Source: Pontederia crassipes
Lineage: Eukaryota > Streptophyta > Magnoliopsida > Commelinales > Pontederiaceae
Reading direction: 5' to 3'
Assembly (NCBI GenBank): GCA_030549335.1
Contig: CM060197.1
Span: 18,922,501 to 18,986,500 of the forward strand
Length of the DNA: 64,000 nucleotides
The notes under the pieces are model-generated. The model saw only the letters and a list, made by a program, of their open reading frames with translations. It was not told the DNA's origin and ran no database searches. Made by a program: the position numbers and the translations under genes. Within the stretch, counting starts at the first letter, position 1. Every line of letters starts with the position of its first letter. Of this stretch, positions 1-64,000 are shown piece by piece.

Positions 1-404
1 GCCATTACTATAACTAACATAAGTGAAAAGAAGGTTGAATATTTCCAAAATAATGAAGGAGATCCATGTTTTGGATTTTTCATCATATCAAGTTCCTCCT
101 TCAGGTATAAGATTTCTACTTCACTCTCCATTCTACTTATCTTACGTAGCAATCCATTAATGATATTTCTGTAGTGATCTTCGAGATGTCCATCCATCCA
201 ACGAAAAAATCAGCATGCTTCATATGCCTTCAAAAAGTAAAATTAGAAAATGATTTAATGTTAACTTCATGTAAGGAACAAAAGATAAGCTAAATACATA
301 CTTACTCTGTGATTCTTGCAGCCATAGAACCTTCGAGTAGTATTAAGCTCCGTCCAAGATGTCTTAACATCCGCTTCTTCTTCACAATAGCATTGAAGCA
401 CCAT
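1..404 (-). pseudogene. GRF-type zinc-finger protein fragment, interrupted
   Basis: Reading the minus strand, an ATG at 404-402 opens a 33-codon exon (404-306) with a C-x-C pair, then TRRFYGC, as in the first half of a GRF zinc finger. A GT donor (305) and AG acceptor (228) bound a short intron. Exon 2 (227 to the window edge) continues in frame as AYEAC, an in-frame TGA, then FFRWMDGHLEDHYRN, which is the C-x-F-F-x-W second half. A coiled-coil-like stretch and a hydrophobic tail (FFSLMLVIVM) follow, typical of plant GRF proteins that accompany transposons. The TGA sits inside the zinc-finger core, between the last Cys and FF, so the copy is probably dead. The 3' end lies outside the window. 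GRF fingers are nucleic-acid-binding modules; the role of this family is unknown. Family assignment is by motif recognition. Confidence 0.65.
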
Positions 405-3000
405 TTTTTAACGATGAAGCCTTCAACATGTTAGTTACATTTGCATTAGGTCTATCAATTTGATTATAAGTATTATGGTTAAAAAAATAATATATGTATC
501 TAGAATAAAATATAAGCTAAGCACATGAAGATGCATTAATAATTTAAATTGTTTAGACCAAGTCCAAATAGAATTTCGCACAGATCAACATGAGCAAGCA
601 ATACACGAGTTATAAGCAAGCAATACATATAGGTTATGAGCAAGCAATGCACATATTTGTGCCTTTTATGCACCCTTCAAGTAGACGAGTTAGAGTGTGA
701 GAGAGGAAAAGGTTTAGAGATGGAGAGAGATGGAGAGAGAAGGTGAGAGAGCGAGAGTACCTGTAGTCACCGGAGAAGAGGAGAAGTGAGATGGAGAGAG
801 AGGGTGAGAGAGCGAGAGTTTTTTTTAAGAGGGAAAGGGTTAGAGCAACACCTGCTTTCTGTGTGCCCCTATCAGCCATCGTGATTTATGCCTCCAGAGG
901 AAACACCTAAACACTGCATATCGCCGAAGAAGGATAAGGGTGAGAGAGGTCGGGAGCAAGCTCGAGAGATTAGCATTCAAACCTGTTGGATGGCGGAGAT
1001 CGAGATCGGACGCCGAAGATCGAGATCCGAAGCCGAAGATCAAGATCGCGCAAGAGAGCGATTTAGGGCGAGAGTTGCACATCGTTGGAGAAGAAGGGTA
1101 AGGGTGAGAGAGGTCAGGAGCAAGAGAGAGAATGCGGGAGCTGCACCTGTTGGACGCCGGAGATGGAGATCTCACGCGGGAGACATCGAGATTGGGTGAG
1201 AATCTAGAGGGAACGAGGGGAAAGAGAGAGCGGGGAAATGAAAAGTAGAAAACGAGTAGGTGGCGGAGCGGGTGAAAGCCAAAAGGGGATCCATCTCTAA
1301 TAACTCACAAGATGGATTTTAGCCGTGCGATCGCGATCGGATGGGCACTTTAATGTATAAACCACTAGATCTCAATCGGACGGCTCTCCATCCGCTTCAC
1401 ACCCTGCAGAGCACACCCTGCTTCACACACACACACAAGGGGGTTAGGATGAAGGCTCAAATTTTATTATTTAATTAAGCGTAAAAAGAGATACATGATC
1501 CTCTAGCGTCACTAAGATGAAGGGAATATATCACATTGGGGAAAATTTATTACATGAAGCCCAAATTTTTTCCATGATCACATTGGGGAAAATTTATTAC
1601 AAAAGAAAATTTTTTCCATGAATAAATATTTGTATGTAGGGCCAAAATAATCTTATGCAAAATGTATTAACTTATAACATATTTATAACGAAAGGTTGCA
1701 TAATTTCATATTATACAATTCACAATGAGAAACATGAGTTGCCGAATCATATTTTATCAAAGACTAGACAAATTATGTGTGTTCCCCTTCACACGATTGG
1801 AACTATTACTTTCATAATAACTAAAGATTTTTTTATTATGTACATGTGTAAATATAATTTTGAAATAAAAATATTAAGTCGGACTATCGATATTATTAGA
1901 CATTTAATACAAGGATTGAAATATTTCAGTAAAATATATATATTTAAATATTTCATTAACATATATAATTCATTAAAATATTATGTAGTCTGATTTAAAT
2001 TTGTAAGAAACATATATTGAAATATATTTAACGTTAAATGCTACTAATTTAGTACATTTCTCTACATCATATTTTTGCACTATAATTTCAAATAGTTTTT
2101 ACTAATTCGTATACTATTCTAATTTTTTTTCATCTAAGGAAACCCTCCCCCACATGGACATGGAGGAAAACCTCATTGGTTAAAATCCTTTCCTGGCAGG
2201 AGAGGATGAAAAAACCCCTCTATGAGAAACATATTTCAAATACTGATGTTCAATCTCTAGTATAATTATTAATCTCGAATAAACCAAATTATAACATCAA
2301 CTATGTTTAAAATTAAAGAAAATATGCATAGAAGTTTGTTCCTAATCATTTGTCCATAATTTCATTGGTTAACCAACCACTTCAAAATGTGGATTTGCAT
2401 TGTGTAGCCAATTTCAACAAACATCAAATCATTAATGTAAATATCACAAAAGGAGATAATATTATTATTCTTGGTGTCTAAATATTCATAATATCACAAA
2501 GAGACTCGTCATTAGAAATTATCGCAATTGTCTTCCTCTTTTTGCTATGCTGACGCTGATCCTCCCTTTGTGTTATCATCTGTTAAATGTAAAGGTATTT
2601 CAAAGTCTTCTTGCTAATACATAAAAAGAAAGCGTTTATAATATTATGACATATGATAATAGAAAACAAATGACAATGCCTAATATCACATGTGCTACCT
2701 TTATTATTTTATCAGATGATTTAGTTTGAGCAATCACATCATGATCATCTTGGGTAAATTTCACTAAATACCGTTCAACTTTGGCCGCTTTCCAACAGTA
2801 CCCTTCAACTTTACTTTGTAACTAAACTATCCTTCAACTATCAACTTATTTCATCAATTTTCCTTTTTAACTATGATTGCCTATTTCTCGGTGCGCGATC
2901 TACATGGCATGTTTCTCTCTCCTCCATGTGTGTAAATGTCAGCATGGCATGCTAAAATAATATTAAAATATATCTTTTCAAAAAATAAAAAATAGGGGCG
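405..3000. other. Gene-free AT-rich stretch with GA-rich island
   Basis: No supported gene. From about 660 to 1250 the sequence is purine-rich and GC-richer (GAGAGA, repeated GAGATCGAGATC-like words), with near-duplicate blocks at about 720-760 and 790-818. The ORFs here (for example 888-1199) have low-complexity RS/RE-rich products and no recognisable domain. At 1531-1624 a block of about 46 bp with the core CACATTGGGGAAAATTTATT is repeated in tandem. The rest (1640-2880) is very AT-rich with no structure I can name. Confidence 0.5.
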
Positions 3001-3004
3001 TGTA

Positions 3005-3345
3005 GAAGAGGAGGGTGCAGCCGCCCCCTTACCCTCCTTTCTCCGGCAGCTGGAGTAGGGGGAGGGCAGCGCATAGAGGAGGAGGGGGCAGCCGCCTCCT
3101 CCCCCTCCCTTCTCTGGCGTTGGACAAGACAGGGGGAGGAGGCCACCGCCCCCTCCACCGCCCACGATCACGCCAAGAGGGGGGGGGGGGGGGGAGGGAC
3201 CCCCTCCCTGCCCTTCTCTGACACCAAAGAAGAGAGGGGAAGGGGACGGCCACACCCTCCCCCTCTCTTCTCTAGAGATAGGGGGAGGCCGCCCACTCCC
3301 CCATGTGCGATCGGGCCTAGAGGAGGAGGGGTGCATGGCCATTTC
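3005..3345. repeat. GC-rich low-complexity block with a G homopolymer
   Basis: About 340 bp of GGA/CCT-rich sequence, strikingly unlike its AT-rich surroundings, with a run of 16 G at 3179-3194. Every frame gives Pro/Gly/Arg-rich ORFs, a consequence of composition rather than coding. Similar words recur at about 65-70-bp spacing (CCGCCCCCTTACCCTCC, CCGCCTCCTCCCCCTCC, CCGCCCCCTCCACCGCCC), so it looks like a degenerate minisatellite. G4 structures are plausible on the plus strand of the G run. Confidence 0.6.
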
Positions 3346-3354
3346 CTCCCCTTC

Positions 3355-3710
3355 CTTTCAGGGTCCATTCGAAAGAGAATCCAGTACCTCTTGGTCGTGA
3401 ATATCTGAATAGGATGAACCGGCCTGCGTGGATATCTTTGATTCAGAACAAAATAATTAGAATTAGACTCGGTCAATCAGAATATGTATTATCCATAGGG
3501 GGGATCTTCCAATTGAGAAAATCCATCGACTTGAGATGAAGAGAAAGGTCTATATATCTTTCTTTAGTTATTCAGTTAAACCAATGATTCGTTATTGGAG
3601 AATCTATTTCTTTGCTTTTTTGAAATAAGAATTCCTTTTGAATGTAGCGGATAATAGCGGAGCTCGAGAATTGATGAGTATTTGAATCATAGGAGTTGGT
3701 AACACTACAA
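3355..3710. other. Plastid-like DNA fragment (candidate NUPT)
   Basis: This segment reads like angiosperm chloroplast DNA. The minus-strand peptide YPRRPVHPIQIFTTKRYWIL, and the plus-strand words around 3480-3600 (the block starting at GGGGGGATCTTCCAATTGAG and the phrase ACCAATGATTCGTTATTGGAG), resemble conserved plastid sequence as I remember it. I cannot name the exact plastid locus. The minus reading frame runs without a break from this segment into the GC-rich block, so the left junction is near 3355-3365. The right end abuts the CACTA terminus at 3713. Plastid origin is inferred from memory of the words, not from an alignment. Confidence 0.45.
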
Positions 3711-3906
3711 GAAAACACATCATTAGAGAAGGGAAATCTAGTTGTTAATAATTAAAATTTGGTCGTTATTGGTCATTAGCGACCAACATTTCCCGTTGTC
3801 ACCGGTCGTTATAGATGCCGTGATTAAAAGTCAATAACGACGGCTTAAAGGTGTCGGCCGTTAAAAGTCATTAACGACCATAAAAAATTTGATCGTTAAA
3901 TACAAA

Positions 3907-4440
3907 TAAGGACCATTTAGTTGGTCATCAAATACATTAATTGTGAGAAATATCTTTGTCGTTGATAATCTTCAACGGCTACTAATCCCGTCGTTAAAAG
4001 TCATCAATGACCAGAAGAAATACGACCGTTAAAGCCATATAAGGACCATTTAGTTGATCGTAGAATACATTAATGGTGAGAAATATCTTTGTCACTAATA
4101 ATCTTCAGCAGCTAGTAATCTCGTCATTAAAAGTCATCCATGACCAGAAAAAATTCGGTCGTTAAATCCATATAATAACCATTTAGATGGTCGTCGAATA
4201 CATCAATGGCGAGAAATATATTTGTGGTTGATAATCTTCAGCGGCTAGTAATACCGTCATTAAAAGTCATCCATGACCAGAAAAAATCAGGCCGTTAAAT
4301 TCATATAAGGACCATTTAGTTGGTCGTCGAATACATTAATGGTGAGAAATATCTTTATCGCTAATAATCTTCAACGACTAATAATCCCGTCGTTAAAAAT
4401 CATCAATGACTAGAAAAATTGATGACAGTCTTTAAAGTTA
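3907..4440. repeat. Four tandem 133-bp CACTA subterminal repeats
   Basis: The word TATCTTTGTC and its variants recur at 3951, 4084, 4217 and 4350, an exact 133-bp period. Each unit carries AAGGACCATTTAGTTGGTCG, GAGAAATATCTTTGTCG, TAATCCCGTCGTTAAAAGTC and CATCCATGACCAGAAAAA. Short GTCGTTAAAAGTCAT words in both orientations precede the array from about 3800. In CACTA elements such subterminal repeats bind the TNPA-like protein; assigning that role here is by analogy. Confidence 0.85.
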
Positions 4441-4868
4441 TATAATGACCATGAACTTTATCAAAACATGATTTACAATGCACTTTCTCCGCAATCATTC
4501 AACTAAAAACATACTCACAAACTATAATACAAAAGTTAAATTAATTTACGAAAATGGATTGTTCATATAACTTCAAAAAAGAATAATTATTCATGCCAAC
4601 AAATGTTCATAGTAGTCAAGATCAATAACATTTAGCATTCAAATTTTTTAACCCATCAATCGTCTTCCTTCCCTTCAAAAAAATGCTTACACTATCCTAA
4701 AAGCGAGCTTTGAATTGCATCTCTTTGTTTCCATATCTTCAAAATCTGTTCACAAAATACATAAGAATTTTTAATAAATGTCCAATGACTATTGAATTAA
4801 TGACGAAATGAAAAATAATAATTTATAAATAAATAAGGCAATTTAAGAGAGAACATAAAACAAACCAT

Positions 4869-6788
4869 TTAGTTTTCATTTTCTGATCCATGTGTTGCTG
4901 GACTTTGCGCATTAGATTGTCCAAAGCAATGCTGCAGTACTTGTTGCATTTGAATTTTCATAGAGTTCAAGCGAATCTTCAAAGGCTCATTCTCCTCTCG
5001 AAAAGACTTGTTCTCTTGTCGAGTGGCCTGCAACTCATTTAGTAGTGCACTTTTTGAATTTGTTCCTCTCAAATCCTTTGCCTTTATTCCACCTCCAAAG
5101 CCAATGACATGGTTACAATTTTGAAATCCAAAACATCTCTCTACTACTTCTATATGTGTAAGTGTCAGTTCCAATCGAACAAGTTCTTGAATTTCAGCCT
5201 ACAAATGAACAAGAAGAAAACAAATGCAACTTTTTGCCAAAAATTCAAGTGAACATAAATGAATAATTAAATGTACATGTCTTTCAATTGCTGCAAGATC
5301 AATGAGCCTATTATCCTTTTTCCGTGTTTCAAAGAAAATTGTTCCTACATCTGGTGGATTACCAACTTTGCCTCCCTACATGTTTAAAAAATCAAACAAT
5401 ATCAAATATAATATAAGCACACATTGTTAACTAACTATTAGTAGTTCACCTGCTGATATATAATTTCTCGAATTGGAATACTCCCAGATCGATGAGGCAT
5501 GCTCATCTTAGCTCTGTTTCTAGCATTCCTCTCACTTGATTCCTAAATTAACAAATCAGAAAGGATGCCATTTAAATTTATAATAGTTTTATAAAAGAAA
5601 ATATACATACTAAATACATGCAAGCATTTGGGGTATCGTATCTCAGTATCTTGTTTCTCCAAGGTCAATTGGGAAATTCGATAACAATCCAACCTTATGT
5701 TGAGTTAGTGAATTCCATTCCCCTTGTTACTATGATTGCATAGAGATCATTGTTCTAGCTCATATCAATAGAGATCTATCAAGTTAATAGGGATAAAACA
5801 TTATTGGGCTATGATTCCACTCCAAATGAGATAGTTGCATAGGAGATAGTTGTCCATATTATCCCCTTGTAACTATGGCTGGATCTCACAAGTTGGATAG
5901 GGATAAGACACGAGGGCAGCAATGACATGCAATAGTTGTTGTAGTTAGCAATGGGTGTGGCAGTGGATGTCAAGGAACAGGGCAACAGTTCTCATGACAA
6001 ACATGGTGAACAATGTCTCTATTGGAAGCCAGTGGAGGCAAGTGGCAGGTGGTCGAAGCAACCACAACAGTCAGCACAGGGCAGGTAGCAGTAGGGACTG
6101 CATGCTGACATACAGAATTTACAGCAACTTTGCTCACTTAAAATAATCAGAATAATGTTCATACATGCAAAACTATCTTCCAAAATAATCATACAAGAGT
6201 ATTTATTCTGTATCCAAATAACTAGGAAACGAACTATAATAAAAACTTATCAATAAAAAATTTAATAGGATAAAACTCCTGATGAACTCCTAATTAAATT
6301 ATTGGTAGAATGCCCATAATTAAAGACAAATAACTCGTAGGCAAAGGACCCATTAATTTTGTTCTCCATCAGAAATCATATTCATTCATTCAAAATTATC
6401 TTCCAAAGGAACTATACAATAAATATTTATAGAGTTCTAAAAACTCTATGTTCCAGATAACCAGGAAACTAACTAAAAGGAAAACCAATTAAAAGAAAAT
6501 ATAATAATGAAAGGACACCTAATTAAACTAATAACTCATGGGAAAATGTTCATAACATTAATCTTTTCTACATAGTAATAGTTCATATTGATACAAAACC
6601 TTAAAACTTTTGCTATGGTAGAACTCTTTGACCAACCATTCCCAATCTCTCTTTTCTATTCCATCTAGAATATTTTTTACTTCATCAGTAATTGTCTTAC
6701 CTTTTACGTACTTGATATGCATACTACCTCTCCACTTGTTCCATAACTCTTTCATATGGTCAAAAATATTTTCTTTATGCATGTCCAT
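4869..6788 (-). pseudogene. Transposase_24 / TNPA-like protein of the CACTA element (C-terminal part)
   Basis: Several minus-strand exon-like blocks read like the plant Ptta/En/Spm transposase family. Block 6788-6558 has ELWNKWRGSMHIKYVKG and KRDWEWLVKEFY. A block near 5545-5450 contains ERNARNRAKMSMPHRSGSIP. A block near 5376-5280 contains GGKVGNPPDVGTIFFETRKK. Block 5174-4869 has ERCFGFQNCNHVIGFGGGIK, followed by a heptad-like ELQATRQENKSFREE coiled coil. The order and spacing suit the family's normal exon order. The stretch 5560-6555 between blocks is an intron or insertion carrying an imperfect direct repeat of roughly 200 bp (about 6139-6340 and 6375-6560). The upstream part of this protein appears fused to tnp2 near 7040. 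Confidence 0.7.
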
Positions 6789-6922
6789 TTCATCACTCTC
6801 GAATTTATCCTAAAAAGTGAAACATCAAATACATATATTTAATTAGTTGATTTACACATACAAGAATCTTATATAAACTTGCATAACAAATGAAATAACA
6901 TAAATTGATTATGGTAGATACA

Positions 6923-9000
6923 TTACCACAATAGCTGCCCACATGTGTTCTTTCTCAATTTCTCCAATTTCTTTACATTGTCATGAATAATTTTTCCCAA
7001 ATGTCTTGAAAATGACTTATGATTTTCCCCAAATGCCTTGAAACTTTTTAAGCCTGAAATCCAACAATCCTTAATGTTGACACATTGAGAAATATTAGAA
7101 GAAAATCCATCTGGGAGCTTTAGTTCTTTTAGAAAGGAGCATAACTTATGTTTCTCTTGAAGTGACAATGTGTAACATGCATGAGGTATCTCGTATGTTT
7201 CTCCCATTTTTATTGGGTGTAGTTCTGATCTTATGTTCATTAGTTGTAAATCCAATCGACTATTGATATTGTCCTTTGTCTTTCCTTTGATATTCATGAT
7301 TGTACCAAAGATATGGTCACAAACATTTTTGTCGATATGCATTACATCTAATTATGATGCAATAAGAGAGTTTTCCAGTATGGAAGGTAAAAAAAATACT
7401 TCTTTTGTTCCAATTATCTTTCCTATCATCATGTGATATCTTAATCTTTTTTTTATTATCCTTTGTTAATTTTAACTCACAAAGATCTTGCATTTGATTT
7501 AGCATATCATCACCAGAAAGAAATTTAGGTGGCAACCTTCATTCTCTAGAGCCATCAAATGACTCCTTGTCATTTCTCCATCTATGATTAAGAGGAAGGA
7601 ATCATCAGTGACCCATGTAACAATGTTTCTTTCCATTGGCTAATCTCATAGAAGAAGTATCTTTGTTGCAATAAGGGCATGCCAACTTTCCTTTAGTACT
7701 CCATCCAAACAAATTTTCATATGCTGGAAAATCATTAATAGTCCACATTAAAGCTGCACGTAACATAAAATTTTGTCTTATTGATGCATAAAAGGTCTCA
7801 ACACCAAATTCCCATAACTCATTTAATTCTTTGATTAATGGTTGGAGATAAATGTCAATGGCATCTCCAGGACTATGTGGACCTGGAATAAGCATAAACA
7901 TAATGAAGTTCTCTTGTTTCATACATATCCATTGTGGTAAATTATAAGGTATAACTATTACAGGACAAATTCTATAAGGAGTTTTTGAATTATTAAATGG
8001 TTGAAGGTCATCAGTAGCAAATCCAAGATGAACATTGCAAGGATCAGCGGCAAATGATTGATGAAGTTCATTAAAGGACTTCCATGCAAGTGAATCAGAA
8101 GGATGTCTCATTGTGCCATCATCAATTTTGTTGTCATGATGCCATCTCATTAGGAAAGAAGTTTTAGTGGACATAAACAATCTTTGAAGCCTCGGCTTAG
8201 TGGGAAATAACATAAAGTCTTTGTTGGTAGGTTTTTACCATTTTGACACTTTGTTTCTCCACTATTTTTATCTTTCCTCCACCTAGATTCACCACAAACT
8301 TTGCAAAAGTCAAGAGAGGCATCGTCCTTCCAATATAACATGCAATCATTGTACATGCATCAATTTTGTTATAGGAAAGTCCGAGGTCTTGAATTATCTT
8401 TTTTGCTTCATAATACGATTCTGGCAAGTTGGATTCATTAGGCAGAACCTCTTCCTTCAAAAATTTTAATAGCATTGTGAATGACTTATTACTCCACCGA
8501 CCTAGAATTTTAATGTAAGTAATTTAACCAGAGTAGAAAATTTTGAACCCTTATATAATGGTTCTTCGAAATCTCTTAGAAGTCTATAAAATTTTTGTGC
8601 TTCAATATTTGCTCCTCACTAGGTAAGCCATCACTCTCGATATTCATGGTGTCTTTATCAAATTTAGGATATAAGTCTTGAATGATTCCTTGTAGTTCAT
8701 CCTCAGCTTCTCCTTCTTTAGCTTCTTCATCTTCATAATCTGATTGTTGCTCACCGAAAACTTCTCCATGATGATACCAAAAGGTATAATTTTGAATGCT
8801 TCCGTATGCTTTTAGATGTGACTCAACTATTTCACGAGTCGCTGAATATGAATTACAACACTTGACACAAGGACATCGTATTTTTTGAGTTTCTCCCCTT
8901 CTAGTAAAAGCATAATCCAAAAATTTTTTTGTACACCTATTATATAAGCTTCATTCAATCTATCATTAACAAGTTGCATCCATTGCTTGTTAGGTGCCAT
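6923..9000 (-). pseudogene. tnp2-type CACTA transposase, frameshifted
   Basis: The minus-strand start is MAPNKQWMQ at 9000-8977, the usual N terminus of the transposase-associated domain. A zinc-binding CPCVKC follows in another frame; the shift lies in a T-run (plus strand) near 8925. Later blocks are acidic DYEDEEAKEGEAEDE, CMLYWKDDASLDFC-CxxC (about 8340-8280), the tnp2 core in one 202-aa frame (8213-7605; MRWHHD, HPSDSLAWKSF, MLIPGPHSPG, AYENLFGWSTKG, CPYC), LPPKFLSGDDML near 7530, and MHIDKNVCDHIFGT at 7342. At least three frame breaks separate the blocks. After SGLKS (near 7040) the frame jumps straight into GENHKSFSRHLGKI, which belongs to the second CACTA protein. Confidence 0.85.
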
Positions 9001-9060
9001 AATCTTATAATATTTGAAAAAAATATATAAATTAATAAAAGAGACCAACAAGAGATCAGT

Positions 9061-11948
9061 ATATAATTTCTTATATATGTAACTGATTGGTGAAAAGTAT
9101 GAATAGCAACCATCAAGAGATCAGTAGTGTAACAAAAAATAGAAGGATAAAAGACTTACGAATAATAGAGGACAAAAGGTCAAGGGGCACACACAATTGA
9201 AGGCAACTTCAGTTAACAACCTACCTGGAAAGATAATATTTGATTATGATTCTTGTGATACTAGAATTAGGTTGCTCATTTAATTTTAAAAGTGCCTATA
9301 TTACTCATGTTGCCTAAATATGTTTGATGGGAATATCTCACATGCATAATGGTTGATAAATTGACATTTTTGGACTATATTAGTAATTCAATGTGAAAAT
9401 CATATTTATGGAAAATAAGGACACTCATATCAATACTAAGTTTGCATGCATGATTCTTCGCACTCAAAATATGTTGATTTTGACATTAGGCATGTATAAT
9501 TGATTTATATGAATATTGTGTACTATTTTGCATCTTGATATTTGTGATTCAATGTGATTATATGATGCCTATGATTTTAAAATATAAAAGAATTATATTT
9601 TTATGAGTGAAAACAGTAAATGACTTTGTTTGATTGAAATTTGATTCGCACATACCTTTTGTTGATGACACTTGATATTCTAAGATCTTGATATAATAAT
9701 TGTATATCTTTCGAATATTTTCAAATGTAAATTTATGGAGAATTTTGAAATTAATACATAATATCTTCTTTTGACTTGTGATAGTATACTTGCAAAATCT
9801 ATCTTGTTCACATGCCAAAGAAAGAGAAATATATGTCTATTTTTACCTTTGACATGCTTATTATCATGACTATTCCTTTAATTTGGCAAAACAAAAGACA
9901 CATGAAAATATGCATGCTAAATCTTCTAAATTTGAATAATTCTTGTTTATCTATAAAGAAGATTTCATATTTATAAGAAATATGTTTGGTACAAGATTTA
10001 TATGACTCTTGTGTTATGAGCCTTAGTATATGAACTTATTATGAATTTTGACTTATTACAGTATATCATTTGGACACACATACACATTATGATTTGGAAT
10101 AAGATAATTGATCATATTGATATATCATTTGAAAATTATTGCATAATACATCTAATTGCTAAGCTCTATGATTATGCACATGTTTGAAATAAAACATATC
10201 ACTAAAGATATCATTATTAACTTGCTATGTACATCTTCCATCAAAATTGATTTCTATGCTCATATTTGTGAAATATTTTGACTATTTTTTTCATATTTCA
10301 AATTATCATGACATCTAATGAAAGTTATTTCTCTTATCCATAATTTGAAATAGCTATTAACATTTCAAGAAAGTGTAAAAGGCTAAACTTTGAATACCTT
10401 TTTAGTTTCATTTCTTGTCACCAATTTTGATTATTATCTTGTGATAAAGAAAGAAAATGAAAAATGTATTTGAAAGATTGCAAACACAAATTTTATGGTA
10501 GAAGTATTATTTTGAACATAGAAATGAAAAATTGGATATACTTGTGTGTCACAATTATTTGAGCTTTATACTGTATAATTTGTGTATAAACTTATGATTG
10601 TTCAAAAGACCATTTTTGGACATATTTTAATATATTAAACTTTGGAAATGCTAATTATCATGCTTATTTTTTAAAAATTATGATTATGTATATTTATTTG
10701 GACTTTACTACTTATTACATTCCATACTTTGTGAGTTTGCAATTGAAAGAAGACAAAGTTTTGAAATTTTAATCAAAATTTGAAAAATATTTTTTTCATA
10801 TGTTTCATTTGTAGTTGTCTTTCCATATGAGATCTTGTGCTATAAGATTAATATGCATAAATTTATGTGGTCATCACTTGTTATCATTTGAGTATTTCTA
10901 TATCGTATGACATTTGACTATTAAATTTGAAATGATGCTTAAATGATATCTCTCTTGCACAAATGAAAATTTATATATGTATTTACATTTGAGATGTTTA
11001 TGTTATACCATGAAATATATTAATTATTTGACTTACATGTGCATGAATACACATTTTCATGATTTACAAAACTATTTTATCATATCTTGGCATGTTCCTT
11101 ATATCTTTAAGCATTGACTTCTGATTCATAAGATTATAGTGTTATTGGTTCTTTAAAAAAAAGAGACATATAAAGAACTAAAGAATGATAGAAAGAGGAC
11201 GAAAGTTGGTCATAAAGATAAGGAGAGCTTGTTTACAAGTTTGAAATATCATTTTCTTCATTCACTTTGAATATGACTTATTACCTTTATTGTCAAATCT
11301 TTAGTTACTTGATATTATTCAATTTAAATTTAATAAATCATTGTTGTCTCAAAGTTTTATGCAATGTTTTGATTCCTTATATAATTTTTTTTGAGACGTG
11401 TTATTCACTTGATTTTATATTTTCCTATTATAAATTAGTCATGACTTTAAGGGGGAGTTATTTTTTCCCATCGCATATATTATGCATGAAACAATTCTTA
11501 TAAATGTGATAAAAGAATACAAATTATTTTCATCTCTCTTATGACACTTTATATATTGTATCTTATATGACAAAAGGGAGGAGAATGAAAAATTTTGAAA
11601 GATGACATTATTAAGGGAGAATTACATATTATATCTCATATTGTTTCTTAAATGCTTCATGTGCAAACTATTTTTTTATGAAACAAAAGGGGGACAAAAA
11701 TAGGAGAAATATGATAAGAAAATAAGAGAAATTTATATAGGAGAAATATATATAACCCCTGATTTATTACATCGACCTCATAAATATAACTCTATGTGAA
11801 AGTGTCCTACAATTAAGACTTGTGTGCATATTCATAATTGTAAAGAAAGCTTAGTTTTAGGGGGAGTAAAATTATATTAATATTTTTTACTTCCCAACTC
11901 ATATACTTATCATATTTCTCGGTTTGTATTCATCAAAAAGGGGGAGAT
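9061..11948 (+). mobile_element. Non-coding 3' region of a Ty1/Copia (SIRE/Maximus-like) retrotransposon
   Basis: About 2.9 kb of AT-rich DNA without a usable reading frame. Its right half is punctuated by purine tracts such as AAGGGGGAG, AAAAGGGAGGAG and TTTTAGGGGGAGT, ending at 11936-11948 with AAAAAGGGGGAGATTG directly before an LTR start. That final tract is a classic polypurine tract (PPT). Integrase and reverse transcriptase are absent, and the left boundary against the CACTA remnant (about 9060-9240) is not defined. Orientation is plus, inferred from the PPT-to-LTR order. Confidence 0.55.
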
Positions 11949-13058
11949 TGTTGGGGCAAAATTTTTATGCCCTATATAATTATATTTTGATGATACAAAC
12001 CTCGAAACATTAGAGTTATATTTAAAATGATGAAAAAGTTTAAATAGAAATGAGTTGTTTCATGCATTAAACTTTCGATTAATATTTGTTTATGTTACAA
12101 CGAGGTTTACATTAATGGATGAATATAAAAGTTATAGATAATTCTCTTATCTTTGTAGAGAATCAAATATCATCTCATTTGGATGTTGGTATGAAATGTT
12201 AAGTATAAAGGAGTAAATGTCTAAAATGTTTTATTTGAAATGGATAATTTTGTATACTGAACTTTGAATTAATATTTGACTATGATCGCATTCGATTTTG
12301 GATGAATGATGAATATCAAATTGTAGAGATTTTTGTTAACTTTTCATAGAATTAAAAATCATATCATTTGGATAACTGTGCAAAATGTTATGCTTAAAAT
12401 AATGCAGGGCAGTCGACTAGTCAGCGCGCAGAATGCCCTGTAACGATCATATTTTGACCTCAAAATTAGGAAACAAATCCCAATGGCTTAATGGAGTTAA
12501 GAAAGCTATAAAAGAGGACTCAAAGGTGTAGGAATGATCAAGACTTTCAAGGATAAGTGGGAAGAATATTTGAGAAGTTCATTTGAGCTCCAAGTTGCAA
12601 ATCTTTCAATTCTTTCTCTTGTGTGAGGTTCAAAATTGTAAAAGAGAGATTGTTGAGTGTTATTGTGATATTTTAATAGTTGTTTAGATCCTGAGTGAAA
12701 AGAGATTGTGTCTTGCCTCTTGAGCGAAGAAAAGACAAATGAGCGAAGGAGGTGTGCCTTACCTCTTGAAAAGGAGAAAAGGCAAGAGGTGTAAATGGTT
12801 TCTTCCGAGCAGAGACATAGGCCGTGTGGCCGAACCTCGCCAACAAATTGCCTTGCGTCCATATGTTTGTCTTTTTCTCTCCCTCTCGTTCCTACTTCAT
12901 TATTCATATGATTTGATTACTATTGTGTTGGTTTAAATATTAACAAATCGATTTTAAGCTTCCGCAATGATTTTTGTTAAATCGATATTTTCGATTTTAA
13001 CACCATTTCACCCCCATCTTGGTGCCTTGGGTAAGTTTTTATCAATCATGTTTCAACA
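11949..13058 (+). repeat. Copia LTR (3' LTR), about 1.1 kb
   Basis: Starts TGTTGGGGCAAAATTTTTATGCC immediately after the PPT. The likely end is TTTCAACA at 13058; an alternative end is at 13002. The 3' part (12840-13040) is matched in reverse orientation by sequences at 19277, 19584 and 30136, for example GATTTGATTACTATTGTGTTGG and the TTCACCCCC-TCTTGGTGCCTT tail. No 5' LTR partner is present upstream in the window, so the element is truncated. ORFs inside (12506-12936) are spurious. Confidence 0.7.
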
Positions 13059-13314
13059 TAAAATGAGTGGAACCAATTAGTGAAATTGTAGTACAAGATA
13101 ATTGGAACAAAATAGGAGCTTGAGATTTTGTTGATCTTTTAAAAATTAAGAATTTATTTTGTGCTATCTTATTGATATGCACTTTATTATTATGAGTCTT
13201 AGAATATGATTGTGATAAACATGTTTAGTGCTATGTTTGTGATATACATTATAGTATAATATTTTTATCAAATGCAAATTTTATTTCTAGTGATAAATAT
13301 GGAAGCTACATAAG

Positions 13315-14065
13315 GTGAACAAGCAACATAAAGTAGATTTCATGCAAAAAAAACATCAATGGACACCAGAGCAAGATGCTATGTTATTGGAATGCATTAA
13401 TTTGAAGAATGCCCCTTTTTGGAGTACAAGTGAGAGTAATAACTTCAAACCTAAATTTTTATTACAACTCAAGAAAGTCATGAAAACAAAATCACAACGA
13501 TGCAGTATCAAAGCTGAACCACATATTCATTCAAGGCATAAGCTACTTAAGACACAATATCATGCCATTTAGGATATGTTGTTCCAAACTTCTGGATTTG
13601 GATGCGATCCAAATAGATTATGTGTGACATGAGCAAGATGATTGGGTTCAATGTAAATAAGTGTGTTAATTGAATATTTTTATTGCATATATATTTATTT
13701 GATTATGGATTAAATCATTTTTTTCAATGCAACATAGTCATCTTAATGGGATAGTTTATCAATTATATTTCAAAAAAGATTGAGCAATTGACCAAAGGGC
13801 AAAGATCTTGACAATATTCTCAATGACGACTTTAAATATTCTCAATAATGCCAATATTCTTGATGATGCCATCAATCTCGATGAGGTATGTCATTTTTTG
13901 GCAATCAAGACCTTCATACTAATTACTATTCAAATCATTCATCTAGTTCTAGAAAAAGAAAAGCCAAGGATGATGATGGTGTTCTCGAAGAAATGGAGCA
14001 CATTGGTTCTTGTTTTGAAAATGCAAGCAAAAATATCAAGGAGAACTGGTAGCACACTTTAAAAG
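13315..14065 (+). pseudogene. Myb/SANT-like DNA-binding protein relic (PIF/Harbinger ORF1 type)
   Basis: From 13345 the frame reads WTPEQDAMLLECI, then FKPKFLLQLKKVM, IKAEPHIHSRHKLLKTQYHAI, a TAG stop, and DMLFQTSGFGCDPNRLCVT. That order is typical of the Myb/SANT-like domain found in plant proteins derived from or associated with PIF/Harbinger transposons. A Trp/Tyr codon in the DML motif has become TAG (13570-13572). Further downstream, SSSRKRKAKDDDGVLEEM and FENASKNIKENW (about 13950-14052) look like the nuclear-localisation and C-terminal parts. Stops and frameshifts lie between the blocks. No DDE transposase neighbour is visible. Confidence 0.7.
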
Positions 14066-14099
14066 CCCATCTATTGATGCAAACACCAAAATGCAAAAA

Positions 14100-14720
14100 A
14101 AAAATTATGAAGCCTTACCTGTCATTGAGAATTTCAATCTAAATGAGTTGCAAATGATTTACACATAAAACAATATTACTTCGTCTTTAGACATTCTCCT
14201 GAGTTACAAATGATTAAAAATAGAAAATAGTATGAGTATTGGCGTGGAGTGAACTTGGCATGATATGCTTGATCTACAAGCAAATTATCCTTTTTTTCAA
14301 ACCATGTATACTAGTAATTTAAATTTGAAATTATGAACTATTTTAGTTTACTATTTTTATTAGATGTAATGTAATAAAATTTTATCTAAATGATATATGT
14401 GAATTACATTATTAAATGTTTTTATTTTTAGTATAGAAATTATTGTCCTTCTGGTTTAATTTTCTTTATGAAAGGTTTTTTTAGAAAATTAGTTACATTG
14501 CCTAGTATTTTTTTAATAAACACTTGAAAGGTAATGCAATAAATGCCCTTAAAGTTCAAAAATAACCAAACGATAAAACCCAAACCATTCAAATTTCTTC
14601 CTACAATGTGTGAATTACTACAAAAGGGTGTTCCTGCCCATAACAAGATGTGGAAAAAAAAGAAAGTGGTACATATTTCATGAGGCCCATAAAAAAATAC
14701 CTGGTGTTCAAAGTTCAGAA
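14100..14720. other. Intergenic, no gene seen
   Basis: AT-rich DNA between the Myb/SANT relic and the calmodulin 3' UTR. I see no domain, repeat or structured element. The 3' UTR of calmodulin probably ends somewhere in 14700-14850. Confidence 0.4.
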
Positions 14721-14991
14721 AGTTAGAAGAAAAATAGGTCTACATTAATGATCCAGGCGAAAATTCAAAGCACTCTGAAACAAAAGCACAGCAGCAAGGA
14801 CAGATTCAGAGAAAGAAAGAGTGGACAGTGTAATAGAGCCAGCACCCTGTAAGAGACACCAACAGGAAAGAGACGGACATCCTTAATTTAGTTTCACAAA
14901 CTACAGCTATCCAGACAAATGCCGGCTGGGAGGAAGAATAACAATCTACTACAAGTCTGCCCCAGAAGTTTCTGATCTTATTTTGCTTCCT

Positions 14992-16561
<1,570 letters not shown>

Positions 16562-16681
16562 CGCCTTCTCCTTCTTCGATCGCCCAGGCAAAGCTCGGAG
16601 AGAGAGAGAGAGATGAAGGAAGAGGGAGTGAGAAAGAGAAAGAGAAAGAGATGGAGCGAAGTGAGAGAGAGGAAGAGGAGG

Positions 16682-16689
16682 GTTTTATG
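16682..16689 (-). promoter_or_regulatory. Possible TATA box of calmodulin
   Basis: On the minus strand, CATAAAAC lies about 120 bp upstream of the calmodulin ATG and is followed by a CT-rich leader (CTCTCTCACTTCGCTC, TTTCTCTTTCTC) typical of plant 5' UTRs. Position and context fit; there is no direct evidence of a transcription start. Confidence 0.3.
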
Positions 16690-16769
16690 CCCTCGTCTTC
16701 GGCGATATTAGAGGCCCACCACCAACTCCACCTCCATAATGTACCCCACACCTCCGTAGCGCCCGTTAA

Positions 16770-18390
16770 CGTGCCGTTACCCTCTTTTTACCATCGTACC
16801 CTCCCATTAAACGTGCAATATCTTGGATATTATCTATTATTATAATACTAATAGAAAATATTATCTATTATAATATAATGGTTCTAGCTTATTTAGATAG
16901 TGATACAATTTTAAAAAAGAAAACATAAATAATATTTTGGGAATTTATTTTGTGAGATTCGTTTGTTGAATTTTATCAATTTAAATTTATATGCAAAGTG
17001 TTCAGTTGTTTGGTTGAAAATTGCTGAAAGTGAATTTTTGTTTACAAACTCGCTATGTTTCAGTTATATTTTATACAGGATAAAATATTTTTTTATTGTA
17101 AAGGAAATAAAAATTAAATTGCTGAAAGTGAATTTATAAAGGAAATATTTTATACAGGATAACGTAGTTCATTCATTAGTTTGGATGAACACTTATTAAG
17201 GAGAAGGAAAGAGAATATGGAAGAAAGGAATGAAAGAGATGAGAATAAAAATTTTACATTTTAATTTGAGGTTGAAATAAAATAGCATAAAAAAAGAGAA
17301 ATGAAAAAAAATGGAGAAAAAGAATGAGAAAGAGGGGAAGGAAATTTTTTTCCTACATTCTTCTCTTTTAAAATTTTATCCAAATAAAAAAAATATTTTT
17401 TTTTATCGGCCTCTTTACTCTTTATTCGCTTCAATTCAAACATAGTGTAATATAAATTAAATTCGATACTTGTTATTGAGAAATTGATAAATATATCATC
17501 GCATTGCATGCTCTTACTAAAATAAGCTTTTATCTTTCTTTGATAGTTTATCTTTTTTTCAGAAAAAAACAAAATGTCTTTCTTTGACGGTGGAATAAGA
17601 AATAAATATATTCTCTGTGATGGAATCTTGATGGATGTTGACGTGATCATATGGTACTGTGTATGTCGTGCCACAAGATGGTGCACCACTAATTTGACAC
17701 GACGGAGGGCACATAGGTCATTACGCGGATACCGCGGCTTTTAGATTCCGGGGGCACATCCGACATTGCGGCACGAAAAAAGTTGCGTTTAGGTATTTTT
17801 TAAATTTAAAGGCGTGGCTTTTGTAGAAGATTTTAGCTTTTTTTTATTGTTTATTCTAAATCTTTTGTTTGCTCTCTCTGGTGGTCATTGATTTTGGTCG
17901 TATGTTTACGATAATGCCCCCGACGCGGTTCGGACGCGGAGAGCGTAACAAAATGGTGCCGTTGACCGCGAGTAACGGGATCCCACGTCGTCTGGCGTTG
18001 AGGTCCTCGCCGTCCTCTTTCTCTGTTAAACGGAAGCAAAAAGCGTGGCTGGTTCAAGCGCTTTCCCTTTTTGGGTTCGAGCTCAAGCGATTTGATCAAC
18101 GATAATTTCATTTTGTCATCCTTTTTTTTTTGCGGGGTCTAAATTATTTATTTGTTGTCATTGTCCTCTCTGTCAATTATAATTCGTATTTTTTTTTGTC
18201 AGAGAAATCAAGGATCTCAACTCGTTTTAGATCAATAGGCAAAATATGTTAAACTACAGATCCCACCTTCTATTTTTTTAAAGAAAAGCTAATTATGTAT
18301 TAATATAACAACGCAAGAAATCAAGCTCCCAAAAAAGGTCGTGCAAAAAAAAAAAAGCGCAATAGTGTTTGCTTTTTTACAACAGTGTGA
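16770..18390. other. Intergenic upstream of calmodulin
   Basis: Mostly AT-rich. A GC-richer island at 17690-18110 (GACGCGGTTCGGACGCGGAG, AGTAACGGGATCCCACGTCG) has short ORFs on both strands with no domain I recognise. It could be a promoter-proximal island or an old gene fragment. The word GTGAATTT-TATAAAGGAAATATTTTATACAGGATAA occurs in related forms around 17075 and 17130-17160. Confidence 0.4.
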
Positions 18391-18399
18391 AATCCTATA

Positions 18400-18682
18400 A
18401 TATGTTAGAGACGATCCGCCGGACGCACCATAGCGTTCACAAGCGTCTGAGAATCAGATTCAATGTACAAAAATAATATGTTAGCTTGTATGCAGTACTT
18501 GACTCCCATGCTTCAGCTTCAAGTGCAATGGGGCATCGCCTAACAAGCACACATATAACCAAAAAAGAGCTATCGTGAGAGCGACAAACAAAAACCAAAT
18601 CCACGGACTCGTCAGAAGTCCCAAAAGCAGCATCGATATTTAGTTTTCTCCACCCCACGAGTGGAGGCTCCCATTTAGCCAA
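18400..18682 (-). pseudogene. RNase H-like domain fragment of a non-LTR retrotransposon
   Basis: The minus-strand peptide reads KWEPPLVGWRKLNIDAAF, then VFVCRSHDSSFLV, then CPIALEAEAWESSTAYKLTYY. This matches the RVT_3/RNase H-like domain at the C terminus of plant LINE-type reverse transcriptases: the W-PP-GW-K-N-D start, the R-FL strand and the ALEAEA helix. Only about 80 residues remain. The first catalytic Asp in NIDAAF and the Glu in EAEA are present. No reverse transcriptase lies alongside. It could also be a host-domesticated copy, but the lack of flanking exons argues for a relic. Confidence 0.6.
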
Positions 18683-18699
18683 AGAAGGACCATGAGAAT

Positions 18700-19275
18700 G
18701 AAAAGTCTCAGTAACCTGGCAATTAACATATTCATTGTGAGTAGACAGAACTTTTTATTTTACTTGCTATATATTACTTTTATTTAGAATATGAAATTTA
18801 TTAAGGAGAGATTAAATAAGTTTTTTTTCATCCAATAGTGAGAATCATTATTTTAATCGATCTTTTCATACTCAGACTATTATATCCTCTTGTTATTTAA
18901 TGTCATAATCCCACTTTCTATAAACTATTATATTATGTTATTAGAATATATGAGAGGATGAAATGTCATACTAGCCGCTAATAAAAATGAACATTATTTA
19001 AAAAGATTTAGTAACTACAAGCTTACATCTTATCAGAATATATAAAGAATGCAACGATATATTTTAATTGGAAAATAATAATTTGAATTGTTATAACTTC
19101 AAATGCATTCAACAAACTTTAATATTTTATTTTTTGGTTTATCTGACCAAATGGTTTTGGAAACTTGTTCTAAACTTAATTATCCTTTGTAAATATAATT
19201 TATATTTAATAATCAAAATGTAAAAGGTTCGTAACCAGATTTAATTAAAAAATTTAAAATAATTGTATGATAATC
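18700..19275. other. Intergenic AT-rich stretch
   Basis: No ORF of note, no repeat boundaries and no composition change. Nothing can be assigned. Confidence 0.4.
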
Positions 19276-19276
19276 T

Positions 19277-19583
19277 TGTTGAATCACAAGGCAACAATAG
19301 TAAGAGAATTATGTTTAATCGAAAATATCAATTTTACGAAATACGAAAGGTTAAAATTATACACTAAGTTTTAAACCAACATAATAACAATGAAATCACA
19401 TAGATAATAGAGTATAAAGGAAAGTGAAAAAAATGTAAAGGTAAAGAATTTATTAATGAGGTTCAGTCATACCTTAATCTACGTCTCCATTTTGACTTCG
19501 AGACTGTTGGATATTTCACTATCACACTTTTTTTATTCCAAATAGGGCAAAGAAGCAATCATTTATGCCACCTTCTTCTCCAC
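19277..19583 (-). repeat. Truncated Copia LTR end, reverse orientation
   Basis: The plus strand starts TGTTGAATCACAAGGC, the complement of an LTR end (GATTCAACA). It continues with AATATCAATTTTACGAAATA and AAACCAACATAATAACAATG, which mirror the LTR at 11949-13058. It is cut at about 19583, where a second copy begins with the same GGATCACAAGGC word. Confidence 0.6.
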
Positions 19584-20545
19584 TTCGAGTGGATCACAAG
19601 GCATCAAGAGGGGGTGAATTGGTGGTTAAACCGAAACTACCAATTTTACAAAAAGAAATGTGGTGAAAGTTTAAAATCGATTCGTCAATATTTAAACCAA
19701 CATAATAGCAATCAAATCACATGTATAATAAAATAAAAAGGAGAGGGAGAGAAAAAGATAAACACAAGATGCACGTTAGTTTGTTGACATTATTTGGCCA
19801 CATCTTGGCCTATGTCTCCGCTCTGACTTCTTGACCTCGAGATCATTGAAGATTCCACTAATGCCCTTCCTTCCTTCCAAATGGAGCAAGGAAAAAAATC
19901 CTTTAGAACTCTTGCATTTTCTCAATTTTAAGAGGTAAGGTACACCTTTTTCACTTGTAAACTTTCACACGTCTTTTTGATGCTCAAGAGGTATGACAGA
20001 GTAAGAGACTTTCATTTGTAAACTTTCACTCTCCAATTTCTCTTTTATAATTTGAAACCTCATACGGAGTAAGAGAGAAAATCTTAGAACTTGGAGTTCA
20101 AATGGACTTCTCAAATGTTCTTCCCATTTTTCTTTGAAAGTCTTAATTGTTCCTACACATTTGGGTCCTCTTTCATAGCCTTCTTAACTCCATTTACCCG
20201 TTGGGACTTGTTTTTCACTTTTTAGGCCAAAATATGACAGTTATAGTGCATTCTACGCGTTGATCAGTTGACTGCTTTGCCCCACAAGTCAATCAGTTCA
20301 CTAATTGTTGGAAAAATATGACCGTTGCTAGATTTCTGCATTGACTGATCGATCGGTGGTTCGACTAGCAGATCGATCATCCTGCACTATTTTGAGCATA
20401 ATTTTTTACACTGTTATCGAAATGAGGTGATTTTTTTCTTTTTTGCAAAGATAACAAAATTATCTACTACTTTCATATTCACCATTCATCTAATATCTAA
20501 TGGTATCATAGTCAAATACTCAATCAAAGTTTAGTATGTAAAGTT
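19584..20545 (-). repeat. Copia LTR, reverse orientation, 5' part missing
   Basis: GGATCACAAGGCATCAAGAG, then AGGGGGTGAATTGGTG, AATATTTAAACCAACATAAT and AGCAATCAAATCACATG are the reverse complement of the 3' part of the LTR at 11949-13058. The homology runs through the CTTGGAGTTCAAATGGACTTCTC and TTTCATAGCCTTCTTAACTCC words to about 20545, then stops before an ATATG-repeat tract. The two partial LTRs at 19277 and 19584 lie head to tail in the same orientation. Confidence 0.65.
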
Positions 20546-20569
20546 ATCAATTTCAAATGTGTGATAGAA

Positions 20570-21619
20570 CATGTAAAAAGATAATATGATATGATATGAT
20601 ATGATAGGACATGAGATGATATGATTAGGTCATGCATTTGCATTATTCTGCCCGGGCCATAGTTTATTCTTGTATAATTGAAAGACTTGCAAGTTCGACA
20701 GTTTAATCTTGTATGGTTGAAAAATCGTATAAGGCTGACGGCTTACCCCTATTTGGTTGAAAGACCTTATAGGTCCGACAAATATTCCAAAGGAGATTTT
20801 AGATTGTTTGGAGCTAAGTGCTATGTGAACCAAATTGTGGAATAACACCCACCATTTGTATTCGTAAGGGCTACCTCTAGAATCCATCAATCTCCCCGGC
20901 AAGATCGATAGATATCCCAAAAGGGATGCCTCTCACTAGATGGCGATATGACATGTACGACATACAGGATTCATGAATCCATGTATTCATGGTTGGTGCA
21001 TCAATGTCTCATTCTTATGTATGATATGATATTTGTACTTTTGACATGACCTATAAATGTATAGATGTATTTCATATCTTATGAATAAAGGTTTGAATTT
21101 ATTGTAATTTATTGTTATATAGTATATGTTGAAATAAAATAGTAATACTTTTCAAATACGAAGAAATAATGTTTAATCTCATTTTACTCGAATGGAATAT
21201 GTGATAACACATAGGTCATGAGTTTTTTACTTTTTGAGTTGTCGTTTGCTCATATTGTTACTCTCAATATTTTTCAAATCAGTAGACCAATTTTTCGTCG
21301 TGCTTGGTGTTCCTCTATCAGGATTGGAAGCATTTTTAGTGAGAGGCATATATGGGCCTAAGTCTTTTAAGTCCCTTTGTGAGGACTAAAGGGAAGTGTT
21401 TTGCATGTGTATTATTAGACAAAATAGAAAGGTTTCTTTGTAATATGTGATACTACTTTTGATAAGTATGAATGATATAATATCATATGGTGTGGGTTGG
21501 ATATCTTAATTATTGTATCTTTTAAATGAATTATAGTACGCTTTCACAAACTATATAAGATTACATGTATTAGGTCGTGCCCTACAAGTTAAACCAAAGT
21601 TTAAATTGGAGTCGTGACA
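20570..21619 (+). repeat. Gypsy LTR fragment ending GAGTCGTGACA
   Basis: Begins after an ATATG microsatellite (20580-20625). It shares order and words with the 23598-26959 LTR: GGAGCTAAGTGCTATGTG, CCACC..GGGCTACCTCTAGAATCCATC, TATCCCAAAAGGGATGCC and TGATAACACATAGGTCATGAG. It ends GTTTAAATTGGAGTCGTGACA at 21619, as expected for this family. The left part of the LTR is missing. A reverse copy of its middle lies at about 27295-27560. Confidence 0.6.
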
Positions 21620-22645
21620 CATGATATTAAAATGATTTCAAATCTTTATTTTCATATACCAAAATATTTTTACCGTAAACTTTTTACCTCCACCTCATTT
21701 TAACTTCTTTTTCTTTTCATGTGGCGCAAACCTTCAAGCAAAATATCATTTGAATTTTGCTACCCAAATTAGCTTGCGTCCAAGGTAGTTAATTACATTT
21801 TCTTTTAAAGCCCATTTCATTATCAGTTTTGCATTCAAAAGCATATTGACCATGGCATTCTTATGCATAACAAATAGAACAATCATTATCATGAACATAT
21901 CTAGATTTATAAAAGCAAACATAATGGCGTCCAAAAGATTTCTTAAAAATTGTAATTCTTTCTTATCATATCAAATGATTATGTATCCAACTTAACAATG
22001 CATAAATGATTGTCAAATATTAGTAGATAAAATAATTTACCAAAGATAGTAGCATATATCATTTTCTTTTCACAAATCAAAATGACAATATAATAAATAT
22101 GCAGGAGATGAGGATATGCATCTAGTTTACTTTATTTGACATGTGAGAAAATATATTTTGCAAATAAAATATCTTAATTTGAAAGAAGTTATGATATCAA
22201 AATTTAAAACCCTCTCCAAATTTGTTTTCAAATTTTCAAAACAATGTCAATTCTTAAGTCTAAATTATAAAATTATAAGTTCTTTCAATTTCAAAACCAT
22301 CATGCATCAAATGTCTAAATAAGAGCTAGTAATGTACCGACCCGGCCTCAAACCAATGGAAATATTTTTTTTTTTTGCTCGAGTGTCTGATCGCTACTTC
22401 TATCATCTTGTCATAATTGAAATTCATATAAAATAAAGTGTTGCTTTGTATTCTTCAAATATAGAAGAACTAATATTCAAATATTAAATACTAACACCTT
22501 TAAATTTTATTACGTACAATGTAATGTGTTCAAAGAGAAACTTTTCAACACTCAATTCCATGTGCCATCTTGTCATGAGCATCGACCACCCATGACTTTG
22601 ACCTGCAAAATCTAAGTACAGGAAAATATATGCATATATATATAT
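21620..22645. other. TE-derived AT-rich stretch
   Basis: No gene. At 22336 the plus strand reads TGTACCGACCCGGCCTCAAACC, which looks like the complement of a Gypsy LTR 3' end (GGGTCGGTACA). This stretch and 26965-28470 may therefore be one reverse-oriented LTR, split by the Pack-MULE-like element and the solo LTR. The minus ORF at 21746-21934 has no domain. Confidence 0.4.
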
Positions 22646-23519
22646 GGGTTTAATGGGGGAATGGAGGTGTAGCTATGGTGTAACCTTTGTGTAACCTCCC
22701 ACCTCACAGCCGTCCGATCTAACGGACGACCCATATTTGATCTGTAGATTTTGTGTGTGGCTGCCTGCTAACGGGCGGCGGATCGTCTATGACCTCTTGC
22801 TTCTGAGTGAGTGTCGGAGTCCCAACGAGCCCATCGGCGACCACTAACGAAGGCCTCAACGTTGGCTCCCGCGCGCAAGCGAGCGCCGGAGTCCGAGCAA
22901 GCCCGCCGGCGACCACCAACGAAGCCCTCGACATTGGATCCCGTGCATGAGCTCGAGGGTGCTGAAGCCCTAGACCTCTTGCTGGATCGTCTACTCGGAG
23001 GAAGGAGGTCGTGCGTGGGACCCTCGAGCGACGTTGTGAGCTCTCCATCCGGCGACCACCGATGAAGCCCTCAATGTCCCTCTCATCCGACGATGCCCTT
23101 GACGTTACGCCCTAGACCCTTCTCCCTTGCGTTCTCTCTTCACTCCTCTAATCGTCACCATCGAGCGTCAAATCCCGTCGCCGCTGAGCGCAAGATCTGC
23201 GATCGCCGCCGCTCTCATATGACCGTAGCACCCATCGACCTCCCCTCCTCTTCCCCTCCTCTTCTCCTCTAACGTCGACCATCATCGCCAACAACTTTTG
23301 ACCATTGCGCATCGTGGACCTCCATCAAGAAAGAGGCGATCGTAGTCCCTGCGTCCCTGCTTGTGCCGTCGACCTCCATCGAGGAAGAGGCAAATGGAAG
23401 AAGAGCGGTATGACCCCTAATCTCCCAAGATGATCTCATCCGTCCATTAGATCGGATGGCTTTGAGGTGGGAGGTTATATAAGGTTACACCTTTAGGGGT
23501 TTACACCCCCATTAAACCC
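22646..23519. mobile_element. Pack-MULE-like element with 80-bp terminal inverted repeats
   Basis: The left end reads GGGTTTAATGGGGG, later GGTGTAACCTT, TAACCTCCCACCTCA and TCCGATCTAACGGACG. The right end, reverse complemented, repeats these four blocks in the same order over about 80 bp. Both flanks are a 9-bp TATATATAT (22637-22645 and 23520-23528), which fits a Mutator-like TSD, although the target is simple AT sequence. The interior is GC-rich and coding-like, unlike the AT-rich host, with no MULE transposase. That is the profile of a gene-fragment-capturing Pack-MULE. The captured gene is not recognised. Confidence 0.65.
22811..23085. repeat. Internal GC-rich repeat units inside the Pack-MULE-like element
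   Basis: A unit of about 70 bp occurs at 22811 and 22883 (CGGAGTCC..CGAGC, GCGACCACYAACGAAGSCCTC, TTGGMTCCCG). A shorter third copy occurs near 23050 (CGGCGACCACCGATGAAGCC). Open frames exist on both strands, but none shows a domain. Confidence 0.6.
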
Positions 23520-23597
23520 TATATATATTGTACATACACACACACACACATATATAGTACTATATATATGCATCTCCATAAGTAAAGGCTTGTATGT

Positions 23598-26500
23598 TGT
23601 AATATCCCAAGTTAAATATTTCTTTCACTAATTCAATATAATGATGATTTTTTTAAGGTAAATTATTAATGAGCTCCAGTAACAAATTCCATAAAATATT
23701 ATATCATCAAGTTGAACATAATATTATTGGATTAATATAAAGCTAGCATTAATATGTTTAATTGTTTATTAGAATAATTAATTAGTTAGTTGTGTACTGA
23801 TGCTATCTATATATGTATTATTCTCATCTTCTTGTACTAAAGGCATATACAAATGATTTCAAGTTATGGGTGTTTTAATTGACTTATTACCATCCATCCA
23901 TATAGAAAAATAAGATCTGCTAAGATTAGTCATATTAATATCATTATTCAATAAATTTGAATTAACTTCCTTATAAGGGTTAAGCAAATCAACTCCTAAT
24001 TATGGTAATTAATTAAGGTGGCTAGTACCCATGACGATACTACCGATTTTGTCATCCTCGCATGATAAGGGGGTAATTAATCACCTATACTAATTAATTA
24101 GATTTGGAATGACACCAAGTGACACATGTGTACCGACTTACTTTAAAAAAAAGGAGAGAGAAGGTTACTCAGCATGACAGCTCACCTCACAACAATTTAA
24201 ATTAAATGGTGAGCTGCCACACCATCAATAACCATGCAAAATAAAATAAAATAAAATATATGGAACCTTACTTGATTACCGACTTACCATGCACGATCTA
24301 AGGGAGAAATAAAAGGAAGCTTTTACTTCCTTTGGCATGGTCGGCCAGAAGGACAAATAAAAAGAAAAGAAGGTTAAAAAGAAGAGGGTTCTATTTGCTG
24401 AAGCTGGCCGAACTAAGGAAGATAAGGGAGAAGAAAAGGAAGGTTGCATCATTTCCTTTTTGCTACCGAGTTGAAGAGAAATAGGAAAGGAAAGACATAT
24501 ACATTGGATCCTTTTGTTTTGTGGTCGGTCATAAGAGGAAATAAGGAGGAATGGAAGGGGATACAACAAAAGGAAAGGAGTTGCCTACGTGGATGCTGAC
24601 CGAACTCATGGAAGAAAGGAAAAGAGAAGGAAAACTAGTATGGTATGTATGAGGTGGAATCGAATTTAGACTTTAATGGTTTATATATTATTTTGAACTT
24701 ATGGAAGTTATAAGTAAAGCTTTGTTTAAAATATCAATGGAATTATAAGGAAGTTAGGTTAACTGTGGAAAATAATTTTCTTGTTTTTTTAAGTCTAATA
24801 GCTGAATGTTTAGTTTGTCATTGAAATATTTTAGAACGATTATAAAATTATGAAACCTTTAGAATGACATGTATTTATGTATTTAGAAAGTTATGAACTA
24901 TATAATTGGTTATCATATGCCTTGTTGTTCCAAGCAGTATAAGTGGCCCTAATTAATAATTAAGTTATCAATTCTATTCTTAGAGATAAATTAAGAATAT
25001 TTTATATGCCATAAACTTATACTAATGAGGGTTCTAATCCAATTTGAACCACACCAAAACAATCCACGTGAAGAGACATATGAGAAGCATAAGTGGTACT
25101 CCATCAGTTTTTAGAAGTATGAACAAAATAATAAGATGTTTATAATCACAGAAATTTCTTTAGATACATTATAATGAGTAAAAATCTATAATTAATATAT
25201 GTTGTACATTACGTAGTCTAATGCCTTTGAGATTTGGAATCAGGTCAATCAGATAGTCGTAGACAATCTTATGTATTCGTCTTTAGGATGCTATCGTTCT
25301 ATCTTCTAAAAAAAATATTACTCAATTGTATAAATTATGTATTAAATCTAATATGTTATATAATTATTTGATAATTTAGGGTCAGAAAGACACAAATGTT
25401 AGGTTTCATTTACAATTATAATCACTTGAAAATGATATGTCTAGTGAAAGTTATAAATGATTAATCGAACTTTACTCAGTCTGTCAGAAGACACAAATGA
25501 CATAAAACTTAGGTTGAACTATGATTTTCTTGTGAACGATGGTTACTGAAATAAAATTTAAACTTTTATAGATTAAGATTTCTATAATATGGAGCTAAGT
25601 AAAATTGAAATAATGTGAATTTACTATTTATCTTAAGAGTTATGAATTTTCTTAACTAGGTGCGCAATCAACCATAATACAAGATAACCAATTATGATGA
25701 ATATTGAGCTATATGGAATGTGTAAATGATATCTCATCTCTATGTTGGTATGGTTGTAAAAGTAATATGGACTTATACTATTGTTATAGGGTTAGATGAA
25801 TGATAAGAAAAAGAGATGAGGAAACACCTTGTGTGATCGTTTATGCCAAGTAAGTTGGTTTCTCCTATTCTATGTATTCACCTCTTTTGAATTCGGGGTG
25901 ACATCGATTATTATATATATTGAATATGTTTTGGATATGCTATGAATTGATTTCGAGAAATGCAATTATGAAAAGTATATCTGAATGATTATATGATTGC
26001 ACATTTGAAAAGTATATGCGATATGATCTGAATGGATTATGATGAGTGCAATCTTGTTCCGTTTGAAATGATATTTGATATGATTCATCTTCTGATATTC
26101 GAGAGATGTTTGTTATGTGATGAATCATGCATCGACATTTGTTTCCATTTGCATATATGATGGTTGGAACTAAGTGCTACATCGCTGATCACGATGGGAG
26201 CCACCTGTAGAGTCCACCTATCGCTATATGATTTATTCCCCGAAAGGGATGAGGTAGAATGGAGCTAAGTGCTACATCGCTTATCACGATGGGAGCCACC
26301 TCTAGAATTCATCTACCGACCACTGGCCAGTTGGTGATCTGTGCATTCATGAGAGTGTTGCATTTGCATACATATGTTTGATATGATTTATAGGATATTG
26401 ATTGAAAGTTGAGTGTGATGTTTCTGATTAGTATGTTATATATGTAATTATCAAATATATGAAAATGTCTATTTTTCTATTATGATTATTGCATACTTTT

Positions 26501-26959
26501 CTATGTCACTCCGAATTGACTAGCTGGTAACACATAGGCTAGTTATTAACTTACTGAGCTATTTTAGCTCACTCTGTTGTTTCCAACATTTTTCAGATAA
26601 TTCTTGGGAATCATGCGAGATGATAGTATTTGAAGGGTTCGTAGTAAGATGGGAATATTTTAGTCCCTCATTTCCTTCTATTAGGATTTCGAGAGGTTTG
26701 GTTATGCATAATGCATATGTAATATTTTATATGTTGTAAGAATGTAAAATCATTTTATGAAATATAAAACTTAAGGATTATCGGTTTGCTCTGAAGGATC
26801 ATCATAAATTATGTAGTTTATTTTATGATATCTCCATTCTTATGTATGTTAAAAAGAAAAATTACATCATATTTTCGCAATCTTTTTTAATTTTATTTGA
26901 TCGTCCGTAATAAGTCACGAACTCCGGTTTAAATCACGGTTTAAATCGGGGTTGTGACA
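23598..26959 (+). mobile_element. Solo LTR of a Gypsy element, 3.36 kb, with perfect TSD
   Basis: Starts TGTAATATCCCAAG and ends GGTTGTGACA, as in Tekay/Del-like plant Gypsy LTRs. It is flanked by a perfect 5-bp duplication TATGT (23593-23597 and 26960-26964). Since both outer flanks match and there is no internal region or second LTR, this is a solo LTR left by unequal recombination. Inside are a 92-bp-spaced duplication (AGCTAAGTGCTACATCGCT..ATCACGATGGGAGCCACC at about 26170 and 26262) and the dyad GAGCTATTTTAGCTC at about 26555. Its ORFs are spurious. It sits in what appears to be an older reverse-oriented LTR. Confidence 0.85.
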
Positions 26960-27294
26960 TATGTAGTGCCAAAATAATATTTCTTAAAATGCACTAACTT
27001 ATAACTTACCCAAAACATGAAGTATTCGTTTCATCAAGAATGACAATATAATTACAAAAATCAATACATATTTATCATTGCTCTAAAAACATGAATTATC
27101 ACATCCTATATTCATGCACTTAAGCATTTTCATATAAGCATGAGCTACCATTACAAGTCATAATAAAATCGTATCATATCAAAATCTTTGTATGTGCATC
27201 TAATCATTATCATATAAATCTTGTTACCACATCATTCATATCAAAGTATTTCATATAATTATTAAATATCACAATCAATAATGTATTAAATGTC

Positions 27295-27560
27295 ATGTGC
27301 TTTAAAGTGGATGTATGCAAGAAGAAGTATGCATGGACATGTCATATGGCCAATTGGTCAGAGGCATCCCTTTTGGGATATTTGTTGGGATATTTGTTGA
27401 TAGTGTTAGAAGGTTGTTGGATTCTAGAGGTGACCTCTATGAATTCAAAAGTGGCTCACACTAATTTCAAAATTTGATTCATATGGAACTTAGCTTCAAA
27501 CAACCTAAAATCCCTTTAGGGGTATCTATTGGCCCTATAAGGCCTTTTAACCATATTATT
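27295..27560 (-). repeat. Reverse-oriented Gypsy LTR fragment
   Basis: The reverse complement reads AAAGGCCTTATAGGGCCAA, AAAGGGATTTTAGGTTGTTTG, CACCTCTAGAATCCA and ATCCCAAAAGGGATGCCTCT in the same order as 20740-20960 on the plus strand. It therefore belongs to the same family as the fragment ending at 21619, in opposite orientation. The ORF 27295-27477 is a by-product. Confidence 0.6.
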
Positions 27561-27564
27561 GATT

Positions 27565-28740
27565 CTCAAGAAAATTAACACAACTTATATTTTGTGTTAG
27601 TTTTGTGCTCCAACAGACTAAGTGGCATTGCTTCTAGAAGTTTTATCAATTATTAAATTACTCCCATTTCACTAATTTAAATTTTCTCTGAAAGTCTCGT
27701 TCCAAAAATTCTTAAGGTTTATCATAACATATAATGATCATAATAATTTTGAGAAATGATCATACTCTCTTATAAGTTTTATACTAGCAGACAAGTGATG
27801 TTCAATTTAACATTTTATAACTCCTACATACCTCACACTTTTTAGGTGATTCTAATTTTCCATAAAACTAGACATCATGAGGTATAATCCATAATAATTG
27901 TATGATTCATATCATTCTAGAATGATTACAATAAATGTCTCAATCGGACTCATGTTCTGATCTATTCTTCATCATGATAGAAAGGGTCATGTACAATAAT
28001 AAATCAATAACTTTTCATAGACATAATATTTTTGAATGATTTAAATTGGAAACACATGCCAACTTCAATCCCCTCTGTAAAGTTAGATATCAAATTATAT
28101 TTTTTCATATAATCTAATACCTAATTTACCATTCAGACTAACTTTATTAGATAATATGATAAACCCTTAAACATGAAGGCGTAACTTTCGTTTTATAACT
28201 CCTATAACGAGTCAAAGTAAAATCATTGTGATATCTCAATTTCATATGCATGTCTTATCACCAAAATGGATATTAAAATGTAACTTGCATGAGATAGATA
28301 TTTTAATATATCAAGTTTAGTCTAAAAACAAAATCATTAAAAGTTTAATATATCAAATCAAAATGCACATGCATAATTAATCATATCAAGTATCATAATT
28401 TTTTTCTCAATATGAAAATATCCAAAGCTTTTTTGTATTTGACCTTGTGAATAACCGTGATTAAGAATGGACACCTCCAAATGAAATGCACATTTTAAAT
28501 ATGAGAAGTAATTAAAATCACATGTGCACTAAATAAATTAAAAATTTTTTCAATGATACTTTTATAAAAGAAATAAAGTGTGTGCCTTCAAATCATTCTT
28601 TTTACATTCCTTGTGAAGCACACCTCATGTGACATTATCCAATATCACTTATGCCTTCACTCTTTATTTGACAACTTATAAGTAAAGATTTGATCAATTC
28701 CTTTGATTTTCCAACTTTTATTTACTTTAGAATAGAAGTG
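27565..28740. other. LTR-like AT-rich stretch, no gene
   Basis: Probably the continuation of the reverse-oriented LTR (for example GGCGTAACTTTCGTTTTATAACTCC at about 28175, a phrase typical of such LTRs). No coding content is visible. The boundary with the Copia gag relic is near 28700. Confidence 0.35.
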
Positions 28741-28759
28741 AAGCAACCTAAAAAAGACA

Positions 28760-30060
28760 TCACATTTTCTTTGTTACCCAAATTTGTTTGGATCCAACAT
28801 TATTAACTTTAGTTCCTTTAGGAACCCACATTAATTTCTTCTCAATATTTATAAATTTTCTAATTTTGCACTCAAATGCACAATGACTATGATCACCACA
28901 ATAATGACAAGTAATAGATAGTTTAACAAAATGATCACGAGTATATTCAAGTTTCTAAGTATCATTATGGGATGCTTGATCATAAGAGTTTTTAGTTTTT
29001 AAATGATGAACAAGGGTACGTTGGATTTCAAATAATACCCATTTGAGTTTCTATTTTTTAAAATTATTTTTCTTTTGTGATGTACGAGAAATATTTTTTA
29101 TAGGGATTTTGGCAATATGGATAGGTCTTTGAACATTTTTAATATTTTTTCAAGAACTAGCAATTTTTTCATCTAATAATTTTTGTAAAGAAATATTTTT
29201 ATTTTGTAACTCGTCGTATAATACAATCAACTTTGAAATCTCATTTTTTAAAGAGTCATAAAATGCACATAAATTGTTAAGAGAAGTATTTTTTTTCAAA
29301 GCCTCTTTTTCAATAATGCATGCATAATTATTCTTCAAATTTTCAACTAAATTAGCCAATTTTGTATTCTTCACATTTTAAGAAATCACATGATGCGCAA
29401 GATAATGAAAAAGAATCATTTTTTTCTTTTTCAAATATCCATTTGAACTTCTTATTAAGAGATTTGTAATTATTTTTTATCATATCAAAATAATTTATGA
29501 AGTTTTATTCTTCTTTTTGATATAGGTATTTTTGAATTAAAGAAGAAAGTTATTTATGTACGTTAAAATCAATATTATCATCATCATTACTACAGCAATA
29601 AAATGAGTTGAAGGCTACCTCATCATCTTCACTCTTTGTCATTAAGCACAAAACTGCATTCTCGGATGTCGTGGATGTAGAATTTTCACTTTCTTCATTA
29701 TCCACATTCGATGTGCCATTTTTATTAAAATTGCTCTCTTTATATTTATCTAACAAAACTTGCAAAAATTCATAAAATGTAGAACAACTAGAAATTATAT
29801 TTATATTTTCTACATTTAAGCACCATAAAATATATTTCGGACTTTCAAATCAAGTTTGGCAAATGAAATTTGAAAATTATTATACTCAAAGAAGGAAATG
29901 TCAATGAAAACACCATTTAAAATGTTCTTTGGCTTCTCAAAATCATTTTCTACAATTTCCCACATATCAAAATCAATTGAACAAAAATATATCTTCATAT
30001 TAATTTTTCAAGAAGAAAAAGAATAGTCATTAGAATTCGGTGGGTCGAAAATGAAAGAAA
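28760..30060 (-). pseudogene. Gag polyprotein relic of a Ty1/Copia (SIRE/Maximus-like) element
   Basis: Reading the minus strand downward from 30000: IYFCSIDFDMWEIVEN and LDLKVRNIFYGA (gag N-terminal domain), FYEFLQVLLDKYKESN and an acidic SEDDEVAFN stretch (29765-29550), a coiled-coil-like segment (LANLVENLKNNYACIIEKEA, 29374-29150), and a CCHC zinc knuckle near 28920-28870 (CHYCGDHSHCAFEC, C-x2-C-x4-H-x4-C intact). The last block is followed by KLMWVPKGTKVNN and KQIWV, the phrase that normally follows the Copia knuckle. Stops and deletions separate the blocks. Protease, integrase and reverse transcriptase are absent. The 5' LTR lies at 30136. Confidence 0.75.
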
Positions 30061-30135
30061 CTTCTTCAAAAAATAGTGTCATGCTCTAAAAGATGTTTAA
30101 ATCTATAAATTAAGAACAACATTGCTCCAATCACT

Positions 30136-31760
30136 TGTTGGCCATAGGACACCAAGAAGGGGTGAATTGGTATTTAACCAAAAATATCAATTTTACGAAA
30201 TATATTGCGGAAGCTTAAAATCAATTTGTTAAACTTTAAACCACCACTATAGCAATCAAATCACATGCATAATAAAGAAGGAAGGTGTAACGCCCCGAGA
30301 CCCACGTGACTATCACGTGCTCAGAGTCGTCCCAAAGGCGCTGCACAATTCTATGTAAATAAATTTTTATGGAAATAAAACTCTATAAAATGCGGAATTA
30401 ATAACAGATCGTCTATCAACATCTAATGTCAAGGAGCTGGAAATGTCCATAACTCCATCATGCTAAATATGCGAAAAATAAAAGCTAAACCGATAGTCTA
30501 GTAGAACTAAATCCTACACCATGTGCAACATCACTGTCATTGAGCCCATCCTCTATCATTTCACCATCCTCTATCATTTCACCTGCATGAATCCAGATGT
30601 AGGGAAAAACCCATGAGTATAAAAATACTCAGTACGTAGGGTCTAACCATAACAATAAATAAATCCATAGTGCTCAATAATAAAACCATAGATCAATAAA
30701 CAATTAGGAACAATAATCAATATAGCACTATGATAGAACAATATAGGAATAGCTCAATAACAATATATGGAGAGATCGATAATAAGTCAATAAGATCATA
30801 CATCAATAGAAGAGGATCAGGTAAGAGATAAAGGGATCAATCAATATCAACTATCAATTATGCATGATCACTGTGGCATTTACCCAATTATCAATTCCAT
30901 TCTATTCCGTTGCAATTCAATTCAATTCGATTCAATCCAATTCAATTCTATTCTATTCAATTCTATTCAATTCAATTCGATTAAGTTAGGGAGCGCTGAA
31001 CCAATTATGGGAAAACTTCATGTCTCATTCATGTAGGCTAGTGGGAGATCAAACCACGGCAAGCCGCCCTTCAAATAATAGCGCTAACAATAGGTTCATG
31101 ATGGCGGGGGACCATGGTCATCATAGGACAGCCATAGCTTCCCTAAAGGATGACGTCTCAAATCTCTAGGTACACTATCTGCCCCATACAATATGATAAC
31201 AATAATGGCATAGGGGGTTTAGAGACAATCGGAGAACATGGAGACCCAGCAGTTTTCATCTTTTATTCTATTTAACTAAAGACCTATCTTTAACGTTTTA
31301 CTTTAGATTAGACAAGGACCCAATCAGGGGAAAACTACCGGATTGACATCATAAGGGATCACACAATATGACAGGATAACAATGATGTAAATCTCAAATC
31401 AAATCTGAAAGATATGATGAGGTCAGATCTATGTGTGATATGATCAGGGACGATCAGGAATAATAAACTATGATAGCCATACAATTATCTATAATAATTT
31501 ATCCAAAATCACAATTTCTGTTCCCGAACACTTATCTATACCTCTTATCACCCGAGAGTTAAATAACTACAAGAACACTTCTCAGTATCTCTTCTACAAT
31601 TTAGAACCTCACGCAAGAGTGAGAGAGAAAGAAATGAAAGATTTGCAACTTCATGAACAAATGGACTTCACAAATTTTTTCAAAATTTCTTCAGAAGTCT
31701 TGGTCTTCTTGATGTGTTTTGGACCTCTTGTATAGCCTCCAACCTTTCTCGTAGTTGTTA
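30136..31760 (-). repeat. Copia 5' LTR, reverse orientation, split by a nested LTR
   Basis: The plus strand begins TGTTGGCCATAGGACACC, the complement of GGCCAACA. It then reads AAGAAGGGGTGAATTGGT, AATATCAATTTTACGAAATA and AGCAATCAAATCACATGCAT, paralleling 11949-13058 and 19584-20545. Homology stops at 30285, where a Gypsy-type LTR starts, and resumes near 31550-31740 with TCTACAATTTAGAACCTCACG, AAATGGACTTCACAAA and TTGTATAGCCTCCAACC. The LTR 5' end (GCCCCAACA) is not found, so that part is truncated or diverged. Its position relative to the gag relic fits a 5' LTR on the minus strand. Confidence 0.65.
30286..31545 (-). mobile_element. Gypsy LTR fragment nested in the Copia LTR
   Basis: Starts abruptly with TGTAACGCCCCGAGACCC, the complement of an LTR 3' end (GGGGCGTTACA), inside the Copia LTR. 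AAAATACTCAGTACGTAGG (about 30624) is the reverse of the ACTGAGTATTTT motif of Tekay-like LTRs. At 30890-30985 a pentamer tract built on ATTCA/ATTCT words occurs. The preceding GAAGG (30281-30285) has no clear match at the other side, so the far end is truncated or eroded and placed only roughly. Confidence 0.55.
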
Positions 31761-33850
31761 GTATCCAAAATTAATTGTTTTGTATTTTTATGCATTAAAA
31801 AGAACATCCATTTCTCCCGCTGGGCATCCTTTTCTAGCCAAGTGTTGAAATACAATTGTTACTCAAACATAACGAGCATTTATTTCGTGGAGTAGAAGTT
31901 GACAACCTAATAGACCTATATTATTTTATACATATCCTTTTCCACAATTATACAAATGAGATAATTTTTTATTCTGTGGAAAGCTAACAGAATAATTTAT
32001 AACTTTGATATTTATCTTTCATTGAATATATAATAGTACCATAGTCTAATATTAAGTCAAAATTCACTACATAACGTTGTTTATTTCAAATTAAAGTTTT
32101 AAATTTTTTACTCTTTTATACATAACTTTTCATACAAGTATCTGAATGAGGAGATTTTTTATTCTATGAAAGCTACCAACATTATCTGCAATTTTATGTT
32201 TAACTCTTATCCCAATTATATGATAAAAGTCATCAAATACCAATGTTTCGGTGCATAAAAATACCAACTTCAAATTTAAATTTTCAAGTTCCAATTATTT
32301 TTGCATAACGTTTTATATGGTTATTCAAATGAAATAATTTTTTATTCTATAAAAGGATAAGAGAATTATCTATAATTATATTCACCTCTTAGTTACAAAT
32401 GTTAAATGCAAGTTTAGTGCATGAAGTGATTAATTTCTATTTAATTTTTTTTGACATTTTAAATATAACTTTAATCTTTTGAGATTTATATTATTAAAAT
32501 ATAATTATATAGAATATGAAAAATTTATTCCAATAATTCTTGTACCTATGTTGAATTTAGATTCTTCATATAACTAATAGAATAGAATTATTAAAGATTG
32601 CTAAGTATTTTGTAACCGATAAAAAAAAGATTGCAAATATAAAGCAAAAAATAAAATTAAAAGTTACAAATATCTCAAATATAATATTATATTTCAATTG
32701 ATATATTTTTTTATAATATTGAAAAGAAGTCAATTCATACTTTCTTGGTGGAAATACAAAAATATATAGAAAATTATTCTTTATTCAAGTAATATATATA
32801 CTATTATTAATGTAATAAAAATATAAAGAAGAAAAAACTGAAGAGGATCCACTGACATGGCCTTTCATATTCTTATTTCTAATAAAATAATGAATATAAT
32901 ATATAAAGAGTAAATTATAATATTAAATAGCAAAGGGGTATAAATAAGATATAAGGAGTGAGATTAAGGACATCCTAAAAGATTTTGGCATCAATAGTTG
33001 AGATATTTAAGGCGCGTGAATCACACTTTTTTTATCACGTTTTAATTATTCATTTTTACGCATTGATTCATATTTGAAAAGAAAAATGCTTCACATATTC
33101 TAGATTTCCACTATTTTATTAAATTTATTTGTTTATTAGAATAAGAGAAGTAACTTACTTCTTGTTTTGTTTCGTTGAGAAAACAATTATTACTTATAAA
33201 GTAAATAGAAAATATCAGTTAATATAGATAGAAATTTAATCGTCTTGCTCTTGGATTGTAATCTTGTTAGCTAATTTTTGAAGTGATAACAATTATTTAG
33301 GGAAAAGGTCCTCCACATTACAAAAAAAAAAGACTATTCAAGAGAAAAAGAAATTATTAATCTCGTTGCAGCTACGACAAAACTATTCAAAGGTAGCATG
33401 GAAAATTAAATAAGTTTCCCAACCAAACATAAAACTAAGTAACATCCCTTTTCTCACGCAAAGAATTTATAGAATATTTTGTATTATTTTTCAAATAGCA
33501 ATTCTCCGATCATCAAATAGCAATTCTCAAGCCAAATTGTGAGATCAAACTAAAGTAGTACCTGGACAATTTCTTTTTTTTTTTAGTCCATTACATAAAA
33601 TTACAGGTGATCTTAGATTTATTATTAAAAAATTCATCATTTTCGTATGTTTCATTGATTTTGGACTTACAGTTTGTCCTCAATTTAATATGTCGCGTTG
33701 ATTTTGTAGGTAACGTGTTCTTGTTTCATACAAGATCAAATGCCGCATCACAAAATAATAAAATTTACAAATCACTAGTCAATATTGGCTTCGACATAAT
33801 ACAAGGATACTTTCATATCAAATGTGAAGAAATTGTGCAAAAATAACCTT
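31760..33850. other. AT-rich stretch, old TE debris, no gene
   Basis: Contains three loosely similar blocks of about 180 bp (31925, 32125, 32310) with the theme TTTTTTATTCTRTGRAAAGCTA and GAGATAATTTTTTATTC. These suggest a degenerate tandem duplication within LTR-like sequence. No coding signal. The SnRK1 beta 3' UTR probably occupies the last 50-250 bp. Confidence 0.4.
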
Positions 33851-33908
33851 AACAATGTTTAAGTAAAATTGAACCAAGACGTGGAATTAGATGTCTCTTA
33901 TTGGTCTG

Positions 33909-36145
33909 TCATCTTCTCAAAGGTTTGTAAAGTACAACGGTGACATACTTGGACTGAAACCTGTGTGTTAGGCCAAGGGCCACCATAGACTGCGACGAGC
34001 ATCCTTTCTCAATGAATAAGTGGTTGAGAACAACATGAGGAGGCTTTGTCGAAGCTTCATCAGAATTGTCCTTGTCCAGGATTGTTAGATGCAGCTGGGG
34101 TGGAACACCAGGCGGCTCCTTTGCAAAATCCTCATCCTTCGGTGATGACCAACTGTAGCTGGACTCCGGCGATGGTGGAGAGTCAAAATCAGAGACACCT
34201 TGAGTGCTTTCGGGAACATATTCCTGAATCGGAGTTATTCAGTCAAAGATTGACTTGGATATGCAAATGTTTTCAACTAGATGCATCTGAACCAGACATA
34301 ACTACCAGGTCCAGATCCAGAGGACAATTGGTTTGGAAGATGCGTAGAAAATGCTCACATGAACATCAAGGAGATTAGTCATATTTCCCATATCGTCTGC
34401 AACAAAGGGAAGATCACGAATGTATCTTTGATGACCATCTACAATGAACTTGTACTGGTAAACTCCTGCTGGAAGGACCAGCAAAATGGCATGGTCCTTT
34501 CCGGACTTATGCAGAGATTTTCTGAAGTAAACAATGGATTATTTATTAGTTTCAAATCCAAAAGACGAAACCACCCCCTTTCACAGGACAGTGACAATTA
34601 CCATACAACATGAAAACAATAGAAACGGGCTTCAAGAGCATTGTTGTACCTCGATATCCAGTTGTCCCATGATCCTTCAATATGTACAGAATCACCTCCT
34701 CGGTTCCATGTTATCAATGTTGGAATCCCCTTTTCCACAGAACAAGCCATAGGTTGATCAAATTCATTTGAAGTAGCATTTGAAGCTGCTCGCAAGGGAG
34801 GTACAGGAATCTGAAATATCAAGTCATCAGTTGCATTTTTGTTATCTTTCACAGGATTGAACAAGCATATTTCCCTAGATATATGCATTAGAGATCATCA
34901 GGTGAAATACTTATATATTCATAAAACATGTGAGAAATATCAAGAGTAAACAGCCACTAGAGACCTGAATCAAAGCGGACAAACTTTTCATTTTAATTCG
35001 TGACGTCACAATGAGAGAAGTCTTAGTTAGCCTCTTATCCATCAAAAAGAAAACAATGAGAAAAATCAGCATTCCATAAACTTGCATTCTGGTCAATTTC
35101 GTTTTGAAGAATTCTTGTCACTTAGGCACATTCCTGTGAAGGCATTGAGCTTTGCCGTGCAACCAAACCAAATCCCCACGATTGAAAAGTACCATAATTT
35201 GAATTCTTGTCACATAGGTGCATACCCAGGGAAGAAATTGAACTGTCATGCAACCAATACATCATGATTGAAACTTTTGTGAGAAGCACATCATGATAAC
35301 AAACACTAGTGATGTATAAAGAATAAATGACTGCAAAAGGAGAATTCAAGTCAAAAAAAAAAAAGTTAAAACCCTCTTCTGAACTACCACAAGCTTTTAT
35401 GTGTAGAAAATAAAAACGCGCGAGCATTATGGTTTTCTCTTCTTAAGTTGAAACATAGGGGAAAAAATTCTCTCATTGTCGGTAACAACCAAAACAACAG
35501 TCTTTCTATTAAATACATAGTTGTAGCTAAGAAATTGGCTCTATCTCAACCTTCAGTAGGCTAAACGAAATGAAATCCTCAACATCTGACAATGGCTTCA
35601 GACTTCCAGGCTTAGTCAAACTAGGAATGAATGAATGACGTCGTATATTGCGTGACAGGAGTTTTGCCCGTGGCTGAGGCATCATTATGCGAAAAATGGA
35701 ATAATGCCCAATCAGGTTTGCCAGATTTTTTTAGGGTACAGATTCATGAATGAATTGATCCCTAGGGATACAAAAACTTTTGAAGTGCGACTACTTGGCG
35801 GGAATCCCTTGTAAACCAGACAACATCGAAGAGCATTCCAGCTAAACAAACATATGATAAAGAACGCCTATCCGGTGATCGACGAAACGACAGAAACAGG
35901 GAGCAGACCATGAGGATGCACGACCCGACAGTGACGCCGCAAACATTGGAAGCCGTCGTAGGTACCTGTGGCGCGAACACGAGAGGGGTCAGCGACCGGC
36001 CGGGGCTCTCGGGCGGTGAGGCCCCGATAGGGTCCGCCGACAGAGCTCGGCGGCCGCGGAAGGAGTCCGGATCGGCTTCGGATCTTGATCGGACGGACGG
36101 GTCATCGTCGTCGTCAAGCTCATGCCTCCCCGTTGCATTCCCCAT
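33909..36145 (-). CDS. AKINbeta: SNF1-related protein kinase (SnRK1) regulatory subunit beta
   Basis: Four exons: 36145-35966, 34810-34650, 34521-34359 and 34223-33909. All introns are GT-AG, and the joined frame encodes 272 aa. MGNATG at the start is an N-myristoylation signal, placing the SnRK1 complex at membranes. Residues 61-85 are a linker. Residues 88-168 form the CBM48/KIS domain (IPTLITWNRGGDSVHIEGSWDNW, GVYQYKFIVDG, NLLDVH). Residues 190-272 form the ASC domain that binds the alpha and gamma subunits (FAKEPPGVPPQLHLTIL, HVVLNHLFIEKG, ALGLTHRFQSKYVTVVLYKP). Length fits plant beta1/beta2 (about 270-290 aa). Oddity: residues 144-149 read HQRYIR where relatives have a Trp then YIP, so one glycan-contact Trp is a Gln. 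SnRK1 is the plant energy-sensing kinase. Exon 1 is GC-rich. Confidence 0.93.
35108..35275. repeat. Imperfect tandem duplication in SnRK1 beta intron 1
   Basis: GAATTCTTGTCACTTAGG-CACATTCC..GTGCAACCAA (from 35109) is repeated as GAATTCTTGTCACATAGGTGCATACC..ATGCAACCAA (from 35201). This is a unit of about 92 bp inside the 1,155-bp first intron, with no coding consequence. Confidence 0.6.
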
Positions 36146-36179
36146 GCTTGTTGTTTATGCTACTAGCCGCTGCTAACGG

Positions 36180-36644
36180 TGACCAGCTGAAGACGAAGGA
36201 GCTATCGCCGGCGGCAAGTGGGGGGGTTGTCTGGGGGAGAAATGGATGCGGATAGGAGGAGGAATAAGTAAAAGACGGAAAGAGAGAGAGGGGACGACTT
36301 TTGGGGGGCTTGCGGATGGTTCGGGCGATTTCGCAGCTGAGAACCAAATCGATTGTCGGAAACCGGTTCAGATCCGAAACTATTGGCCTTGGTCGCTCCC
36401 GAGACCACTTCGTTTCATTGTATTTATTTATTTTAAAGTTGTATTTGTTTTATCGTGTCGTGACAAGGAAAACTTGAAAGCTTTTTCGTAGTTGGATCTT
36501 AGAAAAACAATGATGGAGAAAAGGATATTACTATTTTTTCTTTCCATTATATCCTTTATTCAAATGAAGAAAAATCGATTTTGATGTATTCTCCCTTACC
36601 TTCCTTTCTCCACCAAACACACTCTGATATATTACTCATTAAAA
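36180..36644. other. SnRK1 beta 5' flank
   Basis: GC-rich close to the ATG, with GAGAGAG and GGGGGG words (36215-36300), becoming AT-rich beyond 36420. It probably holds the 5' UTR and core promoter. I do not see a convincing TATA box at a fixed spacing. ORFs here are compositional. Confidence 0.4.
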
Positions 36645-37447
36645 GAACCTTGATCTCAAAACGTAACGTTGCGCTTGTGTCCAAAGAAGCTAAAAGTCTC
36701 ACTCACTTATTGAAATATTTGAAACTTCTTATATTCTTATAAAGCCCATGCTCCACTAGCAGTTTCAAAGTGATCCAAGGTTAGGATTGTTATTTATCTT
36801 TTTTGTCATTTTTTGTCATTTATTTTTTATTCTTCATCTTTTGTATGTAATATGAATGGTCAGTTTTTTTATCTTATATTATATGTATTTATGTCATTGG
36901 AACCTTGATCTCACAAAAAACATAACGTTGCGCTTGTGTCCAAAGAAGCTAAAAGTCTCACTCACATATTGAAATATTTGAAACTTAAATATCATAATTT
37001 AAATGATAAGAAGACTAACCTTTTTCTTATATTTATTATATAATAAAGTCTATGCTCCAATGGCAGTTTCAAAGTGATCCAAGGTTAGGATTGTTATTTA
37101 TCTTTTTTGTCATTTTTTTTGTTATTTATTTTTATTCTTCATCTTTTGTATGTAATATGAATGGTCAGTTTTTTTATCTTATATTATATGTATTTATGTC
37201 ATTGGAACCTTGATCTCATAAAAAACATAAGGTTGCGCTTGTGTCCAAAGAAGCTAAAAGTCTCACTCACTTATTGAAATATTTGAAACTTAAATATCAC
37301 AATTTAAATGATAAGAAGACTAATCTTTTTCTTATATTTATTATATAATAAAGCCTATGCTCCAATGGAATCCAAGTTTAGGATTGTTATTTATCTTTTT
37401 TGTCATTTTTTTTGTCATCTGTTTTTTTATTCTTCATCTTTTGTATG
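36645..37447. repeat. Tandem array A, 255-305-bp units
   Basis: The word AACCTTGATCTCA recurs at 36646, 36901 and 37206. Each unit contains GTTGCGCTTGTGTCCAAAGA, AGCTAAAAGTCTCACTCAC, TATTGAAATATTTGAAACTT, GCAGTTTCAAAGTGATCC and AATATGAATGGTCAG. One spacing is 255 bp. The next is 305 bp, because that unit carries an extra segment of about 50 bp (AAATATCATAATTTAAATGATAAG and following). The array stops at 37447 in TTTTGTATGGA. It resumes at 39650 with ATATGAATGG, the words that normally follow. No ORF is conserved between units, so it is satellite-like. Confidence 0.85.
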
Positions 37448-38200
37448 GAAGTAGCGAAACTCCTCGCGCTTTGTGCAATTAACAAAGATGCAATAATATT
37501 AATTATTTGTTACCGGAGAAAACATTAGATAAGGAGATACCTTTAGGTTATTAAAAGTATTAATACACATATTTAATTGAGCCAAATAATATATTTAATT
37601 ATTTTTTATCAATTAAAAACTTAAAAGGACTCAAACATTAGAGTATGTAGAAATTTATTTTTATATCATATAAACTTTCTTAACAATGTTGAAATGCTCA
37701 TGTAATTTGAGTAGAGGGGCAAAGAAAAAAAATCATAAGAATAATAAGAAAAAGTATAAGATGCAATGCTCATAAACGTAATTAGAAAAAAAATATCACA
37801 ATTTGTTTCTAGTAGATAACATAATGTAGTTGTATAGTTTTATAATAGTTCTTGATCTTTTTTAAAGTAAATTGTGAATGGATATATTGCGTTATATACA
37901 ATATATCCTTTTGTTCCATTAAATATTTAATAAAAAAGAATACAAATAGATAAAATCAATTAGCTCAAAATTTTGTGAATAATTTTGTATTTTGTTTGCT
38001 TTGTTTTTTATTACTATCTTCCCACTATTTGCGAATAATTAGTGATTATTAAGTTGTAGTTTGGGTTAGTTACATCGTGGGAAGAGAATAATAATAATGG
38101 GAAGAAAACAGAAGGGTTAGATGAGGAAATTAAAAAGATCACCTGGAGGTCATGGAGTAATTATTAAAATGTGGATGAAAAATTAGAATAAGGTAATTAT
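37448..38200. other. Left part of the segment interrupting the tandem array
   Basis: AT-rich, no gene, starting AGTAGCGAAACTCCTCGCGC. It belongs to the roughly 2.2-kb segment (37448-39649) that splits the array. No terminal repeats or TSD were recognised. Confidence 0.4.
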
Positions 38201-38211
38201 TAATTAAAAAA

Positions 38212-38665
38212 GAATAGAAAAAAGATAAATATACCAAACACTTCGTCTAATTTTAGGTGCATATCCTTAAGAAAGTAAGTGTCATATCCAAGTGACGGAG
38301 CATGACGAAGGCATAAGGGTTGGCTTCGAGGATGCCCACGCGATTTAGTGATCCCCAGGAACAACTTGGACTTGCGCAAAAAGTTCCGGAGGATCTTTAC
38401 GATGCCATGTTGAGTTTTCACCTCCTGCTCGAAACTTTCCCGGCCAAAGAAGTAAGCGTCTGTGCTCCCGCTCCACGGCTCTCTGCTCGCGCACCGGCTC
38501 TCGCAACTCTGCTGCATGCCCTGGTCATAGTGCGGCTGCTGCCAGCGCTCCTCCTTGCATTCCTGGAGCTCGGGGTCCTCCTCCTTCTGATGGGTTAAAG
38601 TGAAGGCCGTGGTCAGGACGCAGACGGCGAGAAGGATAACAAATTAAGCTCAGTTTGGTGGCCAT
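38212..38665 (-). pseudogene. Vicilin-like (7S globulin) seed storage protein, 5' fragment
   Basis: On the minus strand an ATG at 38665-38663 gives MATKLSL. After a frameshift it gives LLAVCVLTTAFTLTHQKEED, a signal-peptide-like start. Then come ELQECKEERWQQPHYDQGMQ and SCESRC (vicilin N-terminal Cys-x3-Cys type repeat) and DAYFFGRESFEQEVKTQHG with VKILRNFLRKSKLFLGI. The last two match the start of the first cupin domain (fold, F-x-S-x-H-G-x-R-V-L, LL-GI). A second frame slip gives ILEANPYAFVMLRHLD, the expected next motif. It breaks off after about 150 residues, so the cupin barrel is incomplete. The family stores nitrogen in seeds. This copy has two frameshifts and no 3' half. Confidence 0.72.
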
Positions 38666-38669
38666 GTCG

Positions 38670-39649
38670 ACTATTTGAAGCCAACTTCAGAGCCGCTGAT
38701 ATGAATTCAGAAGACGAGATAATCATCTCCCCACTAAAAAGTCTTCAAATTCAAGTTGTTTGGACTTGTATTAGTTCAATAGCTTTTTATACTCTCATGC
38801 ATGACTTTTAATCTTCTTGATATTTAAGTATCAAATATTTTAATAAGTGAATGAGACTTTTAACCTTCTATGTAATATTTTTTATCTCTTCAGACTCCTC
38901 TTTAACTTTTCATCTTCTTTTAAGTTAACATATGTTGTCTTTGCATAATAAATGTTATTAATATTGGTTATATAGTAGTGGTCTTTTGAAGTCTTCTAAG
39001 TCACATTTAATTATAAATATAATGTTTTAGTTTTTTAAGTCAAATTCATGTATATCAAATGTAGTGGGTGGACTGATTAATGATTAAATTTTAAATGATT
39101 GCATATCAAATGTAGTTACAAAGATGAGGTAAATGTTAACTGTTGTAATTAATAATAATGTAACAAGTAGAAAGTAAAAAAAACACAAGATATAATAAGA
39201 TTAAAATAATTAAGTAGAAATTATTAAAATAATAATAGTAAAATTAGGAAATTTTGGAAAAACCAATATGAATATCAGCTATATATATGTATATATTATA
39301 CTATTGAATATTAAAGGCTCTATATTGTATGGGCAAGAAATCAATTGCATAGAAAGTTGTAAGAGACATTAAGTAATGCACGGAAATAGAATTCCAAAAT
39401 TAATAGGAGAGAGAATAACTAAATTAGTAGGAGAGAGAATTAATATAGAGAGAATTGTAGGAAGAATGAATGCAACAAGTTAATATGAGAGAGGAAATTC
39501 TAACTGAAGAAGAAGATGTATACCAAATAATGCTCAACAACTCAACCACATTTAAAAAAATTGAAAAAAATGTAAAAAAAGATAAATGAACTTGGTGGAA
39601 GGATAGAAGTTTGAAACTGATGTCAAATCCTTAGAATTATATAGATATA
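38670..39649. other. Right part of the segment interrupting the tandem array
   Basis: AT-rich, no coding signal. It ends TATATAGATATAGATATG-, where the array words resume. Contains AGGAGAGAGAATTA-like duplicates at about 39405-39435. Confidence 0.4.
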
Positions 39650-40700
39650 GATATGAATGGTCAGTTTTTTTATCTTATATTATATATATTTATGTCATTG
39701 GAACCTTGATCTCAAAACGTAACGTTGCGCTTGTGTCCAAAGAAGCTAAAAGTCTCACTCACTTATTGAAATATTTGAAACTACTTATATTCTTATAAAG
39801 CACATGCTCCACTGGCAGTTTCAAAGTGATCCAAGGTTAGGATTGTTATTTATCTCTTTTGTTATTTTTTTTGTCATCTGTTTTTTATTCATCTTTTGTA
39901 TGGAATATGAATGGTCAGTTTTTTTAATCTTATATTATATATATTTATGTCATTGGAACCTTGATCTCAAAACGTAACGTTGCGCTTGTGTCCAAAGAAG
40001 CTAAAAGTCTCACTTACTTATTGAAATATTTGAAACTACTTATATTCTTATAAAGCACATGCTCCACTGGCAGTTTCAAAGTGATCCAAGGTTAGGGTTG
40101 TTATTTATCTCTTTTGTCATTTTTTTTGTCATCTGTTTTTTATTCATCTTTTGTATGGAATATGAATGGTCAGTTTTTTTAATCTTATATTATATATATT
40201 TATGTCATTGGAACCTTGATCTCAAAACGTAATGTTGCGCTTGTGTCCAAAGAAGCTAAAAGTCTCACTCACTTATTGAAATATTTGAAACTTCTTATAT
40301 TCTTATAAAGTCCATGCTCCACTGGCAGTTTCAAAGTGATCCAAGGTTAGGATTGTTATTTATCTTTTTTGTCATTTTTTTTGTCATCTATTTTTTATTC
40401 TTCACTTTTTGTATGGAATATGAATGGTCAGTCTTTTATCTTATATTCTTATATTCTTCTTATCTGCTCATGTTTCAATGACAATTTCAAATTGCTCTGC
40501 ATTCAACATTCTCATTTATCTTTTTTCTCACTTTTTTTGTTATTTATCTTTTCTTCTCTTTTTCGGTCTGGAATATGAAGTGGTAACCCCTGACCTTCTT
40601 ATATTCTTATAAAGCTCATGCTCCACTAGCAGTTTCAAAATGATCCAAGGTTAGGATTATTATTTATCTTTTTTGTCATTTTTTTGTCATCTGTTTTTTA
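39650..40700. repeat. Tandem array B, 255-bp units
   Basis: Same repeat as array A, with AACCTTGATCTCA at 39702, 39957 and 40212 (255-bp period) and degenerate partial units at about 40430-40600 and 40600-40860 (ATGCTCCACTAGCAGTTTC, CTTATATTCTTATATTCTTC). Units here are closer to each other than to array A, which suggests local homogenisation. Confidence 0.85.
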
Positions 40701-41019
40701 TTCTCACTTTTTGTATGGAATATGTCAGTTTTTTATCTTATATTCTTATATTCTTCTTATCTGCTCATGTTTCAATGACACTTTCAAATCTCTGCATTCA
40801 ACATTCTGATTTATCTTTTTTCTCACTTTTTTTTTTGTTATTCTGACCTTCTGCTATTAACTATTATGTGGTTGCTTGAGCTCCAGATCTGATCTTGCCG
40901 TGAATCCTTTTTTAGTTTCTTTTTAGAATATGAAGTGGTGTCATAATTCATAGAGCAGTTACTCTCTTCCTCTACAACGTGGACGCTTGAAAGGACGCCA
41001 GTTTTCTTCCCAAATAGAG

Positions 41020-41540
41020 TTTAAATGGAGGACATCCATGGACTTCCACAGCTACGTGCAGGCGAATGCTTCACGTCATCCATTCCTCCAAAACATTCAC
41101 CTTGTGGCTTGGGGCAACGAGCATGATCATCTCCATGGTGACCCTGATCCGGAGCCCATGAACATGCCCCACTCCTGCCCCTGCTCGGCCATGTCGAGAC
41201 CGTGATCCGCTGTCTTTCTCATGATTTCTATCACGAAGGCCGCGGTCGGGCACAACATATTCCCGTACTCCTCACAGCATCTCCTTCTGATGGTCGGGAA
41301 GTTCGTCGGAACGCTCCATCTCACTACGTCGTCTCATCCTTCTCTGGCCTTCCGCCCGACCTCTCACGTAACGAGCTCCTCACTTTCCGTCTCCGCAAGC
41401 ACGTGTCCGCCAGGTACCTCTGTGTGGCCTCTCAAGCTCGCAACCTCCTCTCCCCCAAACTTAACTCAGGAACCGTTGGTGCGACCATCCTACGAGTTCA
41501 CTGCTCACGCACTGTCCCAAGAGACATCTGAGGAAGCACC
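41020..41540 (-). pseudogene. Type III polyketide synthase (chalcone-synthase-like) 3' fragment
   Basis: The minus strand around 41273-41120 reads EEYGNM, then AAFVIEIMRK, GLDMAEQGQEWGMFMGSGSG. This parallels the conserved chalcone/stilbene synthase C terminus (LSEYGNM, FILDEMR, GLEWGVLFGFGPG). Upstream (about 41430-41390) a VPGG word may be the HPGG motif in another frame. The GFGPG signature has become GSGSG, the frame is broken, and the catalytic N-terminal half is missing. The family condenses malonyl-CoA units to make flavonoid and related scaffolds. Plus-strand ORFs over the same interval are not supported. Confidence 0.5.
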
Positions 41541-41544
41541 CTTT

Positions 41545-42495
41545 TAAGTTGCTATCACCTTACCTCTCTACGTCCATGCAGAGTACAAATCAGAAGAGAA
41601 AAGTCTCTTCAGCTCCCTTCCCAATGGCCACCATGCAACAGCAACAACGGAAGGAGAGAAGCTGCGGCAGCCACAAATGGAAGAATCTTAACATGAAGCC
41701 TTTCGGCTTTTGTCAACTTCATTTGTTTTTGTGCATTAATCTTTTTATAGATGCGTGTGTTTTCATCTTGGCAACGAATGAAGTTAAGCTGTAGCATTTT
41801 TTTTACTTTGTTTAAAATTAATCTCTAATAAGTTTTGGTTGTAATTGATGTCTTTTTGGATTCTCCAACTAAAATCTCATTCACAGGAAATTTTTTTATT
41901 TGTTTCTTTCTAAGAATTTTATATGCAGATGTATATAAAAAATAATAGCTAAATAAATAACTAATAAAATCTTGTCCATACCTTAGATATACAATTTAAA
42001 TATGATAAACTATAAGCTCTATATTTTACTTTGTGTGAAATTATCACTAATTTTTAAAAAATTATGAATATTGTGTATAAACTATAAAGCGGGGTCCCAA
42101 GAATAGAAAAAAAAGGAGAAAAGTGGACACATTGCGTCATGGCAAGAACTCATGAGGATGAGGACTGTTCTCATGCATCTGCCATCTCCCCTCCATGGCT
42201 ACTCCCCTTCTCTTCCTCCATAAACAAGAGAACTCAACATACTATTTGTGTTTCACAGGAAGTGTAAGCCTGTAAGGTTGAACAAGTGGAGTGGAATGGG
42301 CGGGACAAATACTAGGTTTCCTTCCACAATAACAGCCTAAAGACCAAAATTTTAGACGAGTTCCTTTTTATTTTTATGTTTTCTTTTTTTTTTCTCCTTG
42401 CATTGCTGAGTTGATTTTCATTCCCACTGAGATGTGATGAAAGAATAGAAATATTATCTATGAGCCCTCGTCTTGGTCTTGGTTCACTGGTTGAA
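41545..42495. other. No recognised gene
   Basis: ORFs at 41549-41794 (plus) and 42312-42518 (minus) have no domain. A promoter-like CCTCCATAAACAAGAG lies at about 42214, and an ACAG acceptor-like site at 42258 may belong to the dioxygenase relic downstream. Otherwise AT-rich. Confidence 0.35.
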
Positions 42496-42514
42496 GACGA
42501 GTCCATCCTAGGGA

Positions 42515-43628
42515 GCACAAGTTGAACTTCTGGAGATCGACTTCCGGGGGCTGGTTCCGAGCAATGCTGACGACGCTGCTAGCTCTAGAATACTGTCCGA
42601 GCGATCAGGTGATGCAGGCCCTGGAGTTCCATGCACGGCTGGTTCCAAGCCATCTACTGATGAGGCGATCCCCGAGGTGAAGAACGAGGTCTTTGGCAGG
42701 ATCGCACTCAAGCTCTTTGCCCTTGCCCCCGAGGCCAAGGTGTATGTGGGCCATTCATAGCCTTCTTACCAAGGCTACCATGAGCTACGAGAGCATGTGT
42801 ATCGACAAAACGTAGAATGAGTTGAGAACCTTGACTAGGTCGTGCCTCTCATGTGGCCAGCGGATGGAAATGCCACCTTCAGGTATATATGATCAACAAG
42901 TCCTTATTCTTGGAATGGGGAGTGTGATAACTTTGCTTTGTTAATCTAGAGATGCAATGTGGACAACTGTGAGCATCTAAAGGCATGGATCATGTCATTG
43001 AAACAATGATCCTGCAGTCTAGAGAAGTATTTTGACTCACAAATGGAATACATGGAGCCTGGCAGCATACTGTCGCCCAAGGATCAGAAGATGGCCTTGA
43101 GGTCTCATGTCGACCCCAACTTCTAGCAGATCGACTGTAGGTGCAGAGCAAGGCTGGAGAATGGTTCTCCACGTAGCATCAGCCACGCAAAACTCTTACA
43201 ACATAACGATTGGCAAAAAAATTCATGGTATACATAAGCAAGAACCTCTTATTAAACTTAATTATAGCACTTGATGGGTACTATTTATTCAGAATTTTAA
43301 ATTGTTACAATTTTTATCCAGAATTTTGAATTGATACAATTTGGCCATTCATTCACAGGCATGGAGCAATGGGAAGCTTCCACTTCTCATTCATCGCGTG
43401 AGAATCCAGGACGAAAGCAAACAGTTGCAGTTGAAGAAGTACTCCAGCATGTTTTCTTCTAGGCCAAGCGACGGTTTGAAAGTGGAAGCACCGAAAGAGC
43501 TGATCAATGAGACGCGCCATCTGCATTTTAGACCTTGCAACTACGAAGAGTATGTCCGATTCCACTTCTCTACCAAGGGGGTCCGTGAGGAGGACTCGCT
43601 CATGAACAAGGCCTTTTTGTGGTCTTGA
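42515..43628 (+). pseudogene. 2-oxoglutarate/Fe(II)-dependent dioxygenase (DAO/AOP-like), degenerate
   Basis: Pieces in the family's order: VELLEIDFRGLVPSN (42520), EVKNEVFGRIALKLFALAPEAK (42670; usual VKELFDLP-ETK position), YQGYHELREHVYRQN (42770), VPLMWPADGN (42845), LEKYFDSQMEYM (43020), DQKMALRSHVDPNF with the HxD iron motif as HVD (43106-43114), QSKAGEWFS (43142), and AWSNGKLPLLIHRVRI with the distal His, then YSSMFS, KVEAPKELI and FRPCNYEEYVRFHF (43359-43628). Stops follow VYVGHS, QNVE and HVDPNF, and at least two frame slips occur. The intact relatives oxidise auxin or glucosinolate side chains. This copy cannot encode a full enzyme. Confidence 0.75.
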
Positions 43629-43639
43629 AGCATGAAAGT

Positions 43640-45836
43640 AACATGACTTGTACGTGTTCTTTTGCTTGGGCACTTGGTAATTTCTTCATGATGGTAGAAT
43701 ATAAAATAAACCTTGTAGTAACATGTACTCTACCATAAGATCTTTCTTTTACTGGTGCATTTTTTCCTTTCCTTGGTATATATCTATAGTAGTTTATGGC
43801 ACATATGAATCTTTTTCCTCATTATTTTCTCAGTACTCATAACAGTTGAATACTTCGCACAAAGATATGAATATTATATATTTACTAAATTTTTGGCGTG
43901 CACACTCTTCTTCTCCTTTCACCATCAACCTATTTTTATGTGAACTTTTGAATTTATAATTTTTAAGTTATTATCTCAACATTCTACTAATTTATTGCAT
44001 CATTTAATTCTTCACATTTATATGTCACTGTATTTTTATTATTAATTTGTGTTTGAAAATTTTAACAGGATATTCAAAAATTCACAAACTAAATGTTGAC
44101 TCTTTATATTCAATTATATTTTACATAATGAAAAATAATCAATATAAATGAGTCATAATTACTGTCTATTAAATTTTAGCATCATGATTAGATTTTATTT
44201 TCTTAATTTACTAAATTTCCGGCACACATCTCCCTTTCTTCTTTCACAATTCATCCTATTGGCAAGACATAAAATATTTATATCATTCACTTGGATAATT
44301 AAAATTAGTCTGCATAAGAAATAACTTCGAGTTTAGAACAACTTTCATTTCTTTCTTTTTGAATAGGAAGATACCAAATTCATGAAATATATTAAAAAGA
44401 TCAACCTTATTTTTTTCTAAATATATGATACAACTTTTTAAAGACACGTGCATTAATGCAAATTGAGTAGAATAATTATTTTCTAAAGACAATATTTTTT
44501 AGTATATATTATAACAAAAATATAAATTTACATTTTTAAATATATTTAAATTGTGTGAAGCATACAACTTTCTCACCATTGTTCTGCAAGACCTTGGGCG
44601 CATCCTATAGTTCTTCCTCCGTGATAGATGGCTCAACCCCAATAGGCTTGAGCTTGCCAGGTTAGGACCAGGTCACGTTGATCAAGATGATATAGAGCGC
44701 AGTCCATCCTACTAGGGATGACTTTGATTAACTTTGGAAAGAAGCTTAGGATTCTTATGACTTTTGAAACAATTTCATTCACAATTTTAGGCATCAGCCA
44801 TCAAGCATCTCTATCATTCATCTATTCTTAGTTTCTTTTTCTCTTATTTTTTGAATTATTTCTCTATGATTTCATACATAAACTTATTTAATGAAAAAAA
44901 GATGATAACATAAGTATATACATTACTTTAAGTTTATTGTGACAAATCATAATTGTTTTTAAATTTCAAAAATCACATATCTTATATCTACTTAACTCCA
45001 TTAAAATGGATGTGAAAAGTCATAATTATCTTTTAATTTGAAATATGCACATCTTTAATTATTATTTAGAGTAGTACTTGAAAAATCAATATATTGTGTA
45101 TAAATTTATGACATATTTTAGATAAAATAATAATTAATTATTGAGAGCAAAATTGTAATATATTTTTTTAACATGAATATAGAATAATACTTATTCTAAT
45201 ATTATAAAAGACATAATATTTTTTAAAATCATCTTAAATATTTTAAAATATAAAATTAAATAATATTTATCTTAATTCAAATTGTAAGATATATATAATG
45301 TATGTTACAAAAAATAGTAGTTATATATTATACATTATAATAAGATATGATATGATATTATATTTATATTTTTAAAAATAGTAGTTATATATTGAGTTGA
45401 ACTAGTTTAATAATATAATCCTATCGAATATATTGAAATAATTCGCATCATTGGTCCAACCAATTCCTACGTGAAATCTACCGTTATCTAACAAGGAACA
45501 ACGTCCTTACATGTCTATAGATGAGTCTTCTATTTTTTTCCCCTTCGTTTAATAGATAATTTACTGTGGTTACAACATACCATTATTTAAGTTAACTAGG
45601 AGATTTAGCATAAGCTTATTAGTGGAGACTTTAATGAAACAGGTAATCTCTCTCGATATGCCAATGTGGATGAAATACTCCATGAAGATAATCACACAAT
45701 ACGAGCGTAAAAGCCCTAGAACAGAGCAAGATCCAACAACATTTGTAATTACATATATTAGTTATTGTAGAGCGGATTTTATATGGTGTGACTTCGCATC
45801 GGCAAACGCGTTCAGCAACTAGTCGCTCATTCCCCT
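43640..45836. other. Gene-poor AT-rich stretch
   Basis: No gene recognised. A GC-richer patch at 44575-44770 (GACCTTGGGCGCATCCTATAG, AATAGGCTTGAGCTTGCCAGG) could be a small exon-like relic: the minus frame gives KLKPIGVEPSITEEEL-, which I cannot assign. The rest (44780-45440) is simple AT sequence. Confidence 0.35.
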
Positions 45837-48800
45837 TCAGCAGTTCGTGTCATACGTTACGAGCCCTTGCAACTCCGGGCCTTCCAGCCGTGGATTGTTC
45901 TCAAAGCTGCATGAAGAAATAAGTAACTTTTAGCAGAGAAGATAAAAGAATCGTACGAGAAAGAAAGAAAGAACGGGGGAGGGAGGGAGAGAGATGGAGA
46001 GAGTTCAGATAAAAGAAGGCAGCCTCCTTTGTTTTGTTTCACAGTGAAAAGAACACATTTTGGAAGATGACCCATTGCAAGAAGTTTACCAACTTCAATC
46101 ACTAACTCAAAAAGGTGCAAGGATTAAACAGAAGATCTATGATGAGAAACATTTCCACTTTCAAGTGTCTCAATAGTCAGGCAGAATTCCCTTCCTCTAA
46201 TTTTCCTTGCAAACATGTTCTAGCAAAATGTTTTATGCTTCAGACAGACAAACTTATCGATGTCTTGCAGATATGCAGCAGAAACTTTTCAAATTATATA
46301 AATAAGCATACTGCTTCTGAAACAACTATTCTAAAGCCATAAATACTTGAAAGCGTGGAAAAGTATTTTTATCAACAATCCTAGGATGCATCAACCAAGT
46401 GGCTCCAGGAACCACAAAGCTCATGCGGCTGCCACAATTATTTGGAAATAGTGTAAGTTGTAACTGTAGCTATCCAAACAAGAAAAGTGAGAACGAAAAA
46501 AAGACTGTTGTTTGCACCCAATAAAACCAACTTGTGCCCAAGATATAGAGAGTGTAGAATAAAATGATCAAGATGATAGAAATTACTTGTTTAAGGGAAT
46601 GTGTTCAAATGGTCCAGTAGTTGGAATTGTTCCACAAAGGTCATTGTTGGATATATCTCTGGGAGAACAAAGAAAATGGACATCAATAGCCAATGAATAC
46701 AACAACTAAGATAAATAATGCATATAAAAGAAAAGGCAAGCGCTTACACTACTTTAAGGGTGGGGATTGCAACAAGTTCCCTTGGGATTGGGCCAGTCAA
46801 ACGGTTATCGTTCAGACGTCTGCAAAAATGCAATACTTACAAACTGGTTTAAGCATTAATATTTGGTATTTAGAAAAAGGGTCACATCTGGAGGTCAAAG
46901 ATATCATTATCTGGACGACATACTCACAAGAATACTAGTGACTTCAGTTTCCCAAAGGATGGAATAACCCCTGAAATGTTGTTATTATACAAATCCAAAG
47001 AAATCAGGCTTGTTAAGTTGCCCAGTTCTGCAGGGATACTTCCCTGGATGTTATTTTTATAGAGTTCCCTGCATAAGAAATCAAAGAACGCTAGAACAGA
47101 TTTTGCCAACATAATAGAGCATACAAAAGAGCATTGCCGACCCCACCTAGTGGGATAAGGCTTTGTTGTTGTTGTTGTAATAGAGCATACAAAAGACAGC
47201 AAAAAGTATAGAAATTACAACATAAAGCTTCAGAATTCCACAGAGAAAATTAAATTGGCCTTGCTCGGTGGTAATAATCTGTCTTTAGATATTGGCTTCC
47301 ATAAGTTGAAAAGAAAAGTGGGAGATTTCAATTGGAAAAAAGAAAAGAGGAAATTCGGTGGAGAGTTTCTATAACATTAGTGTATCTTTCACTAAGAAGG
47401 ATCACTAAAATCCTAGCTTACACAAATCGATGAAAAAAAAATCTTTTTGAATGGAAAATGATGGAAAAAAGTAGGTTATCAAAAGAGCTCACACATGTGA
47501 ACAGCTTGAGGTGAGATAGGTTATCCTGATAGAGGTCATCTCATAGAAGTCTATATGACTAACATAAAGTACTTGGCACTCAAAGAGTCCAACATAAGAA
47601 TGACTTTGATTGAGACTATGGATTTCAGCAATTCACAACATCCTTAAATTCATTTTATTTTTCTTATCCAACAAGTTCCATTGTTAGATGAAACATTTTA
47701 TAAGTGAATTTATCAAGGGCAAGTAACCTACATAGTTTTAATGTAATACCCCAGATTTTTAAACCAGGGGTGAATCAGTAAATTGGTTAAAAAGCCCCAA
47801 CCTCCCGTATATAAAGACCCAAGACTCCTTTGTTTACCTCTTCTCTCCATCTGAATTCTTGACGGCTAGGGCTTGAGGAAGGAGATCTTGAGGAGCAAGG
47901 AGGAAGAGGAAGAAAAGGAAGAAGGGGGAGAAAGAAGAGAAGGATCAACTAAGATTAAAGTATGTAAAGGGGATCCAAACCCCTCTCCCCTCTCAATGTT
48001 TTGATGATTGGATTGAGAGCAATAGGGCACCCTGCCCTATTAGGGATTTCATTGAGGGTTTTTATATGAATCATGAGATCTAAAATAATTCAGATAACAT
48101 CCATGCTTAGATCTACAAGTTAGGGTTCATGTTTAAGATGTATTTTTTTATGCTTTAAGGGAAGAACCCTAGCTCTTGAGGCATGCATGATTTTATGTGT
48201 TTTTTATCTAATTTATGATGTTTTATCGCCTATAAATCATGCCTAAATCGCACCAAGGATTAGATGTCTTTTTCCACAAAAGTTTCTACCAAAATATGTG
48301 AAAAATCGTGTTGTACGAACGAAACAAGGCTTCTATCACGGACGTGATGAACCCCGTCACGCCCGTGACAGAAGGGCTGGAAACGGCCAAAAGATGGCGT
48401 TCTGTCACGCCCGTGACACATACAGTCACGGCCGTAACAGGGCCAAACACGGTCATGACAAATACGACTGTGACAGGAGGAAAAAAGGGCTCGGAACATC
48501 GTTCTGTCATGACCATGACACATACTGTCACGACCGTGACAATGTCAATCATGGCCGTGACTATACAGTCACGACCGTCACAGAACAGGGGTAAAAAGTT
48601 AAGGTCTGTCACGGCCGCGACCAACCCAATCACGGACGAGACCACCCGAAAATGGAATTATGTTATATTTAAATTATTCTCAAGGTATTTACTATTATGG
48701 CGTCGTATGATCCATGTAGCCGACCCCACCTAGTGGGATAAGGCTTTGTTGTTGTTGTTGTTGTATTTACTATTATGTAATGATGATTGATGATTCTATA

Positions 48801-51800
48801 TGAACCTAGATACATAAAATATAAATACTGAGCGACCTAAACTATTTTGATGATTGTGATAATAATGAACCCAATTGAAGAATTATGTTACTTGTCGCCC
48901 CTCAAACTGATGACAGGAAATACGGTGCCCTGCTTCAATGTGTTAGAATTTTCCTCGGGAAATTACTATGCTCTGCACTTTGGAGTTAGCATTTCCTGGG
49001 AGAATAATTGTATCTTCCTAGTAACGGTATGTATTTTCTCACTCACCTTCGGGTGATGGAGCCTCAGCTCCAAAGCCTAGCTAGTTTATTGAAGGGCAAC
49101 GGCTTGATTCTTCAATTACTGATAAGATCAAAGACCGAACTAATCTGAAAGAACTGATGACCATGAAAGTGGGTTCCAAAGGGTTATGAAGCAACCCTGA
49201 TGATATTACTGAGACAAGATAATGACAAGTGCTAGTCACTCGGTATGCCTACTGCTATTGACCGATGTACTGACTTTTATATGGTTACATGTCCACTGGT
49301 ATTACTGTTACTAATATACATTGATGATATGATATGAGATATTGACATGCTTATCATATGACTGACATGGCATTCATGCATGTTTATTTCATGTCTATGA
49401 ACTGTATCTTGCTTAGGACGCATATCATTGCATGGCCTTTACATACTATAACTGGAACCCTATACTCTAACTAGAACCCTGCACCTTGGATCCGTGCAAG
49501 TAACTAATCTGTTTGGATGGATGGCTAGCTCAACTCATGATGATGAAGTTGCACATGGTCCAGGCCAAGAATAATGTCACGATGTTGAGTCTATTAGACT
49601 ACTATTTTAGAGATGTTTTATGAACAATGAACTTCTAATTTTATCTATGACATTAGTTTCAAAGATTTTAATTTAAGACTTCCGCTGAAAAGGCATTTTT
49701 TATTTTATCTTCATGATTAATGACTTTTCACTATATTTATGTCTATTCTTTTATCATGATTATGTTATGGCGAACGGGCTAGCACTATCGAATTCCCCTA
49801 ATTGCCCTATAGCTTTTAGGGTGGATTTTCGAGGTGTTACAGTTGGTTTCAGAGTAGGTTTAGGACTTATGTTAAGTATGTCATATAACAGTTAAGTGTC
49901 TAAGTCTATGTGCAACCGTCATGAGCAACCATCCAAGGGTAAAGAGTATGTATATTTTGTGCCATATGTTTGACTATATAAATTAACCATCTAATGTTGG
50001 TTTAGCCAGGAGCCTTTGAACACTTCACAGGACCAAATGGAACTGATTGAGAGCATGACCCGCATGGCTCGTGCAATGGAAAGGAATGCGGACTCGAGGC
50101 ACGTTGGCCACTCGAGTTCCATAATAGAGAAGTTTATGAAACTGCATCCCTCTACCTTCAATGGGGAGAGGAATCCTGACAAGGATGAAGCTTGGCTGGT
50201 TAGAGAAGTTCAGAGCCATGGACTGCTTCGATTGGCATAGGGTCAACCTGGCTACCCATCAGATGGTTGATGGGCACATCACCGGTGGAAGTCAATGACA
50301 AGAACTCAATTTGATGAAGATGACGAGATCACTTGGAGGGATTTCAAGAAAGCCTTCGACGAGCTCCCGGGATTTTCCCCGAAAAGAGAAATCGATTTTC
50401 ATACAGAGCTAATGCTAAGGACGGTCCCAATTTCCAAACCTCCCTACAAGATGGCGCAAACTGCAGGAATTACTGGACATGGATTTCATAAGACAAAGTG
50501 TGTCCCCATGGGATGCACCTGTCCTATTTGTGAAGAAGGATGGATAGACTATGTATTGACTATAGGATACTCAACAAGGCGACCATCAAGAATAAATACC
50601 CTCTGCCCAGAATAGATGACCTATTTGACCAACTATCGACAACATTAAGTTTTCTCAAAAATTGACTTGAGAAGTGAATACCATCAGCTATGGCCATTAT
50701 GCCTTTTGGACTGACAAATGCTCCTGCAACATTTATGGATTTGATGAATATTCAAGCCTCACTGAATAGGTTTGTAATAGTATTTGTGGATGACATCATG
50801 ATATATTCATCAAGTCCTGAAGAACACCAGAAGCACTTACATATTGTTCTGGAGACTTTGCGGCAACATTAACTATATGTAAAGTTTTCCAAGTGTGAAT
50901 CTAGTTGGAGCAAATTATGTTTCTGGGACATTGTTCAAAGGAAGGCATTTCGGTGGACCCAGCAAAAGTTGAAGTAGTTGTCAACTGGGAGAGGCCAAGA
51001 CAGTAATTGAGTTCAGGAGTTTTTTAGGATTGGTCGGCTACTACAGAAGGTTCAAGTTTGAGCACTAGAAGCCACTGGGACTACTGTATCCATTGTTTAT
51101 ACCTCAGTGGAAGTGGGAGGAGATCACAATGGATTTTATTGTAGGACTCCCAAGGACATGATGCTACTTGGGTCATCGTGGACAGATTGACCAAGTCTGC
51201 TCACTTCTTACCATATAATGTGAGGCAATCAACCGCAAGTATGGTACAATTGTATATAGATGAGATTATCCGATTACATGGAATTCCTATTTCCATTGTA
51301 TCGGATAGGGACCCGAGGTTCACAGTAAGATTCTGGAGAGGATTGCAGCATGCTTTTGGCACAAGGTTGCTCTATAGTAAGGCCTTTCACCCTGAGTGAT
51401 GGGCAAAGTGAAATGACAATTCAAACTCTGGAGGACATGTTGAGAGCATGTGCAATAGATTGACAAGGGATGATCATCTCGTCGTAGCTGAATTTGCCTA
51501 CAACAACAATTATCATTCCTCCATAAAGATGACACCATTTGAAGCATTGTATGCACATGTTGGAATGCAGTTGGTGAGAGAAGACTACTAGGACCCGAAC
51601 CAATAGAAAAGTATGTAAAAAAAGTGAATCTGGTGAAGGAAAGGATGATGGTAGCTCAGAGCCGCCAGGAAAGTTATGCAGACAGGAAAAGGAGGGAACA
51701 AATCTACCAGGTTGTCATATACTGTTGAAAGTATCTCCTACCAAAGGAGTCATGAGATTCAGCAGGAAGGGCAAGTTGACTCCTAGATAAAATGGCCCAA

Positions 51801-54800
51801 CAACAACAACAACAACAAAGCCTTATCCCACTAGGTGGGGTCGGCTACATGGATCATACGACGCCATTCCGCTCTATTAGTAACCAAACCTTTCGGTATA
51901 TTATTCACCAATAGATCTTGCTCTATTAGTTCGCCAAGTGTCCGCCTTGACCTCCCTCTCCCTCTTTTAATCGGACTCCAGATTATTTGATCTACTCTTC
52001 TTACTGGCGCATCTAATGGTCTTCTCTGAACATGACCAAACCATCTCAAACGATTCTCTACCATTTTCTCACTAATAGGAGCCACTCCGACTCGTTCACG
52101 TATATGGTCATTCCAAATCTTATCTAATCTTGTATGACCACACATCCATCTCAACATCCTCATTTCGGCTACCCCCACTTTACGTTCATGTTGTCCCTTC
52201 ATAGCCCAACATTCACTACCATATAACACTGCTGGTCTTATAGCAGTACGATAGAATTTTCCTTTAACTTTATTGGGTACTTTTCTATCACAAAGAACTC
52301 CAGTGGCTTTCCTCCACTTACACCAACCAGCTTGAATTCTATGATTAACATCGTCATCAATCTCACCATCTTGTCTTACAATTGATCCTAAATATTTAAA
52401 CTTTGTCACTTGAGGAATTATATCCTCCCCTAGCCTAACTTTCAAATCGTCTCTAAGTTGTTTATTTGTGAAATTGCTATGCATATATTCTGTTTTATTC
52501 CTACTTAAACGAAAACCCTTTGACTCCAACGTATTTCTCCATATTTCCAATTTTGTATTAATCTCTTCTCTTGAATCCGCTAAAAGTACTATATCATCCG
52601 CAAATAGCATGCACTTAGGTACCTCCTCTGTGATACTCTCGGTTATAGCATCGATAACTAAATTAAATAGATACGGGCTTAAAGCTGATCCTTGATGTAG
52701 GCCAATTCCTATAGGAAATTCATTTGTCTCACCTCCGGGTGTCCTAACCCTAGTCAATGCCCCATCGTACATATCTTGTATTACCTTAATGTAGGCAACA
52801 CTCACCCTCTTCTTTTGCAAGGCTTTCCAAAGTACATCCCTTGGTACCCGATCATACGCTTTCTCTAAGTCAATGAAAGCCATATGTAAGTCTCTTCTCC
52901 TACTTCGATACTTCTCCATCATCCCCCTAGATATAATGGCCCATTCGAATTTTTAGAGGTGGGTGAGAGAGCATACAAATTGGCATTGCCTCCTTCGTAT
53001 GCCAGGATCCACAATATCTTCCATGTGTCTATGCTTCGCAAGTACACATACGAGAGCTCTCATGTGGTGGTAATTGAAGAGCCAACCATCAAAGAAGACC
53101 TCACATACGAAGAGTACCCCACAAAGATACTTGAGTATGGTGAGCTTCATTTGAGAAACAAGATGGTGAAGATAGTAAAGACTACATGGAAGCACCACAA
53201 TGGAACTGAAGACGAAATGAAGAAACAATTTCCAACATTATTTGGTAAGTGTTCTACTTTATGTTAAAATCCGAGGACGAATTTTCTTTTAAGGGGGGAG
53301 GATATAATACCTCAAATTTTTAAATCAAGGGTAAATCAGTAAATTGGTTAAAAAGTCCTAACCTCTCTTATATAAAGACCCAAGACTCCCTTGTTTACCT
53401 CTTTTATCCATCTGAATTCTTGGCGGCTAGGGCTTGAGGAAGGAGATCTTGAGGAGCAAGGAAGAAGAGGAAGAAGGGGAAGAAAGTAGAGAAGCATCAA
53501 CTAAGATTAAGGTATGTAAAGGGGATCCAAACCCCTCTCCCCTCTCAATGTTTTGATGCTTGATTGAGGGTTTTATATGAATCATGAGATCTAAAATAGT
53601 TTAGATAAGATCCATGCTTAGATCTACAAGTTAGGGTTCATGTTTAAGATGTTTTTTTTATGCTTTAAGGGAAGAACCCTAGATCTTGAGGCATGCATGA
53701 TTTTATGTGTTTTTTATCTGATTTATGATGTTTTATCGCCTGTAAATCATGCCTAAATCGCACCAAGGATTAGATGTATTTTTCCCCAAAAGTTTCTACC
53801 AAAATCTGTGAAAAATCGCATTGTACGGATAACGCAGGGCTTCTATCATGGTCGTGACGAACCCCGTCATGCCCATGTCAGAAGGGCTGGAAACGGTCAA
53901 AAGATGGTGTTCTGTCATGCCCGTCACATACAGTCACAGCCATGACAGGGCCAAGCATGGCCGCGACAATGTCGTCACGACCGTGACAGGAGGAAAAAGG
54001 ACTCCCAATATCGTTCTGTCATGCCCGTGACACATACTGTCACGGCCATGACAGTGTCAATCACGGCCGAGACTGTATAGTCACGACCGTGACAGAACAG
54101 GGGTATTAGACTACTATTTTAGAGAGGTTTTTTGAACAATGAACTTCTAATTTTATCTATGACATTAGTTTCAAAGGTTTTAATTTAAGACTTCTCTGAT
54201 AAGACAATTTTTATTTTATCTTCATGATTAATGACTTTCCGCTATATTTATATCTATTCTTTTATCATGATTATGTTATGGCTAACGGGCTAGCACTGCT
54301 GAATTTCCCTAATTGCCCTCTAGCTTTTAGGGTGAACTTTCAAGGTGTTACATTTAAAATGTAGCTTAAATATATTATGTCAAGTTTTATTGATCATGAT
54401 ATAGATTACTGACTAATGGACTCAGTTTTACACAGATACAAACTACATAATTCTGTTAAAAAGTTACTCAGTTCAGAGCGCACACAATTATTGCTACTTT
54501 AAGATGCAATATCTTTGTGATACCATTTGAAAATCTAACTAAGAAAAAATTTAAAATAAAAATAGTATCTTACAGGCGTAATGATTAGGACGAACAATAT
54601 TTTTCAGGTAAAAGAGTGAAACTTACAAATACTGCAAACGTTCAAGCTTTCCAAGTTCAGGCACAAGATGACCTGTCAAATTTGAACTTCCAAGGTCCCT
54701 GTAAAACCATTCAATAAAGTAAAAACAGATACTCTAGAACTAAGTTAAAAAGAAGCATCCTTAGGTAATTACACGGTAAAAGTGAAAGAGTTAGCTTCTC

Positions 54801-55587
54801 ATTCGGATGAATAGAATTGACAAAGAATGAACTTCATAAATGTAGCTTCTACAAAAAGAAAAGCAGGATGATGTTCAAACACAAGAAGGTGAAAAAATGG
54901 CTGAACTTCTGCATAATAAAAGAAACGAACAGATCCAAATGTAAAACCCCACAACAAGAATAGTAAGATACCAGCTCAAGTAAAGATAATTGTTCCAATT
55001 GACAGAGATAATCAGAATGCACTATGCAAGAAGAGAAAGAACAGCCATCATTACAATTCATGAAGAACTCAGAAAAAATATTAAGGCAGAAAACTATCCA
55101 ACGGTTCTCCCAAAGATTCTATTGCTTAAACCTTGACCATTATCACAAAATGTCAACTATAACTCAACTCATTCTTCAAATGAGAACTCAAACAAATAAA
55201 TTCACACCGATCACCGTAGAAAAAAAAACATAGGAAGATCGCACTCTGTCAAATGTCAGCTTGCCAAGTGCCCAATTCAGTACAATGAAGAGCCTAACGG
55301 AGGAGGAAACAGGAAGAAATTTACATGAAAAAAAAGGGGCGAACGAAAAAAAGAACCTACACACGAGTGACACGATTGTCCTGGTTGCAGGTGATGTGGA
55401 ACCAAGTGCAAGGGTTGACAAGCGTCGGATCCCAGCTCTGGAGCACGTTGTCCGGGTCGGAGAGGCTCTTCCGGAACGCGTAGAGAGCGTCTCCCTCGGA
55501 ATTGGCCGCCGCCAAAGGCGCCGACGGCAGCAGCAGTAAAGCCACTGCCAGCAGCACCGCCGAAACAACCGCTCCAGGGACGGCCAT
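45837..55587 (-). CDS. LRR1: Small secreted leucine-rich-repeat protein (LRR1 / SERK-ectodomain type)
   Basis: Six GT-AG exons: 55587-55361, 54698-54627, 47068-46928, 46819-46748, 46658-46587, 45906-45837. The joined frame is 217 aa, close to the 218-aa LRR1 family. Residues 1-28 are a signal peptide (LLAVALLLL core). LRRNT follows with C60 and C67 ([10 protein letters not shown]). Then come about five 24-residue repeats, split by exon: [79 protein letters not shown]. The C terminus is [21 protein letters not shown]. There is no membrane or kinase domain. The phase-2, 72-nt one-repeat exons are those of SERK genes. Such proteins act in the apoplast or at the plasma membrane in defence and receptor association. 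One LRR ([10 protein letters not shown]) is a residue shorter than usual. Intron 2 is 7,558 bp because of nested TEs. Confidence 0.93.
47131..47178 (+). mobile_element. 48-bp RTE-LINE 3' tail insertion with 18-bp TSD
   Basis: In LRR intron 2, GCATTGCCGACCCCACCTAG..GTGGGATAAGGC ending (TTG)4 is flanked by a perfect 18-bp duplication AATAGAGCATACAAAAGA (47113-47130 and 47179-47196). The 48-bp insert is the last part of the RTE element seen complete to its RT domain at 51799-52925. This is extreme 5' truncation during target-primed reverse transcription. A perfect TSD means it is young. Confidence 0.9.
47808..47816 (+). promoter_or_regulatory. LTR TATA box
   Basis: TATATAAAG, about 70 bp into the 5' LTR; the same nonamer is at 53369-53377 in the 3' LTR. 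Conserved in both LTRs and well placed for a retrotransposon core promoter. Confidence 0.6.
48335..48645. repeat. Cluster of about twelve 14-bp palindromes, consensus GTCACGRCCGTGAC
   Basis: Perfect or near-perfect dyads start at about 48335, 48356, 48404, 48425, 48445, 48461, 48508, 48529, 48548, 48569, 48607 and 48629, mostly 20-45 bp apart. The 3' LTR has the same cluster at about 53845-54100. The motif is rich in CpG and its variants are mostly C-to-T or G-to-A (GTCATGACCATGAC), as expected after cytosine methylation. ORFs across it (VTAVT, DRDN repeats) are artefacts of the repetition. Confidence 0.85.
48700..48762 (+). mobile_element. 63-bp RTE-LINE tail inside the Gypsy 5' LTR, 15-bp TSD
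   Basis: GCGTCGTATGATCCATGTAG through GTGGGATAAGGC and (TTG)5 is bounded by GTATTTACTATTATG at 48685-48699 and 48763-48777. The same tail is found at 47131 and at the end of 51799-52925. It inserted after the Gypsy element, because it lies inside its LTR and is absent from the 3' LTR. Confidence 0.88.
49842..49857 (+). other. Gypsy primer-binding site
   Basis: GTTGGTTTCAGAGTAG directly follows the 5' LTR end and resembles the common plant primer-binding site TGGTATCAGAGC complementary to initiator Met-tRNA, with about two differences. Confidence 0.6.
50016..51770 (+). pseudogene. Gypsy gag-pol remnant
   Basis: Gag: [20 protein letters not shown] (50125-50190). [22 protein letters not shown] and [10 protein letters not shown] (50330-50455), then [16 protein letters not shown] and [15 protein letters not shown] (50690-50810), where FVDD is the catalytic motif. 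Integrase: MDFIVGLP (51130), [41 protein letters not shown] and [14 protein letters not shown] (51178-51400). A linker [10 protein letters not shown] lies near 51680. Gaps and stops between blocks (for example after QHN- at 50870) show internal deletion. Protease and RNase H are not seen. Non-autonomous. Confidence 0.82.
51799..52925 (-). mobile_element. 5'-truncated RTE-clade LINE, 1,127 bp, 17-bp TSD
   Basis: Nested in the Gypsy internal region. On the plus strand it starts with (CAA)n, the 3' tail of the minus-strand element, and stops at 52925. The flanks are CCTAGATAAAATGGCCC (51782-51798) and CCTAGATATAATGGCCC (52926-52942), a 17-bp TSD with one mismatch. It carries a single open frame to its natural stop, and its tail is shared with the 48-bp and 63-bp insertions nearby. 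Confidence 0.92.
51831..52922 (-). CDS. RTE-type LINE reverse transcriptase, C-terminal part
   Basis: A 363-residue frame with no stop. [18 protein letters not shown] (residues 15-32) is RT domain 3, [20 protein letters not shown] (74-93) is domain 4, and [11 protein letters not shown] (104-114) is the catalytic A/FADD box with both Asp present. Domain 6/7-like FKYLGSIV and a thumb follow ([30 protein letters not shown]), ending [11 protein letters not shown]. The N-terminal endonuclease and first RT motifs are lost through 5' truncation, so it cannot retrotranspose. The intact frame and well-kept TSD suggest a fairly recent insertion. The first Met lies within the domain and is not the native start. 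Confidence 0.9.
   Translation of the reverse strand: MMEKYRSRRRDLHMAFIDLEKAYDRVPRDVLWKALQKKRVSVAYIKVIQDMYDGALTRVRTPGGETNEFPIGIGLHQGSALSPYLFNLVIDAITESITEEVPKCMLFADDIVLLADSREEINTKLEIWRNTLESKGFRLSRNKTEYMHSNFTNKQLRDDLKVRLGEDIIPQVTKFKYLGSIVRQDGEIDDDVNHRIQAGWCKWRKATGVLCDRKVPNKVKGKFYRTAIRPAVLYGSECWAMKGQHERKVGVAEMRMLRWMCGHTRLDKIWNDHIRERVGVAPISEKMVENRLRWFGHVQRRPLDAPVRRVDQIIWSPIKRGRGRSRRTLGELIEQDLLVNNIPKGLVTNRAEWRRMIHVADPT
52955..53275 (+). pseudogene. Gypsy pol C-terminal (pre-chromodomain) segment
   Basis: [24 protein letters not shown] and [39 protein letters not shown], ending QFPTLFG, are the usual last part of plant Tekay/CRM-like Gypsy polyproteins just before the PPT. It continues the gag-pol remnant across the nested LINE. 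A polypurine tract, AAGGGGGGAGGA, follows at 53291-53302. Confidence 0.82.
53303..54352 (+). repeat. 3' LTR of the intronic Gypsy element (1,050 bp)
   Basis: Starts TATAATACC (TGTAATACC with a G-to-A change in the terminal TG), matches the 5' LTR over the first and last thirds, and ends GTGTTACA. The sequence equivalent to about 48590-49588 of the 5' LTR is missing; the junction reads GAACAGGGGTATTAGACTAC. Confidence 0.88.
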
Positions 55588-55599
55588 CACTTACCCGGC

Positions 55600-56190
55600 A
55601 ACCGGCGTCGACGATGGCGACGGGGATCTAGGGTTAGGGTTTCGGGGCTGTTGGAAACTAACGGGGTTCTGATCGGACAGGAGACCACCAAAGTCCACGG
55701 GGAGTCCAAGCAGAAGAAAGGGAAAGGTGAGTTAAAAACTTTTTATATCGCTACCTACCTCAACAAAACCAGTAAGGTGGTTCCATAATCCATTTATTAT
55801 AATTAGTTAAATTAGATTGGTAAGTGAGAGTGATTAAAATAATAAGAAAGTAGTACAATTATTAGTTGATGAACTCTACTAAATGAAGCTAATTGATTCA
55901 TGCAAGGTTTGTTTATTTGGTTTCCTTAACATGCTCACTTTTAAGTGTGACAAAACTAGCACCTATTTTTCGCCCACTTAATTCTTTTGTTATGATCACT
56001 TAAATCATATAACTTGGGTAAAGTGGAATTAGAAGTACAAAGTGTTCAAAGTTTTTTTTTTTTTTTGCTGTAATACTATTTCAAGAAACATTTAAAAACA
56101 GCTGTAGTGTATTAACGAGTAACGTTAGCTAGCTATGCACATTTAAAAAATAAATCTAACAGAAAATATTATTCTTTGGGAGCTCTACAA
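55600..56190. other. LRR gene 5' flank
   Basis: GC-rich leader just upstream of the ATG (55590-55700), then AT-rich DNA with a T12-plus run at 56050. It probably carries the 5' UTR and promoter. No element could be fixed. Confidence 0.4.
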
Positions 56191-56198
56191 GATTCTAC

Positions 56199-57205
56199 TA
56201 GAGGTGAGTAGAGGCCAAGACCACCCGGTCGTTCTAAAAAAAAATTTCGACCTAGTAGATAATCAGACCGAGACCGAATTTCATTATTTAAGATCCCGAG
56301 CGGGACATGATCTCATTTTTTGAGATCCGACCAGTCGGGACTACGTCCGAATTATATATTATATTCATATGTTAAATTATTTTAAAATATTATGTTTTAT
56401 ATTTATTTTAATTTCTAAAAATATTTTATTATATATATTACATATATATTATATTATTTTATTTTATATGTAATTTAATTGATAATTATTATATATCTAT
56501 AATAATCAAATATTTTTACTGATATATTTAAATTTGTTTATAGATTAAGGTCGAACCGGGACAACAAAAAATTTCTTTGTTTTTGTTCTGATTCGATCAA
56601 GATGTCTCAGTCCGACCCCAACCGAGACTGATTAGTATTATGAAGATCACTAAAGATCTAAGCTTTAATGCTAATTATTGGAGCTGGAATGCGATAGAAA
56701 TTTGCTTAAGATATGAAAATGTAATTTTGAATAATTATTATATTTATATAATAGAATTAAATATTCTCTTACTATTATATTATTTTTTTACTAATTAAGG
56801 TCAAATTAGGATAATCGAGAATTTCTCGATTTTTGTTACAATTCGATCGGGATGTCCTGGTCCCGACCCCAACCAGGATTGGATCCGGAACCGAGTGTAA
56901 TGTTCATAACTTAATTATGCATTATTAGGTATGTAAATGTATGCTATGGTATGTTATTGATAAGTATTATGAAAGTCATTTTCAATATTAAACATTAAGT
57001 GTACGAATGTTTCATGACTTAAGCAAGTTGCTTTCGCACTATAATGATTAACATGGAGGCCTAAGTCTTTACATGATCTTCATAATACTTATCAATAACA
57101 TATCATAGCATAACATTCTTACACCTAATTATATATACATAATTAAGTTAAGGATATTACACTAGGACACCGTTTAAAAAAACAATTCGGATTTGCTCAC
57201 CTCTA
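56199..57205. mobile_element. Non-autonomous hAT-like element, about 1.0 kb
   Basis: Left end TAGAGGTGAGTAGAGGCC, right end (reverse complement) TAGAGGTGAGCAAATCCG, a short hAT-type TIR. The 8-bp flanks GATTCTAC (56191-56198) and AATTATAC (57206-57213) agree at 6 of 8 positions. Inside, a block of about 100 bp (AATTCGATCGGGATGTC.., GACCCCAACC..) occurs twice, near 56530-56640 and 56790-56890. No transposase. Confidence 0.65.
56894..57163. mobile_element. Foldback/MITE nested in the hAT-like element
   Basis: About 80-bp inverted arms: the left begins AGTGTAATGTTCATAACTTA and includes ATGTTATTGATAAGTATTAT. The right arm, reverse complemented, begins AGTGTAATATCCTTAACTTA and ends with the same ATGTTATTGATAAGTATTAT word. 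The loop is about 100 bp. No clear TSD could be fixed. The RNA would form a long hairpin. Confidence 0.75.
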
Positions 57206-57214
57206 AATTATACC

Positions 57215-57634
57215 ATGGAAGAGGTGAGAGCTTGGATGGAGAAAAAAAAGAGACTAGAAGTTGGGGAACCTTGAATGCTTTTGTGTTACCAAAAAATCGT
57301 GTTTGTCAAAAAAAAGGAGAGAAAACACGTAAAACAAATTAGGTTCATTTTAAATTTGGTATTCTCAAATGATGATATTTTTTCATGTGAAAATAATAAT
57401 TATTGCAATAGGCAGAGTTTATATAAAAACTCCAAATACATAACAAGAAAATGGAGGCCCTAACTTTCTCTAACTTCGTCAAACCTATGAGGCCTAAACT
57501 TTCTATCAGACTTGGTATTTGTATAACATAAGAATCTCGTATGAGATTAATGACCCTCGCATCAATTATTTGAATCTTGCATAACATAAGGGATAGAAAA
57601 AATACAATTGAGTTTTGCTTGACATCATCAACAT
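57215..57634. other. Intergenic, no gene seen
   Basis: AT-rich. ORFs on both strands lack domains. It lies between the hAT-like element and a CACTA-type terminus. Confidence 0.35.
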
Positions 57635-58655
57635 CACTACAAGAAAACTGCTGATTAGTGACGAACATTAGCGACTCAAATGAAGGCGACGCTAGTCGTG
57701 TCTCATTAGCGTCCCCATTAGCTCGACAAAATGTGACATTACTTGCCTCTCAATAGCATATCTTTGGCGTCGCAATAGCGTTACAAGTAATCGACGCTAA
57801 AGCCGACGCTATTTAGACACTATTATTGCGTGCGTAAATAGAAAAATGCATGGTAGATTATAGCGTTGTACTGGCGTCGACACAATGCGATGCTAAACTA
57901 GCGCCACAAAATATGTGACGCTAATCAGCGAAAAAACAAGATGTAATATTGATGCCGACAATGTGCGCTGTCTTGGAATCGACATTATGCGACGCTAATT
58001 TAGCGTCACAAAATTGCAACGCTAATTCGGTGCAAACACAAGAGGCGATATTGACGCCGAGTACTTGCATTGTCTTGGCGTTGACATTATGCTACATTGA
58101 CATAAGTTTTAGAGTCGGTAGTGGCCTCGACACCTTGCGCTGTATTGACGTCAAAATTTTCAGACGCTAAATTGATGAGGCACTAAGGCGACGCGTCATC
58201 GCAAGATGTCGACAAACACATACAACGCTTAATCAGCGCTATTTTGATGCTACTTCATCGCCGATGTGTTTGAAGAATATATATGTTAATTAATAAATAA
58301 ATTAACTAAATTTTATTATATTTGTATAAGTATATATGTTATCTATTTTGGTGCTAATTTGTATAACTATATATGTTACCTATAATATAGTTTAATGAAT
58401 ACATAGATTAAATATTATATGTGTACCTTCAACATATGTATTCCTACACCATATGTGTGTTACTTATTCCTAAATATATATTTGTTACCTATATTATGTA
58501 TGTTAATTATATATGTCTTCGTAAATATAGATCATGTATTGATGTTATGTAAACACAACTACACATATATAATACACGCATACATAAATCTATGTATATA
58601 CTTTTTATATAGAAAGAAATGAATGTTAACAATATTTATGTATACTTGATATATA

Positions 58656-58656
58656 T

Positions 58657-58693
<37 letters not shown>
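58656..58693. repeat. (AT)n microsatellite
   Basis: About 19 AT dinucleotides after TATATACATACATATA words. Confidence 0.9.
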
Positions 58694-58694
<1 letters not shown>

Positions 58695-58740
58695 CATAAT
58701 ACACATAGCTAAATGTGTATATATGCACATATGTCAATAT

Positions 58741-58889
58741 ATTATTCATACAATATATATCATATCTTAATTATAGATATATTATTTTTATATTCTTAAT
58801 CATGGAATTATGATGATTGAATTAAGTGTCATGATTTCTTACAAGAAATTAAAAATATCTCATATTTAGCGCCACCGTAGAGATGTAAT
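58741..58889. repeat. 149-bp direct repeat, copy 1 (copy 2 at about 59761-59908)
   Basis: ATTCATACAATA.ATATCATATC, ATGGAATTATGATG.TTGAA, CATGATTTCTTACAAGAAAT and ATTTAGCGCCACCGTAGAGATG occur in the same order in both copies, about 1,020 bp apart, with few differences. The GC-rich segment lies between them. Confidence 0.85.
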
Positions 58890-59760
58890 GGCGTCATCGT
58901 CGCGCCACTCTAGCATAGCATCCTTTAATTTTTTACGCTACTAAGGCACTAATTGCATTTGTTGATGTAAAAGTTACCTTAAATCCCTAAGTTATTCTAT
59001 CTTTACTATTTTATGGTCAATGCTGCCTCTTTACCATTTTACTGCTCTGACGCCAATGCCAACGATGCCGACCTCGATGCCAACCTCGGCCTCCTCCTCC
59101 TCTGACCCCGAAGCCGACACCGGCCTCCTCCTCCTCTAATCCCGACCTATTTATGTGCTCTGTGACCTATTTATGTGCTCCGACCCCCTCCGTCGCTTGT
59201 CGCCCTCCATCACCACCTGCGAGCCCCGTGCGCCGTCAAGCACCCTCACCCTTGTTGCTTGGTGCGCCGCCAAGCACCCTCACCCTCGTCGTCGCCAAAT
59301 ACTCATCACTGACAGTCTGCCCTTTCTCTCTCTCGCATGAGTTTTTTGCATTGTTGTAGGTTCCTTTGCATATTATCTTTTGTGTGAATGCTTGTAAATT
59401 CTACTTATCCAAAGATCAAGGTTGGACTTCATGCAGCACTAAACTTTCATACAAATTTGGTGTTCTTCTTGCTCCTAGGGAACATGTAACATACCAAGAC
59501 CTACTGTAAATATTTAATACATGTCAGAACCTATTTGAAACAGCATGTTCTTCCATCTTTGGTAATCATTTGTTTTGGGCATGTTATTAGGTCCTTCATT
59601 GACGTTGCCACTGTCGAAAGTCCTATCCGCTGACTTTGTTGATGTTGCTCTCCTCCGGCCATCGGCTACAGTAAGTCCCCTTTTCTTAGTTATTATCACG
59701 AGTTAATGTAATTGCACTAGAACAAATATGTTCTTTTGGACTTAGTCCTTTTTTTATTTA

Positions 59761-59908
59761 ATTCATACAATACATATCATATCTTAATTATGGATATATT
59801 ATTTTTATATTCTTAATAATGGAATTATGATGGTTGAATTAAGTGACATGATTTCTTACAAGAAATTGAAAATATCTCATATTTAGCGCCACCGTAGAGA
59901 TGCAATGA
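59761..59908. repeat. 149-bp direct repeat, copy 2
   Basis: Second copy of the unit at 58741, bordering the captured GC-rich segment on its right. The copies may be terminal repeats of an inserted unit or a tandem duplication of it. Confidence 0.85.
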
Positions 59909-60327
59909 AATGCCATGCAATGAAATATCATGAACATGATACTACATGATATGCATCATTATCTTCATATAAAAAGAAGGAATCAATATGCATGCCATGT
60001 ACTTAACATACACTACAAGAAATCAGGTCATTAGCGAAGAGATATGTAGTCGTTAAAAGTTATCATCTTGACGTTAATACTCATCAACGACAAGAAAAAA
60101 TTGGTCACTGCTTTTCACTATAGGTCACGTCGCTAAAAGGTTTTAATGTCTAGTGTGAATAACTAGCCGTTGATTCCTTTTAAGGATCACTATAATCATC
60201 TTCCTTAAAAGTTCAATAGTGACTAATATGCTAGTCCCCTATATAACTTATAAGGACTACTCACCTATTCGCTAAAGACATTATTTATGTGTTGGAATAA
60301 ATTTTTTAGGGACCACTTTCTTGTCGC

Positions 60328-60373
<46 letters not shown>
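60328..60373. repeat. (ATT)15 microsatellite
   Basis: About 46 bp of uninterrupted TAT/ATT trinucleotides inside the second CACTA element, a likely polymorphic marker. Confidence 0.95.
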
Positions 60374-60859
60374 TGAGAACAAATATATGATCGTCAATAC
60401 ATTTTTAAAATTTTATATCTGATAAGATAACTCATTCATGTTCAAAACATCAAGTATCAAATCAATTATCCATATAATATTCAACTAAATATTCATATGC
60501 AACATTTTAATTCAAATGTTTACAAAATTCCAAATAACTCTTCTAAAGAACATGTTCAAGAACATATCGCAAAACTTTTCTTCCAATAATCTTCCTTTCT
60601 AATCCAATGGACATTCATAAAAAATATGTAAAATCAAAATGATAATTAGTTTTAATAATAACTAATATAACTTTACTTGGAAGAATTTGAGATTGTGCAC
60701 TCACCAACCAAAAATTCTAATTCGCCAAATAATCTTGCTTAAAAAGAGGGCTATAATTAGATTAAAAATTTATTAGAATAAAAAATGTTAATAGCACATA
60801 AAATAAAAATCAGATTTTTTATTCTTACTAACCTTATGATTCAGGTTGTTCACAAGATT

Positions 60860-63600
60860 ATGGTGTTGTTCAATTGAGCATTAGATTGTCGACTATGCAC
60901 GAACTCGATCAATTATTGCGATTGACCTTCCATAGAAGCTACACATTCTTTTAGTAGTTTGTTTTCTTCGGTAGTTGTACGTAACTTATCCAATAATTCA
61001 TGCTTTGAAGAACTATTTTCTTTCATTTCTTTTGTCGTAATCCCACCACCAAAGCCAATCACATGACTACATTTTTTAGGGCCAAAACATCGCTCTACTA
61101 TTTCTATTGCAGGAAGTGTATGTTCAACTTGTACAATCTCTTGTATTTCAGCCTAAAAAAAATAAACTCATATTAATAAATATTTCATGAAGATCAAATG
61201 AAAACCTATTATTAAACATACATAACTTTCAATGGTATTGTGTTCAACAAGCTTGTTATTTTTCTTTCATGTCTAAAAAAATTAGTTGCAACATCCAATG
61301 GGTTACCATCTTTACCTCCTTTTACATAAAAGACTAGGAGATATCAAGTAAAAAAATGAAAGAAAATAATATTAATATTTAATATTAAGATATACTTGTT
61401 GATAAATGAACTCTCTAAAAGGTTTGCTGCCAACGCGATGTGGCAAAGTTAATTTTGTTCTGTTTCTTATATTCCTTTCACTTGCATCCTATATTAACAT
61501 ATAACATATGCAATAATGTTATATATATATAATATAAATATCATAGTAAAAATCATAATCATAATTATTTTATCAAATAATCATACCTTAAAACTTTTAC
61601 TATTATAATACTCTTTAACAAGCCATTCCCAATCTCTTTTGTCCAAGCTTGTTTAAGTGGTTGATCCTTCACATTTTTAAAATGCATGCTTGCTCTCCAT
61701 TTTTACCATAATTCTTTCATATGTCCCAAAACATTAAATCTCACGATGAATGTCTATGTCATCACTTTCAAATTTTCCTACACAAATATTTTAGTACCAT
61801 TAGAAATTTTTAATGTTATATACATAATTACTGGATATGTAAACAAATCTTTTTCAAGACTTACACAACACAAGCCTACTAAAACAAAAGAAAAAAGATA
61901 TTACCACAACAGTAGCCGAATGTGTTCTTTCTCCACTTCACCAATTTTTTTCCATGCATGCACTCTTAATGGGCATATGTTTCTATCCCGAACTAACTTG
62001 CCCAAATGTCTTGAGAATAATTCATGATTTTCACCATCCGCTTGATTGTTATAAAATATAATTTTCAGCTTCTTTCCAACAATTCCAACAACTTGCCTAC
62101 ACTTATTTCTTCCACGCACTTTCTTTTTCCCTTGACTATCCGCACCTACATAAAAAAAATTGTTATAAATTTCACACCATATTGATATAAAAAATAGAGT
62201 CCAATGAGTATAGAGCTCCTGAATTAGGTTGTAAATTACAGCTTTTCTATTTGAGCCATTAGATTTAAATGGACGAATGGAATTTGATAAAGACAGAAAG
62301 AGAATCATCTGACATCCCTGCAACTTTCCATCTTCCTTCCCAACCCCCCTTTTCTCTCTCTCTCTCCTTTACTTTTTTTCCTCCATGTCTTTTCCCCAAC
62401 TCTCTGTTTCCCCCTCTTCAAACCCCACCTGTCGGTTCTTTTTTCTCCTTCCTCTACTATCTTCCGTTTTTCTCAATCATATGTGCTATTGGAGGAATTT
62501 GAACAAGTATGAACCAACAATATGAACCACTATGAACATATGTACTTGCCATCGACATGATGACAAGAATCGGGAAAGTAGTTTGATAAACAAAGAGAGG
62601 GAAAAAGGTGCAGCAGAGGAAGTCATGATTTGCAAGTGGAGCAGCGCGCCTTTGTGAGGAGGAGCCAACTCTGGCCTAAGATGATAATTTTTCCCTTCTC
62701 TCTTCTGACGCCGGCAATTTCTCTTCTGCGATGTTCCAGGAAGCTGCCTCCAACTCTGCTCTGAACTCCACATCGACAGTCGTAGATGCCTCTCCAGACC
62801 CCTCCAACTCTAGCCCTAATTCGACCCTTCAGAAAAACCATGCCCTCCGTTGTCCCCCGACGTATTCGGTGGCTGGTTCTGATGGCTTGGCACTAGTAAT
62901 GTCCATCAGCTTGGACTCCAATCCTCTGAGTGTCGTTCTGATGGCTTGGCGTGGCCATGTTGATTGGTCATTGTACATGGTCTCGAAGGCCATCTTGCTT
63001 CATGGTGTATGTCTTCACCTGTCAGTAGTTGCACATGTGATACCACCGGTGAAGCACAACGATGGCCTGGTTAACCAGTTCGCGCCGATGAGGTAATCGA
63101 ACTCCTCAAGGCGAGACTCCCAATTGGTGTCGATCTCATCAAGTTAAATGAATGAAAAGAACAAAACGAAAGGAAGACTCTCTGTCATATTGAGCAGTTG
63201 GGATTAATCGGAGAGATAGCTGTAGATTACAGCTTATAACCGAGCAGCATACTCCTTTTACCTTAAAAAATAATTCAATAACTTGAGAAATGTTTATTCT
63301 TACTCGCTTGTGTTCCTTGATTTTCCTGTGTCACTTTAGTAGGCACATTAGGATTAGCATCCTCAAAGTTATCATCATCTTGAGGTACTCCAGATTTAGA
63401 TAGAGCAGGACTAATATCATTTGACATTTGTTCGAATTCATGATCTAAAGGGCTACTAACTACTTGTGACATCCTTTGACTTTCATTGATATGAAGACTT
63501 GCTCTTTTATTAGTCACAGGTGAAATGTATTCAGAAATTTCCAAGAAGCATAAAGACCTTTTCCCTCGTCCTCTTCCAAGAGTAACTAGTGCAATAAAAT
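60860..63600 (-). pseudogene. Transposase_24 / TNPA-like protein of the second CACTA element
   Basis: Minus-strand blocks from 63590: RGRGKRSLCFLEISEYISP, then an acidic, Ser-rich N-terminal region (63544-63275); RGRNKCRQVVGIVGKKLKII and GENHELFSRHLGKLVRDRNI (62130-61980) with VEKEHIRLLLW; a short block near 61660-61600; RHR-type QFLIYQ near 61400-61470; and EIQEIVQVEHTLPAIEIVER with CFGPKKCSHVIGFGGGI near 61150-61040, then a coiled coil. This is the same block order as 6788-4869. Splice sites were not resolved and stops are likely. A foreign segment lies between the first two blocks. Confidence 0.6.
62250..63240. other. Possible captured sequence inside the second CACTA element
   Basis: A pyrimidine-rich (62330-62470) then GC-richer segment (62640-63120) bears no CACTA motif and interrupts the TNPA-like blocks. 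The plus frame 62731-63096 (121 aa) is open, with Ser/Pro-rich N-terminal and hydrophobic C-terminal parts. The minus frame also reads plausibly (LEEFDYLIGANWLTRPS). I recognise neither. Capture of host gene pieces is common in CACTA elements, but here it is inference. Confidence 0.4.
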
Positions 63601-64000
63601 TTTGCTTCGACGATTTTAAAGTCTATGATGTCCCTTTTCCAAACTTTGCAATGGAAGTTTTTCACCGGTAGCAATAAAAAAACATGTTTAATATATATGC
63701 ATTAACATAATTATCAACAAATTGCATCCACTGTTTGCTAGGTGCCATAAGCTTAATGTACATGCATAATACAATAGTTATCAATATATAAGAAAAAAAT
63801 ATTATAAAAATTCATAATATAAAAAAATCAAAATCCTAAATTAAGCTTACTTCTTAATTATATATCTATAAGGAATTAACATTTTTACATAGTTATAAAA
63901 TTAATTCACGAAAAATATTTATATATTTACATTGGAATTGATCCACAATTTTTTTTGTAAAAGAACAAACAAGATTGAGGTGGCCAAATGTGCATCACAT

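Follow-up and report, generated by a model that had tools for sequence, protein, structure and literature searches.

The stretch of DNA analysed here, 64,000 nucleotides long and called the window, holds a degenerate Ty3/Gypsy element framed by a 5-bp target duplication, TTTAA, which stands before position 47742 and after position 54352. This one element carries LTRs of two lengths, and both contain an array of short palindromes. The features are as follows.

47742..49841, plus strand: 5' LTR, 2100 bp, TGTAATACC...GGTGTTACA, delimited by the LTR ends and the target duplication
47808..47815, plus strand: TATA box TATATAAA, 527 bp upstream of the array
48335..48369, unstranded: group 0, dyads 48335-48348 and 48356-48369, 21 bp apart
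48370..48403, plus strand: linker after group 0, 34 bp, AGAAGGGCTGG...GTTCT
48404..48474, unstranded: group 1, dyads at 48404, 48425 and 48446 and a truncated one at 48466-48474
48475..48505, plus strand: linker after group 1, 31 bp, ending in GTTCT
48506..48581, unstranded: group 2, dyads at 48506, 48527, 48548 and 48568 (offsets 0/21/42/62)
48582..48607, plus strand: linker after group 2, 26 bp, ending in GTCT
48608..48642, unstranded: group 3, dyads at 48608 and 48629, 21 bp apart, with no equivalent in the 3' LTR
53303..54352, plus strand: 3' LTR, 1050 bp, without a counterpart of 48594-49591, which is present in the 5' LTR only
53845..54093, unstranded: array of the 3' LTR, with ten dyads in groups of 2, 4 and 4, one dyad lacking 2 bp

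What we take to be a tRNA-Met-like primer site follows position 49841, and a purine tract precedes the start of the 3' LTR at 53303. Pfam matches were found in three of the nine internal pieces scanned: RVT_1, then rve (weak, below the cut-off), then SH3_Tf2-1. Reverse transcriptase before integrase is the Gypsy order, so the element is not a Ty1/copia Sirevirus.

Within the 5' LTR, positions 48685-48777 are a short LINE 3' end, presumably of the plant RTE type, with a (TTG)n tail and GTATTTACTATTATG flanks at 48685 and 48763. Another LINE, which we also take to be RTE-type, lies antisense within the Gypsy internal region (51799-52952) and has a 373-aa open frame at 51831-52952. Locus L019, on another contig (C16), matches the segment 51797-54537 with 99.5% identity across 2741 bp, a length that takes in the 3' LTR and the adjoining flank; on this evidence, L019 is a recent duplicate of the window element's own 3' end. 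Tandem arrays with periods of 305 and 255 bp, mutually related, occur at 36739-37447 and 39651-40455.

The unit of the array is a 14-bp dyad, GTCACG-NN-CGTGAC (6-N2-6), present in 11 intact copies and 1 truncated copy at 48335-48642. When up to three mismatches to GTCACGRCCGTGAC are allowed, the 64 kb contain 39 strand-hits, compared with a mean of 0.94 (maximum 4) in 100 shuffles, and 37 of the 39 fall inside the two LTR arrays (21 rows at 48335-48642 and 16 at 53845-54093). The cluster of about 12 palindromes reported by the first-pass annotation is thus real. That annotation described the dyads as perfect or near-perfect; none of them is perfect over 14 bp, as the central two bases are usually unpaired. 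Among the 11 sites in the 5' LTR, 5 have two perfectly matched 6-bp arms. Over 20 sites from both LTRs, one of them in the 3' LTR counted one base out of register (53953 for 53954), each of the six arm pairs matches in 13-18 and the central pair in 6.

The spacing had been given as roughly 20-45 bp. Measured in the window, it is 20-21 bp inside groups (of 2, 4, 4 and 2 sites) and 40-48 bp between them, and the linkers start with AGAA or AGGA and finish with TTCT or GTCT. Recurrence in the 3' LTR, also part of the first description, applies to ten dyads, at 53845, 53866, 53914 (the one that lost 2 bp), 53933, 53954, 53974, 54018, 54039, 54060 and 54080. The last two sites of the 5' LTR are unpartnered there because the 3' LTR lacks a counterpart of 48594-49591. 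The truncated dyad at 48466-48474 has a whole counterpart at 53974, 20 bp past the 53954 site. In composition, the array (48335-48645) qualifies as a CpG island, judged from a CpG observed/expected ratio of 1.12 and a GC content of 0.54 rather than by an island-calling program; the LTR upstream has 0.33 and 0.38. A protein-coding repeat was considered and rejected: the 143-aa open frame at 48302-48733 reflects composition, since the 3' LTR array has stops in all three forward frames, and the 20-bp spacings and several linkers break the frame.

Comparison of the two LTRs reveals how this copy has aged. Inside the palindromes, 23 of 133 positions differ, 18 of them by transitions; where the context is CpG, 14 of 41 differ, every one by a transition, compared with 9 of 92 among the remaining positions. 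Spacers differ at 11/123 and the upstream LTR at 42/542, and the LTR pair outside the array (42/542 plus 19/247) differs at about 7.7%. The excess divergence of the palindromes is mostly CpG decay, as had been proposed when the differences were described as C/G transitions of the kind left by methylation and deamination, and it follows that the window copy decayed unprotected, as expected of a dead insertion. For the eight site pairs whose alignment is ungapped, arm pairs on which the LTRs agree are complementary in 31 of 33 cases, and a complementary allele or allele combination is found for 14 of the 15 arm pairs on which they differ.

How common is this motif? In the host genome (1.13 Gb, 43 contigs), the exact 14-mer gives 1757 forward and 1714 reverse strand-hits, compared with 2 and 2 for the pattern read backwards; these are not all separate sites, since GGCC-centred sites match both strands. 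A sample of 21 loci (L039-L059, 19 distinct places) was chosen solely for an exact 14-mer, first in order on one contig. The 14-mer belongs to a cluster of at least three in 20 of the 21 loci (18 of the 19 places), the exception being L039, whose exact site at 1501 lies outside its cluster. L056 and L059 were dropped because they show the arrays of L055 and L058 a second time. All 20 loci fetched by array similarity contain clusters, as their selection demands. Classified by flank, the 19 places comprise 8 of the window's family, called family A, 6 of another, called family B, 3 tied to family A only via other members (L047, L051 and L054), L039, left unassigned, and L043. At L043 (659-2622), the cluster spacings are all multiples of three, and the locus was set aside; it is probably a coding repeat in which the 14-mer would be read as Gly-His-Asp-Arg-Asp.

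The family A set has 28 loci, of which about 26 are independent because L019 nearly duplicates the window element and L024 and L025 share identical linkers; the counts below include these duplicates. One copy, L020, has what we take to be a chromodomain-like C-terminus. Absence from other family members had been named as an outcome that would refute the first description, but the array recurs in about 26 diverged copies of family A. Family B has LTRs of about 0.8-0.9 kb (the pair in L060, 445-1316 and 4459-5274, is 89% alike) and a minus-strand Retrotrans_gag protein (PF03732, E 7.5e-12), which we take to resemble that of the Athila/Tat group. L060 was excluded from the family B site and gap counts, as the cluster picked there lies outside the LTR. 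When the arrays are masked, the flanks of the two families cluster separately at the cut-offs chosen, and no flank similarity between them was detected. Transfer of a single array cassette between the families, perhaps inverted, is not claimed: when the long linkers of 12 family B gaps were compared with those of 67 family A gaps, scores were at or barely above those of shuffles (best 27, shuffle maximum 23). That two families carry the array points to a single host factor more than to a solution private to either.

Of the new facts, the most informative is that the sites lie on a lattice of two and four helix turns. Exact doublets, searched with a free gap of 1-31, give 147 and 142 strand-hits, compared with 0 and 0 for the control. 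The 100 matches listed correspond to 78 distinct places, 47 of them with a spacing of 21 bp, 5 of 20, 2 of 22, 23 of 38-43 and 1 of 35, while 13-19 and 23-34 are empty. In many of the 41-42-bp doublets, a decayed third dyad is visible by eye midway. Looser sites in family A give a less clean picture: 123 of 203 gaps are at 20-22 bp, 34 at 36-43 and 26 at 44-50 (across linkers), with 13 at 12-19 or 23-35. In family B, 15 of 27 gaps are at 20-22 bp. The copies are related, so that the doublet places are not independent and the phasing is partly inherited; 47 listed doublets have 29 distinct spacers, which are more alike than shuffled ones (0.497 vs 0.342).

Another question is where the array stands relative to the promoter. 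In family A, the TATA box, identical in 14 of 16 alignable copies, lies upstream, and the array is therefore probably transcribed. A donor-like GTATGT at 47960-47965 borders a stretch that is among the most conserved in the LTR, and 15 of the 25 family A loci that have a row in the alignment, counting L019, carry it exactly; from these sequence features, the family A array may lie within a leader intron. In family B, the order is different: the array ends 85-86 bp before a TATA box, CTATAAAAGG, in L041, L048 and L050, and L060 also has the box downstream. Of the seven family B loci, these four have it, and it was not seen downstream of the array in L045, L046 and L058. An array that may precede or follow the promoter is more readily explained as an enhancer than as an RNA structure of the leader, although in family B the element RNA would still carry it close to its 3' end.

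Which parts of the array are kept? Across the 28 family A loci, identity to the window reference is 85% in the arms (1501/1757), a value that register slippage in repeat-array alignments and the choice of 20 of the 28 loci by array similarity may inflate, and 76% in the spacers (2202/2903), in the upstream LTR (3701/4872) and at CpG positions (669/880). The central two bases are the least conserved, at 57% (248/438). A GC centre, which is an upper bound for a CGGCCG core, is found in 54 of 231 family A sites and in 20 of 33 family B sites; centres of AC, CC and GT are frequent too.

The first-pass annotation also listed independent variation of the half-sites among the outcomes that would refute it, and vary independently they largely do. 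Over 231 family A sites, picked with at most four mismatches to the motif, which conditions both the base frequencies and the test, complementarity of a site's own arms is 0.735 against 0.737 in permuted pairs (z -0.24), that is, no overall covariation. Only one of the six arm pairs, 3-12, covaries above chance (z 4.4). Family B leans to covariation overall (z 1.69, 33 sites), and the window's two LTRs on their own show a weak lean (p 0.13 and 0.09). Independent decay is no argument against a dimer site in which each half would retain one and the same recognition sequence and decay on its own. Constrained arms, a free centre, a fixed spacing and arms that decay mostly independently fit a dimeric DNA-binding protein.

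The array is strongly non-random and widespread in its genome, and it is probably functional for the element. Our preferred explanation, held with somewhat better than even confidence, is an LTR cis-regulatory array of helically phased putative dimer sites. Each 14-mer would be the site of a dimeric DNA-binding protein that reads TCACG on either side of a free 2-bp centre. A distance of 20-22 bp, or two helix turns, separates neighbouring sites, and runs of three over about 42 bp are frequent; at this spacing bound dimers would all sit on the same side of the helix, where cooperative binding could occur. Arms and spacing would be kept by selection acting on the transposing family, and we infer such selection on the spacing beyond descent alone, while single insertions would afterwards decay by CpG transition. 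The likely task would be to turn on the LTR promoter or keep it open, as an enhancer or a counter-silencing platform, given that the array can precede the TATA box in family B and lies downstream, in the leader, in family A, as enhancers may. The protein, its cooperativity, the activation and the sensitivity to methylation are all putative elements of this explanation. Enhancer activity of LTR/Gypsy sequences is documented in barley by STARR-seq, as the excerpt of PMC12016029 describes.

An alternative is that the array acts as RNA or is a hot spot of silencing: transcribed palindromes would form hairpins or a long imperfect duplex, be processed by Dicer into small RNAs and serve as a target for the host. 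Both arrays fold better than shuffles (z -6.8 for the 5' array and -10.5 for the 3' array), but any dyad array folds well, and these scores do not discriminate. Windows of 110 nt below -40 kcal/mol, the cut-off of PMC10760457, occur over both arrays, but 12 of the 15 such windows in a coarse scan of 1162 are elsewhere in the window. In maize, small RNAs are in excess on Sirevirus palindromes, with hot spots on the repeated motifs (Bousios et al. 2016, as cited in the excerpts of PMC10760457 and PMC5311732), and palindromes in the LTRs of maize Sireviruses have been proposed as targets of silencing. On the sense strand of family A, changes that keep a G-U pair outnumber those that break pairing (TG 63 and GT 33, 96 in all, vs CA 28 and AC 23, 51 in all), and C-to-T exceeds G-to-A at the two CpGs of the dyad. 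This wobble bias is missing in family B (TG 3 and GT 2, 5 in all, vs CA 5 and AC 1, 6 in all). The covarying pair 3-12 of family A and the lean of family B count in favour of this alternative, but a selected hairpin would show wider compensation, so that the covariation result gives it no overall support; at the T5-A10 pair, for instance, double changes number 11 when independent arms predict about 14. The 20-22-bp lattice is also unnecessary for hairpins. Of the options listed in the first description, a DNA-binding array is the best supported; phased dimer sites fit the data better than a selected RNA hairpin, and we consider the RNA or silencing alternative unlikely.

Could the array simply be a tandem repeat without function, in which slippage and unequal exchange multiplied a palindromic 21-bp unit that retrotransposition then spread further? 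Some duplication did take place: groups 1 and 2 of the window are old duplicates of about 102-106 bp with the same offsets, and similarity is slightly higher between spacers in homologous positions (0.43, 7 pairs) than between the others (0.34, 29 pairs). However, slippage alone would let spacers and palindromes diverge alike, whereas non-homologous spacers of the 5' LTR are near chance (0.34 vs 0.31) and the palindromes are at 0.74. The array also recurs in a second family, whose flanks do not match and whose linker homology is not robust. We regard this explanation as quite unlikely.

A chromatin boundary, in which the leader array would act like the Su(Hw) insulator, brings to mind Drosophila gypsy, whose 5' untranslated region contains twelve Su(Hw) repeats (excerpt of PMC2493044). 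About twelve motif copies in the leader of a Gypsy-type element, downstream of the TATA box in family A, are similar in number and place, but the parallel in that excerpt involves an animal element, another motif and another protein. The ability of the array to precede the TATA box in family B does not suit a leader insulator. Su(Hw) sites, moreover, are not known to be dyads, and no Su(Hw) is known from plants; a boundary role seems improbable. A recombinase, integrase or packaging site of the element is hardly credible. Dyads with a short core share no more than an outline with such sites; the cores of recombination sites are as a rule conserved, whereas the central two bases here are the least conserved, and integrase acts at LTR ends, whereas the array is 590 bp inside the LTR.

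The array is not without precedent. The first-pass annotation found that no feature type explained the cluster, but the LTRs of Sireviruses (Ty1/copia) have described arrays of palindromic repeated motifs. According to the sections of PMC2829016 on these motifs, an element has 8-32 palindromes, of which the 3' LTR holds 3-14; most have a CGG-CCG core, they make up CpG islands ahead of a TATA box, and the other Ty1/copia elements compared lack them. The features in common with those sections are a high-copy palindrome, mostly in the upper half of the LTR, with the composition of a CpG island, common to diverged elements with no single binding factor identified, and with the CGG-CCG core present in the GGCC-centred sites here. 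In contrast, the host is a Gypsy element, the half-site is TCACG with a free centre, the array lies downstream of the TATA box in family A (upstream in 4 of 7 loci of family B), and the 20-22/42-bp lattice goes unmentioned in those sections. With 11 palindromes plus 1 truncated in one LTR and 10 in the other, the element has the at least eight clustered LTR palindromes of a Sirevirus, but its carrier is not Ty1/copia and in family A the array is not upstream of the TATA box. Given the Gypsy element, the other half-site and the other promoter geometry of family A, it does not belong among the Sirevirus motifs, although by analogy it may work like them. Maize Ty3 elements generally have no obvious peak of such structure in the excerpt of PMC10760457, and among the matches listed, from a literature mostly without subscription journals, there was no report of a Gypsy counterpart. 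We regard the array as a Gypsy variant of the palindromic LTR arrays known from Sireviruses, to which the lattice and the sharing by two families add interest.

A second comparison is with the VANDAL transposons of Arabidopsis, whose VANC target motifs lie in non-coding tandem repeats, diverge rapidly and overlap RdDM targets (excerpt of PMC10398659). Common to both is a short motif repeated in the non-coding DNA of a transposon family. As that excerpt has it, VANDAL is a DNA transposon with its own VANC protein, whereas here the carrier is Gypsy and the motif a dyad; no VANC-like gene was seen in the nine internal pieces scanned of this one degenerate copy, which gave only reverse transcriptase, a weak integrase and SH3_Tf2-1.

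The array bears on the questions of which proteins switch on plant LTR retrotransposons and of how these elements are found by their hosts. A fixed motif on a fixed lattice, with natural sites numbering well above a thousand in a single genome, makes the question testable, and the decay series from CpG intact to CpG lost could reveal how methylation and mutation switch sites off. A wider suggestion, which we make tentatively, is that the two Gypsy families share the array because both dock one dimeric host protein that activates LTRs or shields them from silencing, so that an "enhancer code" would have reached Gypsy independently of the Sirevirus motif. Which protein might that be? NAC proteins (CGTG-N-CACG) would read the opposite orientation, the G-box of bHLH/bZIP proteins contains the ACGT that this dyad lacks, and the inverted repeats of ARF have another spacing. 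TALE homeodomains (TGTCA, inside the flank TGTCAC) and LOB domains (CGG...CCG dyads) were likewise considered and not matched, and we propose none of these factors as the binder. A search of published text for the motif letters yielded nothing relevant among the matches listed, one of which was a Streptomyces paper.

Beyond the host genome, a viral contig collection gave 0 exact matches to the doublet pattern, and a genome contig collection gave it in 10 contigs titled as bacterial. Metagenome-assembled contigs titled Treponema, Mediterranea and Prevotella contain short TCACGRCCGTGA dodecamer arrays with a 22-bp period, found with a search pattern restricted to periods of 18-22. They are apparently convergent, and lie at the following positions.

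L009, 1632-1850: TCACGRCCGTGA array
L007, 2520-2580: TCACGRCCGTGA array
L003, 60-125: TCACGRCCGTGA array
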